From Clavibacter sp. A6099 (GTDB lineage Bacteria; Actinomycetota; Actinomycetes; Actinomycetales; Microbacteriaceae), in NCBI RefSeq assembly GCF_021919125.1, contig NZ_CP083439.1, positions 930,001-994,000 of the forward strand: a stretch of DNA of 64,000 bases. Direction: 5' to 3'. Below are positions 1 through 64,000 of this stretch, piece by piece. The notes under the pieces are model-generated. The model was not told where the DNA came from, did not search any database, and saw nothing but the letters and a program-made list of their open reading frames with translations. Made by a program: the position numbers and the translations under genes. Every line of letters begins with the position of its first letter. Position 1 is the first letter of the stretch.

Positions 1-663
1 TACGACCCCGACGTCGTCGACGAGGTCATCGCCTCCAGCGACCAGGAGTCGTTCGACATGACCCTGCGGCTCGCGCGCGAGGAGGGGCTGCTCGTCGGCG
101 GATCCAGCGGCATGGCCGTCGTGTCCGCGCTCAAGGCCGCGAAGCACCTCGGCCCCGACGACGTGATGGTGATCCTCCTGCCCGACGGCGGCCGCGGCTA
201 CCTCGGCAAGATCTTCAACGAGAAGTGGATGCAGTCGTACGGCTTCGCGCGCGTCAACGGCCAGCGCACCGTCGCCGACGTCATGAGCGCCAAGACCGGC
301 AGCCTGCCCGACCTCGTGCACGCGCACCCGAACGACACCATCCGCGACGCGATCCGCATCATGACCGAGTACGACGTGTCGCAGCTGCCGGTCCTCTCGG
401 CCGAGCCGCCCGTCGTCATGGGCGAGGTCGCGGGCGCGGTCGACGAGCGGAGCCTGCTGGAGCTCGTCTTCAGCGGCCGCGCGCAGCTGTCCGACCAGGT
501 CGGCCCCTTCGCGGGCGCGGCGTTCGGCCTCATCGGCGTGAACGAGACCGTGCCCGACGCATGGAGCGCGCTCGGATCCGCCGACGCCCTCATGGTGAGC
601 GACGGCGGCAAGCCCGTGGGCGTGCTCACGCGGCACGACCTCCTCACCTACCTCACCGACTGA
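1..663 (+). CDS. Cystathionine beta-synthase, 3' part (5' end outside window)
   Basis: The visible 220 residues are the end of the PLP-dependent fold-type II domain followed by a pair of CBS domains. The phosphate-binding-type loop GGSSGM lies near visible residues 33-38, and the family motif NEKWMQSYGF marks the end of the catalytic domain. The tandem CBS module begins at TVADVM (about residue 90) and runs to the stop. This arrangement is that of cystathionine beta-synthase, which condenses serine (or O-acetylserine) with homocysteine. The frame is open from base 1, so an internal ATG at 58 is not the start. The downstream gene is the gamma-synthase, which fits a transsulfuration operon. A cysteine synthase with CBS domains is the alternative. 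Confidence 0.9.
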   Translation, partial: YDPDVVDEVIASSDQESFDMTLRLAREEGLLVGGSSGMAVVSALKAAKHLGPDDVMVILLPDGGRGYLGKIFNEKWMQSYGFARVNGQRTVADVMSAKTGSLPDLVHAHPNDTIRDAIRIMTEYDVSQLPVLSAEPPVVMGEVAGAVDERSLLELVFSGRAQLSDQVGPFAGAAFGLIGVNETVPDAWSALGSADALMVSDGGKPVGVLTRHDLLTYLTD

Positions 664-713
664 TCCGTCGGCGCAGCACCCGCATCCCTCCCGACCCACA
701 GAGACGAGTCCCC

Positions 714-1886
714 GTGAGCGACAAGCACGACTTCGACACCCGCGCGATCCACGCCGGACAGGACCCGGACCCCACCACGGGCGCCGTCATCCCGCCTCTC
801 TACCTCACGAGCACCTTCGTGCAGGACGGGATCGGCGGGCTCCGCGATGGCTACGAATACGCCCGGAGCGCCAACCCCACGCGCACCGGCCTGCAGGAGC
901 TGCTCGCCTCGCTCGAGAAGGGGAAGCACGCGTTCTCGTTCGCCTCGGGACTCGCCGCCGAGGACACGCTGCTGCGCGCGATCACCCGCCCCGGCGACCG
1001 CATCGTCCTGAGCGACGACGTGTACGGCGGCACATACCGCCTCCTCACGCGCGTGCTCGGCGACTGGGGGATCGTCGTCGAGACCGTCGACATGAGCGAC
1101 CTCCAGGCGGTCGAGCGGGTGCTCGGATCCGGCCCGGCGAAGGTCCTCTGGGTCGAGACGCCCAGCAACCCGCTGATGAAGATCAGCGACATCCGCGCTC
1201 TCGCCGACCTCGGCCACGCGGCGGGCGCCGTGGTCGTCGTCGACAACACGTTCGCCTCGCCGTACCTGCAGCAACCGCTCACGCTCGGCGCCGACGTGGT
1301 CGTGCACTCCACCACCAAGTACCTCGGCGGCCACTCCGACGTGCTCGGCGGCGCCGTCATCCTCGACGACGACGCCCTCGCCGAGAAGGTCGGCTTCCTG
1401 CAGTTCGCCGTCGGCGCCGTCTCCGGACCCATGGACGCCTGGCTCACGACCCGCGGCATCAAGACCCTCGCCGTCCGCGTCGAGCGCCACTCCGCGAACG
1501 CCGAGGAGATCGCCGCGTTCCTGCAGCAGCACCCCGACGTCACGGCCGTGCACTACCCGGGCCTGCCCGAGCACCCCGGCCACGACATCGCGAAGGCGCA
1601 GATGACGGGCTTCGGCGGCATGATCTCGTTCCAGGTCCGCGGGGGAGCGAAGGCCGCGCGCCGCGTGGTCGAGGGGACGCGCGTGTTCCAGCTCGCGGAG
1701 TCGCTCGGCGGCGTGGAGTCGCTCATCAGCTACCCGTCAGAGATGACGCACGCGTCCGTCAAGGGCACGCCGCTCGAGGTGCCGGACGACCTGGTGCGCC
1801 TGTCGGTCGGCATCGAGTCCGTCGAGGACCTCGTCGTCGACCTCGAGCGCGCGCTCGGCAAGGCCCTCAAGCAGGGCAAGCACTAG
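714..1886 (+). CDS. metB: Cystathionine gamma-synthase
   Basis: 390-residue Cys/Met-metabolism PLP enzyme of normal family length. The PLP lysine is K202 in STTKYLGGHSDV, the pyridine-nitrogen aspartate is D177 in VVVDN, and the Y49/R51 pair of the neighbouring subunit is in YEYARSANPTR. The family makes cystathionine from an activated homoserine and cysteine, or cleaves cystathionine; the position directly after the beta-synthase suits transsulfuration in either direction, so cystathionine gamma-lyase activity is possible. The GTG start at 714 lies 50 bases after the upstream stop. A longer open frame begins upstream but runs inside the previous gene and is not used. Confidence 0.9.
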   Translation: MSDKHDFDTRAIHAGQDPDPTTGAVIPPLYLTSTFVQDGIGGLRDGYEYARSANPTRTGLQELLASLEKGKHAFSFASGLAAEDTLLRAITRPGDRIVLSDDVYGGTYRLLTRVLGDWGIVVETVDMSDLQAVERVLGSGPAKVLWVETPSNPLMKISDIRALADLGHAAGAVVVVDNTFASPYLQQPLTLGADVVVHSTTKYLGGHSDVLGGAVILDDDALAEKVGFLQFAVGAVSGPMDAWLTTRGIKTLAVRVERHSANAEEIAAFLQQHPDVTAVHYPGLPEHPGHDIAKAQMTGFGGMISFQVRGGAKAARRVVEGTRVFQLAESLGGVESLISYPSEMTHASVKGTPLEVPDDLVRLSVGIESVEDLVVDLERALGKALKQGKH

Positions 1887-1893
1887 TCGCGGA

Positions 1894-1924
1894 CGACGGG
1901 GCGCGCCGCGGCGTCGCCCCGTCG
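1894..1924. terminator. Bidirectional terminator between metB and the RNase H gene
   Basis: A 10-bp stem CGACGGGGCG / CGCCCCGTCG (1894-1903 with 1915-1924) sits between two convergent genes. The loop is itself GC-palindromic. There is no clear T-run, as is common in this GC range. Confidence 0.55.
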
Positions 1925-1934
1925 AGCGTCGGCC

Positions 1935-2690
1935 TCAGGGCAGCAGCTCGCGCACGGCCTCGTCGACGCTCACGCCGCGCTCTCGCGCGTGGGCGCTGAG
2001 TCGCGCCATCGTGTCGCGGTCGAGCGCGATCGTGAGCGTGGTGTCGCCGGGCTCCGGTGCGATCTCCTCGTCGAACGCGTCGAAGTCGAACAGGCCCGGC
2101 TGCGCGGGGACCTCCGCCTCCAGCTCCTCCGCCGCCGCGGTCACGGGATCGGCCGCGCGCTCGGCGTCGGCCTCGACGGCCGCGGTCTCCGTCGCGTCGT
2201 CGGGGGATCCGACGCCGTCGGCCTCGTGGCCCGCCCAGCCGGGTCCCGCGGGGATCGCGCTCCGGCCCTGGAACGCGGTAGCCACAGCGCGCGCCCGCAC
2301 GTCGGCGGCCTCGTTGAGCGGGTGGTTCGCGTGGCCCTTGACCCACTCGAAGCGGTAGCGGCGGCCCTGGATCTCGGCGTCGATCTCCTTGAGCAGCTCG
2401 ACGTTGAGCACCGGCTTGCCGTCGCCCTTCCGCCAGCCCTTGCGCTTCCACCCCGGCATCCACTTGGTCACCGAGTTGATGACGTACTGGCTGTCGCAGA
2501 GCACGAGCAGGTCGTCGTCGAGGTGCGCGGTGGCGCGGAACAGCTCGAGCACGGCCTTCAGCTCGCCCTGGTTGTTGGTCGCGTGCGCCCAGCCCCCCGC
2601 CGCCCAGTGCTCGTCGTCGACGTACCAGGCCCAGCCGGCGGGTCCGGGGTTGCCGAGCGCGGATCCGTCTGCCGCGGCGGTGATCGTCAC
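1935..2690 (-). CDS. rnhA: Ribonuclease HI with acidic linker and C-terminal ribbon-helix-helix-like tail
   Basis: 251 residues starting at GTG (2690), much longer than the roughly 150-residue RNase HI core. The core carries D8 (ADGSALGNPG), E43 (TNNQGELKAV), D66 (LCDSQYV) and the late H/D motif KGHANHPLNEAAD, so the two-metal active site looks complete; it cuts RNA in RNA-DNA hybrids. An acidic Ala/Glu-rich linker of about 50 residues follows. It contains QPGLF (197-201), which resembles the sliding-clamp-binding pentapeptide. Residues about 217-251 (TTLTIALDRDTMARL...) look like a CopG/Arc-type ribbon-helix-helix. The gene is divergent from the LacI regulator and shares its operator-bearing promoter region. 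Confidence 0.88.
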   Translation of the reverse strand: MTITAAADGSALGNPGPAGWAWYVDDEHWAAGGWAHATNNQGELKAVLELFRATAHLDDDLLVLCDSQYVINSVTKWMPGWKRKGWRKGDGKPVLNVELLKEIDAEIQGRRYRFEWVKGHANHPLNEAADVRARAVATAFQGRSAIPAGPGWAGHEADGVGSPDDATETAAVEADAERAADPVTAAAEELEAEVPAQPGLFDFDAFDEEIAPEPGDTTLTIALDRDTMARLSAHARERGVSVDEAVRELLP

Positions 2691-2788
2691 AGGTGGTGCC
2701 TCTCGTCGGGTGGACGACCAGTCTGCCGCAGCCGTCCCGCCGCGGGCGCGCGCCCTACCGGCGGCGGTCCATCCCGTGGCCATGAGGC

Positions 2789-2816
2789 ATGTGACAGTCA
2801 CATGTGACAATGTGAC
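2789..2816. promoter_or_regulatory. Operator cluster between RNase H and LacI-type regulator genes
   Basis: ATGTGACAGTCACAT (2789-2803) is a perfect palindrome around a central A. It overlaps the 12-bp palindrome GTCACATGTGAC (2797-2808), and a further TGTGAC half-site follows at 2811-2816. The half-site ATGTGAC recurs in the operator before araB at 4003, so these sites probably serve the regulator encoded just downstream (autoregulation). Confidence 0.6.
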
Positions 2817-2867
2817 ACCTGCGCCACGGGGCGCTGCCGGGCGGACGCCCGGACGGAGACGGGGTCG

Positions 2868-3890
2868 ATGATGACGACGGAGACGCCGCGCGGCAGGGCG
2901 CCCAGCATCCGCGACGTCGCGCGCCTCGCCGGGGTCTCGCACCAGACGGTCTCGCGCGTACTCAACGACTCGCCCTCGCTCCGCGCCGAGACGCGCCAAC
3001 GCGTGCTCGACGTGATGGAGCAGATCCAGTACCGCCCGAACCGCGCCGCCCGGGCCCTCGTCACCAGCCGCTCCCGCACCATCGGCGTGCTCACCGCCCA
3101 GAGCTCGCAGTACGGTCCGGCGTCCTCCATCGCCGCGATCGAGGCGGCCGCCCGCGAGGCCGGCTACCTCGTCACGACCACGAACCTGCCCTCGTCCGAC
3201 GAGGCCGCGATCCAGGTCGCGCTCGGCCACCTCGTCGACCAGGCCGTGGAGGGACTCGTGGTCGTGGCGCCGCAGGTGCGGGTGCGCGAGGTCATCGCGA
3301 GCATGTCCCTCGACGTCCCCTACGTGACCATGCAGAGCGACGGGCGCGGCGACGCGCACGACCTCTCCGTCGACCAGATCGCGGGCGCGCGCCTCGCCAC
3401 GCGTCACCTGCTCGAGCTCGGCCACCGCGACATCTACCACCTCGCCGGTCCGCAGGACTGGATCGAGGCGGAGGCGCGGATGCGCGGCTTCCTCGATGCG
3501 ATGTCGGCCGCCGAGGTGCCCACCACGGCGCCCATCCTCGGCGACTGGACCGCGGAGTTCGGGTTCTACGCGGGCCGCGAGATGCTGCGCCTCCGCGACT
3601 TCACGGCGATCTTCTCCAGCAACGACCAGATGGCCCTCGGGCTCATCCACGCCGTGCGCGACGCGGGCCTCGACGTGCCGGGCGACGTCAGCATCGTCGG
3701 CTTCGACGACATCCCGGAGGCCGCGCACTTCTGGCCGCCGCTCACGACCGTCCGCCAGGACTTCGCCGAGGTCGGCCGCCGCTGCGTCGCGCTGCTGCTC
3801 GACGGGATGGGCGGCACGGGGGACAGGTACCGCGGCACGATCACGCCGGAGCTGGTCGTCCGCGCATCCACCGGCCCGCCCTCCTCGTGA
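2868..3890 (+). CDS. LacI-family transcriptional regulator of the arabinose genes
   Basis: 340 residues. The N-terminal LacI helix-turn-helix is clear (SIRDVARLAGVSHQTVSRVL, about residues 13-32) with the hinge-helix region YRPNRAARAL. The C-terminal periplasmic-binding-like sugar domain ends in the usual family pattern (SIVGFDDIPEAAHFWPPLTT). Two ATG codons are adjacent at 2868 and 2871, and a GGAGACGGGG ribosome-binding region precedes them. The gene lies directly upstream of araB and shares operator half-sites with it, so it is inferred to repress the ara genes until sugar binds. The exact ligand cannot be read from the sequence. Confidence 0.9.
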   Translation: MMTTETPRGRAPSIRDVARLAGVSHQTVSRVLNDSPSLRAETRQRVLDVMEQIQYRPNRAARALVTSRSRTIGVLTAQSSQYGPASSIAAIEAAAREAGYLVTTTNLPSSDEAAIQVALGHLVDQAVEGLVVVAPQVRVREVIASMSLDVPYVTMQSDGRGDAHDLSVDQIAGARLATRHLLELGHRDIYHLAGPQDWIEAEARMRGFLDAMSAAEVPTTAPILGDWTAEFGFYAGREMLRLRDFTAIFSSNDQMALGLIHAVRDAGLDVPGDVSIVGFDDIPEAAHFWPPLTTVRQDFAEVGRRCVALLLDGMGGTGDRYRGTITPELVVRASTGPPSS

Positions 3891-3960
3891 TCGGGTGGCC
3901 GCCCGGCCCCGTCCTCCCCAGCCGCCGCCACCCCACTTCGAGGGGGTGGGGCGTCTCCGG

Positions 3961-3991
3961 TTGACAGGTCGATCCCGGGCGTGTGTAGAGT
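3961..3991 (+). promoter_or_regulatory. Promoter of the araBDA operon
   Basis: A consensus -35 TTGACA lies at 3961-3966. A -10 region follows at 3984-3991 (TGTAGA or TAGAGT; spacing 17 or 19). The LacI-type operator lies immediately downstream. Confidence 0.6.
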
Positions 3992-4002
3992 GACATCCGC
4001 TG

Positions 4003-4018
4003 ATGTGACCGTTCACAT
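4003..4018. promoter_or_regulatory. LacI-type operator before araB
   Basis: ATGTGACC|GTTCACAT is a 16-bp palindrome with one mismatch and the central CpG typical of LacI-family operators. It overlaps the likely transcription start, so binding would block initiation. Confidence 0.7.
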
Positions 4019-4069
4019 CGGCAGGCGGTCTTCCCGGATCGCCATGCATCAGACGAAGGAGTCGATCCC

Positions 4070-5773
4070 GTGCCCAGCGCCCCCGTGAGCACCGCAGCCG
4101 AGGCCCAGCCCGGCACGGACGCCGAGAGCTACGTCATCGGGGTCGACTACGGCACCCTCTCCGGCCGTGCGGTCGTGGTGCGCGTCTCGGACGGCGTCGA
4201 GCTCGGCTCCGGCGTCCTCGACTACCCGCACGCGGTGATGGACGACACGCTCGCCGCGACCGGCGCGCAGCTGCCGCCCGAGTGGGCCCTCCAGGTCCCG
4301 AGCGACTACGTGGACGTGCTCAAGCAGGCCGTCCCCGCCGCCGTCCGCGAGGCCGGCATCGACCCCGTCCGCGTCATCGGCATCGGCACCGACTTCACCG
4401 CGTGCACCATGGTCCCCACGCTCGCCGACGGCACCCCGCTCAACGAGGTCGAGGGTCTCGCCGACCGCCCGCACGCGTACGTCAAGCTCTGGAAGCACCA
4501 CGCGGCGCAGTCGCACGCCGACCGCATCAACGCGCTGGCCGAGGAGCGCGGCGAGAAGTGGCTGGCCCGCTACGGCGGCCTCATCTCCAGCGAGTGGGAG
4601 TTCGCCAAGGGCCTCCAGCTGCTCGAGGAGGACCCGGAGCTCTACGCCCTCATGGACCACTGGGTCGAGGCGGCCGACTGGATCGTCTGGCAGCTCACCG
4701 GCAGCTACGTCCGCAACGCCTGCACCGCCGGCTACAAGGGCATCCTCCAGGACGGCGAGTACCCCACCCGCGACTTCCTCGGCGCCCTGAACCCCGACTT
4801 CGCCACGTTCGCCGAGGACAAGGTCGCGCACGAGATCGGCCAGCTCGGATCCGCCGCCGGCACGCTCTCCGCCGAGGCCGCCGCCTGGACCGGTCTGCCC
4901 GAGGGCATCGCGGTCGCGGTCGGCAACGTCGACGCGCACGTCACCGCGCCCGTCGCCCGCGCCGTCGAGCCCGGCCAGATGGTCGCCATCATGGGCACGA
5001 GCACCTGCCACGTCATGAACAGCGACGTGCTCACCGAGGTCCCCGGCATGTGCGGCGTCGTCGACGGCGGCATCGTCTCGGGGCTCTACGGCTACGAGGC
5101 CGGCCAGTCCGGCGTCGGCGACATCTTCGCCTGGTACGTCAAGAACCAGGTGCCCGCGCGCTACGCCGAGGAGGCCGCTGCCGCGGGCAAGAGCGTGCAC
5201 CAGCACCTCACCGACCTCGCGGCCGACCAGCCCGTCGGCGGCCACGGCCTCGTGGCGCTCGACTGGCACTCGGGCAACCGCTCGGTCCTCGTCGACCACG
5301 AGCTCTCCGGCCTCGTCATCGGCACCACGCTCACCACGCGCACCGAGGAGGTCTACCGGGCTCTGCTCGAGGCGACCGCGTTCGGCACGCGGAAGATCGT
5401 CGAGACCTTCGCCGCGTCCGGCGTCCCCGTCACCGAGTTCATCGTCGCGGGCGGCCTGCTGAAGAACGCGTTCCTCATGCAGGCCTACAGCGACATCCTC
5501 CGCCTCCCCATCTCGGTCATCACGAGCGAGCAGGGCCCGGCGCTGGGATCCGCGATCCACGCCGCCGTCGCCGCGGGCGCCTACCCGGACGTGCGCGTCG
5601 CGGGCGACGCCATGGGGAAGGTCGAGCGCGGCAGGTACCAGCCCAGCGAGGAGCGCGCGCTCGCCTACGACCGCCTCTACGAGGAGTACTCGACGCTCCA
5701 CGACCACTTCGGCCGCGGCGCCAACGACGTCATGAAGCGCCTCAAGTCGCTGAAGAGGGAGGCCCGCGCGTGA
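4070..5773 (+). CDS. araB: L-ribulokinase
   Basis: 567 residues, the usual length for AraB. It is a FGGY-type kinase that phosphorylates L-ribulose to L-ribulose-5-phosphate. The N-terminal nucleotide-fold motif [16 protein letters not shown] and the second-domain motifs MGTSTCHV and [12 protein letters not shown] are present. The GTG start at 4070 is preceded by AAGGAG at the right distance. The stop overlaps the araD start (GTGA), so the two are translationally coupled. The gene order araB-araD-araA in one operon is a standard bacterial arabinose pathway. Confidence 0.95.
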
Positions 5774-6480
5774 GCGGCTTCGCCCCCGAGATCGAGGTCG
5801 CGGTCGCCCGCGTCCGCTCCGAGGTCTCCCGCCTGCACGGCGAGCTCGTGCGCTACGGCCTCGTGGTCTGGACCGGCGGCAACGTCTCCGGCCGCGTCCC
5901 CGGCGCCGACCTGTTCGTCATCAAGCCGTCCGGCGTGAGCTACGACGACCTGAGCCCCGAGAACATGATCCTCTGCGACCTCGACGGCAACGTGATCCCG
6001 GACACCCCCGGCTCGCGCAACGCCCCGTCGAGCGACACCGCGGCGCACGCGTACGTCTACCGCAACATGCCCGAGGTGGGCGGCGTGGTCCACACGCACT
6101 CGACCTACGCGGTCGCATGGGCGGCCAGGCGCGAGCCCATCCCGTGCGTCATCACCGCGATGGCGGACGAGTTCGGCGGCGAGATCCCCGTCGGCCCGTT
6201 CGCGATCATCGGCGACGACTCGATCGGCCGCGGCATCGTCGAGACGCTCACCGGGCACCGCTCGCGCGCCGTCCTGATGGCCGGCCACGGGCCCTTCACC
6301 ATCGGCAAGGACGCGAAGGACGCCGTCAAGGCGGCCGTGATGGTCGAGGACGTGGCACGCACCGTGCACATCTCCCGCCAGCTCGGCGAGCCCGCGCCGC
6401 TCCCCATCGACGCCGTCGACTCCCTGTTCGACCGCTACCAGAACGTCTACGGACAAGCACCCCAAGGAGCCCTGAAGTGA
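5770..6480 (+). CDS. araD: L-ribulose-5-phosphate 4-epimerase
   Basis: 236-residue class II aldolase-fold enzyme that converts L-ribulose-5-phosphate to D-xylulose-5-phosphate. The zinc-binding HTH is at H108/H110 in [10 protein letters not shown], and a further histidine lies in AGHGPFTIG. The substrate-phosphate loop TGGNVSGR and the motif [10 protein letters not shown] are present. The GTG start at 5770 overlaps the araB stop by four bases, and the gene's own stop overlaps the araA start in the same way. These overlaps support a single polycistronic message. Confidence 0.95.
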
Positions 6481-7994
6481 GCCGCATCACCACCTCCCTC
6501 GACCACTACGAGGTCTGGTTCCTCACGGGCAGCCAGAACCTCTACGGCGAGGAGACGCTCCAGCAGGTCGCCGAGCAGTCGCAGGAGATCGCCCGGCAGC
6601 TCGAGGAGGCGTCGGACATCCCCGTCCGCGTCGTGTGGAAGCCCGTCCTCAAGGACTCCGACAGCATCCGCCGCATGGCCCTCGAGGCCAACGCGAGCGA
6701 CCGCACCATCGGCCTCATCGCGTGGATGCACACGTTCAGCCCCGCGAAGATGTGGATCCAGGGCCTCGACGCCCTGCAGAAGCCCTTCCTCCACCTGCAC
6801 ACGCAGGCCAACGTCGCGCTGCCCTGGAGCAGCATCGACATGGACTTCATGAACCTCAACCAGGCCGCGCACGGCGACCGCGAGTTCGGCTACATCCAGT
6901 CGCGCCTCGGCGTCGTCCGCAAGACGGTCGTCGGCCACGTGAGCACCGAGTCCGTGCGCGCCAGCATCGGCACGTGGATGCGCGCCGCCGCCGGCTGGGC
7001 CGCCGTCCACGAGCTGAAGGTCGCCCGCTTCGGCGACAACATGCGCAACGTCGCGGTCACCGAGGGCGACAAGACGGAGGCCGAGCTCAAGTTCGGCGTC
7101 AGCGTCAACACGTGGGGCGTCAACGACCTCGTCGAGCGCGTGGACGCGGCGACCGAGGCCGAGATCGACGCGCTGGTCGACGAGTACGAGACCCTCTACG
7201 ACATCCAGCCCGAGCTGCGGCGCGGCGGGGAGCGCCACGAGTCGCTCCGCTACGGCGCGGCCATCGAGGTCGGGCTCCGTTCGTTCCTCGAGGAGGGCGG
7301 CTTCGGCGCCTTCACCACGAGCTTCGAGGACCTCGGCGGCCTCCGCCAGCTCCCCGGCCTGGCCGTCCAGCGGCTCATGGCCGAGGGCTACGGCTTCGGC
7401 GCCGAGGGCGACTGGAAGACGGCCGTGCTGATCCGCGCGGCGAAGGTCATGGGCTCGGGGCTCCCGGGTGGCGCGAGCCTCATGGAGGACTACACGTACC
7501 ACCTCGTCCCCGGCGAGGAGAAGATCCTGGGCGCGCACATGCTCGAGATCTGCCCCACGCTCACCACCGGCCGCCCGAGCCTCGAGATCCACCCGCTCGG
7601 CATCGGCGGGCGCGAGGATCCCGTGCGCCTCGTCTTCGACACCGACCCCGGCCCCGCGGTCGTCGTCGCCATGTCGGACATGCGCGACAGGTTCCGCATC
7701 GTCGCCAACGTCGTGGAGGTCGTGCCGCTCGACGAGCCGCTCCCGAACCTGCCCGTCGCCCGCGCCGTGTGGAAGCCCGCGCCGGATCTCGCGACGAGCG
7801 CAGCGGCCTGGCTAACCGCCGGGGCCGCCCACCACACGGTCATGAGCACGCAGGTCGGCGTCGAGGTCTTCGAGGACTTCGCCGAGATCGCGCGCACCGA
7901 GCTCCTCGTCATCGACGAGGACACGACCCTCAAGGGTTTCACCAAGGAAGTCCGCTGGAACCAGGCGTACCACCGCCTGGCCCAGGGCCTGTAA
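6477..7994 (+). CDS. araA: L-arabinose isomerase
   Basis: 505 residues, matching AraA family length. It interconverts L-arabinose and L-ribulose. The N-terminal motif [14 protein letters not shown] and the segment [14 protein letters not shown] are characteristic of AraA, as is the C-terminal [18 protein letters not shown]. The start GTG at 6477 lies inside the end of araD (GTGA overlap) with AAGGAG at 6463-6468 serving as ribosome-binding site. Only a short gap without a strong terminator separates it from the transporter genes, which probably continue the operon. Confidence 0.96.
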
Positions 7995-8070
7995 CACCCA
8001 CACCAGGGGTGCGCATCCGGCGCAGAAGCCGGGCGAGCGCCTCACAGCAGCAGTACGAAAGGACACGACC

Positions 8071-9201
8071 GTGAAGATGAAGAAGGTACTCGTCGGCATC
8101 GCCGCCACGAGCATCGCCCTCTCCCTCGCCGCCTGCTCCGGCGGCGGCGGCGGAGGCCGCGGCGGCAGCGCCGGCGGCACCGAGGACAACAAGGGCGCCC
8201 TCGTCGGCGTCGCCATGCCCACCAAGACGAGCGAGCGCTGGGTCGACGACGGCAACAACGTCAACGACCAGCTCACCAAGCTCGGCTACAAGGTCGACCT
8301 GCAGTACGCGAACGACAAGGTGCAGGACCAGATCTCGCAGATCGAGACGATGCTCAACAAGGGCGCCAAGGCGCTCATCGTCGCGTCGATCGACGGCACC
8401 GCGCTGACCCAGGTCCTCAAGACCGCGGCCGACGACGGCGTCAAGGTCATCGCGTACGACCGCCTGATCAACGGCACCGAGGACGTCGACTACTACACGA
8501 CGTTCGACAACCAGCAGGTCGGCGTGCTCCAGGGCAACTCCCTCCTGCAGGGCCTCGGTCTCGTGGACGCCGACGGCAAGGCCACCGGCAGCACCGAGAA
8601 GAAGACCATCGAGGTCTTCGCCGGCAGCCCGGACGACAACAACGCGCAGTTCTTCTACGACGGCGCGATGAGCGTCCTGAAGCCGTTCCTCGAGTCCGGC
8701 CAGATCACGATCGGCTCCGGCCAGTCGGACTTCAGCCAGGTCGCGATCCAGCAGTGGAAGCAGGAGGGCGCACAGGCCCGCATGGAGAACCTGCTCTCCG
8801 GCTCGTACCCCGGCAGCGCCAAGCCGGACGGCGTCCTCTCGCCGTACGACGGCCTGTCGCGCGGCATCATCCAGGCCCTGACCTCGGCCGGCGTCGCCAG
8901 CGACGCCATGCCGATCATCACGGGCCAGGACGGCGAGAAGGCGTCCGACAAGCTCATCCTCGACGGCGTCCAGTACTCGACGATCTTCAAGGACACGCGC
9001 CTGCTCGGCAAGGAGGCCGTCACGATGGTCGACGACCTGCTCACCGGCGGCACGCCCGACGCTCCTGACTCCTACAACAACAAGGTGAAGGACGTCCCGA
9101 CCAAGCAGTTCGCCCCCGTGACCGTGACGAAGGACAACCTCGTCGAGGTCATCGTGGACAGCGGCTACTACACGCAGGACGAGATCGACAAGGGCGAGTA
9201 G
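8071..9201 (+). CDS. chvE: Sugar ABC transporter substrate-binding lipoprotein (ChvE type)
   Basis: 376 residues with a lipoprotein signal: positively charged MKMKK, a hydrophobic stretch and lipobox LSLAAC with the modified cysteine at residue 22. A Gly-rich linker precedes a periplasmic-binding fold of the type I (xylose/arabinose/multiple sugar) class. The ChvE/XylF-like region [20 protein letters not shown] is visible. The start GTG has GAAAGGA upstream. It delivers sugar, probably L-arabinose and related pentoses, to the GguA/GguB transporter encoded next. The symbol is by family resemblance. Confidence 0.9.
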
Positions 9202-9210
9202 CCCCCTCCC

Positions 9211-9303
9211 GCGCCGCCCCGGCGGCGCACCCGGCCGGGGGGCGCGGCCGGGGCCCCCCCCCCCCCTCCACCGGCTCGGGCCGGCCGCGCACCGCGGCCG
9301 GCC
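9211..9303. other. Hairpin-rich intergenic region with a C13 homopolymer
   Basis: Between the binding-protein and ATPase genes there is an 8-bp perfect inverted repeat GCGCCGCC/GGCGGCGC (9211-9228). A run of 13 C follows (9254-9266), then an 11-bp perfect stem with a 3-base loop, GGCCGGCCGCG/CGCGGCCGGCC (9279-9303). Such hairpins after a binding-protein gene often trim the message so that the binding protein is made in excess. The homopolymer may be slippage-prone. Confidence 0.7.
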
Positions 9304-9385
9304 GGATCCCGGACGGCGGTCACCCGCCGTCCGCAGCACCACCGCCGGGAACCCGGCACCACCATCCACACAAGTGAGGCAGGCC

Positions 9386-10915
9386 ATGGCCAACCACATT
9401 CTCGAGATGCGCGGCATCACCAAGACGTTCCCCGGCGTCAAGGCGCTGCAGGACGTCACTCTCGAGGTCACGCGCGGCACGTGCCACGCGATCTGCGGCG
9501 AGAACGGCGCGGGCAAGTCGACCCTGATGAAGGTCCTCTCGGGCGTCTACCCGGCCGGTTCCTACGACGGCGACATCGTCCTCGAGAACGAGGTCGTCAA
9601 GTTCTCCAGCATCCGCGACAGCGAGAAGTCGGGCGTGGTGATCATCCACCAGGAGCTCGCGCTGAGCCCCTTCCTCTCCATCGCGGAGAACATCTTCCTC
9701 GGCAACGAGATCTCCAAGGGCGGCTTCATCGACTGGAACGCCACCAACGTGGAGGCCGCGAAGCTCCTCGCCCGTGTCGGGCTGAGCGACAACCCGGCCA
9801 CCAAGATCGCCGACATCGGCGTGGGCAAGCAGCAGCTCGTGGAGATCGCGAAGGCCCTCTCCAAGGAGGTGAAGCTCCTCATCCTCGACGAGCCCACCGC
9901 GGCGCTGAACGACGAGGACTCCGCCCACCTGCTCGACCTGATCAAGCACCTCAAGGGCCAGGGCATCACGAGCATCATCATCAGCCACAAGCTGAACGAG
10001 ATCAAGGCGATCGCCGACGCGGTGACGATCATCCGCGACGGCAAGACCATCGAGACCCTCGACCTCGCGCGCGACTCCATCAGCGAGGAGCGCATCATCA
10101 AGGGCATGGTCGGCCGCGACCTGCAGAGCCGCTACCCCGACCGCACGCCGGACATCGGCGAGGAGGTCCTCCGCATCGAGGACTGGACGGTCCACCACCC
10201 GCAGGAGCACTCCCGGGTCATCGTCGACCACGCCAACCTCAACGTCCGCGCAGGCGAGGTCGTCGGCATCGCCGGCCTCATGGGCGCGGGTCGCACCGAG
10301 CTCGCGATGAGCGTCTTCGGCCGCTCCTACGGCGCGAACATCTCCGGCAAGCTCTACAAGCGCGGCAAGGAGATCCAGGCCAAGACGGTCGGCGACGCCA
10401 TCAAGCACGGCATCGCGTACGCCACCGAGGACCGCAAGCACTACGGCCTCAACCTCATCGACGACATCAAGCGCAACGTCTCCGGCGCCGCGCTGGACAA
10501 GCTGGCCAAGGCCGGCTGGGTCGACGCGAACCAGGAGTACGTGGTGGCCGACGGCTACCGGAAGTCGATGAACATCAAGGCCCCGAGCGTGGGCGCCATC
10601 ACCGGGAAGCTCTCCGGCGGCAACCAGCAGAAGGTCGTCCTCTCCAAGTGGATGTTCTCCGACCCGGACGTGCTCATCCTCGACGAGCCCACCCGAGGCA
10701 TCGACGTCGGCGCCAAGTACGAGATCTACACGATCATCAACGCGCTCGCCGCGCAGGGGAAGGCCGTCATCGTCATCTCCAGCGAGCTGCCCGAGCTGCT
10801 CGGCATCTGCGACCGCATCTACGCCCTCTCCGCCGGGCGGATCACGGGACAGCTGCCGATCGCCGAGGCGACCCCCGAGAGCCTCATGTCCTACATGACC
10901 AAGGAAAAGGAATAG
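9386..10915 (+). CDS. gguA: Sugar ABC transporter ATP-binding protein (GguA type)
   Basis: 509 residues from ATG 9386; an in-frame GTG at 9374 would add four residues, but the ATG is better placed after GAGG. It is a double-ATPase sugar importer subunit. The first half has a full P-loop GENGAGKST and Walker [12 protein letters not shown]. The second half has a degenerate P-loop region ([10 protein letters not shown]), as is usual for the family, with signature [10 protein letters not shown] and Walker [12 protein letters not shown]. It powers import together with the adjacent permease and binding protein. Confidence 0.93.
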
Positions 10916-10920
10916 CAAGC

Positions 10921-12108
10921 ATGTCCAGTCTCAGCAGTGTGGCGGGTTTCCTCGTCAGTCGCCTCAGGCAGATCGGCATCTTCATCGCGCTGATCGCGAT
11001 CGTGGTGCTGTTCCAGATCCTCACGAACGGGACGCTCCTCGAGCCCCGCAACGTCACGAGCATCGTCGTCCAGAACGCCTACATCCTGATCCTCGCGATC
11101 GGCATGGTGATGGTCATCATCGCCGGCCACATCGACCTGTCGGTCGGCTCGGTGGTGGCCCTCGTCGGCGCCGTCTCGGGTGTGTTCGCGGTGAACTGGG
11201 GTCTGCCCTGGTACGTCTCCATCGTCTTGAGCCTCGTGATCGGCGGCCTCATCGGCGCCTGGCAGGGCTTCTGGGTGGCGTACGTCGGCATCCCGGCCTT
11301 CATCGTGACCCTGGCGGGCATGCTCACGTTCCGCGGCCTCGCGCAGATCGTCCTGCAGAACCGCCCCATCACGCCGTTCCCGGACGAGTACGTCTCCGTA
11401 GGCGCGGGCTTCCTGCCCGACCCCTCGGGCGGCACGTCCTACCTCGAGTGGGTCACCGTCACGCTGGGCGTGCTGGCCGCGGTCTTCCTCGTCGCGCAGC
11501 AGCTCCGCGAGCGTCGCGCCCGCGTCAAGCTCAACCTCGAGGACGAGCCCTTCGCCTGGTTCATCACGAAGCTCGCCACCATCGCGATCCTCGTGCTCGG
11601 CATCACGTACCTGCTCGCCAGCTACCAGGGCACCCCGATCGTGCTCGTCATCCTCGCGGTCCTGGTGTTCGTCTACACGGCGGTGATGAACCGCAGCATC
11701 TTCGGCCGGCACATCTACGCCCGAGGCGGCAACCTCAACGCCGCGCAGCTGTCCGGCATCAACACGAAGCGCGTGGACTTCCTGCTCTTCGTGAACATGG
11801 GCGTCCTGGCAGCGCTCGCGGGCATCGCCTTCACGGCGCGCAGCAACTCGGCGCTCCCGGGCGCCGGCAACGGGTTCGAGCTCGACGCCATCGCCGCGGT
11901 CTTCATCGGCGGAGCAGCGGTCACCGGCGGCATCGGCACCGTGATCGGCGCCATGATCGGTGGTCTGATCATGGGCGTGCTGAACAACGGCATGCAGCTG
12001 CTCGGCCTGGGCACGGAGTACCAGCAGCTCATCAAGGGCCTCGTGCTCCTGCTGGCCGTCGCGTTCGACGTGTTCAACAAGAGCCGCGGATCCAAGTCCG
12101 CGACCTGA
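10921..12108 (+). CDS. gguB: Sugar ABC transporter permease (GguB type)
   Basis: 395-residue polytopic membrane protein of the branched-chain/monosaccharide permease class. Hydrophobic helices run the whole length. The conserved segment GHIDLSVGSVVALVGAVSG is near the first third, and the C-terminal FIGGAAVTGGIGTVIGAMIGG is characteristic. It starts five bases after the ATPase stop with an AAGGAA ribosome-binding site inside the end of that gene. It forms the membrane channel of the pentose importer. It is followed by a strong hairpin terminator at 12144. Confidence 0.93.
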   Translation: MSSLSSVAGFLVSRLRQIGIFIALIAIVVLFQILTNGTLLEPRNVTSIVVQNAYILILAIGMVMVIIAGHIDLSVGSVVALVGAVSGVFAVNWGLPWYVSIVLSLVIGGLIGAWQGFWVAYVGIPAFIVTLAGMLTFRGLAQIVLQNRPITPFPDEYVSVGAGFLPDPSGGTSYLEWVTVTLGVLAAVFLVAQQLRERRARVKLNLEDEPFAWFITKLATIAILVLGITYLLASYQGTPIVLVILAVLVFVYTAVMNRSIFGRHIYARGGNLNAAQLSGINTKRVDFLLFVNMGVLAALAGIAFTARSNSALPGAGNGFELDAIAAVFIGGAAVTGGIGTVIGAMIGGLIMGVLNNGMQLLGLGTEYQQLIKGLVLLLAVAFDVFNKSRGSKSAT

Positions 12109-12143
12109 TCCACCCGCAGCACCCGCGCTGACGCGCACCCGAA

Positions 12144-12173
12144 GGGCCCGGCATCCACACGGATGCCGGGCCC
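12144..12173 (+). terminator. Terminator of the arabinose operon
   Basis: Perfect 13-bp stem GGGCCCGGCATCC / GGATGCCGGGCCC with a 4-base loop ACAC, 35 bases after gguB. The same two arms recur at 14235-14264. Confidence 0.8.
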
Positions 12174-12390
12174 CTCGTGCGTCAGAGGACCGGGAGTCGG
12201 ACGGGAGAACGCGGACCAGGGAGACGCTCACCCCGTTAGCTTCGGTCTCCATGGACGGCATGGCGCTGGCCCGGGTGGGCATGCCGACATCGACGGCCAC
12301 GCCCCAGGGCGGAGGACCCCATCTGCTCGGCGGGGGCGCGGGATCCGGATGCCGGGGGAGCCATGGCGCCCCCGGAGTGGACGGTCCTCG

Positions 12391-12954
12391 ATGAGAGGCC
12401 GTGCCGTGCGCGTCGTGCTCGTGGTCGGTCCCGGGCTCCTTCAGGAGGGGATGCGTGCGCTGCTGCTCGCCGAAGACGACATCGACGTCGTGGGCGTGTG
12501 CGAAGACGGACGCACCGCTGCGCGTGCCTGCATCGAGCAGGACGCGGACGTGCTCGTCGTCGACGCCCGCCTCCTGGGTGCGCAGCTGCAGCGCCAGGCC
12601 GCCGGCATCCGCACACGGCATCCCGGGTTCCGGGTCGTGTCGCTGCACGAGGGTGGGCAGCCCCTCAGCGGGGTGCCCGCCGATGAGGCCTGCTCGGACG
12701 CGCGAGTGTCGACGACCGCGTCGTTCGCCGTGCTGGTGGGAACTGTCCGGGGCGCTCTCCGGTCAGCCGGAACGCCGCAGCGTCTAACGGCCCGCGAGGT
12801 CGAGGTCGTGGTGCTCCTGGCGCGGGCTCTGACCAACAGGCAGATCGCCCACCGTCTCGGGATAGCGCCGGGGACCGTGAAGCGGCACGTCAGCAATGTG
12901 ATGGGGAAGCTAGGAGCTGTCTCGCGGCTCGACGTGGTGAACCGGATGCGCTGA
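12391..12954 (+). CDS. Orphan LuxR-type regulator with pseudo-receiver domain
   Basis: 187 residues. The C-terminal LuxR helix-turn-helix is clear (LTAREVEVVVLLARALTNRQ, then IAHRLGIAPGTVKRHVSNVM). The N-terminal half has receiver-like topology with a candidate phosphoacceptor D58 (VLVVDARLL), but the acidic pair expected after strand 1 is replaced by VVGPG. It may therefore not be phosphorylated in the normal way. No histidine kinase is nearby. An in-frame GTG at 12406, preceded by GAGAGG, is an equally likely start. It lies upstream of three secreted-protein genes and could control them; that link is inference. Confidence 0.75.
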   Translation: MRGRAVRVVLVVGPGLLQEGMRALLLAEDDIDVVGVCEDGRTAARACIEQDADVLVVDARLLGAQLQRQAAGIRTRHPGFRVVSLHEGGQPLSGVPADEACSDARVSTTASFAVLVGTVRGALRSAGTPQRLTAREVEVVVLLARALTNRQIAHRLGIAPGTVKRHVSNVMGKLGAVSRLDVVNRMR

Positions 12955-13033
12955 TCGCCTCGGAGCCGGATTCCCGCGTCGGTCACGCGGGCGCGGCGCC
13001 TCCATTCCTATCCCATCCGGCGGAGGAATCAAT

Positions 13034-13126
13034 ATGGCCCGAACGGCGCATGTGCCCCGGGGTCTGGGGAGATATCGTCACAAATGCCCGGGGATCGGAA
13101 TGGAAATCGACCCGGATATCGATTGA
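13034..13126 (+). CDS. Possible 30-residue leader peptide, coupled to the next gene
   Basis: ATG at 13034 is preceded by a strong GGAGGAA ribosome-binding site at 13022. The frame runs 30 codons to a TGA at 13124. That stop is embedded in the TGAGG that serves as ribosome-binding site for the secreted protein starting at 13132. The arrangement looks like a translated leader that couples initiation downstream. The peptide has no recognisable domain. Confidence 0.4.
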   Translation: MARTAHVPRGLGRYRHKCPGIGMEIDPDID

Positions 13127-13131
13127 GGCTC

Positions 13132-13698
13132 ATGCGACACGTGAAGTTGTACTCAGGGATCGGGGCCGTCGTGCTGATCGGCGCCTGCCTGTCATCGGCG
13201 CTGCCGGCGATGGCCGGTCCGCAGAAGGCGGTCGACCACGCAGCCGAACCGACGGTGACGGCGGACGGCCACGAATTCTATTCCCAAGATCAGATCGACG
13301 CGGCATGGCAGAAGGCCGTCGGGGAATTCACGGGGGTGCTCCCGGCGGGTCGGCATTTCCCGGAGCTCGCCCCCTCGTTCTTCCACCCCGCGGACGGGAC
13401 CGAATACTCCTACGAGGCCGGGATCCCCGCGCAGATCGTGGCCCGCTACTCCAGGTGCGCCTGGCTGCAGGAGTCGGACGCCTTCACGCCGAACACCGTC
13501 CTCAGCGTCTATCCGGAGAGCGAGATCGACGCGCAGCTCGATCCGGCGGCATGGCAGGCCATGCCGGCGGTGAAGGAGAGCATGGACGTCTCCGCCTACC
13601 TCGCCTCCGTGGACGACTACGCCCGCGCGACCGGGCAGGACCCGCGAGCGGTCGAGTTCCGGAGCGAGTGCGCCGTCTACACGGAGTCGAACCGATGA
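13132..13698 (+). CDS. Small secreted protein of unknown function
   Basis: 188 residues. A signal peptide is obvious: MRHVKLYSG, a hydrophobic core, and a cleavage site near ALPAMAG. The mature part of about 160 residues is acidic, rich in aromatic residues and has two cysteines (in SRCAWLQ and SECAVY) that could form one disulfide. I do not recognise a domain. The ATG at 13132 with TGAGG upstream fits the signal peptide; the open frame extends 16 codons further 5' without support. Its stop overlaps the next gene's ATG (ATGA), indicating an operon of secreted proteins. Confidence 0.7.
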   Translation: MRHVKLYSGIGAVVLIGACLSSALPAMAGPQKAVDHAAEPTVTADGHEFYSQDQIDAAWQKAVGEFTGVLPAGRHFPELAPSFFHPADGTEYSYEAGIPAQIVARYSRCAWLQESDAFTPNTVLSVYPESEIDAQLDPAAWQAMPAVKESMDVSAYLASVDDYARATGQDPRAVEFRSECAVYTESNR

Positions 13699-14174
13699 GG
13701 GCGCGTGAGCGGTCGGGCCTCCGGCGGTGGAGGCGATCGACCGGGATGTCCCTCCTCGCGGGTGCAATCGTCCTCGGGGCCGTGGTGACGGTGGCCGAAC
13801 CCGCATCCGCGGATCAGGAGCACATCACCGGAAGCCAGGAGACCTTCGTGAACGTGATGTACCAGCACGCTCGATACGAGAACAACGCCCGCAATGGGGA
13901 GAGCGTGAAGATCACGTCGGTCTCCCGAGGAGCGGGCGGCACGTACTCGATGGGCATGCGGCGACCTGGGGTCAGCGCTTCGTATGCGAAGGCGACGGGG
14001 ATCCCCGAGCTCGGGCAGACCTTCACGCCGTTCAAGAGCGTGAGCACCGGGACGATCGGCAATCCGCCCGGCACCTTCTACCTCACGGTCTCGATCGTCG
14101 GGGGCTGCGGGGGAGACGGCTGCGGCACGATCGACTGGGGAGCGGAACTCCGCTACAACCTGCCGCTGCACTGA
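13695..14174 (+). CDS. Small secreted protein, GGCGGD family
   Basis: 159 residues. An Arg-rich N-terminus and hydrophobic segment end near AEPASADQ, a typical Sec signal. The mature domain is rich in Gly, Ser and Thr and predicted beta-rich. Near its end is the motif GTFYLTVSIVGGCGGDGCGT, whose two cysteines probably pair. The same motif pattern, GTFFLRVEVVGGCGGDCG, occurs in the minus-strand gene at the right edge of the window (63785-64000), so these are paralogues. I do not recognise the family. The start overlaps the upstream stop by four bases. Confidence 0.72.
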   Translation: MRARERSGLRRWRRSTGMSLLAGAIVLGAVVTVAEPASADQEHITGSQETFVNVMYQHARYENNARNGESVKITSVSRGAGGTYSMGMRRPGVSASYAKATGIPELGQTFTPFKSVSTGTIGNPPGTFYLTVSIVGGCGGDGCGTIDWGAELRYNLPLH

Positions 14175-14234
14175 GGTCGAGCCGGCGCGCTGGACACCGA
14201 GCTGAGTGAGCGCGGCCGGTCTGAGCGATGCAGA

Positions 14235-14264
14235 GGGCCCGGCATCCACGAGGATGCCGGGCCC
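14235..14264 (+). terminator. Terminator after the secreted-protein pair
   Basis: Perfect 13-bp stem with the same arms as the hairpin at 12144 (GGGCCCGGCATCC/GGATGCCGGGCCC), loop ACGA, 60 bases after the stop of the 13695 gene. Confidence 0.78.
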
Positions 14265-14406
14265 CCGTCGTGGGACGAGTCGCGGTGGGGGAGAGATGCG
14301 TGTGCATCACGGCGACCCGGATACGATCCCGAGCGCCCGCCACCGCACCGCGGACGGCGGGTTCGTCATGAACTCCTTGATGCGCCTCGAGCGCAAGTGA
14401 TGCCCC

Positions 14407-14946
14407 ATGCAGATCCGTCTCAGTTCCGTTTCCGCTGCGGTCCTCGTGATGCTGGCCTCGGCCGCCTTCGCCGGTCCCGCCGCTCATGCCGCGTCGTCAT
14501 CCACGACTTCCGACCGAGGCGCGACCGCGAGTCGCGCAGCCGACGATCCCCAGGCGAAGGACGGCCACGAGCTCGTCCAGCAGGGGGCGAGCGTGAGTCG
14601 CGCTCTCCACATCTGCAACGAAGGCGGCGACGTCGTCGGCGAGGGCCGCGCGTTGAATCACATACCCGTGTACTTCGACGGGGACACCAGTACCGGTGCA
14701 TGTCTCCTCAGGAAGGGAGGTGTCACGAGCTATGGCGTACAGGCGTTGCAGACGTCGCTCGACCAGTGCTACGGGAAGGACCTCGGTGTGGACGGGACGT
14801 TCGCGAATGCCATGTACCGGGCGCTGATCCAGGTCCAGCGGCAGATCGGCGTCACCGCCGATGGCATCTACGGGCCCAACACCGGGAAGGCCATGATCCA
14901 AGCCGGGGACGTCTGCCGTCAGCTGCCGGCTGACGACTTCAGGTGA
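14407..14946 (+). CDS. Secreted protein with peptidoglycan-binding domain
   Basis: 179 residues. The signal peptide MQIRLSSVSAAVLVMLASAA ends near AHAASS. The C-terminal half is a PG_binding_1-type domain (GVQALQTSLDQCYGKDLGVD, then a second helix and GVTADGIYGPNTGKAM), a fold that docks proteins on peptidoglycan. Four cysteines (in HICNE, GACLL, DQCYG and DVCRQ) suggest two disulfides. No catalytic domain is visible, so it is likely a wall-associated accessory protein. A candidate -10 TACGAT lies at 14322-14327, but no good ribosome-binding site precedes the ATG. Confidence 0.75.
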   Translation: MQIRLSSVSAAVLVMLASAAFAGPAAHAASSSTTSDRGATASRAADDPQAKDGHELVQQGASVSRALHICNEGGDVVGEGRALNHIPVYFDGDTSTGACLLRKGGVTSYGVQALQTSLDQCYGKDLGVDGTFANAMYRALIQVQRQIGVTADGIYGPNTGKAMIQAGDVCRQLPADDFR

Positions 14947-15058
14947 GCGGCGCGCCGTGCTCGGGGGAAGGCGACCTGACGCTGCTCTCCACCTGGGTCA
15001 CGGCACCGTGCGAGTCACGAGAGCTGCGCCGTCGCGCGATGTGACCCCGTGAAGCAGA

Positions 15059-15091
15059 GGAAGCCGCCTCCGCGATGCGGAGGCGGCTTCC
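15059..15091 (-). terminator. Terminator of xylA
   Basis: Perfect 15-bp stem GGAAGCCGCCTCCGC / GCGGAGGCGGCTTCC with a 3-base loop, 17 bases beyond the xylA stop on the minus strand. Confidence 0.8.
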
Positions 15092-15107
15092 CGCTGCCCA
15101 GGGCGGG

Positions 15108-16301
15108 CTAGGAGCGCGCGCCCATGAGGTGCTCGAGCGCCAGCTGGTTGAGGCGCACGAAGCCGAAGCCCTTGGCGTCGAAGTACGACGGGGCGTCGAA
15201 GTCCTCGTAGGAGGAGCGGTCGGCGAGGATGTCGTCGTACGACTCGCCCTCGTTCAGCGTCGGCGTGTAGATCTCGTCGACCTTGGCGGCGGCGAGCGCC
15301 TCCTGTACCTCGGGGTCGGCGCGGAAGGCCTGCGCGCGCTCCTTGAGGAGCAGGTACATGCGCATGTTCGCGGCGGCGGAGTCCCACACGCCCGTGATGT
15401 CCTCGGTGCGGCTGGGCTTGTAGTCGAAGTGACGGGGGCCGTCGTAGGAGCGGCCGCCGCCCACGCCGCCGTTCTCCAGCAGGTCGACGAGCGAGAACGC
15501 GTTCTGCAGGTCGCCGTGGCCGAAGACGAGGTCCTGGTCGTACTTGATGCCGCGCTGGCCATTGAGGTCGATGTGGAACAGCTTGCCCTGGTACAGCGCC
15601 TGCATGATGCCGGCGGTGAAGTTGAGGCCGGCCATCTGCTCGTGGCCGACCTCGGGGTTCACGCCGACGAGCTCGGGGCGCTCGAGGGTCTCGATGAAGG
15701 CGAGGGCGTGGCCGAGGGTCGGCAGCAGGATGTCGCCGCGGGGCTCGTTGGGCTTCGGCTCGATCGCGAAGCGGATGTCGTAGCCCTTGTCGGTGACGTA
15801 GTCGCCGAGGAGGTTGACGGCCTCGCGGTAGCGCTCGAGCGCGCCGCGGACGTCCTTGGCGGAGTCGTACTCGGCGCCCTCGCGGCCGCCCCACATCACG
15901 AACGTCTGCGCGCCGAGCTCGGCGGCGAGGTCGATGTTGCGGAGCACCTTGCGGATCGCGAACCGGCGGACGGCGCGGTCGTTGCTGGTGAAGCCGCCGT
16001 CCTTGAAGACGGGCGCGCTGAAGAGGTTGGTGGTGACCATCGGCACGACGATGCCGGTGTCGCTGAGGGCGCCCTTGAGGCGGTCGATCTGCGTCTGGCG
16101 CTCGGCGTCGGTGGATCCGAACGCGAAGAGGTCGTCGTCGTGGAAGGTGAGGCCGTAGGCGCCCAGCTCCGAGATGCGCTCGACGCCCTCGACCACGTCG
16201 AGGTCGGAGCGGGTCGGGCCGCCGAAGGGATCGGCCCCCGTGTAGCCGATGGTCCAGAGTCCGAACGAGAACTTGTCCTCGCGGGTGGGGGTGAGCGCCA
16301 T
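15108..16301 (-). CDS. xylA: Xylose isomerase
   Basis: 397 residues, the actinobacterial class I xylose isomerase length. It converts D-xylose to D-xylulose (and glucose to fructose). Active-site and metal-ligand segments are present: FHDDDL with the catalytic His, [20 protein letters not shown] and [17 protein letters not shown]. The ATG has AGGAGA at 16306-16311 and a palindrome upstream. There is no xylulokinase or XylR next to it, so it is an isolated catabolic gene here. Confidence 0.96.
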
Positions 16302-16329
16302 GGTGTCTCCTGTCAGCGTCGTCGATGAT

Positions 16330-16345
16330 TTGTTGCTAGCTACAA
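16330..16345. promoter_or_regulatory. Palindromic operator before xylA
   Basis: TTGTTGCTAGCTACAA is a 16-bp palindrome with one mismatched pair, about 30 bases before the xylA start. It lies in an AT-richer patch that should contain the promoter. It is a candidate site for a ROK/XylR-type or LacI-type repressor encoded elsewhere. Confidence 0.5.
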
Positions 16346-16505
16346 CCTAACCGGAGCGCGGCTGGGGCACAACGCCGACACGGCGCCGGGGCGGGTCGGC
16401 TGGACGCGCCGCGAGCACCCCGGCAGGATGGCAGGAGGTCGTCGTCGACCGCGCGCGTGCGCATCCGCCGACCCGCCATCGCCCCGACGGAGAGGTCCAC
16501 CCGAC

Positions 16506-18008
16506 ATGACCGACGCATCGCCCGCCGCAGCCGGACGGCACGCGGATCCGGCCGACGACCGGGGCGAGGGCCTCGAGTTCCCGCCCGGGTTCCTCTTCGG
16601 ATCCGCCACCGCCGCCTACCAGATCGAGGGCGCGGTCGACGAGGGCGGGCGCGGCCCCTCCATCTGGGACACCTTCAGCCGCACGCCCGGCAGGGTGCTC
16701 GGTGGCGACACCGGCGATGTCGCCGACGACCACTTCCACCGGCTCGAGTCCGACCTCGACCTGATGCAGGCGCTCGGCCTGGAGGCCTACCGCTTCTCGA
16801 TCGCGTGGCCGCGCATCCAGCCGACCGGGCGCGGGCCGGCGAACGCGGAGGGCCTGGCGTTCTACGGGCGGCTGGTCGACGGGCTCGTGGCGCGGGGGAT
16901 CACGCCCATCGCGACGCTCTACCACTGGGACCTGCCGCAGGCGCTCGAGGACGAGGGCGGCTGGGCGAACCGCGACACCGCGTACGCGTTCGCCGACTAC
17001 GCGCGGATCATGGGCGAGGCGCTCGGCGACCGCGTCGGCACCTGGACCACGCTGAACGAGCCGTGGTGCTCGGCGTACCTCGGCTACGCGGCCGGCGTGC
17101 ACGCACCCGGCCGCACCGACGCCGAGGACTCGTTCCGCGCGGTGCACCACCTCAACCTCGCGCACGGCCTCGCGGTCCGGGCGCTCCGGGAGGTCGTGCC
17201 GGCCGACGCGCGCTTCTCCATCACGCTGAACCTGCACGTGATCCGCGGCGAGGGCGGCACGGGAACCGAGGCCGTGCGCCGCGTCGACGGCGTCGGCAAC
17301 CGCGTGTTCCTCGACCCGCTGCTGCACGGCCGCTACCCCGCCGACGTGCTCGAGGACACCGCCTCGATCACCGACTGGTCGTTCGTGCTGCCCGGCGACA
17401 CCGAGCTCATCCGCCAGCCGCTGCACCTGCTGGGCGTCAACTACTACAACACCAGCCGGGTGCGGATGCGGGACGGCTCCGTCGCGGGCGGCGGCACGTC
17501 CATCCACGGCGACGTCGCCGCGACCCCGTTCCCCGGCACCGACGACGTCGAGTTCCTCGAGCAGCCGGGCCCCTACACGGCCATGGGCTGGAACATCGAG
17601 CCGCAGGGCCTCGAGGACCTGCTCGTGTCGCTGCACGACGAGTTCCCCGACCTGCCGCTCATGGTGACGGAGAACGGCGCCGCGTTCGACGACGAGGTGA
17701 CCGTGGAGGACGGCGTGCGGGTGGTCCACGACCCCGAGCGGATCGACTACCTGACGCGCCACTTCGCCGCGGCCCACCGCGCGATGGCCCGCGGCGTGGA
17801 CCTCCGCGGCTACCAGGTGTGGTCGCTCCTCGACAACTTCGAGTGGGCATACGGCTACTCGAAGCGGTTCGGCATCGTGCACGTGGACTACGCGACGCAG
17901 GAGCGGACGCCCAAGGACAGCGCCCTCTGGTACGCGCGCCTCATCGCCGAACGCGCCATCCCGGCGGTCGACGCGCGGCCCGAGCGCCACGTGCGCCCCG
18001 GGGCGTGA
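16506..18008 (+). CDS. GH1 beta-glucosidase
   Basis: 500-residue glycoside hydrolase family 1 enzyme. The N-terminal signature [15 protein letters not shown] is followed by the acid/base glutamate E185 in TLNEPW and the nucleophile E389 in VTENGAAF, so the retaining mechanism is intact. No signal peptide is seen, which suggests a cytoplasmic enzyme acting on imported beta-linked disaccharides or aryl glucosides. The ATG at 16506 has GGAGAGG ten bases upstream. The stop overlaps the start of the GNAT gene. Substrate specificity cannot be read from the sequence. Confidence 0.94.
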
Positions 18009-18571
18009 GCGGGCCACCGCCCGGCACGGACGAGCGTGCGGTGCTCGCCGACGGGATCGTGATGCGGCCCGCGCGGATCACCGACGCTGCAGCGCTCGCC
18101 GCCGCGTACCGCGAGAACCGGGAGCACCTCCGGCCCTTCGAGCCCGCGCGCACCGACGCGTTCTTCACGTCGGCGGGACAGCGCGCGCAGCTCGCGGGGC
18201 GCATCGCCGAGCGGGCGGCCGGATCCGGCCTGCCGTACCTCGTCGTCGAGGGCGACCGCGTCATCGGCCGCTGCGACCTCTTCGCCGTGAAGCGCGGCGC
18301 GGCGCAGAGCGCGAGCCTCGGCTACTGGATCGACCGCGAGCGCCAGGGCGCCGGGCTCGCGACGGCGGCTGCCCGGGAGGCGGTCCGCATCGCGCGCGCC
18401 GCTGGGCTGCACCGGCTGGAGGCGTCGACCCTCGTGGGGAACGGCGGATCCGAGGAGGTGCTCGCGCGTGCCGGGTTCGACGCGATCGGCATCGCGCCGG
18501 CGTACCTGCGGATCGACGGCGCGTGGAGCGACCACACGCTGTGGCAGCGCGTGGTCGACGGCGCGCGCTGA
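18005..18571 (+). CDS. GNAT family N-acetyltransferase (RimJ/RimL-like)
   Basis: 188 residues. The acetyl-CoA-binding motif A region is seen as [18 protein letters not shown] (consensus Q/RxxGxG/A), preceded by LGYWIDRE, and the C-terminal [23 protein letters not shown] is typical of the RimJ/RimL acetyltransferase branch. Family members acetylate ribosomal-protein N-termini or small molecules; the target here is unknown. The start GTG overlaps the glucosidase stop (GTGA), so the two are probably co-translated. Confidence 0.88.
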
Positions 18572-18599
18572 CGGGCGCCGCGGCGCGGCCGGCGGGCGC

Positions 18600-19037
18600 T
18601 CAGGCGTCGAGGAGCAGCTCGGTCATGCTGCGCAGGCGCGCCTGCGCGGTCGAGTCGGCTCCGCTGCGGTGGACGACGTCGTCGTGCACCTGCTCGGCGA
18701 CCCGGAGGAGGTCGGGCAGGATGCCGCGGCCGCGCTCGGTGAGGGCGATGAGGAGGCGGCGCTCGTCGGCCAGGTCGCGCTGGCGCGTGATGTAGCCGAG
18801 GAGCTCGAGGCGCTTGAACAGCGGGGACAGCGTGCCCGGCGTGAGCTGCACGGCGTCGCTCAGGTCGCCCGCGCGACGCGGATCGTGCTCGTGCAGGGCG
18901 AGCATGACGAGGTACTGCGGGTGCGTGAGGTGGTACGGCTTCAGCAACGGCCTGTAGAGCGAGATCACCGCTCGGGACGCGGCGGCGAGCAGCAGTCCCA
19001 TGTCGCGGTCGAGCAGCGCTCCGTCGTGGTCCGTCAT
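18600..19037 (-). CDS. MarR-family regulator, OhrR-like without the sensing cysteine
   Basis: 145 residues. The MarR winged helix is clear: LTHPQYLVMLALHEHDPRRA, the recognition helix LTPGTLSPLFKRLELLGYI and the wing RQRDLADERRLLIALTERG. The sequence resembles OhrR (SRAVISLYRPLLKPYHLTHP), but the N-terminal peroxide-sensing cysteine of OhrR is absent (DMGLLLAAAS), and the protein has no cysteine at all. It must therefore sense something other than peroxide through thiol oxidation, or be ligand-responsive. An AGGAGGA-type ribosome-binding site precedes the ATG. No ohr gene is adjacent. Confidence 0.85.
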   Translation of the reverse strand: MTDHDGALLDRDMGLLLAAASRAVISLYRPLLKPYHLTHPQYLVMLALHEHDPRRAGDLSDAVQLTPGTLSPLFKRLELLGYITRQRDLADERRLLIALTERGRGILPDLLRVAEQVHDDVVHRSGADSTAQARLRSMTELLLDA

Positions 19038-19161
19038 GTGTCCTCCTGGCCGTCTGCGAGACGCGTCCCCCGACGGCCTTATCCCTTCGGACGCTACTCC
19101 CGCGATCGAGCAGCGGCGCGACGGGGGCCAGCACGCACAGCGCGCGCGGAGGCGCGCGTCA

Positions 19162-19497
19162 TCACTCGGTCGCGGGCGGCATCCACCCCTGCTCCATCTG
19201 GTGGCGGCGCACCTCGGCGACGGCGCGGTCGGCGTCGACCGGCACCGCGTCCCAGATGATGCCGGAGCCGTCGAGCCAGCCCAGCGCGAGCATGGCGTCG
19301 GCGAGGTCCTCCACGAACATCGCCACGGTCGTGCCGTGGGAGCGGATGAGGTCGCCGTGCAGGCTCCAGCCGAAGTAGGCGGACAGGTACCTGGCCTGCT
19401 CGGAGTGGCTGCGCTGCAGGTGCCGGTTCAGCCGCTCCGTGGATCCGCCCGAGGCCTGGACCTCGTCCTGGTGCTCGTCGCCGTGCTCGTCCGACAT
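19162..19497 (-). CDS. Hypothetical protein, 111 residues
   Basis: Small soluble acidic protein starting MSDEHGDEHQDEVQ with GGAGGAA ribosome-binding site upstream. The middle (LNRHLQRSHSEQARYLSAYF) and the hydrophobic helix FVEDLADAMLALGWLDGSG look like a compact helical protein. I do not recognise a domain. It stands alone between the MarR and LysR genes, all on the minus strand. The good ribosome-binding site and intact frame support a real gene. Confidence 0.65.
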   Translation of the reverse strand: MSDEHGDEHQDEVQASGGSTERLNRHLQRSHSEQARYLSAYFGWSLHGDLIRSHGTTVAMFVEDLADAMLALGWLDGSGIIWDAVPVDADRAVAEVRRHQMEQGWMPPATE

Positions 19498-19629
19498 GCG
19501 TCACCGTTCCTCCGCGTCAGGGTGCCCGCGGTGGACACCGGAGGCAGACCCCTCAGACATTACGGAGGACCTCCGACAATCCGCCGGGGGACGGATCGCG
19601 CGGGCCGACCGCACGCGGGCGGCGCGCGC

Positions 19630-20586
19630 TCACGCCCGGCGGAGCTCCCAGTCGCCGACGCGCAGCCGGACGAGCGCCGCGACGGCGGCGTGCACGGCGG
19701 GCGAGGCGGATCCGCCCGGTGCCGTGACGACGTGGACCACGCGCTCGCCGACGCCCGAGATCCGCCGGCGGACGACGCCGCGGGGGAGGGGAGCGGTCGC
19801 GAGGGCGAGCGACGGCAGGAGCGCGACCCCGAGCCCCGCCTGGACCATGCCGACGGCCGCTGCGGCGTTGTCGGTCTCGAAGGACGTCGCCGGCGCGAAG
19901 CCGCTGCGGGCGCACGCGCTCACGAGGTGGCGGCGGCAGCGCACGCAGCCCGCGATCCACCTGTCGTCGGCGAGGTCGTGGAGCGCGAGCGGGCCGCGGT
20001 GTCGCAGCGCGCGCGCCTCCGGCAGGACGGCCCACAGCGTCTCGCGCCAGAGCGGCCGGGACTCGAGGCCGTCGAGGGAGCGCGCGCCCGGGTCGTCGGC
20101 GTCGTCCGGGTAGGCGAAGGTGACGGCGACGTCCGCCTCGCGAGCGCGGACCGCCGCGACGGCCTCGGGCGGCTCGGCCTCGAGGTAGCCGAAGCCGAGG
20201 CCCGGATGCGCCTTCGCGAGGCCCCCGAGGAGCCGGGGCACGACCGTCGACGACGCGGACGGGAACGCCGCGACGCGGACGGTCCCGGCGCGGAGGCCCC
20301 GCAGGTCGTCGAGCTCGTCGGCGGCCTGGTCGATGGCGTGCACCACGGTCTCGGCGTGCCTCGCGAGGACGCGGCCGGCCTCCGTGAGGACGACGCCGCG
20401 ACCGGCGCGCGCGGTGACGGGCACGCCGATGCGCGCCTCGAGGCGGCGGAGCGTCTGAGAGAGGGCGGGCTGGCTGACGCCGAGCGCCTGGGCAGCCGCG
20501 GTGATCGACCCGCGCACGGCGAGGGCGTGCACCGCTGCGAGGGCCGCGGAATCCAGGTCGCGTGCGGGCGGGGGTGCGTCGGTCAT
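19630..20586 (-). CDS. LysR-family transcriptional regulator
   Basis: 318 residues. The N-terminal LysR helix-turn-helix is obvious (ALAVRGSITAAAQALGVSQP, then ALSQTLRRLEARIG). The effector-binding domain follows, with GTVRVAAFPSASSTVVPRLL at its start and a typical QAGLGVALLPSLAL near the end. It is divergently transcribed from the aminotransferase gene with a T-N11-A box in the 81-base gap, the usual layout for a LysR regulator and its target. The much longer minus-strand open frame reaching 22137 is an artefact overlapping the aminotransferase gene. Confidence 0.9.
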   Translation of the reverse strand: MTDAPPPARDLDSAALAAVHALAVRGSITAAAQALGVSQPALSQTLRRLEARIGVPVTARAGRGVVLTEAGRVLARHAETVVHAIDQAADELDDLRGLRAGTVRVAAFPSASSTVVPRLLGGLAKAHPGLGFGYLEAEPPEAVAAVRAREADVAVTFAYPDDADDPGARSLDGLESRPLWRETLWAVLPEARALRHRGPLALHDLADDRWIAGCVRCRRHLVSACARSGFAPATSFETDNAAAAVGMVQAGLGVALLPSLALATAPLPRGVVRRRISGVGERVVHVVTAPGGSASPAVHAAVAALVRLRVGDWELRRA

Positions 20587-20594
20587 GCGCGGAT

Positions 20595-20611
20595 CATAAC
20601 GTGGGCTTATG
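20595..20611. promoter_or_regulatory. LysR-type binding site in the divergent promoter
   Basis: CATAA-N7-TTATG is a perfect 5-bp inverted repeat that contains the T-N11-A pattern typical of LysR regulators. It lies between the divergent LysR and aminotransferase genes, 8 bases from the LysR start codon. Confidence 0.6.
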
Positions 20612-20667
20612 TGACGCATGCTCGGAGGGGTCTTGCTCGATGGATCGGGCGACGACACGCTGGACGC

Positions 20668-21723
20668 ATGACGACCGCGCCCCTGCCCGCCGACCTGCGC
20701 GACCTGTTCGAGGCCGGGCCCGGCTACCTGTCCGCCTGCACCATGGGCCTGCCCACGCGCGCCACGGTCGAGCGCCTGCGGGCCGACCTCACGACGTGGT
20801 CGGCCGGCGGATCCACCGCGCACGGCTACGGCGGCGTCGTCGAGGGCGTGCGCGCGTCGTACGCATCGCTCGTGGGCGTGCCGGTGGGATCCGTCGCCGT
20901 CGGCTCGCAGACCGCCTCCTTCGTGAGCGTGCTCGCCGCCGCCGTGCCCGCGGGCGCCGAGGTGCTGTGCGTGGCGGGCGACTTCAGCTCGCTCACGTAC
21001 CCGTTCGTCGTGGCGGAGGCGCGCGGCGTCGTGGTGCGGCACGTGCCGCTCGAGGAGCTCGCGGCCGAGATCGGCCCGCGCACGCACCTGGTCGCGTTCT
21101 CCCTCGTGCAGTCCGCCGACGGCCGGGTCGCCGACGTCGCCGCGATCCGGGAGGCCGCGCGGATGCACGACGCCTTCACGCTCTGCGACACCACGCAGGC
21201 GGCGGGCGCCATGCCGATCGACGCGAGCCTGTTCGACGCGACGGCATGCCACGCGTACAAGTGGCTCTGCGCCCCGCGCGGCGCCGCGTTCCTCACGCTG
21301 TCCGACCGCTACCGCCGCACCCTCGTGCCCGTGCAGGCCAACTGGTACGCCGGCGCCGACGTGTGGGCGTCCTGCTACGGACCCGCGATGGCGCTCGCCG
21401 AGGACGCGCGCGCGTTCGACGTGTCGCCCGCGTTCGGCGCGTGGGTGGGCGCCGCCCCGGCGATCGCGCTCTTCGCGCGCCTCGACCTCGACGCCGTGCA
21501 CCGCAGGAACGTCGAGCTCGGCGACCTCGTGAGCGCGGGCCTCGGCATCGAGCCGCGCGGGCAGGCCATCGTCACCTGGCCGGACGCGGACGGCGCCGAC
21601 CTCGCCTCCCTCGGGGCGGCGGGGATCGTCGCCTCGGGCCGCGCGGGCCGCGCGCGCATCGCGTTCCACCTCTGGAACGACGAGGACGACGTGGAGCGGG
21701 TCGTCCGCGCGCTCCGGCGCTGA
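20668..21723 (+). CDS. Class V aminotransferase (cysteine desulfurase-like fold)
   Basis: 351-residue fold-type I PLP enzyme. The PLP lysine is K198 in CHAYKWLCAPRG and the pyridine-nitrogen aspartate is D174 in LCDTTQAAG. The sequence lacks the catalytic-cysteine loop typical of IscS/SufS near the C-terminus, so a role as desulfurase is not shown; kynureninase-like or isopenicillin-epimerase-like relatives are possible. It is divergent from the LysR gene, which probably controls it. The downstream efflux gene is 132 bases away. Confidence 0.85.
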   Translation: MTTAPLPADLRDLFEAGPGYLSACTMGLPTRATVERLRADLTTWSAGGSTAHGYGGVVEGVRASYASLVGVPVGSVAVGSQTASFVSVLAAAVPAGAEVLCVAGDFSSLTYPFVVAEARGVVVRHVPLEELAAEIGPRTHLVAFSLVQSADGRVADVAAIREAARMHDAFTLCDTTQAAGAMPIDASLFDATACHAYKWLCAPRGAAFLTLSDRYRRTLVPVQANWYAGADVWASCYGPAMALAEDARAFDVSPAFGAWVGAAPAIALFARLDLDAVHRRNVELGDLVSAGLGIEPRGQAIVTWPDADGADLASLGAAGIVASGRAGRARIAFHLWNDEDDVERVVRALRR

Positions 21724-21740
21724 GGAGCGGCCGCGCGGCG

Positions 21741-21758
21741 ATTCCCTGGGCTGGGAAT
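21741..21758. promoter_or_regulatory. Palindrome before the efflux gene
   Basis: ATTCCC-N6-GGGAAT is a perfect inverted repeat in the 132-base gap between the aminotransferase and MFS genes. It could be an operator or a weak terminator hairpin. Confidence 0.35.
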
Positions 21759-21855
21759 AAGCCGGGCGCGCTCCAGTTGGACATCGAGGCGGTGCACGCG
21801 CACGCCCTCCGTCCTCCGGCCCCCCGCGCCCCCCCTCATCCCGAAGGAACGTCCC

Positions 21856-23091
21856 GTGTCGTCTGCCGTCCTCCACCCCGGCGACGCGCTCTCCCGCCGG
21901 GAGCGCATCGTCTACATCCTCGTGCTGGGCGCCCTCGTCGGCCTCGGGCCGTTCACGATCGACCTCTACCTGCCCGCCTTCCCGGTGATCAAGGACCAGT
22001 TCGGCGTCTCGGACGCGGCCGTCCAGCTGACCCTGACGGGCACGACCGTCGGGTTCGCCCTCGGCCAGCTCGTGGTCGGCCCGTGGAGCGACCGCGTGGG
22101 CCGCCGCCTGCCGCTGATCGTCGCCACGAGCCTGCACATCCTCGCGTCGCTCGGCGCCGCGCTCGCGCCCGACGTCACCGTGCTGCTCGTCTTCCGCATC
22201 CTCCAGGGCGCCGGCGCCGCGGGTGGAGCGGTCGTGGCGATGGCGATGGTGCGCGACCTCTTCGGCGGCCGTCCGCTCGTGCGCATGCTCTCGCGGCTCG
22301 CCCTCGTGACCGGGCTCGCGCCGATCCTCGCGCCCGTGATCGGCTCGCAGCTGCTGCGGTTCGTCGACTGGCGCGGCGTGTTCTACGCGCTCACCGCCTA
22401 CGCGATCCTCGTCGTGATCGCCGTCACCTTCTTCATCGTCGAGACGCTGCCCAAGGACCGGGTGCGCGTCGAGGAGAAGGGGACGCTCCTCCGCCGCTAC
22501 CGCTCGGTGCTCGGCGACCGCGTGTTCGTCGGCGTCGCCCTCATCGGTGGGATGCAGTTCGCGGGGCTCTTCTCCTACCTCTCCAGCTCGTCGTTCCTGT
22601 TCCAGGACGTGTACGGGTTCGACGCGCAGCAGTTCGGGATCCTGTTCGGGATCAACTCGCTCGGGGTCGTGATCGGCAACCAGATCGCCGCCAGGCTCAC
22701 GAAGGTCATCGGGCCGCAGTGGATCCTCGCGGGCGTCGTCACCGTGCAGTTCCTGTCGTCAGCGACGATCGTGCTGCTCGGGACGTTCACCGACGCGGGG
22801 CTGCTCGGCACCCTGATCCCGCTGTTCTTCTTCATCCTCGCGTGCGGCTTCGGCTTCCCCTGCGTGCAGGTGCTCGGGCTCGTCAACCACGGGCACGAGG
22901 CCGGCACCGCCGCGTCGCTGCTCGGTGCCGTGAACTTCGGGCTGGCGGGCGCGATCTCGCCCATCGTCGGCGTGATCGGCATCACCTCGGGCGTGCCGAT
23001 GGCGGCCGTCATGGGGGCGTGCGCGGTCGTGTCGATCCTCTCGATGTGGCTCATCGTCCAGCCGCGGACGGTGCCGGCCCTCACGAACTGA
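21856..23091 (+). CDS. Bcr/CflA-family drug-resistance MFS transporter
   Basis: 411 residues with about 12 hydrophobic helices. The Bcr/CflA signature is strong at the N-terminus: FTIDLYLPAFPVIKDQFG followed by the MFS motif A region GPWSDRVGRRLPL. Motif C-like GLAPILAPVIGSQL is also present. The family exports small drugs, bicyclomycin, chloramphenicol-type compounds or cysteine/dipeptides by proton antiport. The GTG start at 21856 has GAAGGAAC upstream. The actual substrate is unknown. Confidence 0.92.
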   Translation: MSSAVLHPGDALSRRERIVYILVLGALVGLGPFTIDLYLPAFPVIKDQFGVSDAAVQLTLTGTTVGFALGQLVVGPWSDRVGRRLPLIVATSLHILASLGAALAPDVTVLLVFRILQGAGAAGGAVVAMAMVRDLFGGRPLVRMLSRLALVTGLAPILAPVIGSQLLRFVDWRGVFYALTAYAILVVIAVTFFIVETLPKDRVRVEEKGTLLRRYRSVLGDRVFVGVALIGGMQFAGLFSYLSSSSFLFQDVYGFDAQQFGILFGINSLGVVIGNQIAARLTKVIGPQWILAGVVTVQFLSSATIVLLGTFTDAGLLGTLIPLFFFILACGFGFPCVQVLGLVNHGHEAGTAASLLGAVNFGLAGAISPIVGVIGITSGVPMAAVMGACAVVSILSMWLIVQPRTVPALTN

Positions 23092-23119
23092 CGGCCGTCG
23101 ACGGCCCGCGGCCGCTGGG

Positions 23120-23125
23120 TAGGGT
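23120..23125 (+). promoter_or_regulatory. -10 element placed for a leaderless transcript
   Basis: TAGGGT ends six bases before the ATG at 23132, so transcription would begin at or next to the start codon. Confidence 0.45.
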
Positions 23126-23131
23126 GAGGCC

Positions 23132-24222
23132 ATGAGCCCCGCCCGCGACCCGGCCCGCCTGCGGGGGATCGACGCCGCGCGCGGCCTCGCGGTCCTCGGG
23201 ATGATGGCGGCGCACGTCGCCGTGCCGCGGACCCTCGAGCTCGACGAGCCGGCGAGCTGGCTCGCCATCACGGACGGCCGCTCCTCCATCCTCTTCGCGA
23301 CGCTCGCGGGGCTCTCCATCGCGCTGATGTCGGGGCGCGAGCGGCCGGCGGACGGCAGCGACCTCGCGCGCGTGCGCCTGCGGATCCTCGTGCGCGCCGC
23401 GTGCCTGTTCCTCCTCGGCGGGCTGCTGGCGTCGCTGCAGACGTACGTCGCCGTGATCCTCGAGGTCTACGCCGTGCTGTTCGTGGCCGTGCTGCCGCTG
23501 CTGCGCTGGCGGGCGTCTCGGCTGCTGGCGCTCGCCGCGGTCGCCGCCGTCGCGCTGCCGGTCGCGACCACCGCGCTCGCCATCCACTTCGACGGCGCGC
23601 TGATGCGGCCGGATCCGTTCGTGGTGCTCGTCGTCACGGGCCACTACCCGGCGCTCACCTGGGTGGTGTTCGCCATCGCGGGCCTCGGGATCGGCCGCCT
23701 CGCGCTCGGCTCGGCGCGCGTGCAGCTGCTGCTCGTGACCGTCGGCGCCGGGCTCGCCGTGCTCGCGTACGGCGGCTCGGCGCTCCTCGAGGCCGCGCTG
23801 CCCGCGCCGCCGCCGGGGTGGGAGTTCATCCTCTCGACGACGCCGCACGAGGGCTCGCCGTTCGAGGTCGTGGGATCCGGCGGGTTCGCCATCGCGGTGA
23901 TCGGCCTGTGCCTGCGCATCGCCGCCCTCCTGCCGGTCGTGCTCGCGCCGCTCGAGGCGGTCGGGCAGCTCGCGCTCACCGTGTACGCGGTGCACATCGT
24001 GGTGATCGACCTCGTCGCGCCCGAGGGCGACCTCATCGCGGACGACGGCGCCTACCTGGCGTTCGTCATCGTGACGGTGCTGCTCTGCCTGCTCTGGACC
24101 CGGACCATCGGGCGCGGGCCGTTCGAGCGCGCGCTGGGCGCGGTCGCAGGGCGGGCGTCCGACCCCGCGCCACGCGGGACAGGGGAGCGCGAGAGAGGGG
24201 AGCGCGAGCCGGAGGGCGCCAG

Positions 24223-24226
<4 letters not shown>
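23132..24226 (+). CDS. Acyltransferase-like membrane protein (HGSNAT/DUF1624 type)
   Basis: 364-residue polytopic membrane protein. The N-terminus RLRGIDAARGLAVLGMMAAH is the heparan-alpha-glucosaminide acetyltransferase-like signature, found also in DUF418 proteins. The conserved AH in helix 1 and a late YAVHIVVIDL segment match the family. About ten hydrophobic helices are followed by a charged cytoplasmic tail. The family moves acyl groups across the membrane onto sugars or lipids; the acceptor is unknown. A -10 element six bases before the ATG suggests leaderless expression. Confidence 0.8.
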
Positions 24227-25124
<898 letters not shown>

Positions 25125-25128
<4 letters not shown>

Positions 25129-25775
25129 AGCCGGATCGACACGGGCACGCCCGTGAGCGCCATGATGCCGACGACGGCGCCGATCACGCCCACGCCCAGG
25201 AGCACGAGCGCTCCGGCCAGCGCGATCCGCGAGCGCTCGTACCAGGGGAGGATCCCGCGCCTGGCCCCGCGCAGCTCCGCCATCGTGAGCACCTTCGCCT
25301 GCTCCGTCAGCGGGAGGTCGAGGTCGGCCGCCATCGAGCGCATGGTCCAGAGGTCGTACACGTGGCCGCTGAGGCGGAGGAGGAGCCGGCCGTCGACGTC
25401 CATGACGAACAGGCGCGGCTGCGTGTCGAGCGTGAGGCCCTGGTAGACGTGCACCACCAGGAGGTCGTGGACGGTGCTGCCGTGGATGCGCGTGCGCCGC
25501 CCGAGGAAGCGGGACTCGACGTCGCCCGTGGCGTGCGAGATCCGCACGTAGGAGGTGAGGTACAGGCCGGCGAGCACGGCGCCCAGCAGCACGATCACGA
25601 CCACGCCGAGGATCACGGCCGCCGCGTTCCCCGTGGGGACGGCGAGCACGAGGAGCGCCGCGCCCAGGGGGACCACGAGCGCGAGCGTGGCGAGGCCGAG
25701 CTGCCGGAGCAGCGCGGCGCGAGGGCGGATGAGCGTGCTCGCGCCGTCGTCGGGCGCGTCGCCGTCGTGCTGCAC
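25125..25775 (-). CDS. Membrane protein with PH-like domain
   Basis: 216 residues starting at GTG 25775, with GGAGG four to nine bases upstream. Two adjacent N-terminal transmembrane helices (about residues 26-70) are followed by a soluble region with a YcdB/bPH-like pattern: SRFLGRRTRIHGSTVHDLLV, then a C-terminal helix region and a third transmembrane helix near the end. It precedes and overlaps the kinase-like gene, so the two form a two-gene unit. The function is unknown; the PH-like assignment is by pattern only. Confidence 0.65.
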
Positions 25776-26060
25776 GTCGCCTCCGGTCGTCCGACGCCGT
25801 CGTCGCGTCTGCCGTCGCCAGGTGCGCCGCGCGCATCTCGGGACGGGCGGCACCCGCGGGTGCGGGCGGGACGACCGGTCCAGCCTAGGCGGGTGCCGGC
25901 CCGGCGGGCAGGGGCGCAATGGGGGACACGGGGCGCCGGCCGGGGTACAGGAGGGACGTCGCGGTCGGGCAGGCGGGCGACGTGGCGGGGACGCGCGGAT
26001 CCGCACCCGGATGCGACGAGAGCCCCGCCGGACCGGGGTCCGTCGGGGCTCTCGTGCGAC

Positions 26061-26148
26061 TGGCGGAGGATAGGGGATTCGAACCCCTGAGGGCTTTCAC
26101 CCAACACGCTTTCCAAGCGTGCGCCATAGGCCACTAGGCGAATCCTCC
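26061..26148 (-). tRNA. tRNA-Ser(GGA)
   Basis: The minus strand reads an 88-base class II tRNA with encoded CCA. The acceptor pair is GGAGGAT/ATCCTCC, the anticodon stem is CACGC/GCGTG with anticodon GGA (reads UCC/UCU), the variable arm is long as expected for serine, and the T-loop is GGTTCGAATCC. Confidence 0.95.
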
Positions 26149-26193
26149 ATGACGCGTGCCGCGGCGTCAGGAACGCGGCGGCACCCGTCGATA

Positions 26194-28977
26194 CTACCTG
26201 CCCGCGACCAGGCTCGATGCACCAGGGGTGTCGAGCAGCCCCGCGAGGGCCCGACGCGAGGGCGCGCCGAGCTTGGCGCGCGCCTGGTAGAGGTGCGACT
26301 CGACCGTGCGCACGGACAGGAACAGGCGCCCTGCGATCTCCCGGTTGCTCAGCCCCTGCGCCGCGAGCACACCGATCTCGAGCTCCCGGCGGGTGAGCAT
26401 GCTCACGTCGAGGACGGGCGCGACCGTGGACGTCGCCGTCGCGGGCGCACCGCGGTCGATGCGCGCCTGGATCCGCCCGAGCGTCGCCCGCGCGTCGGTG
26501 AGGGCGGGCCCGGGCTCGCCGCCCGCCAGCATCCGGAGGAGGTCCTCGCACGCGGTGAGGGCCTGCTGGTGCAGGCCGGACTCCTCGAGCGTGCGGACGC
26601 CCTGCGCGACGAGCGCCGCGTCCGCCGTCCGGGATCCCTCCACGACCTCGGCCATGCCGTGCAGGGCGGGCACGTCGGTGCGCTCGCGCACCAGGCGGGC
26701 GCCCTCGACGAGGCGGGGGTCGGCCGATCCGAGGGTCCAGGCCCGGAAGAGCATCCCCGCCCGGAGCGCGTGGGCATCTCCGCTCAGCTCGCCCACGTCG
26801 AGGAGCAGCGTTGCCGCCTCCTCCGGCCGGCCGCGGGACGCGAGGATCTCCACGCGCACGCCCTCGGCGAGCATGCGCTGGTACGGGTAGCGCGGGTCGG
26901 CGCGGTGCGCGATCTCCGTCGCGATGCGCTCGGCCTCCTCCGTGCGGCCGCGGAGCGCGAGCACGCGGGCCCGCTGCATGCCGATCCAGAGCCGCCACGT
27001 GCCGATGTCGGGGCCGATCAGGCGGTCGTCCGCGAGGGTCAGCTCGGCCTCCGCGCGGTCGAGCCGGCCGAGGTCGAGGGCGACGCCGCCCGTGATGGCA
27101 CCGAGGACGGGGATGAACCACTGCGCGTCCTGCGCGATCGCCGACTCCACCCACGCGTCGAGCTCGCGCTCGAGGTCGGGCAGGTCGAGGCGGCACAGGC
27201 GGCGGCTGAACGCGCTCGCCGAGAGGAGCTCGAGGCGCGCCTCCTCGAGGAGGATGTCGTCGTAGGTCCCGCGGCGGTCGGAGCGGCGGGAGACGAGGCC
27301 GAGCCCCTCGTCGATGGCGTCGCCGAGCTCGGCGCCGCGTCCGAGGTGGCCGAGCGCGAGGACGACGGCGCGCTGGGCGCGGAGGCGCACGAGCGGGCTG
27401 GCCGTGAGGGCGGAGGCGTCCCGGGCGGCGCGGAGCGCGGACTCCCACTCCATCAGCCCGAGCGACATGGCGGCGCCGATGACGGCCGCCTGCGCGCGCT
27501 CGTCCGGATCCGCGTCGGCCCCGTTCGCGATCGCGTCGAGCAGGCGGTGGACGCGGTCGGTCCCCGGCATCGCGGCATGCGTCGAGAGGACGCGCCAGTG
27601 CAGCGCCTCGATGCGCTCGGCCGGGGTGAGGGACGCGGTGTCCAGCGCCTCCAGCACCTCCATCGCGCGCGCCGGGTTGCCGAGGACGGTCAGGGCGCGT
27701 CCGCGCTCGCAGGCCGCGTACGCGTCGGAGCCGCCGCGACCGGCGATCTCCGCGAAGGCGAGCGCGTCGTGCGTCATGCCGACGTCGTTGGCCAGCCGCG
27801 CGGCGACGAGGTGCACGGCCGCGAGGGTGTCCTCGCCGAAGCGCTCGGCGGCGTCGCGGCGACCGTCGTCGGTGAGCGTGCGCGCGATCAGCAGGCTCTC
27901 CTTGGGGTTCAGCGGGACGCCGTGCGCCGCCTCCTGCAAGAGCGACGCGACGACGCGACGGGTCAGGGCGTCGACGGCCTCCGGGTCGGTGCGGGCGAGC
28001 GCGGCCTCGGCCTCCAGCAGGTCGGCGCGGAGGATCCGGTCGCCCTGGCCCTGTACGCGCGCGAGGCCGCGCGCGCCGAGCACCCGCAGGATCGTCTCGC
28101 CGAACAGGCGGGCAGCACGCTGGTAGGGGACGCCGTCGAGGCGGGCGAGGAGCACGAGCGTGCTCCGCTCGTCGTCGTCGAGCATCGAGACGCGGGAGGA
28201 GACCAGCTCGAGGATCCGTGCGCGCGGCGCGTGCGGGCTCGGGAAGGCGTAGCCCGTGACGGTCCGCTCCGTCCCGTCCGACTCGAGCGCCTCGAAGGTC
28301 AGCTCGCGGACGAGGAACGGGCGTCCGCCGCTGCGCCGCTGGATCTGCACCCGCGTCGCCTGGTCGAGCGCCACCTGGCCGGCGATCGAGTCGATCATCG
28401 CGTCGACCTCGGCCGCGTCCAGCGGGGAGAGGTCGAGCCGCTCGGCGTAGCCGTTCCGCCAGAGGCCGAGGATCTCGTGGGCCGCCTGCGCGGTGCGCAC
28501 GGCCTGGTCCCCGCCTGCTTCGAGGTCCCTGGCCCGGAGGTGGCGGGGATCGCCGCCCGTGTCGTCGACGGTGACGAGCAGCGTGCAGCGCTCGCTCGCG
28601 CGCGCGTCGACGAGGGCGGCGCGCAGGTCGGGTGGCATGAGGTGCCCGTCGTCGATGACCACGACGGGTCGCGCGGCGGGCAGCGGGCGCGCGGTGCGGA
28701 TCCCCGGGACCTGGTCGACGACCCGGCGGAGCACGTCCGCCAGGTCGGGCGTTGAGGCGTGGGCGCGGATCACGGTGAGGCCGTTGCGCGTGAGGGCGTC
28801 CGCGACGCGACCGGCGACGTGGCTGCGACCCGAGCCGACGCTGCCGGTGACCACGGCGCTCGTGCCGGCCGCGAGCCAGCGCTCGAGCGTCTCCAGGTCG
28901 CGCGCCCGGCCACCGCGGGCTGGCGGGCTCTCGACGCGGCCGCTCGACCGTATGTAGGTGTGCGTCATCTGCTTCAT
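26194..28977 (-). CDS. Large LuxR-family regulator with N-terminal NTPase (LAL type)
   Basis: 927 residues. An AAA/STAND-type ATPase domain at the N-terminus has P-loop GSVGSGRS (residues 45-52), in which the usual Lys is Arg, and Walker B PVVVIDDGH. A long helical, TPR-like middle of about 550 residues follows. The C-terminal LuxR helix-turn-helix is clear (LTRRELEIGVLAAQGLSNRE, then IAGRLFLSVRTVESHLYQAR). Such LAL regulators sense a ligand or partner through the middle region and activate transcription. The second ATG (residue 4) is an alternative start. No target gene is obvious nearby. Confidence 0.88.
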   Translation of the reverse strand: MKQMTHTYIRSSGRVESPPARGGRARDLETLERWLAAGTSAVVTGSVGSGRSHVAGRVADALTRNGLTVIRAHASTPDLADVLRRVVDQVPGIRTARPLPAARPVVVIDDGHLMPPDLRAALVDARASERCTLLVTVDDTGGDPRHLRARDLEAGGDQAVRTAQAAHEILGLWRNGYAERLDLSPLDAAEVDAMIDSIAGQVALDQATRVQIQRRSGGRPFLVRELTFEALESDGTERTVTGYAFPSPHAPRARILELVSSRVSMLDDDERSTLVLLARLDGVPYQRAARLFGETILRVLGARGLARVQGQGDRILRADLLEAEAALARTDPEAVDALTRRVVASLLQEAAHGVPLNPKESLLIARTLTDDGRRDAAERFGEDTLAAVHLVAARLANDVGMTHDALAFAEIAGRGGSDAYAACERGRALTVLGNPARAMEVLEALDTASLTPAERIEALHWRVLSTHAAMPGTDRVHRLLDAIANGADADPDERAQAAVIGAAMSLGLMEWESALRAARDASALTASPLVRLRAQRAVVLALGHLGRGAELGDAIDEGLGLVSRRSDRRGTYDDILLEEARLELLSASAFSRRLCRLDLPDLERELDAWVESAIAQDAQWFIPVLGAITGGVALDLGRLDRAEAELTLADDRLIGPDIGTWRLWIGMQRARVLALRGRTEEAERIATEIAHRADPRYPYQRMLAEGVRVEILASRGRPEEAATLLLDVGELSGDAHALRAGMLFRAWTLGSADPRLVEGARLVRERTDVPALHGMAEVVEGSRTADAALVAQGVRTLEESGLHQQALTACEDLLRMLAGGEPGPALTDARATLGRIQARIDRGAPATATSTVAPVLDVSMLTRRELEIGVLAAQGLSNREIAGRLFLSVRTVESHLYQARAKLGAPSRRALAGLLDTPGASSLVAGR

Positions 28978-29310
28978 GTGACCCCCGTCGCGTCAAAGCG
29001 GTGGTCCGCGCCGCATCCCCCGAGGCTGCGCGGTCCTTGTGGGTACATCTTGCGCGGAATGCGGGGTTCCAGCCAGGCGAACCGACGTTTACTGATCGGA
29101 TGGGTCGCGGAAATAAGTAGTCCGCACTGTGGGGGACACGTTCCGACGCTCCTAACGTCTCTTACATGTCCGGGCATGGGGATGCTCCGGACGGTGCGCT
29201 CCGACGCATCATGCGTGCGACGCACGGGACCACGACGGCTTCGGGTGCCGTCGGCCCGACGCGTCGCCCGTGGCACGACCCGGGTGCCTCAGCAGCCCGG
29301 AAGCGGATGA
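28978..29310. other. Intergenic region upstream of the LAL regulator
   Basis: About 330 bases without a supported gene. The part from roughly 29070 to 29170 is AT-richer than its surroundings and probably carries the regulator's promoter on the minus strand. Short overlapping frames here lack ribosome-binding sites and normal third-position GC bias. Confidence 0.5.
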
Positions 29311-29337
29311 CGGCCCCCTCCGGGGAGGAGGGGGCCG
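29311..29337. terminator. Terminator near the NAD(P)-binding gene
   Basis: Perfect 11-bp stem CGGCCCCCTCC/GGAGGGGGCCG with a 5-base loop, 76 bases beyond the stop of the minus-strand gene that ends at 29413. Confidence 0.65.
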
Positions 29338-29389
29338 CCATCCAGGTCGGCGTGGATCGCGCGCGCAGCAGACTCCGCCAGCAGCAGAG

Positions 29390-29421
29390 GGTGCCGCTAG
29401 TAGCGGGTGCCGCTAGTAGCG
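29390..29421. repeat. 16-bp tandem duplication across a stop codon
   Basis: GGTGCCGCTAGTAGCG occurs twice in direct tandem (29390-29405 and 29406-29421). The second copy holds the last codons and TAG of the minus-strand gene; the first is its downstream echo. Confidence 0.9.
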
Positions 29422-30066
29422 CAGCCCCGCGATGGCCTCGGCGACGGGCTCCTCGCCCGAGATCGCCTCGAACTGGACGCGGACGCCCGTGCCGTCGATG
29501 AGCGCCGTCGCGACGATCTCGGCGACGTCGGCGCGCGGGATGGTGCCGCGGCCTGTGGACGTGCCCACCTGGATCCGGCCGGTGCCCGCGTCGTCGGTGA
29601 GGCCGCCGGGGCGGACGATGGTCCAGTCGATGTCGCGGGCGCGGAGGTCGGCGTCCGCCTCGGACTTGGCGCGCTGGTAGATCTCGTAGGTGTCGTCGCT
29701 GTCGGGGTCGAAGCCGTCGACGGCCATGGCCGAGATCATGACGTAGCGCGTGACGCCCGCTCTCTCGGCGGCGTCGGCCAGCAGGATGGCGCCGTCGCGG
29801 TCGATCGTGAGCTTGCGCTCGGGACCGGAGTCGGGCCCGCCGCCGGCCGCGAAGACCACGGCGTCGGCGCCGCGGAGGGCCTCGGCGACCTGATCCACGT
29901 CGCTCTTCTCCAGGTCGAGCACGAGCGCCTCGGCGCCCGCGTCGGCGAGGTCGGACGCGTGGTCCGGGTTGCGGACGATGCCGACGGGCTGGTGGCCCTG
30001 GTCGGCGAGGCGTCGTTCGAGCAGTCGGGCGATCTGGCCGTGTCCTCCGGCGATGATGATGCGCAT
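29413..30066 (-). CDS. NAD(P)-binding SDR-like protein
   Basis: 217 residues. The N-terminal dinucleotide-binding loop is IIIAGGHGQIARLL (GxxGxxA), followed by the atypical extended-SDR/NmrA-like layout with VVFAAGGG and the segment TYEIYQRAKSEADADLR, in which Y and K are placed as in the SDR catalytic YxxxK. Relatives are NAD(P)H-dependent sugar epimerase-like or flavin-reductase-like proteins of unclear substrate. A TAACGT -10 element seven bases before the ATG implies a leaderless message. The SRP RNA gene is transcribed divergently. Confidence 0.87.
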   Translation of the reverse strand: MRIIIAGGHGQIARLLERRLADQGHQPVGIVRNPDHASDLADAGAEALVLDLEKSDVDQVAEALRGADAVVFAAGGGPDSGPERKLTIDRDGAILLADAAERAGVTRYVMISAMAVDGFDPDSDDTYEIYQRAKSEADADLRARDIDWTIVRPGGLTDDAGTGRIQVGTSTGRGTIPRADVAEIVATALIDGTGVRVQFEAISGEEPVAEAIAGLRY

Positions 30067-30073
30067 GCCGTCC

Positions 30074-30079
30074 ACGTTA
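30074..30079 (-). promoter_or_regulatory. -10 element of the NAD(P)-binding gene (leaderless)
   Basis: On the minus strand TAACGT is followed by seven bases and the ATG at 30066, so the transcript should start at or next to the start codon. Confidence 0.45.
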
Positions 30080-30141
30080 CGCCCGGCGCGGTGACCGGCT
30101 CCTGGGCGCCGCCGCCCGCCCGACCGGGCTCCCGCGTCGGG

Positions 30142-30147
30142 TACACT
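30142..30147 (+). promoter_or_regulatory. -10 element of the SRP RNA gene
   Basis: TACACT lies a few bases before the inferred 5' end of the RNA. Confidence 0.5.
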
Positions 30148-30151
30148 CGGT

Positions 30152-30246
30152 GTCGGCTCCTCGCGTGGTGCCATCCAGGTGAACTCCCCCAGGGCGGAGA
30201 CGCAGCAAGGGCAGCCGGGCTCTGGCAGGTGCGCGAGGGGTCTTCT
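30152..30246 (+). ncRNA. ffs: Signal recognition particle RNA, small bacterial type
   Basis: The region carries the conserved SRP domain IV core: GGTGAACTCCCCCAGGGCGG and the AGCAAGGGCA segment that bind Ffh. The ends pair (CTCCTCGCG with CGCGAGGGG) to give the expected long hairpin of about 95 bases. A T-rich stretch (CTTCTCCTTTT) after it is the terminator. The exact ends are estimated. Confidence 0.92.
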
Positions 30247-30285
30247 CCTTTTAACACGCGCAGGCTGCCGCGCAGGCGACGCCCA

Positions 30286-30291
30286 TAGGCT
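30286..30291 (+). promoter_or_regulatory. -10 element of pta (leaderless)
   Basis: TAGGCT is followed by seven bases and the pta ATG at 30299. No ribosome-binding site is seen. Confidence 0.45.
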
Positions 30292-30298
30292 TGCGGGC

Positions 30299-32416
30299 AT
30301 GGCTCGGAGCATCTACATCACGTCCGCCGAAGGGCACTCGGGCAAGTCGACGGTCGCGCTGGGCGTGCTCGACACCCTCACCCACCAGATCCAGCGCGTG
30401 GGCGTGTTCCGTCCCATCGCGCGCTCCATCGAGGAGCCGGACTACGTGCTCCAGGCGCTGCTCGCGCACGACGGCGTGGACCTCGACTACGACGAGTGCG
30501 TGGGCGTCACCTACGACGACGTGCACGCGGATCCCGAGGCCGCCCTCTCGCGCATCGTCGAGCGCTACAAGGCCGTCGAGTCGAAGTGCGACGCGGTCGT
30601 CATCGTGGGCAGCGACTACACCGACGTCGGCAGCCCCACCGAGCTGTCCTTCAACGCGCGCATCGCCGCGAACCTCGGCGCCCCCGTGCTCCTCGTGCTC
30701 ACGGGCCGCCGCACGGACGAGACCGGCGGCCGCAGCCCCGACGAGATGCGCCAGATCGCCGACCTCGCCATCCCCGAGCTGGTCACCGCGCACGCGGCCC
30801 TGCTCGGCGTCGTCGTCAACCGCGCCGACCCCGAGCGGCTCGACGCCATCACGGCCGCGATCCCCGCCGCCGTCCCCGCGTCACTCCAGGCGCGGGCGCC
30901 GCACGTGCCGGTGTGGGCGATCCCGGAGGACGCTTTCCTCGTCGCCCCCACGGTCGCCGAGCTGCTCGACGCGGTCGACGGCACGCTCGTCAAGGGCGAC
31001 CAGGCGCTCCTCAGCCGCGAGGCGCTCGGCGTGGTCGTCTCCGCCATGTCGATGGAGAACGTGCTCGCGCGCCTCACCGAGGGCGCCATCGTCGTGATCC
31101 CCGGCGACCGCAGCGAGGTCCTCCTCGGCGTGCTCACGGCGCACGCCTCGGAGACGTTCCCCACGGTCGCGGGCATCGTGCTGAACGGCGGGTTCGCGCT
31201 GTCGCCCACCATCGAGACGCTCATCGCCGGGCTCGACCAGACCCTGCCGATCATCTCCACCGAGCTCGGCACCTACGAGACCGCGAAGCGCATCACGCAG
31301 ACCCGCGGCCGGCTCTCGCCCGAGTCCACCCGCAAGATGGACACGGCGCTCGCCGCCTTCGAGCAGCACGTCGACACCTCGCGGCTGCTCGAGCTGCTGG
31401 ACGTCAGCCGCTCCGACGTGGTGACGCCGCTCATGTTCGAGTTCGGTCTCATCGAGCGGGCCAGGACGGCGGGCAAGCGCATCGTGCTGCCCGAGGGCAC
31501 CGACGACCGCGTACTGCGCGCGGCCGGCACGATCCTCAGCCGCGGCATCGCCGACGTCACGATCCTCGGCGAGGAGATCGAGGTGCGCTCGCGTGCCATC
31601 GGCCTCGGCATCGACATCGGCCGCGCGACCGTCCTCAGCCCCTTCGACGCCGTGCTCCGCGAGCGCTTCGCGGAGGAGTACGTGAAGCTCCGCGCGCACA
31701 AGGGCATGGTCCTCGACATCGCGCGCGAGACCGTCACCGACGTGTCCTACTTCGGCACGATGATGGTGCAGCTCGGCCTCGCCGACGGCATGGTCTCGGG
31801 TGCCGCCCACACGACGGCGCACACCATCCGGCCGGGCTTCGAGATCATCAAGACCACCGAGGGCGTCTCCGTCGTCTCGTCCGTGTTCCTCATGGCGCTC
31901 GCCGACCGCGTGCTCGTGTACGGCGACTGCGCCGTGAACCCGGATCCCACGGCCGACCAGCTCGCCGACATCGCCATCTCCTCGGCGGAGACCGCGGCGC
32001 AGTTCGGCATCGAGCCGCGCATCGCGATGCTGTCGTACTCGACGGGGGAGTCGGGCGCCGGTGCCGACGTGGAGAAGGTGCGCCAGGCGACGGCGCGCGT
32101 GCGGGAGCTGCGGCCGGACCTCGCGGTCGAGGGCCCCATCCAGTACGACGCGGCGGCGGACGCGGCGGTCGCGGCCACGAAGATGCCCGGCTCCGCGGTC
32201 GCCGGCCGCGCGACGGTGTTCATCTTCCCGGACCTCAACACGGGCAACAACACCTACAAGGCCGTGCAGCGCTCGGCCGGCGCGGTCGCCATCGGGCCCG
32301 TGCTGCAGGGGCTCCGCAAGCCCATCAACGACCTGTCGCGCGGCGCGCTCGTGCAGGACATCGTCAACACCGTCGCCATCACCGCCATTCAGGCCGAGGG
32401 GATCGAGGCGGGCTGA
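30299..32416 (+). CDS. pta: Phosphate acetyltransferase (long form)
   Basis: 705 residues, the long Pta architecture. The N-terminal BioD/CobB-like P-loop domain has SAEGHSGKSTVALG near residues 9-22. The DRTGG regulatory domain occupies roughly 220-330, and the catalytic PTA_PTB domain runs from about 390 to the end (RIVLPEGTDDRVLRAAGTIL, then late SYSTGESGAG and FPDLNTGNNTYKAVQR). It interconverts acetyl-CoA and acetyl phosphate. ackA follows 78 bases downstream in the same direction, giving the pta-ackA acetate pathway. Confidence 0.97.
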   Translation: MARSIYITSAEGHSGKSTVALGVLDTLTHQIQRVGVFRPIARSIEEPDYVLQALLAHDGVDLDYDECVGVTYDDVHADPEAALSRIVERYKAVESKCDAVVIVGSDYTDVGSPTELSFNARIAANLGAPVLLVLTGRRTDETGGRSPDEMRQIADLAIPELVTAHAALLGVVVNRADPERLDAITAAIPAAVPASLQARAPHVPVWAIPEDAFLVAPTVAELLDAVDGTLVKGDQALLSREALGVVVSAMSMENVLARLTEGAIVVIPGDRSEVLLGVLTAHASETFPTVAGIVLNGGFALSPTIETLIAGLDQTLPIISTELGTYETAKRITQTRGRLSPESTRKMDTALAAFEQHVDTSRLLELLDVSRSDVVTPLMFEFGLIERARTAGKRIVLPEGTDDRVLRAAGTILSRGIADVTILGEEIEVRSRAIGLGIDIGRATVLSPFDAVLRERFAEEYVKLRAHKGMVLDIARETVTDVSYFGTMMVQLGLADGMVSGAAHTTAHTIRPGFEIIKTTEGVSVVSSVFLMALADRVLVYGDCAVNPDPTADQLADIAISSAETAAQFGIEPRIAMLSYSTGESGAGADVEKVRQATARVRELRPDLAVEGPIQYDAAADAAVAATKMPGSAVAGRATVFIFPDLNTGNNTYKAVQRSAGAVAIGPVLQGLRKPINDLSRGALVQDIVNTVAITAIQAEGIEAG

Positions 32417-32494
32417 CCGCCCGCCCGTCCTGTCTCGCGCGTCCCGCCCGTCCGCTTCGCCCCCTCTCGCACCCGCCCCGTCAGGAGAATCCCC

Positions 32495-33685
32495 GTGCCC
32501 GTCGTCCTCGTCGTCAACTCCGGATCGTCGTCGTTCAAGTACCAGCTCATCGAGATGGACACGGAGTCCGTGCTCGCGTCCGGGCTCGTGGAGCGCATCG
32601 GCGAGCCGACCGGATCCACGCGTCACAAGGCCGGCGGCGACTCGTGGGAGCGCGAGCTGCCCATCGCCGACCACACCGCCGGCTTCCAGGCGATGCTCGA
32701 CGCGTTCGCCGAGCACGGGCCGTCGCTCGAGGAGGGGCCGCCCGTCGCGGTCGGGCACCGCGTCGTGCACGGCGGCGACGTGTTCGTCGAGCCGACCGTC
32801 GTCACCGACCAGGTCAAGGCCGACATCGACGACCTCTCCGCGCTCGCGCCGCTGCACAACCCGGGCGCCCTGCAGGGGATCGAGGCGGCGCAGACCGCGT
32901 TCCCCGACGTCCCGCACGTCGCCGTCTTCGACACCGCGTTCCACCAGACGCTGCCGGCCGAGGCGTACACCTACGCGATCGACCGGGAGCTCGCGGCCGC
33001 GCACCGCATCCGCCGCTACGGGTTCCACGGCACGAGCCACAAGTTCGTCTCCGAGGCCGCCGCGCGCCTGCTCGGGAAGCCGCTGGAGGAGACGCGGATC
33101 ATCGTGCTGCACCTCGGCAACGGCGCGTCGGCCGCGGCCGTGCAGGGCGGGCGGTCCATCGACACGTCCATGGGCCTCACGCCGCTCGAGGGGCTCGTCA
33201 TGGGGACCCGCTCCGGCGACATCGACCCCGCGATCCTCTTCCACCTCGCCCGCCACACCGACCTCGGCCTCGACGACCTCGAGACGCTGCTCAACCGGCG
33301 GAGCGGCCTGCTCGGGCTCACCGGCCTCGGCGACATGCGCGACGTGCAGCGCGCGGCGGCCGACGGCGACGAGGCGGCGCAGACCGCGCTCGGGGTCTAC
33401 CGGCACCGGATCCGCCACTACGTCGGCGCGTACGCGGCCCAGCTCGGCGGGGTCGACGCGGTCGTGTTCACCGCGGGCGTGGGCGAGAACAACCCGCTCG
33501 TGCGCCGCCGCTCGCTCGCGGGCCTCGAGTTCATGGGCATCGGGATCGACGACGACCGCAACGAGCTGATCAGCTCCGAGGCGCGCTTCGTGAGCCCCGA
33601 GGGATCGCCCGTGGCGGTGCTCGTGATCCCCACCGACGAGGAGCTCGAGATCGCCCGGCAGTCGCTGGCGGCCACAGGGAACTGA
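32495..33685 (+). CDS. ackA: Acetate kinase
   Basis: 396 residues, standard AckA length. The ASKHA kinase motifs are intact: VVNSGSSSFKYQL at the N-terminus, HRVVHGGD, FDTAFHQTLP, the FHGTSHKFV segment, HLGNGAS and MGLTPLEGLVMGTRSGDIDP. The enzyme makes ATP and acetate from acetyl phosphate, or the reverse for acetate uptake. The GTG at 32495 is preceded by AGGAGA. A hairpin terminator follows at 33728. Confidence 0.97.
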   Translation: MPVVLVVNSGSSSFKYQLIEMDTESVLASGLVERIGEPTGSTRHKAGGDSWERELPIADHTAGFQAMLDAFAEHGPSLEEGPPVAVGHRVVHGGDVFVEPTVVTDQVKADIDDLSALAPLHNPGALQGIEAAQTAFPDVPHVAVFDTAFHQTLPAEAYTYAIDRELAAAHRIRRYGFHGTSHKFVSEAAARLLGKPLEETRIIVLHLGNGASAAAVQGGRSIDTSMGLTPLEGLVMGTRSGDIDPAILFHLARHTDLGLDDLETLLNRRSGLLGLTGLGDMRDVQRAAADGDEAAQTALGVYRHRIRHYVGAYAAQLGGVDAVVFTAGVGENNPLVRRRSLAGLEFMGIGIDDDRNELISSEARFVSPEGSPVAVLVIPTDEELEIARQSLAATGN

Positions 33686-33727
33686 CCCGCCGACCCCTCC
33701 GCCGGCGCTCCCCGCCGAGACAGCCAC

Positions 33728-33755
33728 GGCCCGTGATCCGACCGGATCGCGGGCC
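33728..33755 (+). terminator. Terminator of pta-ackA
   Basis: Stem of 12 pairs with one G-U, GGCCCGTGATCC/GGATCGCGGGCC, loop GACC, 42 bases after ackA. Confidence 0.65.
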
Positions 33756-33779
33756 TCGTGCCGTGCTGCCGCGCCGCGC

Positions 33780-33813
33780 GGATCAGTAGCGCCACTGGGT
33801 CGCCTACTGATCC
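33780..33813. repeat. Inverted repeat upstream of the surface-protein gene
   Basis: GGATCAGTAG and CTACTGATCC form perfect 10-bp arms around a 14-base spacer. With that spacing it fits a protein-binding site better than a terminator; it lies about 165 bases before the start of the surface protein. Confidence 0.5.
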
Positions 33814-33975
33814 GACCGCGTGGTCCGCGACCGCGTAGACCAGTGCCGCGCAGTGTTGTCCGCCCCGTGAGCGGATGCGAGCCTTCGATGACCGTGGGTG
33901 TGGTGGGGGCCGCCCCGCGGGACGCACGGCTGCGCCCCACGAGCGCGGCCGGCCATGCAATCGAGGGGAACGCAG

Positions 33976-36900
33976 ATGGCACTACACATGCCCAGCCGCA
34001 GAAGCAGGCTGGCGACCGCGACGGCCTTCGGGCTCGCCGCGGCGATCGTCGCGTTCGGGGGCACCGCGCCCGCGAACGCCGCACCGGGGGACACGGCGGA
34101 GGCCGAGGGCCAGCTGCTGACGTTCTCCGGCACCCCGGACCTGTCCGGGCTGGTGGCGCTCTCGGGCGCCTACGCCGGATACGCGCCCGGCGACACCCCG
34201 GACCCGCAGGTGGACGCGAGCGACATCGACGCCGACGTCCTGAGCGGCGTGCTCTCCGCGCAGATCGCCGCGGGCGTCCAACTCGGCGACGTGCTCACGC
34301 TCGACCAGGCGGTCGCGGGCGGCGCGGCCGACCAGTTCGCCTCGGCGGGCTCGGCCGGCGCGACGGGCTCCGCGGGCGTCCTCACCGACTCCGGGGCCAT
34401 CGCCGTCAACACGGGCACCGACGACGCCGTGACGCTCGACCTCGCGCCCCTGCTCGCGTCGCGGGGCCTCGCCGGTGTCGCGTCGGACGCGGACATCTCC
34501 CTCGGCGCGGTCTCCGCGACCGCGACGGATCCCGGTGACGGCGCGGTCGTCCGGGACTACCGCATCGCCTCCGCGGACGCCACCATCGTCAGCCCGCTCG
34601 TCGGCGCGCTCGCCGACGACGTCAACGGCGCCGTGCAGCAGCTCGCGCCGGGAGCGACGGCCCAGGTCGCGCTCTCCGCGGACGTCGACGACATCCTCAC
34701 CGGCGTCGTCGGCCCCCTCCTCACCGGCGTCGTGGACATCGCGACCCCCTCTGGGAACATCGTCACGACGGTGGACACGGCCGCGGCCGTACGAGCTGTG
34801 CTGGCCGAGCCCCTGACGAGCGACGGCGTGACCGTCGACCTCGACGCGGGCACGGTCACGCTTGACATCGCCCAGTACATCCAGGTCACCGAGGGCGCGA
34901 CCCTCAACGACCTCGACCCGAACACGGAGCTGCTCTCGGCACCCGTGCTCGCCGGCGTGGTCAGCGGCCTCCTCAGCGACGCCCTCCCGGCGGCCGTGCT
35001 CGAGGCGACCCTCGACGCGACGCGCGTGGTCGTGAACGTGGACGCGGGCGTCCGCCTGCTCAACGGGCTGGGCGTCGCCGTCCCCGTCGGCACCGTGAGC
35101 ATCGACATCGACACGACGCTGGCCAACCTCCTCAACCCCACGGGGCCGGGGAACGAGGCGCCGGACATCGACGTCGCGACGACCGTGCTGCTGCTCGACG
35201 CCGGTGCGCTCGTGCAGCCGCTCGTGGACCAGCTCCTCCCGTCCATCCGAACGTCGACGGGCAACCTGCTCGAGCTGAGCGACGTCACGGCCGTGACGAC
35301 CCCGCTCATCGGATCCCTCGCGCCCGCTGTCGACGCTCTCGCGGACGTCGTGCAGCTGACGGCGAACGTGCAGGGTGCGAGCGAGTTCGAGGACCCGGAG
35401 GCAGCCGATGCTACTGGGGACGCCGTCTCGGCGCTCCGCATCGCGCTGCTCCCCGTGGTGGGCGGCCCGGTCCTCGACCTGGCCACCGCCCGGGTGCGCG
35501 CCGTCGTCCCCGCGGCCGACGACGTGGTGATCCAGGCGCCGGCTGAGGGGCAGCTCGTCCCGCTCCCCGCAGGCGCGACCACCGTGGCGGTCCCCGTCAC
35601 GGGTATCGCCGACCCCGACGCCACCGTCACGCTCAGCGTCGACGGCGGTACCGAGTCGCAGCCGGTCGACGTCGACGCAGACGGGACGTTCGCCCTCACG
35701 ACCGCGGCCCTGCCCGCCGGGACCTACACGGCGACGGTGACCCAGACCATCGGCGGCGCGCCCGCGGGATCCGACACCGTGACCTTCGTGGTCGGTGCAC
35801 CGCTCGCGACGCTCACGATCACGACGCCGACGCCCGGTCAGATCCTCCTGACGACGCCTACCGACCCGACGCTCGACGTGCCCGTGGAGGGCGCGGCGGA
35901 CCCGCGGGCGGACGTCACGGTGACGATCCCCGGTCAGGCCCCGCAGACCGAGCCGGTCGGGACCGACGGGCTCTACGACGTGGTCTTCCCCGATCTCGGC
36001 ACCGGCACCTACACGGCGACGGTGACGCAGCAGTTCGGCGGCGTCCAGACGACGGAGACGGTGACCTTCACGGTCGGCGCCCCGGCCGCCGAGATCACCA
36101 TCACCTCGCCGGACGACGACGACCAGATCCTCAGCACCGGCGCCGTGCCGACGGCCGACGTCCCCGTGACCGGCACCGCCGACCCGCGTGCCAGCGTGAC
36201 GGTGACGATCCCCGGCCAGGACCCGCAGACCGAGCTCGTCGGTGGGGACGGGATCTACGACGTGGCGTTCGCCGACCTCCCGGTCGGCACCTACACGGCC
36301 ACCGCGACCCAGACCATCGGCGGCGTCGCCGCGGGGACGGACACGGTGACCTTCTCGGTCGTCGCACCCGCGGTCGACGTGGTCATCGACGCCCCGACCG
36401 ACGGGCAGGACTTCCAGGTCCCGGCCGGCGGGAACGCGGTGGACGTGACCGTGAACGGCAGCGCGGACCCGCGTGGATCCGTGCTCATCGCGGTGACGGG
36501 CCAGACCCCGATCACGCAGGTGGTCGGAACCGACGGGCGCTTCGACGCGACGTTCCCGGGTCTCACGGCGGCGGGCTACACCGTCACCGTGACGCAGACC
36601 GTCGCCGGCACCCTCGCGGGCAGCGACACGGCCGACTTCACGGTCTCCGTCGCCGGCGTCGACCAGGTCGTCATCGAGACCCCCGGGGACGGCGACTTCT
36701 TCCCGCTGCCCGACGGGGACACCACCGTCACCGTCCCGGTGACGGGCACGGCCGACCCCGATGCGACCGTCACACTGACGGTCGGCGACGAGACGACCGA
36801 TCCGGCCGAGGTGGACGACGAAGGCGACTTCACGCTGACGACGCCCGCGCTGCCCTCGGGCACGTACACGGGCACCGTCACGCAGACGATCGGCGGCGTC

Positions 36901-39060
36901 GCCGTCGGCACCGACACCGTGACGTTCACGGTCGGCGTGCCGGTGGTCATCGAGTCGCCGTTCGACTTCCAGACCTTCCCGCTCACCGGCGGGGCCACCA
37001 CCCGGGACGTGCCCATCTCCGGCACGGCCGACCCCCTGGGGACGGTGACGGTCTCCATCGTGGGGCTCGACCCGATCACCACGGAGGTGGACGAGGACGG
37101 GAACTACTCGGTGACGTTCTTCGGCCTGGAGCGCGGCTCCTACGAGGCGATCGCGACGCAGACCATCGGCGGCGCTCCTGCCGGCGACGATACGGTCGAG
37201 TTCGACGTCGGCGTGGACGGCGAGGAGGGGGTCGACTCCGACCAGGCCGCCGCGGTCGACGTGGACGGCGGCGTGGACGTCGACGGCGGCGTGGACGCTG
37301 ACGGTGCTGTGGATGCTGATGGCGCGGTGGACGCTGACGGTGCTGTGGATGCTGATGGCGCGGTTGACGCTGACGGTGCTGTGGATGCTGATGGCGCGGT
37401 TGACGCTGACGGTGCTGTGGATGCTGATGGCGCGGTTGACGCTGACGGTGCTGTGGATGCTGATGGCGCGGTTGACGCTGACGGTGCTGTGGATGCTGAT
37501 GGCGCGGTTGACGCTGACGGTGCTGTGGATGCTGATGGCGCGGTAGACGCCGATGGCGGCGTCGATGCTGACGGCGCCGTAGACGCTGACGGTGACATGG
37601 ACGCCGATGGTGACATGGACGCCGATGGTGACATGGACGCCGATGGTGACATGGACGCCGATGGTGACATGGATGCCGATGGTGCAGCAGACGTCGACGG
37701 TTCCGTTGACGTCGATGGCGGCGTGGATGCTGACGGCGCTGTGGATGTCGATGGCGACTCGGATGCTGACGGCGACGTGGATGCTGATGGTGCCGTGGAC
37801 GTCGACGGAGCCGTGGATGTCGATGGTGCTGTGGACGCTGACGGCGGCGTGGATGTCGACGGCGCTGTGGATGTCGACGGCACGGATGCGACGGATGCCG
37901 CTGGCACCGACGCGACGGATGCCGCTGGCACCGACGCGATGGATGCTGCTGGCGCTGACGCGACGGATGCCGCTGGCACCGATGCAACTGATGCCGCTGG
38001 TACCGACGCGGCTGACACCGCCGGTACGGACGCGACAGACGCTGCTGGCACCGATGCGACGGATGCCGCTGGCACCGACGCGACGGATGCTGCTGGCGCG
38101 GACGCGACGGATGCCGCTGGTACCGACGCGACCGATGCGGCTGGTACCGACGCGACGGATGCCGCTGGTGCGGACGCGACGGATGCCGCTGGCACCGACG
38201 CGACCGATGCCGCTGGCACCGACGCGACGGATGCTGCTGGCGCTGACGCGACGGATGCCGCTGGCACCGACGCGACGGATGCTGCTGGTGCGGACGCGAC
38301 GGATGCCGCTGGCACCGATGCAACGGATGCCGCTGGCACCGATGCAACGGATGCTGCTGGTGCGGACGCGACGGATGCTGCTGGTACCGACGCGACCGAT
38401 GCTGCTGGTACCGACGCGACGGATGCTGCTGGCACCGATGCAACGGACGCCGCGGGCACCGACGCGTCGGATGCCGCTGGCACCGACGCGACGGACGCCG
38501 CTGGTGCTGACGCGACGGACGCTGCTGGCACGGACGCGGCTGACGCCACGGACGCCGCCGACGCGACCGACGGATCCACCGACGGCAGCGACGCCCCCAC
38601 CCGGGCGGTCGTCCGCTTCACGGAGATCGTCCGCGGGAGCGGTTCGATGCAGATGGTCGACGCCTCCGGCTTCAACCCCGGTGAGACGCTCAACGCGACG
38701 GTGTTCTCCACGCCGAAGCCGCTGACGCCGATGGTCGCGGATGCCGATGGACGTGCGACGTTCATGTTCGAGATCGGTCCGGACTTCGAGCTCGGGGACC
38801 ACCGGGTCGAGGTCGTCGGGGTCGACTCGGGCATGGCGGAGGAGATGATCACGCGGTTCCGCGTGGTGGGATCCACCGTCCCGGCGGGCGGGCCTGGCAC
38901 CCCGATCAACGGCGGCGGCTACGGCGGCGGCTACGGCGGCGGGATCCTCCCGGTCACCGGAGGCGACGGCGACGGGATGCTGCTGCTCGGCGGCATCGCG
39001 CTCCTGATGATGCTGACCGGCGCCGGTGCTCTGCACCGAGGCCGCAGCCGACGGGCGTGA
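33976..39060 (+). CDS. Giant repeat-rich sortase-anchored surface protein (choice-of-anchor G type)
   Basis: 1,694 residues. A signal peptide ends near APANA (residue 35). Next comes a domain of about 480 residues resembling the choice-of-anchor G family, then six Ig-like modules of about 90 residues ending in patterns such as TVTQTIGGAPAGSDTVTF. About 35 hexapeptides of VDADGA type (DNA 37254-37880) and about 27 octapeptides of ATDAAGTD type (37882-38545) form a very acidic stalk. A folded domain, a Gly-Tyr-rich linker, LPVTG (1658-1662), a hydrophobic helix and RGRSRRA follow, so it should be wall-anchored by sortase. DxDxDG strings may bind calcium. A GAGGGGAA ribosome-binding site supports the ATG. 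Probably an adhesin or stalk protein. Confidence 0.85.
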   Translation: MALHMPSRRSRLATATAFGLAAAIVAFGGTAPANAAPGDTAEAEGQLLTFSGTPDLSGLVALSGAYAGYAPGDTPDPQVDASDIDADVLSGVLSAQIAAGVQLGDVLTLDQAVAGGAADQFASAGSAGATGSAGVLTDSGAIAVNTGTDDAVTLDLAPLLASRGLAGVASDADISLGAVSATATDPGDGAVVRDYRIASADATIVSPLVGALADDVNGAVQQLAPGATAQVALSADVDDILTGVVGPLLTGVVDIATPSGNIVTTVDTAAAVRAVLAEPLTSDGVTVDLDAGTVTLDIAQYIQVTEGATLNDLDPNTELLSAPVLAGVVSGLLSDALPAAVLEATLDATRVVVNVDAGVRLLNGLGVAVPVGTVSIDIDTTLANLLNPTGPGNEAPDIDVATTVLLLDAGALVQPLVDQLLPSIRTSTGNLLELSDVTAVTTPLIGSLAPAVDALADVVQLTANVQGASEFEDPEAADATGDAVSALRIALLPVVGGPVLDLATARVRAVVPAADDVVIQAPAEGQLVPLPAGATTVAVPVTGIADPDATVTLSVDGGTESQPVDVDADGTFALTTAALPAGTYTATVTQTIGGAPAGSDTVTFVVGAPLATLTITTPTPGQILLTTPTDPTLDVPVEGAADPRADVTVTIPGQAPQTEPVGTDGLYDVVFPDLGTGTYTATVTQQFGGVQTTETVTFTVGAPAAEITITSPDDDDQILSTGAVPTADVPVTGTADPRASVTVTIPGQDPQTELVGGDGIYDVAFADLPVGTYTATATQTIGGVAAGTDTVTFSVVAPAVDVVIDAPTDGQDFQVPAGGNAVDVTVNGSADPRGSVLIAVTGQTPITQVVGTDGRFDATFPGLTAAGYTVTVTQTVAGTLAGSDTADFTVSVAGVDQVVIETPGDGDFFPLPDGDTTVTVPVTGTADPDATVTLTVGDETTDPAEVDDEGDFTLTTPALPSGTYTGTVTQTIGGVAVGTDTVTFTVGVPVVIESPFDFQTFPLTGGATTRDVPISGTADPLGTVTVSIVGLDPITTEVDEDGNYSVTFFGLERGSYEAIATQTIGGAPAGDDTVEFDVGVDGEEGVDSDQAAAVDVDGGVDVDGGVDADGAVDADGAVDADGAVDADGAVDADGAVDADGAVDADGAVDADGAVDADGAVDADGAVDADGAVDADGAVDADGAVDADGAVDADGGVDADGAVDADGDMDADGDMDADGDMDADGDMDADGDMDADGAADVDGSVDVDGGVDADGAVDVDGDSDADGDVDADGAVDVDGAVDVDGAVDADGGVDVDGAVDVDGTDATDAAGTDATDAAGTDAMDAAGADATDAAGTDATDAAGTDAADTAGTDATDAAGTDATDAAGTDATDAAGADATDAAGTDATDAAGTDATDAAGADATDAAGTDATDAAGTDATDAAGADATDAAGTDATDAAGADATDAAGTDATDAAGTDATDAAGADATDAAGTDATDAAGTDATDAAGTDATDAAGTDASDAAGTDATDAAGADATDAAGTDAADATDAADATDGSTDGSDAPTRAVVRFTEIVRGSGSMQMVDASGFNPGETLNATVFSTPKPLTPMVADADGRATFMFEIGPDFELGDHRVEVVGVDSGMAEEMITRFRVVGSTVPAGGPGTPINGGGYGGGYGGGILPVTGGDGDGMLLLGGIALLMMLTGAGALHRGRSRRA
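37254..37886 (+). repeat. Tandem repeat array encoding VDADGx hexapeptides
   Basis: 18-bp units, many arranged as near-identical 36-bp pairs (GCTGACGGTGCTGTGGAT followed by GCTGATGGCGCGGTTGAC) about seven times between 37293 and 37545. A second local array of 18-bp GGTGACATGGACGCCGAT repeats five times at about 37590-37680. The near-identity of units implies recent expansion. Confidence 0.92.
37882..38560 (+). repeat. Tandem repeat array encoding ATDAAG[T/A]D octapeptides
   Basis: About 27 copies of a 24-bp unit (GCGACGGATGCCGCTGGCAC and four more bases) with synonymous drift in GCC/GCT and GGC/GGT codons. The protein repeat is better conserved than the DNA repeat, which suggests selection on the stalk sequence. 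Confidence 0.9.
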
Positions 39061-39084
39061 TCCGCTCGAGCTGAGCGCGAGGAG

Positions 39085-39118
39085 GGCGGGCGGTCCGGCG
39101 AGAGCCGGGCCGCCCGCC
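39085..39118 (+). terminator. Terminator of the surface-protein gene
   Basis: 15-bp stem with one G-U pair, GGCGGGCGGTCCGGC/GCCGGGCCGCCCGCC, loop GAGA, 24 bases after the stop. It separates the surface-protein message from the DUF5819-HTTM pair. Confidence 0.75.
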
Positions 39119-39228
39119 GGATCCGCTTCCGGGGCCCTCCGCACGACAAGCACGACCCGCGCGACCAGCACGACCAGCACGACCCGCACCACGAAGACCC
39201 ACCCGACGCACGAGGGGGACGGCTCACG

Positions 39229-40104
39229 ATGACCGACACGACCCACCACGACCCGGACGTCGACGCCGACGTCATCCCCGGCGCAGACGACGACGCCACT
39301 CCGTCCACGCCGCCGACCGTCGATCCCTCCCCGCCCGCGGATCCCGCGCCGCCCGGCCTCACGCGCGCCGCCCGCATCGGCACGGCCATCGCGGCATTCG
39401 TCGTCGTGGTCTACGTGGCCACCTCGATCCTCATGGTCGTCCCGCAGAGCGGCGCCACCCGCGCGCTCACCGCCGCGGCGCGCCCCTACTTCAGCCAGCA
39501 GTGGAACGTGTTCGCCCCCTCGATCCAGAAGACGAACCGCTACCTCGAGATGCAGGCCCAGTGGCGCGACGACTCGGGCGCCCTCGTGAAGAGCGAGTGG
39601 GTGGACATCACGCGCGCCGAGTACGAGGCGGGGGACGGGCGGATCCAGTCCTCGCGCACCGTGAAGCAGAGCGCGAACCTGCTCAAGACCTACACGGAGC
39701 GCTTCCGCGGGCTCACGCCCGAGCAGCAGGTGATCGTGCAGGACACCTTCATCCGCCGCGCCGACACCGACTCCGGGTTCGCGGCCAAGACGGCCGTCTC
39801 CCTGATCGACCAGCTCTCCGCGCTCGACGAGGGGAGCCGAGGCCGCGTGATCGCGATGCTCCGCGCCGACTACGTGCTCAAGGAGTTCACGACCTACTGG
39901 TCGACGGCCTGGTTCGGTCGCGACATCGAGCGCGTCCGCTGGCGCGTGGTGACCGAGCGGCCGAACGACTTCGCCCACCGGGCGGACGACCAGCAGCAGT
40001 TCGCCCCCTCCACGCGCACCTTCGGGTGGCGCGAGGCCGACGACGTGATCGACCCCCAGGCCCTCAGCGTCTACCAGGGGATCGTGGAGAGGTACGCACG
40101 ATGA
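39229..40104 (+). CDS. DUF5819 family membrane-anchored protein
   Basis: 291 residues. A Pro/Asp-rich cytoplasmic N-terminus of about 45 residues leads into one transmembrane helix (IGTAIAAFVVVVYVATSILM). The extracytoplasmic domain contains QQWNVFAPSIQKTNRYLEMQ, the hallmark of DUF5819 and similar to SdpA-type proteins (the N-x-F-A-P core). Its stop overlaps the next ATG (ATGA), so it is co-translated with the HTTM protein. In the Bacillus Sdp system the comparable pair SdpA-SdpB matures a secreted peptide toxin; a role in modifying an exported protein is inferred here. Confidence 0.8.
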   Translation: MTDTTHHDPDVDADVIPGADDDATPSTPPTVDPSPPADPAPPGLTRAARIGTAIAAFVVVVYVATSILMVVPQSGATRALTAAARPYFSQQWNVFAPSIQKTNRYLEMQAQWRDDSGALVKSEWVDITRAEYEAGDGRIQSSRTVKQSANLLKTYTERFRGLTPEQQVIVQDTFIRRADTDSGFAAKTAVSLIDQLSALDEGSRGRVIAMLRADYVLKEFTTYWSTAWFGRDIERVRWRVVTERPNDFAHRADDQQQFAPSTRTFGWREADDVIDPQALSVYQGIVERYAR

Positions 40105-41348
40105 GCGCGAGGACGCACGAGCCCACGTCGACGCCGAAGGCCGCGGCCGCGGGATCCTGGGCGGGTCGAACCCGATCGGCGCGCACCACCCGTGCCATCC
40201 CCAGCGCCCGGGCCGTCCGCGCCGTCCCCAGCGCCCGCGCCGCCCGCGTCCGCCGGCTGCTGCAGGACCGGGAGCTCCTCACCGCGCTCCGGAACCCCGC
40301 CGGCTGGCCCCGCGGCATCGCGACCTGGATGACCGAGCGCGAGCACGCCACCTACAGCTTCGCGGCGCTCCGCATCACCCTCGGCGCCGTCATCCTGATG
40401 GTGCTCGTCACCTGCTTCGCCGACCGCCACTACCTGTGGGGCGTCGGATCCCGCTTCATCGACCCCGAGGCCTCCCGCCGCGGCTGGCTCCCGCTCTTCA
40501 CGGGCCTCTTCTCGAAGACCGACGCCACGCTCTTCGACATCGCCTACCTCGTGCTCGTGGTGCTCGCCGCCCTGTTCGCGCTCGGCTGGCGCACGCGCAT
40601 CGTGACCCCGTTCCTCCTCCTCTTCTGGATCGGCCTGTCGACCAACAGCACGCTGCTCACCAACGGCGGTGACACGGTCCTCCGCATCACCCTCTTCTTC
40701 GTGCTCTTCGCCGACCTGTCGAGGCACGTGTCGCTGGACGCGGTCCGGCGGCGCCGCGAGCTCGAGGCGGGAGCGCCCCGCCGCTCACCGGGTCGCCACG
40801 TCGATGCGGTGCGGTCGCTCGTCGACCGCATCCCGCGGCTCGTGCGCGTGCTCCTGCACAACACGGCGCTGGTGCTCTGCGCGTACCAGATCATGCTCGT
40901 GTACGTGAACTCCGCGATCCTCAAGCTGCAGGGGCCGGAGTGGCGCGACGGATCCGCCACCTACTACTCGCTGGTGATAGACGGCTACCGGCCGTGGCCG
41001 TGGCTGAGCGACCTGCTCGCCCAGGCCAGCGTCGGCGTGGTGCTCGCGAGCTTCCTCGCGGTCGCGTTCCAGGGCCTGTTCCCGCTGCTCATCCTGTGGC
41101 GGCCCACCCGCGTCGTCGCGCTCGTGGTCATCACGGGCATGCACGTGATGATCGGGATCCTGCTCGGCCTCTGGCCCTTCTCGCTCGCGATGATCGCGCT
41201 CGACTTCCTCTTCATCCGGGACGCGACGTGGCGCGAGGGGATCGCGCTCGCTCGCCGCGTGCGCGAGGAGGCGCCCGGCCGGCTCCGCGAGCCGCGCGAG
41301 CGCCGCTCCTCCCCAGCCGCGCCGGCCGAGGTCCCCGCGGAGAGCTGA
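40101..41348 (+). CDS. HTTM-domain membrane protein (SdpB/gamma-carboxylase-like)
   Basis: 415 residues. An Arg/Ala-rich N-terminal tail of about 70 residues precedes a polytopic membrane domain with about six to eight helices. The HTTM pattern is seen in ALRITLGAVILMVLVTCFAD, the central LLTNGGDTVLRITLFFVLFA and the segment AYQIMLVYVNSAILKLQGPEW, with GLWPFSLAMIALDFLFI near the end. HTTM proteins are related to vitamin K-dependent gamma-carboxylase membrane domains and to SdpB. The gene overlaps the DUF5819 gene by four bases. The substrate is unknown. Confidence 0.85.
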   Translation: MSARTHEPTSTPKAAAAGSWAGRTRSARTTRAIPSARAVRAVPSARAARVRRLLQDRELLTALRNPAGWPRGIATWMTEREHATYSFAALRITLGAVILMVLVTCFADRHYLWGVGSRFIDPEASRRGWLPLFTGLFSKTDATLFDIAYLVLVVLAALFALGWRTRIVTPFLLLFWIGLSTNSTLLTNGGDTVLRITLFFVLFADLSRHVSLDAVRRRRELEAGAPRRSPGRHVDAVRSLVDRIPRLVRVLLHNTALVLCAYQIMLVYVNSAILKLQGPEWRDGSATYYSLVIDGYRPWPWLSDLLAQASVGVVLASFLAVAFQGLFPLLILWRPTRVVALVVITGMHVMIGILLGLWPFSLAMIALDFLFIRDATWREGIALARRVREEAPGRLREPRERRSSPAAPAEVPAES

Positions 41349-41380
41349 CCGCCGGCGGCCTGGCGGTCGGGGGTGCCCGG

Positions 41381-41386
41381 TATCCT
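41381..41386 (+). promoter_or_regulatory. -10 element of dnaX (leaderless)
   Basis: TATCCT is followed by seven bases and the GTG at 41394. Confidence 0.5.
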
Positions 41387-41393
41387 CAGGATC

Positions 41394-43883
41394 GTGGTCA
41401 CCGCCCTGTATCGCCGTTATCGGCCAGAGAACTTCGCCGAGCTCATCGGCCAGACGCAGGTGACGGATCCGCTGCGCACCGCCCTCCGCACCAACCGCGT
41501 CAACCACGCGTACCTGTTCAGCGGCCCGCGCGGCTGCGGCAAGACCACGTCGGCCCGCATCCTCGCGCGCTGCCTCAACTGCGCCGAGGGCCCCACCGAC
41601 ACCCCGTGCGGCGTCTGCCCCAGCTGCGTCGAGCTCAGTCGCGACGGCAGCGGATCCCTCGACGTGGTCGAGATCGACGCCGCGAGCCACAACGGCGTCG
41701 ACGACGCGCGCGACATCCGCGAGCGCGCGGTCTTCGCCCCGGCGCGCGACCGCTACAAGATCTTCATCCTCGACGAGGCGCACATGGTCACGCCGCAGGG
41801 CTTCAACGCGCTGCTGAAGATCGTGGAGGAGCCGCCGGAGCACGTGAAGTTCATCTTCGCCACCACCGAGCCCGACAAGGTCATCGGCACCATCCGCTCC
41901 CGCACGCACCACTACCCGTTCCGGCTCGTGCCGCCCGCGCAGATGCTCGACTACGTGGAGCACCTGTCCCGCGAGGAGAGCGTGCAGGTGGCGCCCGGCG
42001 TCCTGCCGCTCGTCGTGCGGGCCGGCGGCGGATCGGTGCGCGACACCCTCTCCCTGCTCGACCAGCTCATCGCCGGATCCGAGGATGAGAGCGTCGAGTA
42101 CGAGCGCGCGGTCGCCCTCCTCGGGTACACGCACGCGGCGCTGCTCGACGAGGTCATCGACGCGGTCGCCCGGCACGACGCGGCCGCCGCGTTCGCGGGG
42201 GTGGACCGGGTCATCCAGACCGGCCAGGATCCGCGCCGCTTCGTGGAGGACCTGCTCGAGCGGCTGCGCGACCTCATCATCGTGGGCGCCACATCGGCCG
42301 AGGGCGCCGCCGCCGTGCTGCGCGGCACCCCGGAGGACGAGCTCGAGCGCATGCGCGCGCAGGCCGTCGCCTTCGGCGCCGTCGAGCTGTCGCGCGCCGC
42401 GGATGTGGTCAACGCCGCCCTCACCGAGATGACCGGCGCGACCTCGCCGCGCCTCCACCTCGAGCTGCTGGTCGCGCGGGTGCTCGTGCCCGCGAGCGAC
42501 GACACGCACCGCGGGGCCCTCGCGCGGGTCGAGCGCCTCGAGCGCCGGGTCGGCGTGGCCGATGCGGGAGCGGATCCGGCGCCCGCCGCGGTCGCGCCCG
42601 TCACGACACCCGCTCCCGCACCCGCAGCGGCTCCGGCTCCCGCTCCCGTGGCCACGCCGGATCCCGTGGCCACGCCGGCACCGGTCGCGGCTCCGGACCC
42701 GACACCCGACGCCGAGCCCACGGAGACCGGAACGTCGGCTCCGACAGCATACGCTCCCGTCGAGTCCTCCCCGTCGTCGTCCGGCACGGGCGCTCCGGTC
42801 GCGGAGGCACCGTCGGCCCCCGCGCCCGCCGCGCCCGCCGCGCCCGCCGCGCCCGCCGCGCCCGTCGGCCCCGTCACCTTCGAGCAGCTGCGCGACTCCT
42901 GGCCGTCCGTCGTCGAGGCGGTCGAGAAGGCCAAGCGCAGCGCCTGGCTCGTCGCCGTAACGGCCACGCCGCGCGCCCTCGCGGGCGACGTGCTCACGCT
43001 GTCGTTCGTCAGCGCGAACGACGCGGAGAGGTTCAAGGAGCGCGGCGCTCCGGGACAGGGCGTCAGCGACATCCTGCGCACCGCCATCCTCGACGTGCTC
43101 GGCATCCGCGTGAAGTTCATCGCCCGCGTGGAGCCGCACGGGGGCACCGCCGCTTCGACTGGCGCGCCCGCTCCCACCGGCGGCGGATCCGCATCGCCCG
43201 CACCCGACGCCTCCCGCCCGACGGCGTCCCCCGCGACGTCGACCGGCACGCGTTCCACGGGCGGGAGCGCCCCGGCGGGGTCCGCCCCGACGAGCCCGAC
43301 GGCGTCACCCGCGGCGAAGGCACCGCCCGCGAAGACCACCCCGGCCGGCGGCGGCTGGGCCACGGTGGCCATCCCCACATCCGACCCCGGCGCGACCGAG
43401 ACCCCCGCCGTCCGGGCGCCCGCCTCCCGCCCTGAGCGGTCCGCGCCCGCGGCTCCCGCTGCCCCCGCCGCTCCCGCGGTCCCGCCGACGGCACCGGCCG
43501 CCGCACCACGCGCCGCGGCCCCGGGAGCGCCCACCCGCGGATCGTCGGTCGTGCCCGACGCGCACGTCCCCGACTTCGAGGAGCCCGAGCCCGACGAGTT
43601 CGGCCCCGCCGAGCCCGGCTGGGCCACCGGCGGTGCCTCTCCGGACTCGGCCCCGCCCGTGGCCCGATCCGTCCCCGCGCAGCAGCAGCAGCCCGCCCCC
43701 GCCGCGTCCGGATCCGCTCCACGGCCGGACACGCCCGCCGCCGCCCCGGCCGCGTCTCCGGCCAGCGCGCCCCAGCGCTACGGCGAGTCCGTGGTCCGCG
43801 AGCTCCTCCAGGCGACCTTCATCGAGGAGAAGCCCGTCGAGCGCAAGGCCCGCCCCACCATCCGCCCCACAGGTCAGGACTAG
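41394..43883 (+). CDS. dnaX: DNA polymerase III subunit gamma/tau
   Basis: 829 residues. The AAA+ clamp-loader core has Walker A GPRGCGKTTS (43-52), a zinc-binding cysteine cluster (C59, C62, C71, C74, C77), Walker B FILDEAHM and the sensor region FATTEPDKVIGTIRSR. After about residue 390 comes a Pro/Ala-rich linker, then a folded tau-like segment (VTFEQLRDSWPSVVEAVEKA) and a second long Pro/Ala-rich tail. It loads the sliding clamp and joins the replicase to the helicase. The GTG at 41394 is chosen because VTALYRRYRP is the conserved N-terminus and a -10 element sits just before it. Confidence 0.95.
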   Translation: MVTALYRRYRPENFAELIGQTQVTDPLRTALRTNRVNHAYLFSGPRGCGKTTSARILARCLNCAEGPTDTPCGVCPSCVELSRDGSGSLDVVEIDAASHNGVDDARDIRERAVFAPARDRYKIFILDEAHMVTPQGFNALLKIVEEPPEHVKFIFATTEPDKVIGTIRSRTHHYPFRLVPPAQMLDYVEHLSREESVQVAPGVLPLVVRAGGGSVRDTLSLLDQLIAGSEDESVEYERAVALLGYTHAALLDEVIDAVARHDAAAAFAGVDRVIQTGQDPRRFVEDLLERLRDLIIVGATSAEGAAAVLRGTPEDELERMRAQAVAFGAVELSRAADVVNAALTEMTGATSPRLHLELLVARVLVPASDDTHRGALARVERLERRVGVADAGADPAPAAVAPVTTPAPAPAAAPAPAPVATPDPVATPAPVAAPDPTPDAEPTETGTSAPTAYAPVESSPSSSGTGAPVAEAPSAPAPAAPAAPAAPAAPVGPVTFEQLRDSWPSVVEAVEKAKRSAWLVAVTATPRALAGDVLTLSFVSANDAERFKERGAPGQGVSDILRTAILDVLGIRVKFIARVEPHGGTAASTGAPAPTGGGSASPAPDASRPTASPATSTGTRSTGGSAPAGSAPTSPTASPAAKAPPAKTTPAGGGWATVAIPTSDPGATETPAVRAPASRPERSAPAAPAAPAAPAVPPTAPAAAPRAAAPGAPTRGSSVVPDAHVPDFEEPEPDEFGPAEPGWATGGASPDSAPPVARSVPAQQQQPAPAASGSAPRPDTPAAAPAASPASAPQRYGESVVRELLQATFIEEKPVERKARPTIRPTGQD

Positions 43884-43889
43884 CGCCGC

Positions 43890-44489
43890 ATGTACGAGGG
43901 AATCGTCCAGGAGCTCATCGACGAGCTCGGCCGCCTGCCGGGCATCGGCCCGAAGTCGGCCCAGCGCATCGCGTTCCACATCCTGCAGACCGAGACGTTC
44001 GACGTCTCGCGCCTGGCCGAGGTGCTCACGGTCGTCCGCGACAAGGTCCGCTTCTGCGCCATCTGCGGCAACGTCAGCGAGGAGGAGACCTGCGGCATCT
44101 GCCGGGATCCACGCCGCAGCCCCGCCACCATCTGCGTGGTCGAGGAGGCGAAGGACGTCGTCGCCATCGAGCGCACGCGCGAGTTCCGCGGGCTCTACCA
44201 TGTGCTCGGCGGGGCCATCAGCCCCATCGACGGCGTCGGGCCGGACGACCTCCGCATCCGACAGCTCATGCAGCGCCTCGCCGACGCCACGGTCACCGAG
44301 GTCATCATCGCCACGGATCCGAACCTGGAGGGCGAGGCGACCGCCACCTACCTCTCGCGGCTGCTCTCCACCTTCGACATCCGCGTCACGCGCCTCGCCT
44401 CCGGCCTCCCCGTCGGCGGCGACCTCGAGTACGCCGACGAGGTCACCCTCGGCCGAGCCTTCGAGGGCCGGCGCCTCGTGGGGGAGTGA
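43890..44489 (+). CDS. recR: Recombination mediator RecR
   Basis: 199 residues, standard RecR length. The N-terminal helix-hairpin-helix is [20 protein letters not shown], the zinc finger uses C56, C59, C68 and C71 (CAIC...CGIC), and the Toprim domain includes [30 protein letters not shown] and [19 protein letters not shown]. It works with RecF/RecO in gap repair. It lies six bases after dnaX, a common bacterial pairing (usually with YbaB/EbfC between, which is absent here). Confidence 0.96.
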
Positions 44490-44547
44490 CGCCGGCGCGC
44501 CGCCGCGTCCGCGCCGTCACACGGCGGGCCCACCGGGACCTCCGCCC

Positions 44548-44553
44548 TAGAAT
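44548..44553 (+). promoter_or_regulatory. -10 element of lysC
   Basis: TAGAAT lies 45 bases before the lysC start codon, giving a leader long enough for the ribosome-binding site just before the GTG. Confidence 0.5.
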
Positions 44554-44598
44554 CGTCATCCGGGCCGCCCGCGCCCACCCGAACCCCAGGAGTCGCCC

Positions 44599-47021
<2,423 letters not shown>

Positions 47022-47096
47022 TCCGTCCCCGGCCGGTGCGCGTGAGGGTTCCCGTACCACTCCTCGCGTCCCCGAGGGGGCCCCGAGGACCGGGCG

Positions 47097-47102
47097 TACA
47101 CT
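47097..47102 (+). promoter_or_regulatory. -10 element of mqo (leaderless)
   Basis: TACACT is followed by six bases and the GTG start at 47109; no ribosome-binding site is present. Confidence 0.5.
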
Positions 47103-47108
47103 GATCCG

Positions 47109-48587
47109 GTGAGTGAATCAGCGGAACCGGTAGACGTCGTCCTCGTCGGCGGCGGGATCATGAGCGCGACGCTCGGCACCCTCATCAAGCAGCTCGAACC
47201 CGACTGGACCATCCAGATCTTCGAGCGCCTGGGCGAGGTCGCCATGGAGTCGAGCAACCCGTGGAACAACGCGGGCACGGGCCACGCCGCCCTCTGCGAG
47301 CTGAACTACACGCCGGAGAAGGACGGGAAGATCGAGATCGGGTCCGCGACCCGCATCAACGAGCAGTTCCAGCTCTCCCGCCAGTTCTGGGCGCACCTGG
47401 TCACGGCCGGCGCCGTGCCGGAGCCCAAGGAGTTCATCAACCCCACCCCGCACATGACGTTCGTGCGCGGCAAGGAGAACGCCGAGTTCCTCCGCCGCCG
47501 CTTCGACGCGATGCGCGCCCACCCCCTCTTCGAGGCGATGGAGTACTCGGAGGATCCCGCGGTCATCCACTCCTGGGCCCCGCTCCTCGTGCTGCAGCGT
47601 GAGAAGGACGAGGTCATCGCCGCCACGCGCTTCGAGGGCGGCACCGACGTCGACTTCGGCGCCCTCACCAACAAGCTCATCGACTACCTCACGGAGCACG
47701 GCGCGGCCCTGCACCTCAACCACGAGGTCCGCGGCCTGTCGCAGAATCCCGACGGCAGCTGGCACCTCCGCATCCGCAACGACGTCGGCCGCTCGACCGT
47801 GCAGGTGGATGCGAAGTTCGTCTTCATCGGCGCGGGCGGCGGCGCGCTGCCCCTCCTGCAGAAGTCGGGCATCCCCGAGATCAAGGGCTTCGGCGGGTTC
47901 CCCATCAGCGGCGAGTGGTTCCGCACGGACGACCCCGAGATCGTCGCGAAGCACCGCGCGAAGGTCTACGGCAAGGCCGCCATCGGCTCCCCGCCCATGT
48001 CCGTGCCGCACCTCGACACGCGCGTGGTGGGGGGCGAGACCTCGCTGCTCTTCGGGCCCTACGCCGGCTTCAGCCCGCGCTTCCTCAAGAAGGGCTCGCT
48101 GCTCGACCTGTTCGCGTCGATCCGGCCGCACAACATCATCCCGATGCTCGCCGTCGCGAAGGACAACCTGAGCCTCATCAAGTACCTCGTCAGCCAGCTC
48201 CTCGCCTCGAAGGAGACGAAGTTCGACGCGCTCCGCGAGTTCATGCCGACGGCCGACCCGAAGGACTGGTACCAGGTCACGGCCGGCCAGCGCGTCCAGG
48301 TCATGAAGAAGGACGCGAAGAAGGGGGGCGTGCTGCAGTTCGGCACCGAGGTCGTCGCGGCGGCGGACGGCAGCATCGCCGGCCTCCTCGGCGCATCGCC
48401 CGGCGCTTCCACGGCGGTCCCCATCATGCTCGACGTCCTCGAGCGCTGCTTCCCCGACCGCATCGCGGGATGGAAGAAGCCCCTCACGCGCATGATCCCG
48501 AACTACGGCACGCTCGTGGCGTCCGACCCGAAGAAGACGCCGAAGATCATCCAGGAGACCGCCGAGGTCCTCGAGCTCCAGCACTGA
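47109..48587 (+). CDS. mqo: Malate:quinone oxidoreductase
   Basis: 492 residues, normal Mqo length. The FAD-binding loop is [20 protein letters not shown], and the N-terminal segment [20 protein letters not shown] is the Mqo family hallmark, as is GGEASL-type [18 protein letters not shown]. The membrane-associated enzyme oxidises malate to oxaloacetate and passes electrons to the quinone pool, a main tricarboxylic-acid-cycle step in many actinobacteria. It is probably expressed from its own leaderless promoter and ends at the hairpin at 48592. Confidence 0.97.
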
Positions 48588-48591
48588 CCGG

Positions 48592-48621
48592 ACGGGCGGG
48601 CCCGAGATCCCGCCCGCCCGT
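48592..48621 (+). terminator. Terminator of mqo
   Basis: Perfect 10-bp stem ACGGGCGGGC/GCCCGCCCGT with a 10-base loop, immediately after the mqo stop and ending 12 bases before the LexA-type box of the next gene. Confidence 0.7.
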
Positions 48622-48632
48622 TCGCATCCCGT

Positions 48633-48648
48633 TCGAATATGTGTTCGA
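48633..48648. promoter_or_regulatory. LexA-type SOS box before the radical SAM gene
   Basis: TCGAAT-ATGT-GTTCGA matches the Gram-positive/actinobacterial LexA consensus TCGAAC-N4-GTTCGA at 11 of 12 fixed positions. It ends eight bases before the ATG at 48657, so bound LexA would cover the start region. Confidence 0.8.
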
Positions 48649-48656
48649 ATGGGCGC

Positions 48657-49841
48657 ATGAGATGGAGCGCGCAGAGGCTGGCCGACGCGAGCGCGGATGC
48701 GCTGCCCGGGCTCGCCCGCCTGAGCAACCTCGTGCAGAGCGTCCGCACCCCGGAGTTCCAGGGCGTCACCTTCCACGAGGTGCTCGCCAAGTCGGCCCTC
48801 AACCGCGTGCCGGGGGAGTCGAAGGTCATGCCGTACGGCTGGACCATCAACCCCTACCGCGGCTGCACGCACGCCTGCGTCTACTGCTTCGCCCGCCCCA
48901 CCCACGAGTACCTCGACCTCGACGGGGGCCGCGACTTCGACGACCAGATCGTCGTCAAGGTCAACGTCGCCGAGGTGCTGGCCCGCGAGCTCGCGAAGCC
49001 CACGTGGACCCACGACGCCGTGGCGCTCGGCACCAACACCGATCCGTACCAGCGGGCCGAGGGCCGTTACGCGCTCATGCCCGGGATCATCGCGGCGCTC
49101 GCGTCGTCCGGCACGCCGCTGTCCATCCTCACCAAGGGCACGCTCCTGCGCCGCGACCTCCCGCTGCTCGCCGAGGCGGCGAGGAGCGTGCCGGTGGACC
49201 TCGCGATGAGCATCGCCGTGCTCGACGACGACTTGCAGCAGTCGGTGGAGCCCGGAACCCCCACGACGACGGCGCGGCTCGCGACGGTCACGGCGATCCG
49301 CGACGCGGGCCTCGACTGCACCGTGTTCATGATGCCGATCCTGCCCATGCTCACGGACGGCGTGGAGCACCTCGACCACGCGCTCACGCGCATCCGCGAG
49401 GCCGGTGGCACGCGCGTCCTCTACTCCGCGCTGTACCTGAAGCCCGGCGTGAAGGAGTGGTACCTCCAGTGGCTCGAGCGCGAGCGCCCGGATCTCGTGG
49501 GCCGCTACCTCGACCTCTACGCCCGCGGCGCGTACGCCCCCCAGGCGTACCGGTCGTGGCTGAAGGCGCGCATGGATCCGCTGGTCCGCCGCCACGGGCT
49601 CGGCGGCGGGCGGGTGGATCCGCGCACCGGCGGCGTGCTGTCCCGCGCCGACCTCCCGGGCGTCGAGGCCGCACGCGCTCCGCACGGCGGCCGGCCGCGC
49701 CCCGGCTGGAGCCAGGAGGGCGCGGACAGCCGCGCCACCACGGCACGCGGTCGCGGCAGCTGGACCCAGGTGCCGGCGCCCGGCCCGCTGGTCGCCGCGG
49801 CGCTGCCCGCGGCCTCCTCGACGCAGGCCACGCTGTTCTGA
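48657..49841 (+). CDS. Radical SAM protein, SplB/Rv2578c-like, with C-terminal clamp motif
   Basis: 394 residues from ATG 48657 (the open frame extends six codons further into the LexA box). The radical SAM cluster motif CxxxCxxC is C70, C74, C77 in YRGCTHACVYCFARPTHEYL, and the sequence resembles the spore-photoproduct-lyase-like group known as Rv2578c. SAM-binding beta-barrel segments follow (LGTNTDPYQRAEG, ILTKGTLLRRDL). The protein ends in a Pro/Ala-rich tail and the final residues QATLF (390-394), which fit the QxxLF sliding-clamp-binding motif. The LexA box and clamp motif together point to DNA-damage repair; the lesion acted on is unknown. Confidence 0.88.
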   Translation: MRWSAQRLADASADALPGLARLSNLVQSVRTPEFQGVTFHEVLAKSALNRVPGESKVMPYGWTINPYRGCTHACVYCFARPTHEYLDLDGGRDFDDQIVVKVNVAEVLARELAKPTWTHDAVALGTNTDPYQRAEGRYALMPGIIAALASSGTPLSILTKGTLLRRDLPLLAEAARSVPVDLAMSIAVLDDDLQQSVEPGTPTTTARLATVTAIRDAGLDCTVFMMPILPMLTDGVEHLDHALTRIREAGGTRVLYSALYLKPGVKEWYLQWLERERPDLVGRYLDLYARGAYAPQAYRSWLKARMDPLVRRHGLGGGRVDPRTGGVLSRADLPGVEAARAPHGGRPRPGWSQEGADSRATTARGRGSWTQVPAPGPLVAAALPAASSTQATLF

Positions 49842-49899
49842 CGCGGCGCGCGAGGTGTCCACCCACGCCCCCGGATGCCGTCCCGGTGCGCCCGCTGGC

Positions 49900-49905
49900 T
49901 AAAGT
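49900..49905 (+). promoter_or_regulatory. -10 element of the orphan regulator (leaderless)
   Basis: TAAAGT is followed by six bases and the ATG at 49912. Confidence 0.5.
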
Positions 49906-49911
49906 TCTGAC

Positions 49912-50619
49912 ATGACGAGCGAGCGCGACCCCGCACCGGGCACGCGCGACGCCTCCCGGCCGTCGACGCCGCACTCCGTGCGCGTCGGCGTGCTCATGGG
50001 CCACGAGCCCGCGCTGGACGAGGTCTGCGCGATCCTCCGCCGCCGGGCTCCCGAGATCGACGTCGTGGTGAGCACGACGGGCTGGCTCCAGCTGGTGCGC
50101 TCGCCGCGCTTCCCGACGGACGTCGTCGTCGTCGACTACGACCTCGCCGACGCCGTCAGCCTCGAGGGCCGGATCCGCTCCTGCCGCGCGGCGGGGGCGG
50201 CCGTCGTGGTCCTGTCGCGTTCGGGCACGGACGCGGTCCGTCGTCGCGTGGTCGACGCGGGGGCCGCCGCGCTGCTGACCGGGCCCGTGCCCACGGCGGA
50301 CATCGTGGCCGCAGTCCGTGCTGTCGCCGCCGGCGCGCGATCCGCGCACCGGCGCGACGACGGGACGCCGCACGAGGAGGGCGGGCCCCTCGCACGCGCC
50401 TTCGCGAGCCCCCGCCTCAGCCAGGGGGAGGAGCAGGCGCTCCGCCTCTACGTCACGGGTCGGTCGACCCTGGCCGTCGCCACCGCGATGAACGTCCAGT
50501 ACGAGACCGCGAAGACGTACCTGCGTCGCGTCCGCGCGAAGTACCGCCTCGTCGGGAGGATCGCGGGTCGCCGGGCCGACCTGATCGATCGCGCCACCGA
50601 GGACGGCTACCTTCGGTAG
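49912..50619 (+). CDS. Orphan LuxR-like regulator with pseudo-receiver
   Basis: 235 residues. After a Pro-rich N-terminal tail comes a receiver-like domain (SVRVGVLMGHEPALDEVCAI to about residue 150) with candidate aspartates in VVVVDYDLAD. The acidic pair expected after the first strand is replaced by LMGHE, so standard phosphorylation is doubtful. The C-terminal helix-turn-helix (LSQGEEQALRLYVTGRSTLA, then MNVQYETAKTYLRRVRAKY) is LuxR/NarL-like but divergent. The stop directly abuts the tdk ATG. No kinase is nearby. Its target is unknown; tdk is a candidate. Confidence 0.72.
   Translation: MTSERDPAPGTRDASRPSTPHSVRVGVLMGHEPALDEVCAILRRRAPEIDVVVSTTGWLQLVRSPRFPTDVVVVDYDLADAVSLEGRIRSCRAAGAAVVVLSRSGTDAVRRRVVDAGAAALLTGPVPTADIVAAVRAVAAGARSAHRRDDGTPHEEGGPLARAFASPRLSQGEEQALRLYVTGRSTLAVATAMNVQYETAKTYLRRVRAKYRLVGRIAGRRADLIDRATEDGYLR
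50608..50613 (+). promoter_or_regulatory. -10 element of tdk inside the preceding gene (leaderless)
   Basis: TACCTT is followed by six bases and the tdk ATG at 50620; it overlaps the last codons of the regulator gene. Confidence 0.45.
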
Positions 50620-51294
50620 ATGGCCAAGCTCTACTTCCGTTTCGGCGCGATGAACAGCGGCAAGAGCACCTCGATGCTCCAGGCCGCCTACAACTACGAG
50701 GAGCGCGGGCAGCACGTGCTGCTCACGAAGCCCGTGATCGACACCAAGGGCGACCGCGACATCGTGTCTCGGCTCGGCGTCCGTCGCCCGGTGGACTTCC
50801 TCCTCGAGCCGGACGCGGACGTCTGGCAGGAGTTCGGGATCCACCGCGAACGCGTCCTGCAGGAGAAGGGCGGCCCGACGGCGTGCCTCCTCGTCGACGA
50901 GGCGCAGTTCCTCCGCGAGTCGCAGGTGGACGACCTGCTGCGCATCGCGATCCTGCAGGACGTGCCCGTCATCGCCTACGGGATCCGCACCGACTTCCAG
51001 ACGGTCGCGTTCCCCGGGAGCCGGCGGCTGCTGGAGATCGCGCACAGCCTGGAGGAGATGAAGACCATCTGCCGCTGCGGCCGCAAGGCCGTCTTCAACG
51101 CGCGCCAGGTCGGCGAGCGGTTCATCTTCGCCGGCGACCAGGTCGCGATCGACGGCGAGGACGTCACGTACATGTCGCTCTGCGGTGCCTGCTACCTCGC
51201 GGAGAGCGGGGGAGTGCTCACGAGCGGCCGGCCCGTCGAGGCGAGCGCGTCGGCCTTCGGCTACCCCGCGGGCCCTGACGCCGACTTCGCCTGA
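50620..51294 (+). CDS. tdk: Thymidine kinase (type II)
   Basis: 224 residues. The P-loop is GAMNSGKST (9-17), and the family segment LLVDEAQFLRESQVDDLL holds Walker B. The structural zinc site uses CRCGRKA and CGAC. The lasso-region pattern TDFQTVAFPGSRRLLEIAHS is also present. The enzyme salvages thymidine and deoxyuridine to the monophosphates. It starts one base after the regulator stop. Such a pairing with a LuxR-like gene is unusual. Confidence 0.95.
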   Translation: MAKLYFRFGAMNSGKSTSMLQAAYNYEERGQHVLLTKPVIDTKGDRDIVSRLGVRRPVDFLLEPDADVWQEFGIHRERVLQEKGGPTACLLVDEAQFLRESQVDDLLRIAILQDVPVIAYGIRTDFQTVAFPGSRRLLEIAHSLEEMKTICRCGRKAVFNARQVGERFIFAGDQVAIDGEDVTYMSLCGACYLAESGGVLTSGRPVEASASAFGYPAGPDADFA

Positions 51295-51650
51295 TCGGAC
51301 CCGGTCGCCGGGCGGTGCGGGTCGTCAGTCTCGGAGGTAGCGGAGGCCGCACGCGGTGAGGACCCCCGTGACCAGCAGGGTGACGAGCGGCAGGAGGGCG
51401 ACGCAGGCATCGAGCATGGGGCGGACCTCGTCTTCGGGTGAGCGGGGGGGCGATGCGCATGGGGCAGGTGGGGTGGCCTGACCCGCATCCACGCTAGACC
51501 GACCGTCGCACCAAGGGCCCGCCCCAGTTGCTGGGGCGTCATCCGCGGGGCGTCATTCCCCGCTCCGGGGAACCGGAACGGGTCCGCGGCTGTGGGAGCA
51601 TGGGGCTCGAGCGCCGCTGGGGGGCGCTCCATCGACGAGGGGGATCGCCT
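51294..51650. other. Intergenic region between tdk and the BY-kinase gene
   Basis: About 350 bases. It holds a possible 30-codon membrane-peptide gene on the minus strand (51325-51417) and a small hairpin TTCCCCGCTCCGGGGAA near 51557 before the kinase gene. No other gene is supported. Confidence 0.5.
51325..51417 (-). CDS. Possible 30-residue single-helix membrane peptide
   Basis: ATG at 51417 on the minus strand, GAGG eight bases upstream, 30 codons to TGA. The peptide is a single hydrophobic helix (ACVALLPLVTLLVTGVLTAC) flanked by charged ends (MLD... and ...RYLRD), with two cysteines at the helix ends. It could be a regulatory membrane peptide or a type I toxin-like peptide; nothing in the neighbourhood decides. 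It is too short for automatic gene finding. Confidence 0.4.
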   Translation of the reverse strand: MLDACVALLPLVTLLVTGVLTACGLRYLRD

Positions 51651-53045
51651 GTGGAACTGCGTGAATACATCCGGATCCTGCGACGGTCGTGGGTGCTCAT
51701 CCTGCTGGTCCTGCTGCTCGGCGTGGGCGCCGCGGCCGGCTACTCGCTCGTACAGACGCCCGAGTACCGGGCGTCGTCCAAGGTGTTCGTCTCGACGCAG
51801 TCGGCGGGCACGGTGCAGGACCTGAGCCAGGGCAGCACGTTCACGCAGCAGGCGGTCAAGAGCTACGCCGACGTGGTGGCGACGCCCGCGGTGCTCGAGC
51901 CGGTCATCGCCCAGCTGGGTCTCGACGCGACCGCGGACTCGCTGGCCCCGAAGGTCACCGCGACCGCGGCGGCCGACACCGTCATCATCCAGATCTCCGT
52001 CGAGGACGAGCAGGCCGAGTCGGCCGCCACCATCGCGAACGCGGTGGCCCGGAGCTTCACCGACTTCGTCGCCGAGCTCACGCCGCTCGACGTCAACGGC
52101 CAGCCGCAGGTGAAGATCACCACCCTGCAGGAGGCGCGGATCCCGGCTTCGCCCGTGTCCCCGCAGGTCCCGCTGAACCTCGCGCTGGGCGGTCTCATCG
52201 GCCTCGCGCTCGGCGTCGCGGCGGCCGTGCTGCGTGCCACGCTCGACACGCGGATCCGCGGCGAGCGCGACCTGCGCCTCGTCACGCACGCCCCCATCCT
52301 CGGCGGGATCGCGTACGACCCGAAGGCCAAGGAGCGCCCGCTCATCGTGCAGTCGGATCCGCGCAGCCCGCGCGCCGAGTCCTTCCGGAGCCTGCGCACG
52401 AACCTGCAGTTCCTCGACTTCGGCGGCCGCGCGCGCAGCTTCGTCATCACGAGCGCGGTGGAGTCCGAGGGCAAGTCCACCACGAGCGCCAACCTCGCCA
52501 TCGCGCTGAGCGACGCGGGCGCCCGGGTCGCGGTCATCGACGCCGACCTGCGCCGCCCGAAGCTCGCGTCCTACCTGGGGCTCGAGGGCGCGGTCGGGCT
52601 CACCGACGTGCTCATCGGCCGCGCGGAGCTGAAGGACGTCCTGCAGCCGTGGGGCAACCGCAACATGTTCGTGCTGCCGGCCGGTCAGATCCCGCCGAAC
52701 CCGAGCGAGCTGCTCGGCTCGCGCACCATGGTCACGCTCCTCAAGGAGCTCGAGGCGGAGTTCGACACCGTGCTCATCGACGCGCCGCCCCTCCTCCCCG
52801 TCACCGACAGCGCCGTGCTGTCGAAGAGCGCGGGCGGGGCGATCCTCATCGTGTCGTCCGGTCGCGCGCACCGGGGACAGGTCCACGCGGCCATCGAGTC
52901 GCTGAACAGCGTCGGCGCCGAGGTGCTCGGCGTGGTGCTGACCATGCTCCCGACCAAGGGCCCCGACGCCTACGGGTACGGCCAGTACGGCTACTCGTAC
53001 GTGCGCCCCGACAGCGCCGAGACCACGAGCCCGGCCGCTCCCTGA
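51651..53045 (+). CDS. Wzz-BY-kinase fusion (capsular polysaccharide tyrosine kinase)
   Basis: 464 residues. The N-terminal Wzz domain has two transmembrane helices (about 13-33 and 175-195) around an extracellular region. The cytoplasmic kinase part has Walker A AVESEGKSTT (269-278), Walker A' VAVIDADLRRP and Walker B VLIDAPPLLPVTD. It ends in a tyrosine cluster YGYGQYGYSY that would be autophosphorylated. Such one-piece kinases control polymer length and export of exopolysaccharide. The GTG at 51651 is preceded by AGGGGG. The next genes are also envelope genes. Confidence 0.93.
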   Translation: MELREYIRILRRSWVLILLVLLLGVGAAAGYSLVQTPEYRASSKVFVSTQSAGTVQDLSQGSTFTQQAVKSYADVVATPAVLEPVIAQLGLDATADSLAPKVTATAAADTVIIQISVEDEQAESAATIANAVARSFTDFVAELTPLDVNGQPQVKITTLQEARIPASPVSPQVPLNLALGGLIGLALGVAAAVLRATLDTRIRGERDLRLVTHAPILGGIAYDPKAKERPLIVQSDPRSPRAESFRSLRTNLQFLDFGGRARSFVITSAVESEGKSTTSANLAIALSDAGARVAVIDADLRRPKLASYLGLEGAVGLTDVLIGRAELKDVLQPWGNRNMFVLPAGQIPPNPSELLGSRTMVTLLKELEAEFDTVLIDAPPLLPVTDSAVLSKSAGGAILIVSSGRAHRGQVHAAIESLNSVGAEVLGVVLTMLPTKGPDAYGYGQYGYSYVRPDSAETTSPAAP

Positions 53046-53380
53046 CCCGCCGTCGACCCGTGTCGTCCCGGCTGGCCCCGCGGGGGCCTGTACGATCCGG
53101 ATGACACCACCGCTCGACCCCGCATCTCCCGTCGCGCGGATCGGCGGCCCGTGCTCCACCGGAGGAGCGGGTCGCGGCTCGTCGGCGGGGCGCGGACCGG
53201 ATCCGGCCGCCCGCGAGGGTGGGCCGCCCGCGCGCCGCACGATGCCCGCCACACCGGGAGACACCATGTCGGCTCACGCCGAGGCGCGACCGCGCCGCCC
53301 ACGACGTCCGTCCGGCCACCGCGCCACTCGATCCGCGGGCGCCGCGCGTGGCTAGGTCGGCGCCGGACGGCCGGAAGCCC
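53046..53380. other. Leader region before the Asp-box gene, with possible upstream frame
   Basis: A -10-like TACGAT lies at 53091-53096. An ATG at 53266 has GGGAGAC upstream and opens a 29-codon Arg/Pro-rich frame that stops at 53355, overlapping the next frame's possible GTG at 53348. No separate protein is recognised. The arrangement may be a translated leader, or mark a wrong start for the next gene. Confidence 0.45.
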
Positions 53381-54331
53381 ATGGCCGTCACGGGACGCAC
53401 CCGGCGTCGTCGTCCCTCGCTCGGCCGCATCATCCCCGGGGTCGGCGTCACCGCGGTGGTCGCCTTCCTCGTCATCGACCTGATCCTCGTCTCGGCCGCC
53501 GTGACCCGCACCGGCGGGGGATCCACCGACGAGGGCACCGCAGCCCCCGCGCCGTCCGCCGCCAGCACCGACGCCGCCGCGAGCCCCACGCCCGCGCCGA
53601 GCACCACCCCGAGCGCGACCGTGGCCGCGCCCACGGTCTTCCTCGCGGCGGGGAACGCCGAGGTCGCCTGGCGCACCACGGGCGGCTCCTGCACGGGCGA
53701 GCCCGCCCGCATCCAGACCACCATCGACGAGGGCCGCACCTGGGACACCCGCTCGACGGGCTCGTTCGACGCGCGACGGATCCTCGCCCTGCAGGTGGAG
53801 AGCCCGGACGTCGGCAGCATCGTCGCCGACGTGACCGCCGCGTGCACGCGCACGACGCTCCAGAGCTTCACGGGCGGCGAGTTCTGGCGCGATGCGCCCG
53901 CGCTCACGGCGACGACCGCGTACGTCGACCCGACGGAGCCCGGCACGGTGCAGCTCGTCCAGGGCCCGCGGGACGCGCCGTGCGACGACGCCGTCCAGGT
54001 CGTCGACAGCGGCCAGGCCGCGGCGGTGCTCTGCGGATCCGGAGCGCTGCACGTCCGCTCGGGCAGCGGCGACTTCCGCCCGATCGACGCCCCCGGCGTC
54101 CTCGCGCTCGCGCTCGGCACGGACGGCATCCTCACTGCAGGCACCACCGGCTCCTGCGCGGGCACGAGCGTCGGCCGCATCGTCCCGGCCTCGGGCGCCA
54201 TGAGCGTCCTCGGCTGCGCGGCGGCCGCGCCCACCAGCGGATCCGTGGCCCTCTCGGCGGCGGGTCGCGACGTCTGGCTGCTCACCGGCGACTCCGTCAG
54301 CATCTCCTCCGACGGCGGGGCCACCTGGTGA
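53381..54331 (+). CDS. Membrane-anchored Asp-box (BNR-like) repeat protein
   Basis: 316 residues from ATG 53381 (GGAAG just upstream; an in-frame GTG at 53348 would add 11 residues). An Arg-rich N-terminus is followed by one transmembrane helix (IIPGVGVTAVVAFLVIDLIL), a Ser/Thr/Ala/Pro-rich linker and a beta-propeller-like domain. Asp-box patterns are visible as DEGRTW, TGGEFW and SDGGATW. Eight cysteines in the propeller could form disulfides outside the cell. The stop overlaps the GTG of the DUF4012 gene. Role unknown; context suggests exopolysaccharide assembly or export. Confidence 0.78.
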   Translation: MAVTGRTRRRRPSLGRIIPGVGVTAVVAFLVIDLILVSAAVTRTGGGSTDEGTAAPAPSAASTDAAASPTPAPSTTPSATVAAPTVFLAAGNAEVAWRTTGGSCTGEPARIQTTIDEGRTWDTRSTGSFDARRILALQVESPDVGSIVADVTAACTRTTLQSFTGGEFWRDAPALTATTAYVDPTEPGTVQLVQGPRDAPCDDAVQVVDSGQAAAVLCGSGALHVRSGSGDFRPIDAPGVLALALGTDGILTAGTTGSCAGTSVGRIVPASGAMSVLGCAAAAPTSGSVALSAAGRDVWLLTGDSVSISSDGGATW

Positions 54332-56148
54332 CCTCGGTGACGGGTCTCGCGCGGTCGCCGCGTCGACGCCGGGCTCGGCGCCCCTGGACGCGTCGTCGTG
54401 TCGTGACGGTCGCCGGTGCCACGATCGCCGCCATCCTCGTCCTCTGGATCGCGTGGGTCGCCGCCCGCGCCCTCCTCGCCCGCGGGGAGCTCGAGCAGGC
54501 GGTGCCGCTCGCGTCCTCCGTGCAGAGCGACCTCCTGGCGGGCGACCCCGCGGGAGCGTCGGCGAACGTCGCGCAGCTGCGCGAGCACTCCGCGCGCGCG
54601 GTGTCGCTCACGGGGGATCCGGTCTGGGCCGTCACCGAGCACGTGCCGTTCGTGGGTCCCAACCTCCGCGCCTTCCGCGAGATCTCCGGCATCGTCGACC
54701 GCATCGGCGGCGAAGCGCTGCAGCCCGTCGTCGGCATCGCCGGCACGCTCGACGTCGCGAGCCTCACGCCGAAGGACGGACGGCTCGACCTCGACCCGAT
54801 CGTGGCCGCGCAGGATCCCGTCCGCCAGGCCGACGAAGCGCTCGACACGGCGCTGACCGACGTGACGGCCATCGACACCGGCAGCACCATCCGCCCGGTC
54901 GCCGACGCCGTCGCGCGCCTCAAGGAGACGGTGGGCAAGGCGGCCGAGACGCTCGCCGTAGTGCGCCACGTCACCGACCTCGCGCCCGCAATGCTCGGCG
55001 CCGACGGCGACCGCAGCTACCTGCTCATGTTCCAGAACAACGCCGAGGTGCGCTCCACGGGCGGCATCCCCGGCGCCCTGGCGCTCGTCCGCACGGGTGG
55101 CGGCGCGTTCTCGCTCGCCGGCCAGGACTCGGCGCGCGCGTTCCCGCGCCTCGCGGAGCCCGCCCTGCCGCTGGATCCCCAGACCGCCGGCCTCTACGGC
55201 ACCATCACCGGCCGCTACATGCAGGACGTGACGCTGACGCCCGAGTTCCCCCAGGCCGCGCCGCTCGCCGCCGAGATGTGGCGACTCAAGCACGGCCAGG
55301 CCGTCGACGGCGTGATCAGCATCGACCCGGTCGCCCTCTCGTACCTGCTCGAGGCCACCGGCCCCATCACGCTCGCGACCGGCGACGTGCTCCGCTCCGA
55401 CGACGCCGTCGACCTCCTCCTGCACGACGTGTACCTCCGGTACCCGAACCCGGACGTCCAGGACGCGGTCTTCGCGAGCGTGGCCGACTCGGTGTTCGCG
55501 AAGGTCTCCTCGGGGGACGTGGACCCGGCCGCGCTGGTGAAGGCCCTGGGGCACGCCGCCGAGGAGCGTCGCATCCTGATCTGGAACTCGCGCGCCGACG
55601 AGCAGGCGACCCTCGACGGCACCACGTTCCAGGGCTCGCTGCCGGCCGACAACGACGAGTCGACGGTCTTCGGCGTGTTCCTCAACGACTCGACCGGCGC
55701 GAAGATGGACTACTTCCTCTCGCTGAGGACCACGCTGGCCATGGCCATGTGCCGGGACGACGGCAGGCCGGACTACCGCACCGAGGTGATCCTCGGATCC
55801 ACGGCCCCGGCCGACGCGGCCTCGCTGCCCTTCGTCGTCACGGGCGGAGGCGTGTACGGCGTCGCGCCCGGTGACGTCAAGACGCGCGTGGCGGTGTACG
55901 GTCCCCCGGGCACGGTGCCGCTGCGGGTGCACATCGACGGCCAGGAGACGCAGTTCCAGCCGGAGATCGTCGGCGGGCGGGCCGTCGCCCAGGTCGAGGT
56001 GACGCTCAAGCCCGGTCAGGAGGTCCGCATAACGGTGGACACGCTGGGGGACAAAAAGACCGACACACCCCTCTCCATCGTGACCACCCCGGTAATTGAC
56101 ACGATCGCGACAGAGTTCCGATCCCTGTCCTGCGACGCTTCCCAGTAG
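54328..56148 (+). CDS. DUF4012 domain-containing envelope protein
   Basis: 606 residues. A basic N-terminus precedes one transmembrane helix (TVAGATIAAILVLWIAWVAA). The large extracytoplasmic part has the DUF4012 core with the strongly conserved YLLMFQNNAEVRSTGG and ISIDPVALSYLLEATGPI. DUF4012 genes are often found near exopolysaccharide genes in actinobacteria; the biochemical role is unknown. The GTG start at 54328 overlaps the upstream stop by four bases (GTGA). It is the third gene of the 51651-56148 unit. Confidence 0.88.
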   Translation: MTSVTGLARSPRRRRARRPWTRRRVVTVAGATIAAILVLWIAWVAARALLARGELEQAVPLASSVQSDLLAGDPAGASANVAQLREHSARAVSLTGDPVWAVTEHVPFVGPNLRAFREISGIVDRIGGEALQPVVGIAGTLDVASLTPKDGRLDLDPIVAAQDPVRQADEALDTALTDVTAIDTGSTIRPVADAVARLKETVGKAAETLAVVRHVTDLAPAMLGADGDRSYLLMFQNNAEVRSTGGIPGALALVRTGGGAFSLAGQDSARAFPRLAEPALPLDPQTAGLYGTITGRYMQDVTLTPEFPQAAPLAAEMWRLKHGQAVDGVISIDPVALSYLLEATGPITLATGDVLRSDDAVDLLLHDVYLRYPNPDVQDAVFASVADSVFAKVSSGDVDPAALVKALGHAAEERRILIWNSRADEQATLDGTTFQGSLPADNDESTVFGVFLNDSTGAKMDYFLSLRTTLAMAMCRDDGRPDYRTEVILGSTAPADAASLPFVVTGGGVYGVAPGDVKTRVAVYGPPGTVPLRVHIDGQETQFQPEIVGGRAVAQVEVTLKPGQEVRITVDTLGDKKTDTPLSIVTTPVIDTIATEFRSLSCDASQ

Positions 56149-56235
56149 TCTCCTCAGTGGGGGAATGATCGACGGCGGACCCGAGTCCGCTAGTGGCCCC
56201 TATGCACCACGCGCAACTCACACTGGGGGAACCAC

Positions 56236-56820
56236 ATGCTCAAGAAGATCCTCGCCGGGGCGGCCATCGCCCTCGCCGCGACGTTCACCGTCGCCACCGC
56301 CGCGAACGCGGACCCGTACACGCCCGAGGGCGGCGTCTCCGTCAGCGACCCGACCGTCGCGCCCGGCGAGAGCACCGTCCTGTCCTTCGGGCCCGGTTCG
56401 TTCGCTCCCGTCAGCCCCGTCACCATCACCATCACCGGTGAGGACGCGGCCAACGCCACGCTCGCCTCCTTCCGCACGGCCCCCATGGCCGTGACGACCA
56501 ACTCCATCACCAAGACCTCGGCCAACGACGGCAGCCTCCGCGTCACCGTCACCCTCCCGGCCGGTTCCGCCGCGGGCTCCTACGCCCTCACCGGCACGGA
56601 CGCCCAGGGCAACACCGTCTCCACGACCATCTCGGTCGTCGCGGCCGCCGGCAACGGCACCGCGACCGGCGGCAGCAGCGCCGACGGCGCCGCGGGCCTC
56701 CCCGTCACGGGTGGCCAGCTGCCCGTCGTCCTCATCTGGACCGGTGGCGGCCTGCTGCTGCTCGGTGCCGCTCTCGTGGTCGTGCTCGCCACGGTCCGTC
56801 GCCAGCGCGCCACGGCCTGA
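56236..56820 (+). CDS. Small LPVTG-anchored surface protein 1
   Basis: 194 residues. Signal peptide MLKKILAGAAIALAATFTVA ending near AANADPY, a single beta-sandwich-like domain (VSVSDPTVAPGESTVLSFGP onward), a Gly/Ala linker, then LPVTGGQLP, a hydrophobic helix and RRQRATA. It should be attached to the wall by sortase. GGGGGAAC before the ATG is a good ribosome-binding site. A related protein with the same plan follows at 57141. Function unknown. Confidence 0.85.
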   Translation: MLKKILAGAAIALAATFTVATAANADPYTPEGGVSVSDPTVAPGESTVLSFGPGSFAPVSPVTITITGEDAANATLASFRTAPMAVTTNSITKTSANDGSLRVTVTLPAGSAAGSYALTGTDAQGNTVSTTISVVAAAGNGTATGGSSADGAAGLPVTGGQLPVVLIWTGGGLLLLGAALVVVLATVRRQRATA

Positions 56821-56868
56821 TCCACATCACGCACAGCGTCGCCTGACTCCCTCGCGGAGCCCAGCGAC

Positions 56869-56902
56869 GGAAGGCCCCGAGGCATCCGCCTCGGGGCCTT
56901 CC
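56869..56902 (+). terminator. Terminator after the first LPVTG gene
   Basis: Perfect 15-bp stem GGAAGGCCCCGAGGC/GCCTCGGGGCCTTCC with loop ATCC, 49 bases after the stop. Confidence 0.85.
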
Positions 56903-57140
56903 GCCGTCTCCGGGTGCCGTGACCGGGCGGCGGTTGACCCCAGTCCGGGGCCGATCCCGCCCGTGCGCCTCGGCGGGGCCGCGGACGCGGCTAGCATCTC
57001 GATCGTGGGTTTACCCGACCCGCTGTCTGCCTGAAGGCGCCGACCCGAAATCGCGCGCCGCGGACACCACCGCTCCGAGGCGATACCCGTCGTGCCCCCC
57101 GCACGTCCGTCCCGGGCGCATCAGAGAAGGCACACCCGAG

Positions 57141-57683
57141 ATGCTCGCCAAGACCCTGGCGGGCGCGTTCGTCGCGCTCGCGATCACCGTTTCCGTCCCC
57201 GTCGCCGCCCAGGCGGAGAACTACGTCCCCAAGGACTCCACCGTCGCCTGCAGCGGCATGTCCGTCACCCCCGCGGCCGTCGCCCCCGGCGAGTCGGTCC
57301 GGATCGCCGGCGTCGCGGGATCCTTCACCGCAGGCGAGACCGTCGCCGTACGCCTCTCCGCCGCGGCCGGCGCGCCTGCCGCCGCGGGCGACCCCGCGGC
57401 ATCCGTCACCGCGGCGGCCGACGGCTCCGTCGCCGGCACGCTCGTCGTCCCGACGACGGCGACCGGCACCTGGCGCGCCAACCAGACCGCCGCGTCGGGC
57501 GACCACTGGTGCGGCATCGTCTCCGTCGTCCCGGCGAGCACCCGCACGGCTGCGGATGCGGGCTCGCTCCCCGTCACGGGCGGCACGCTGCCCATCGGCC
57601 TCGCGATCACCGGCGGCGGGCTGCTCCTCGCCGGCGCCGCGGCCGCGGGCATCGCGACGGCCCGCCGTCGCCGCGCGTCCTGA
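57141..57683 (+). CDS. Small LPVTG-anchored surface protein 2
   Basis: 180 residues with the same layout as its neighbour: signal peptide (MLAKTLAGAFVALAITVSVP, cleavage near AQAEN), one beta-rich domain starting VTPAAVAPGESVRIAGVAG, then LPVTGGTLP, a hydrophobic helix and ARRRRAS. The domain has two cysteines (in VACSG and HWCGI) that the first protein lacks. The VAPGES motif is shared by both, which supports a common origin by duplication. AGAAGG lies 11 bases before the ATG. Confidence 0.85.
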   Translation: MLAKTLAGAFVALAITVSVPVAAQAENYVPKDSTVACSGMSVTPAAVAPGESVRIAGVAGSFTAGETVAVRLSAAAGAPAAAGDPAASVTAAADGSVAGTLVVPTTATGTWRANQTAASGDHWCGIVSVVPASTRTAADAGSLPVTGGTLPIGLAITGGGLLLAGAAAAGIATARRRRAS

Positions 57684-57705
57684 CGCCCGACGCCGCTCCC
57701 GACCC

Positions 57706-57745
57706 GACGCGGGCGGATCCGATCACGACCGGATCCGCCCGCGTC
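57706..57745. terminator. Terminator between LPVTG protein 2 and VanZ
   Basis: Perfect 15-bp stem GACGCGGGCGGATCC/GGATCCGCCCGCGTC with a 10-base loop. It lies between convergent genes and overlaps the end of the VanZ gene. Confidence 0.75.
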
Positions 57746-58250
57746 GTCGCGTCCGGGCCGCGATGAGCGCCGCCGTCGTCGCACCGAGGAGAGCTCCTGC
57801 GCCGTTGGCCGCCACGTCGGTGACGGACGCCACGCGCGCCGGCAGGAACGCGCCCTGCGCGAGCTCCACCGTCGCCGACATGGTGGTCCCGGCGATCACG
57901 ACGATCCACCAGCGCCGAGCCCCGAAGGCGAGCACGCCGAGCATGCCGAGCGGCGCGAACAGGGCGACGTTGGCGACCTCCTCGATCATCGAGTAGCGGA
58001 ACCCGGGGATGCCGTGGTGCTGCACGAACACGACGCCGCGCATCAGGTAGGGGTAGACGCCGCGGTCGACGCTGTCCGGGGTGAGCGTGACCAGCCCGAT
58101 CAGGGCGACGTACGCCAGGAGCAGGAGGGTCGCCTGCCGCCGGCGGATGAGTCGGCGCTCGCGGTCCCGCCTCGCGCCCCAGGTCGAACGGCCGGTCGCG
58201 GTGCCCTCGGCCGGCGCGTCCGGCGGCGGAGCGGGGGCGGCGGGATCCAT
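57723..58250 (-). CDS. VanZ family membrane protein
   Basis: 175 residues with four hydrophobic helices. The VanZ pattern is present: [20 protein letters not shown] with the conserved N-x-xLF-P-G, then [20 protein letters not shown] with the conserved E-L-x-Q, and [15 protein letters not shown]. VanZ relatives are small envelope proteins; one confers low-level teicoplanin resistance. A -10-like TAGGCT eight bases before the ATG suggests a leaderless message. It is convergent with the LPVTG genes. Confidence 0.87.
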
Positions 58251-58258
58251 CGCGGCGC

Positions 58259-58264
58259 AGCCTA
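58259..58264 (-). promoter_or_regulatory. -10 element of the VanZ gene (near-leaderless)
   Basis: On the minus strand TAGGCT is followed by eight bases and the ATG at 58250. Confidence 0.4.
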
Positions 58265-58317
58265 GCAACGCGCCCTCGGCGGGGAATGCGCCGCGGATCG
58301 CGCCCGTTCTCCCCGGG

Positions 58318-59349
58318 GTGACCCACCTCGAACGCGTGCCCCTGGACGTCCTCGACCTCGCTCCCCGTCCCTTCGGCGGCACGAACGCCGACGCCGTCGC
58401 CGGCAGCATCCGCCTCGCGCAGGCCGCCGAGGCCGCCGGGTACTCGAGGTTCTGGGTGGCCGAGCACCACGGCATGCCGGGGATCGCGAGCTCCGCCCCG
58501 GCCGTCCTGCTGGCCGGCATCGCCGCCCGCACCTCCACCATCCGCGTCGGCAGCGGCGGCGTCATGCTGCCGAACCACACGCCGCTCGTCGTCGCCGAGC
58601 AGTTCGGGACCCTCCGCGCGCTCTACGGCGACCGCGTCGACCTCGGCATCGGCCGGGCTCCCGGCACCGACGGCGCGACCGCGATGGCGCTCCGCCGCAG
58701 CGAGGCGGGCCTCGGCGTCGACGACTTCCCGCAGCAGCTCGTCGACCTCGTCGGCTTCTTCACGGGCGGCATGGCCGACGACAACCCGCTGCGGGGGATC
58801 ACGGCCGTGCCGGGGCTCGGCGACCGCCCGCAGATGTGGCTGCTGGGATCCAGCGGCTACTCCGCGCAGGTCGCCGCGGCCCTCGGGATCCGGTTCGCCT
58901 TCGCGCACCACTTCGCCGGCGACCGCACGGAGCAGGCGCTCGCGCTGTACCGCGAGCGCTTCGAGCCGAGCGACGACCTCGCCGCGCCGCACAGCGCCAT
59001 CGCCGTGAGCGTCATCGCCGACGAGGACCCCGATGTCGTCGAGCGCGAGGCGCGCGCCGGCCGCATCACGTGGCTCCGCATGCGGCAGGGCGGGAAGCCC
59101 CAGCCCGTGGATCCCGCTGAGGCAGCCGCATACGCGTTCAGCGACCTCGAGCGCGAGATCATCGGGGCGCGCGATCGCCGCCAGGCCATCGGCTCGCCCG
59201 ACGCCGTGCGCATCGGCCTCGAGCGCCTGCTCGCGAGCACGGGAGCCGACGAGCTCATCGTCGCGCCGTCGTCCACGACGCTCGAGCACCGCATCCAGAC
59301 GCTCCGAACCGTGCGCGATCTGGCCATCGGCGAGGCAAGCGCCGCCTGA
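58318..59349 (+). CDS. Luciferase-like monooxygenase family oxidoreductase
   Basis: 343 residues of the bacterial luciferase-like (LLM) flavin-dependent class. The TIM-barrel opens with [20 protein letters not shown] and has [20 protein letters not shown] and the typical [20 protein letters not shown]. The segment [20 protein letters not shown] is characteristic of the MsnO8-like subgroup. The F420-type and FMN-type members cannot be told apart here. The GTG at 58318 is used; an in-frame GTG at 58336 is possible. Substrate unknown. Confidence 0.87.
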
Positions 59350-59429
59350 TCGCGAGTGCACTCATCACATTTCGGCCACGGGGAGCTGAGACCCTCCCTG
59401 AGGCGGATGTGGCGCCTCCGGGCGCGGGT

Positions 59430-59435
59430 TAGATT
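59430..59435 (+). promoter_or_regulatory. -10 element of the penicillin-binding protein gene (leaderless)
   Basis: TAGATT is followed by six bases and the ATG at 59442. Confidence 0.5.
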
Positions 59436-59441
59436 CGTACC

Positions 59442-61673
59442 ATGAGGAAAACTGACCTGACCATCTCGACCCGGTTGGGCGCGTTCCTCGGACTCGTCGG
59501 CATGAGCACGATCGCCGGCGTGCTCGTCGCCGCCATGGTGACCCCCGCCATCGCCGTCTCCGGCATCGCGGCCAACAGCACCATCGGCGTGTTCGAGGAC
59601 ATCCCGGACAACCTGCAGATCGACAACCTCGCGCAGAAGACCGTGCTCTTCGCCAAGCAGGGCGACCAGCAGGTGCCCTTCGCCGAGTTCTTCTCGCAGG
59701 ACCGCGAGGAGGTCCCGTGGGAGGCCGTCTCGTCGTACGCGAAGGACGCCGCGATCGCGACCGAGGACCCCCGCTACTACGAGCACGGCGGCGTCGACGT
59801 CCTCTCGGCCGCTCGCGCCCTCGCGCAGAACGTGCTGAACAAGGAGGTCCAGTCCGGCGCCTCCACCATCACGATGCAGTACGTCCGCAACGTCCTGGTG
59901 CAGAAGGCCCAGAACATGGTCGACTCCTCCGACGAGGCCACGCAGGCCGAGGGACGCAAGGCCTTCAAGGAGGCCACCCAGCCCGACATGCCCCGCAAGC
60001 TCAAGGAGATGCGGATGGCGATCGGGGTGGAGAAGAAGTACTCCAAGAACGAGATCCTCCTTGCGTACCTCAACATCGCGAACTTCGGCAGCCGGGTCTA
60101 CGGCATCGAGTCCGCGGCGCGTTACTACTTCAACGTCTCCGCCGCCGACCTGACCCTCGAGCAGGCCGCGAGCCTGATCGCGACCGTCAACGCGCCCGAG
60201 GTCTTCAAGATCGACAACCCGGACAACCTGGAGCGCAACAAGGAGCGCCGCGACCTCCTGCTGAGGAACATGCTCAAGGAGCAGAAGATCACGCAGGAGC
60301 AGTACGACACCGCGTCGGCCGCGGCCATCACGCCGACGATCACGCCCTCCACGAGCGGCTGCATCCAGGCCAACCCGATCTCGGCCGCGTACTTCTGCGA
60401 CTACGTGAAGAACGAGATCCTCACGAACGATGAATTCGGCGACACGCGAGCGGATCGCGACGCTCTGCTCAAGCGCGGCGGCATGCAGGTCTATACGACG
60501 CTCGACCTCGACATCCAGGGCAACGCGGCGGAGCAGATGCGCAAGCAGGTGCCGACGACCGCGCGCTTCACGAAGATCGGCGGATCCGTCGTCTCCCGCG
60601 AGGTGAAGACGGGCCGTATCATCGCGATGGCGCAGAACACGGATTACGGGGTCGGCGAGCAGCCCGGCATCACCGAGGTCAACTACTCCGCCGACTTCGC
60701 GCACGGCGGCTCTCGGGGCTTCCAGGTGGGATCGACGTACAAGATCTTCACGCTGGTCGACTGGTTGAAGAGCGGCAAGTCCGTCTACCAGACCGTGAAC
60801 GCGTCCAAGACGACGTGGCAGAAGAGCGAGTTCACCGCGTGTGGTGATCGCTTGAGCGGAGATCCCTATCCCGTCACGAATGACACGAACACCGGCGCGA
60901 CCTCCAACCAGACGGTCCTCCAGGCCACTGTGGCGTCCGTCAACTCCGCGTTCATCGCCATGGCCAGCCAGCTGGACATCTGCGACATCACGAACACCGC
61001 CAGGGACATGGGCGTGTACAACGCCAATCCGCAGCAGCCTGTCTCGAACCAGCCCTCGGACGTCGTGGGCTCGGGCGGCAACAACGTCGCCCCGCTCCAG
61101 ATGGCCACCGCCTTCTCATCCGTCGCGAACCAGGGAACGACGTGCCCGCCCATCGCGATCGACAAGGTCGTCCTCCCGGACGAGTCCGAGCTCGTGACCC
61201 CGAAGAGCGAGTGCACGCAGGCCATGAGCCCCGAGGTCGCCAACACGGCCGCCTTCACCCTCAAGGCCGTCATGGGCGGCACGGGTGCGGCGTCGAACCC
61301 TCGGGACGGCACCGAGATCATGGGCAAGACCGGCACGACCGACCGCTCGAAGGACACGTGGTTCGTCGGGTCCTCCACCGCGGTCACGACGGCCGTCTGG
61401 GTCGGCAACGTGGAGGGCTTCGTGTCCATGCGCCGCAACGTCCTCAACGGCTCGGCCGCGGACAGCGCGCGTCACCGGATCTTCAAGCCGCTGCAGACAT
61501 TCATCGACGACCGCTACCCGGCGGAGGGCTTCCCCGCCCCGAGCAGCACGCTGACGAAGAAGCCGTACGTGCCGCCGGCACCGAAGCCCACGCAGTCGGC
61601 GGCGCCCACGGCACCCGAGGCGCCCGCTGTTCCGGCGGCGCCCGCCCAGCCCGCCCCTCCCGCGGAGGGATGA
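59442..61673 (+). CDS. Class A penicillin-binding protein (transglycosylase/transpeptidase)
   Basis: 743 residues. One N-terminal transmembrane helix (about 12-38) anchors the protein. The GT51 glycosyltransferase has catalytic E108 in IATEDPRYYEHGGVD and the GASTITMQYVRN motif. The transpeptidase has the SxxK pair S431/K434 in GSTYKIF, SVN near residue 499, and KTGTT at about 629, so both activities look intact. It polymerises and cross-links peptidoglycan. A Pro/Ala-rich tail of about 40 residues ends the protein. A leaderless-type promoter precedes the ATG. Confidence 0.95.
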   Translation: MRKTDLTISTRLGAFLGLVGMSTIAGVLVAAMVTPAIAVSGIAANSTIGVFEDIPDNLQIDNLAQKTVLFAKQGDQQVPFAEFFSQDREEVPWEAVSSYAKDAAIATEDPRYYEHGGVDVLSAARALAQNVLNKEVQSGASTITMQYVRNVLVQKAQNMVDSSDEATQAEGRKAFKEATQPDMPRKLKEMRMAIGVEKKYSKNEILLAYLNIANFGSRVYGIESAARYYFNVSAADLTLEQAASLIATVNAPEVFKIDNPDNLERNKERRDLLLRNMLKEQKITQEQYDTASAAAITPTITPSTSGCIQANPISAAYFCDYVKNEILTNDEFGDTRADRDALLKRGGMQVYTTLDLDIQGNAAEQMRKQVPTTARFTKIGGSVVSREVKTGRIIAMAQNTDYGVGEQPGITEVNYSADFAHGGSRGFQVGSTYKIFTLVDWLKSGKSVYQTVNASKTTWQKSEFTACGDRLSGDPYPVTNDTNTGATSNQTVLQATVASVNSAFIAMASQLDICDITNTARDMGVYNANPQQPVSNQPSDVVGSGGNNVAPLQMATAFSSVANQGTTCPPIAIDKVVLPDESELVTPKSECTQAMSPEVANTAAFTLKAVMGGTGAASNPRDGTEIMGKTGTTDRSKDTWFVGSSTAVTTAVWVGNVEGFVSMRRNVLNGSAADSARHRIFKPLQTFIDDRYPAEGFPAPSSTLTKKPYVPPAPKPTQSAAPTAPEAPAVPAAPAQPAPPAEG

Positions 61674-61699
61674 GCCCGCGCTCGATGGGGAGCGCGCGC

Positions 61700-61731
61700 C
61701 GACGGCCGTCGCCTCCGGGCGGCGGCCGTCG
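61700..61731 (+). terminator. Terminator of the penicillin-binding protein gene
   Basis: 14-bp stem with one G-U pair, CGACGGCCGTCGCC/GGCGGCGGCCGTCG, loop TCCG, 26 bases after the stop. A run of ten C (61757-61766) follows. Confidence 0.75.
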
Positions 61732-61822
61732 TGCCGTGCGCCGCCCGGCCGCAGATCCCCCCCCCCGATGGCGCGCCTCGTAGACTGGACGACCGCCGCT
61801 CCACCGACCCGGGAAGGCCGAC

Positions 61823-63028
61823 ATGACCGGGACCCCGACGTCCGCACCCGCGCGCGTGCGCATGCTCCTGCCCGGCATCGAGGGGCTCCGCGGGGTCGCC
61901 GCCGTCGCCGTGCTGCTGTACCACGTGCAGCGTCAGCTGGCCCGGCCCACGACCGACGTCCCGCTCGTCGGCGAGGTCGCCTTCTTCAGCCACGGCGTCA
62001 CGCTGTTCTTCGTGCTCAGCGGCTTCCTGCTGTTCCTGCCGTTCGCCCGCGGACTCGTCGACGGGGGCGCGATGCCGCGGCTGTCGCGCTACGCCGCGAA
62101 CCGCGTCCTCCGCGTCTTCCCGGGATACATCGTGGTGCTGCTGCTCGTGAGCCTCGTGCTGCGCATCGCGATCCTGCCGCGCGAGACCCGCGACGCCGGC
62201 ATCTCAGTGGGCACGCTCGGACCGGTCGACACGATCGTGAACGCGCTGCTGCTGCAGGGCTACGCACCGCGCACGCTCCGCAGCGGGATCGAGGTCGCGT
62301 GGACGCTCGCCGTCGAGGTGTCCTTCTACGTGGTGCTGCCCGTCGTGGCGCTCCTCGCGGCGCGGCTGCTGCGGGGGAGGGCCACGTGGATCCGCGCCCT
62401 CGCACCCGCGGCCGTGCTCCTGCTGATCGGCGTGGCCGGCAAGGTGTGGTCGATGATGGCGCAGGCGCCGCTAGGTCACCGCGGGCGCCTCGCGAGCGAG
62501 TGGGGCGTGACGTGGGAGGCGGTCGCGAACCGCAGCATCCTCGTGCACGCGGACCTCTTCGCCTACGGCATGGCGGCGGCGGTCGTCCTGCTCGCCCTGT
62601 CCGCGGACGAGGCGCTGCGCGACCGCGTCACCGCCTGGCGGGTGCCCGCCGGGATCGCTGCCGCCGCGCTCATCGTCGTCGCCTCGGAGGCGCCCGTGGG
62701 CGCGTTCGAGGAGAGCATCGTGGCCGCCTCGTGCGCGACGCTCCTGCTCCTCGTGGCCCTGCCGCGGCGCGGGGGATCCCTCGGCCCGGTGACGCGGTTC
62801 CTCGAGCTGCGCTGGATCGCCTGGCTCGGCACGATCTCGTTCAGCGTGTACCTCTGGCACCTGCCGGTGATCCGCTTCCTCCGCCGCGCGGGCCTCGTGC
62901 TCCCGGACACGCTCGCGGGCTTCGCCCTCAACACGCTCGTGGTGGGGGCGGTGACGCTCGCGCTCTCGGCAGCGACCTACTACGCGATCGAGCGGCCGGC
63001 GCTGCGGCTGAAGGCCGTCTCGCGCTAG
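61823..63028 (+). CDS. Acyltransferase-3 family membrane protein
   Basis: 401 residues with about ten hydrophobic helices. The acyltransferase-3 N-terminus is LPGIEGLRGVAAVAVLLYHV with the conserved catalytic-type His, followed by HGVTLFFVLSGFLLFLPFAR and ALSYR-type RYAANRVLRVFPGYIVV. The late segment SFSVYLWHLPVIRFLRRAG is also typical. The family adds acetyl or other acyl groups to surface polysaccharides or lipids. The ATG is preceded by GGGAAGG. Being among envelope genes, it probably decorates an exported glycan. Confidence 0.92.
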   Translation: MTGTPTSAPARVRMLLPGIEGLRGVAAVAVLLYHVQRQLARPTTDVPLVGEVAFFSHGVTLFFVLSGFLLFLPFARGLVDGGAMPRLSRYAANRVLRVFPGYIVVLLLVSLVLRIAILPRETRDAGISVGTLGPVDTIVNALLLQGYAPRTLRSGIEVAWTLAVEVSFYVVLPVVALLAARLLRGRATWIRALAPAAVLLLIGVAGKVWSMMAQAPLGHRGRLASEWGVTWEAVANRSILVHADLFAYGMAAAVVLLALSADEALRDRVTAWRVPAGIAAAALIVVASEAPVGAFEESIVAASCATLLLLVALPRRGGSLGPVTRFLELRWIAWLGTISFSVYLWHLPVIRFLRRAGLVLPDTLAGFALNTLVVGAVTLALSAATYYAIERPALRLKAVSR

Positions 63029-63700
63029 ACCGCGCCGCATGATCGCCGGACGGCTTGGCGACCGAGCGCACAGGCGATCGACGCGTCATCTCCGGAACCT
63101 GGTCTGCGTGCCTGTCCGATGCTCGTGGAGGAGCTCACGTGCCATCTGCCGTGTCCGCCGGGCGGGCGTTGCCCGCGGCCGAGCGGCGGTCCGGCTCCGG
63201 CTCCTCCCGAGGGCATCTCGACGCGTGGAGGGCCTATGGGGCATCGACAGTCATCCGTCGGGCGCCGACTAGGAGTTCGCATCGGGGCATCGTCGGCGAG
63301 AGCGCACCGTGGTGTGGCCGGCGCCGCCCCGCGCAGCCTTCCAGCCCGATCACGACCGCGGCCCGTCGGCGCTCGAGGAGCTCGAGGGAGCGATCAGCGT
63401 CCCGTCCATGATGGCGAAGGGCACCGCTGTTCGATTCGGGCCGACGGCCGTCATCGTCCCATCACTGCGTAGGACGCGAGGACCCGTCTCAGTTCTCGTC
63501 GTCAGGTTCTTGCTCTGGATCCGCATCGAATCGAGATCCGGACCCAGAGTCGACGAAGGGCGTTGAATCGTCGGCGACTGCCGAGTGCGAGTTGGCCGTG
63601 AACCGAGGTCGTCACATCGACGAGCTTCGCCGGACTACGCGTGATGGGGCGGCGAGCGCTTCTCGGAATCGAGTACGGGCGGGGAGCGTGCGCGTACGGG
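63029..63700. other. Stretch without a supported gene
   Basis: About 670 bases, less GC-rich than the rest. The short frames on both strands lack ribosome-binding sites, family resemblance and the usual third-position GC bias. An imperfect inverted repeat CTCTGGATCCG/CGGACCCAGAG lies at 63513-63549. It may be a relic or the edge of an accessory region. Confidence 0.55.
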
Positions 63701-63742
63701 GGCCACCCTGGTGACGATTCAGCGGTCGTCATCAGGGTGGCC
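63701..63742 (-). terminator. Terminator of the gene at the right edge
   Basis: 17-bp arms with one mismatch, GGCCACCCTGGTGACGA and TCGTCATCAGGGTGGCC, around an 8-base loop, 43 bases beyond the stop of the minus-strand gene. Confidence 0.8.
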
Positions 63743-63784
63743 ATCACGTCATCTGAGGAGTCACCTGCAGTGACGCTTCGGCAT

Positions 63785-64000
63785 CTACTTCGTATCCGTC
63801 GCTTGTCCATTGGAGACGGGGTTGTTGAACGAGATCCTGCCCGTCCAGTGACCCACCCCGCAGTCTCCGCCGCATCCGCCGACGACCTCGACCCGGAGGA
63901 AGAAGGTTCCCGGAGCGTTGCTGGCTCGACCTGTGGCCTTGTTTATGAAGTACGACCACTTCCCGAATGTCTCCTCCGTCGTCGCGAACGAACTGGTGTT
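63785..64000 (-). CDS. C-terminal part of a GGCGGD-family secreted protein (5' end outside window)
   Basis: The minus strand is open from the window edge to TAG at 63785, giving the last 71 residues of a protein. The motif GTFFLRVEVVGGCGGDCG and the following HWTGRISFNN match the end of the secreted protein at 13695 (GTFYLTVSIVGGCGGDGCGT, then ELRYN). The two are therefore paralogues with the same probable disulfide. The N-terminal signal peptide, if any, lies outside the window. A strong hairpin terminator follows. The function of the family is unknown. Confidence 0.75.
   Translation of the reverse strand, partial: NTSSFATTEETFGKWSYFINKATGRASNAPGTFFLRVEVVGGCGGDCGVGHWTGRISFNNPVSNGQATDTK

Follow-up and report, generated by a model that had tools for sequence, protein, structure and literature searches.

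Rv2578c is said to have been placed in the LexA regulon of M. tuberculosis by Davis et al. in 2002, and PA0069 was reportedly found in that of P. aeruginosa by Cirz in 2006. In the available parts of other papers, a radical SAM protein is described in the core SOS regulon of Gram-positive bacteria and also in Balneolaeota (PMC7739468), splB is under SOS control in alpha- and betaproteobacteria (PMC3323433), COG1533 is so in Bacteroidetes (PMC8565304), and SplB-like genes occur with ImuB-C genes (PMC3765255). For S. venezuelae, the accessible text reports a LexA ChIP signal and mitomycin induction of a radical SAM gene (PMC9380542); the S. venezuelae gene vnz_31145 is a candidate orthologue only. 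A link to a sliding clamp comes from the archaea: as far as the available passages of a review go (PMC4929162), archaeal SplB-like genes lie beside nreB, whose product has a possible PCNA motif, and crosslink repair has been speculated. In that case the neighbouring protein bears the clamp (PIP) motif, with PCNA as its expected partner, whereas in the protein described here the candidate motif is on the enzyme itself. On the evidence of those passages, the archaeal case pairs a SplB-like enzyme and a sliding clamp independently.

In the open literature searched, no report was found of a clamp motif on a radical SAM or SplB-type SOS enzyme; one may be described elsewhere. An earlier note on this DNA had called the Rv2578c family uncharacterised. 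This stands for its chemistry, as no assigned reaction was found, and falls for its regulation, SOS control being already in print in the part of PMC7739468 that was available. At the level of sequence, the novelty lies in the conservation of a clamp-type tail and in its occurrence together with LexA control in different phyla.

The window analysed is a stretch of 64,000 nucleotides from Clavibacter sp. A6099 (NZ_CP083439.1, positions 930,001 to 994,000; host genome, 3.33 Mb). Read directly from it, the gene encodes a 394-residue product, its stop codon included in the coordinates of Table 1. In an NCBIfam profile search the protein scored above the cut-off (430) of the Rv2578c family model, NF038135, over residues 1–315, and it matched Radical_SAM in Pfam. 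Direct reading bore out the CxxxCxxC cluster and the terminal QATLF announced in the earlier note. Besides the cluster, many residues are invariant in the 55 rows of alignment A2 (N65, H72, K101, D129, Y131, E135, T159, R166, E198). The fold and the CxxxCxxC cluster are common to this protein and spore photoproduct lyase (SPL, 4FHC). In Foldseek, SPL (E-value 2.0e-5) was almost equalled by lipoyl synthase in second place (2.3e-5); MiaB and RlmN are also structural neighbours, and SPL stands above the others by Z.

Table 1. Features of the gene and its upstream region (positions in the window).
Feature	Position	Strand	Remarks
Possible −35 element, TTCGCA (weak)	48621..48626	+	Poor match to the TTGAC-like block of 78 promoters
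LexA (SOS) box, TCGAATATGTGTTCGA	48633..48648	.	11/12 fixed positions; 18/18 in the genus; 78/80 in the main orthologue set (best 80 of 594)
Putative −10 element (TCGAAT), sharing bases with the 3' half of the box	48645..48650	+	Conserved A/C-T flank, 7–9 nt to the ATG
Rv2578c-family radical SAM protein, 394 aa	48657..49841	+	NF038135, 507.3 bits; PF04055
CxxxCxxC cluster motif (C70, C74, C77)	48864..48887	+	Invariant in 55/55 rows of alignment A2
Low-confidence, presumably flexible tail, residues 327–394	49635..49838	+	pLDDT <50; variable length and sequence
Candidate sliding-clamp motif, C-terminal QATLF, residues 390–394	49824..49838	+	End reads ...SSTQATLF

Three sets of orthologues were compared. 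The main set consists of the best 80 of 594 confirmed candidates, the closest being that of Clavibacter sp. VKM Ac-2872 (95% identity); it includes related species, so that its members are not independent. The second holds 29 further orthologues of the same phylum, among them L010, identical in protein to L077 of the main set, and the third 35 more distant ones. When the open reading frames around the 80 main loci were clustered, the largest cluster not overlapping the gene or its antisense frames was found at 11 loci only; there is thus no operon partner, and neighbouring genes give no functional link. Downstream in the window (49912–50619, + strand), a 235-residue protein has weak LuxR-type and response-regulator matches, both under the Pfam cut-offs.

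The upstream box departs from TCGAAC-N4-GTTCGA by a T at position 6 only, and 8 bases separate it from the ATG at 48657; the score of 11 in 12 and the gap are as had been read before. The pattern TCGAAY-N4-GTTCGA has only four exact matches in the host genome, one being that of the window gene. Another precedes an AlkB-like 2OG-Fe(II) oxygenase gene by 22 nt, and a third lies 46 nt upstream of the start called for a DnaE-type polymerase gene, which is probably dnaE2. The boxes of lexA (TCGAATGTATGTTCGG, 211 nt upstream of the called start) and recA (TCGAATATCCCTTCGA, 197 nt upstream), each read on one strand, have one mismatch to the pattern and the same TCGAAT half as the window box. Pfam supports the identities of the lexA, recA, AlkB-like (PF13532) and DnaE-type genes. 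With one mismatch allowed, 19 forward and 20 reverse places were found in the host genome, versus 4 and 6 for the backwards pattern. The small number of exact places, their association with SOS-type genes and the rarity of the backwards pattern indicate that the window box is more than chance. The gene shares its promoter box with lexA and recA of the same genome and, as described below, the box is conserved in orthologues, which is what a member of the LexA regulon should display. The fourth exact match (C1:1670487–1670502, L003) has no obvious SOS gene; an aldo/keto-reductase-like frame starts 195 nt away, in forward orientation.

Conservation of the box had been set beforehand as a check, and it was passed with a nearly fixed distance to the start. 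Within the genus, the box is present in 18 of 18 genomes, at 11 of 12 positions and with the same 8-nt gap. In the main set (best 80 of 594), 78 genes score 9/12 or better with a box whose end lies 7, 8 or 9 nt upstream of the start; 72 score 10/12 or better, and L110 and L113 have no box. In equal-sized random windows of the same loci, these scores were reached in 367 and 41 of 7,242 cases, respectively. The second set is less uniform in its distance to the start; 23 of its 29 genes score 10/12 or better, another five show a 9/12 box with an exact GAAC-N4-GTTC core, and L025 alone has no box. Among the 35 distant orthologues, the exact core lies within 300 nt before the called start in 31, at or inside it in L149 and L159, and is absent from L147 and L171.

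When the 78 promoters were aligned on the box, three strongly conserved places emerged: a TTGAC block (11 to 7 nt upstream of the box), the box itself, and A/C-T directly after it, beyond which only the start codon region follows. We infer from this layout that TCGA[A/C]T would be a −10 element, about 17 nt from the TTGAC block, with transcription starting at the A of the ATG or just beside it. The transcript would be leaderless and would be blocked by LexA bound both between the promoter elements and over them. In the window, the −10 element is good and the −35 element is poor.

The catalytic domain stops near residue 320, and the end of the tail is conserved although tail length varies between relatives. 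The NF038135 model (317 positions) stops short of the tail, so that the conserved C-terminal motif lies outside the family model. QL(S/D)LF is the consensus quoted for clamp clients in the available part of PMC9690074. The earlier note had proposed a QxxLF pattern and asked for its conservation. In the main set (best 80 of 594), an LF or LFx end was found in 74 of 80 proteins, which upholds the LF part of the pattern; Q is in place in 46 of these 74 and missing in 28, which weakens the rest. Three more end in Q..L with a last L or I, making 49 with a terminal Q-motif, L112 has QLSLL within its last 20 residues, and L058 and L098, the latter a short frame, have no motif. Q390 is nearly invariant in alignment A1 (26 rows) and not in A2 (55 rows), where L393 is nearly so. 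The protein carries at an exposed end a conserved, QL(S/D)LF-like candidate motif from which Q is absent in 28 of 74 cases. Within the genus, QATLF is found in 15 of 18 copies; L327 exits the fetched stretch, L325 has a different, longer end, and L332 has an internal stop after residue 66.

A six-residue form of the clamp-binding motif also exists. By the rule used, a Q-motif is present in 27 of the 29 further orthologues (L016 ends in LF without Q, and L024 has only QLALP) and in 35 of 35 distant ones; eleven members of these two sets have the form Q..[LM].[LMIV], and in six (L027, L029, L141, L152, L155, L173) the motif lies 12–21 residues inside the end. Other reading frames of the main loci served as background (367 frames of 200 aa or more, picked greedily by length and not confirmed as genes): none had a terminal LF-type or Q-motif, and four had Q..[LMI][FLMI] anywhere in their last 40 residues. 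Distant radical SAM proteins fitted the Q-motif, by a loose rule, in 5 of 21 cases, so that the motif is strongly enriched in the clade and not unique to it. Eight distant records came from phages, and 80 distant relatives from viral contigs were kept for contrast only; among the 78 with a complete 3' end, three have a terminal Q..L motif and two a terminal LF. The VIA-align list has no entry for the tail and carries no weight either way.

An LF end has a counterpart in NucS/EndoMS, the clamp-dependent repair nuclease of Actinobacteria, an unrelated enzyme of which only the tail can be compared: it too has a terminal ..RLF after its catalytic domain. The host-genome NucS ends in HSRLF, and the terminal KLRLF of Streptomyces NucS is called its clamp-binding motif in the available text of PMC11109965. 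An LF end lacking Q therefore has a precedent among clamp clients of the same phylum.

The pairing of box and tail recurs in a sister family, PA0069 (NF033668), probably the 'splB' of the alpha- and betaproteobacterial SOS papers. Its core is homologous to the window protein, which scores 214.7 bits, under the cut-off of 360, and is thus not a member; PA0069 genes differ by another N-terminus and by other LexA motifs upstream, and their model reaches the last residue, tail included. Eleven Pseudomonadota records were fetched, and the five proteins scanned all pass the PA0069 cut-off. The tail motif is fitted by 10 of the 10 records with a readable 3' end (QLSLL, QLSLF, QGELF, QLDLF four residues from the end, QLRLF, QLRLL, QLTMF, QLSLL, QLRLF and QYSLF). 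Upstream, seven of the nine alphaproteobacterial records have GTTC-N7-GTTC, and Aeromonas caviae has CTGTATATATAAACAG; we take these to be the LexA motifs of their groups. Over the nine alphaproteobacterial loci (44,871 bases), the exact alphaproteobacterial motif occurs nine times, eight of them in the upstream regions of these genes. The tail occurs with no exact box in Methylobacterium bullatum, Pseudorhodobacter and Legionella adelaidensis. As judged from sequence, damage-type promoter and clamp-type tail have stayed together though operators and tail sequences are otherwise unrelated. PA0069-like genes of one actinomycetotal family, f18, were sampled as well (11 genes, L174–L184; three further f18 genomes were left out). 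One protein scanned passes the PA0069 cut-off (483.2 bits), and the tail is kept in 11 of 11 (QPTLFD and similar); neither a TCGAAC box nor a LexA-type dyad was found upstream of any of the 11.

From the features, their conservation and the predicted fold, all of which are observed, we infer LexA repression, DnaN binding, a DNA substrate and the fork as site of action. The reading that we favour, and consider probable on sequence and model, is an SOS-controlled SPL-fold radical SAM enzyme, docked on the clamp at the fork, that would process a replication-blocking lesion. The gene would be a single-gene member of the LexA regulon. LexA, on an operator between −35 and −10 and overlapping the −10, would block RNA polymerase; its removal upon DNA damage would give rise to a leaderless mRNA. 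A flexible linker some 60 residues long would connect the enzyme to a C-terminal peptide docking in the DnaN (beta clamp) pocket, and the enzyme would so be held on DNA at or behind the fork, where the lesion might be reversed or otherwise processed by radical chemistry. The earlier prediction of a damage-induced, DnaN-recruited radical SAM repair enzyme is, as far as comparison tells, supported.

The lesion is probably not the spore photoproduct. SPL uses Y98 as relay tyrosine and C140 as catalytic cysteine. Y98 of the PDB SPL chain aligns with F78, a position with F in 50 of the 55 rows and Y in the other 5; this statement rests on the alignment to that chain, since the profile comparison with SPL-family proteins is weak (probability 80%). 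The residue after the third cluster cysteine is Y in 4fhe and F in 4k9r, a Y98F mutant. The 55 rows hold no invariant cysteine beyond the cluster three, the C140 position not being aligned residue by residue. Both points suggest that spore-photoproduct repair is not the expected reaction; the earlier label 'SPL-like' holds for the fold. No SPL model (PF20903, TIGR04070, TIGR03886) matches the window protein at E 0.01, and PF20903 has no match in the whole host genome. Genomes G008, G023 and G074 carry an SPL-family gene together with one of the Rv2578c type, and the three SPL-family proteins read end in RIRYAF or RVRYAF, with no clamp motif, unlike the window protein. True SPL-like repair, in which a thymine dimer would be reversed by SplB chemistry, therefore appears improbable to us despite the common fold.

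Radical SAM enzymes act on many substrates, and lipoyl synthase, MiaB and RlmN are fold neighbours too; the enzyme could thus modify a replisome protein or RNA, or mainly compete polymerases off the clamp, as a short clamp peptide alone can compete, with no lesion reversed. The SPL match above other folds by Z speaks against this, as does the invariance of the cluster and many other residues, which implies that catalysis matters; we regard this reading as unlikely. The terminal LF peptide could also be a tag for an AAA+ protease, making an SOS radical SAM enzyme short-lived after damage, with no clamp binding. Its hydrophobic nature, its position at the very end in most members and the inconstant Q would fit. 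However, an exposed terminal LF would not be needed in the six orthologues with an internal motif, in its six-residue form (for example EQMSLDLGDEPKRQVPKWVTEEVKD), and PA0069 tails such as QLSLF, QLRLF and QLSLL are canonical. We give this possibility little credence.

Several findings count against the clamp-docked repair enzyme itself. In the main set (best 80 of 594), Q is missing in 28 of 74 proteins, L058 and L098 lack the motif, and L110 and L113 the box; one of the 29 further orthologues (L025) and two of the 35 distant ones (L147, L171) also lack a box. A tail with no exact box is found in f18 (11 of 11), two alphaproteobacterial records and Legionella adelaidensis, and the tail motif is not confined to the clade, being fitted by a loose rule in 5 of 21 distant radical SAM proteins and by a terminal one in 3 of 78 relatives from viral contigs. 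No observation singles out DNA as the substrate, lipoyl synthase nearly ties with SPL in Foldseek (2.3e-5 versus 2.0e-5), and neighbouring genes offer no functional link. If the proposal is true, a radical SAM enzyme would join the bacterial sliding-clamp clients, and a lesion that other repair routes may miss would be indicated. The retention of an apparent LexA switch and an apparent clamp hook in distant bacteria suggests a form of fork-associated DNA repair that has not been described so far, and the conserved clamp-type motif suggests where in the cell to look.

A broader scheme is tentative, and we hold it to be possible rather than probable. Rv2578c and PA0069 would form one class of SOS-induced, clamp-tethered radical SAM enzymes reversing a fork-blocking lesion, perhaps a crosslink or bulky adduct; AlkB would be tethered likewise in the same organisms, and the SOS response would have an arm of direct reversal on the clamp beside translesion polymerases, the archaeal pairing being made via the partner NreB.

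The AlkB-like oxygenase of the host (PF13532; L001:849–1478, − strand, near C1:508,481), whose perfect LexA box was mentioned above, begins with MSIAFQASLFDD, a clamp-type motif at the N-terminus. Box and motif are kept in all 18 genus copies (host included; L298–L315), and, of three further copies from the order, two begin with motifs of the QGSLL or QTSLL type and have 11/12 boxes upstream. On a Staphylococcus saprophyticus plasmid (NZ_CP022057.1, L206), a distant radical SAM relative lies in an alkylation-repair-like cluster, its neighbours being a DNA glycosylase, an Ada-domain protein, a methyltransferase for methylated DNA and a 2OG-Fe(II) oxygenase.

In several orthologues (L024, L025, L027, L139, L140, L155, L157 and others), frames of about 680–720 aa have their family match split by a long insert. 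Two were scanned against NF038136, the intein-containing form (cut-off 700), and both reach it (L024, 822.1 bits; L027, 700 bits). Finally, the Rv2578c-family gene of Streptomyces ambofaciens, SAM40697_5543, is given in the accessible part of PMC12924846 as the chromosomal attachment site for the integrase of phage Samy, so that, on that account, a prophage can sit in an SOS gene.
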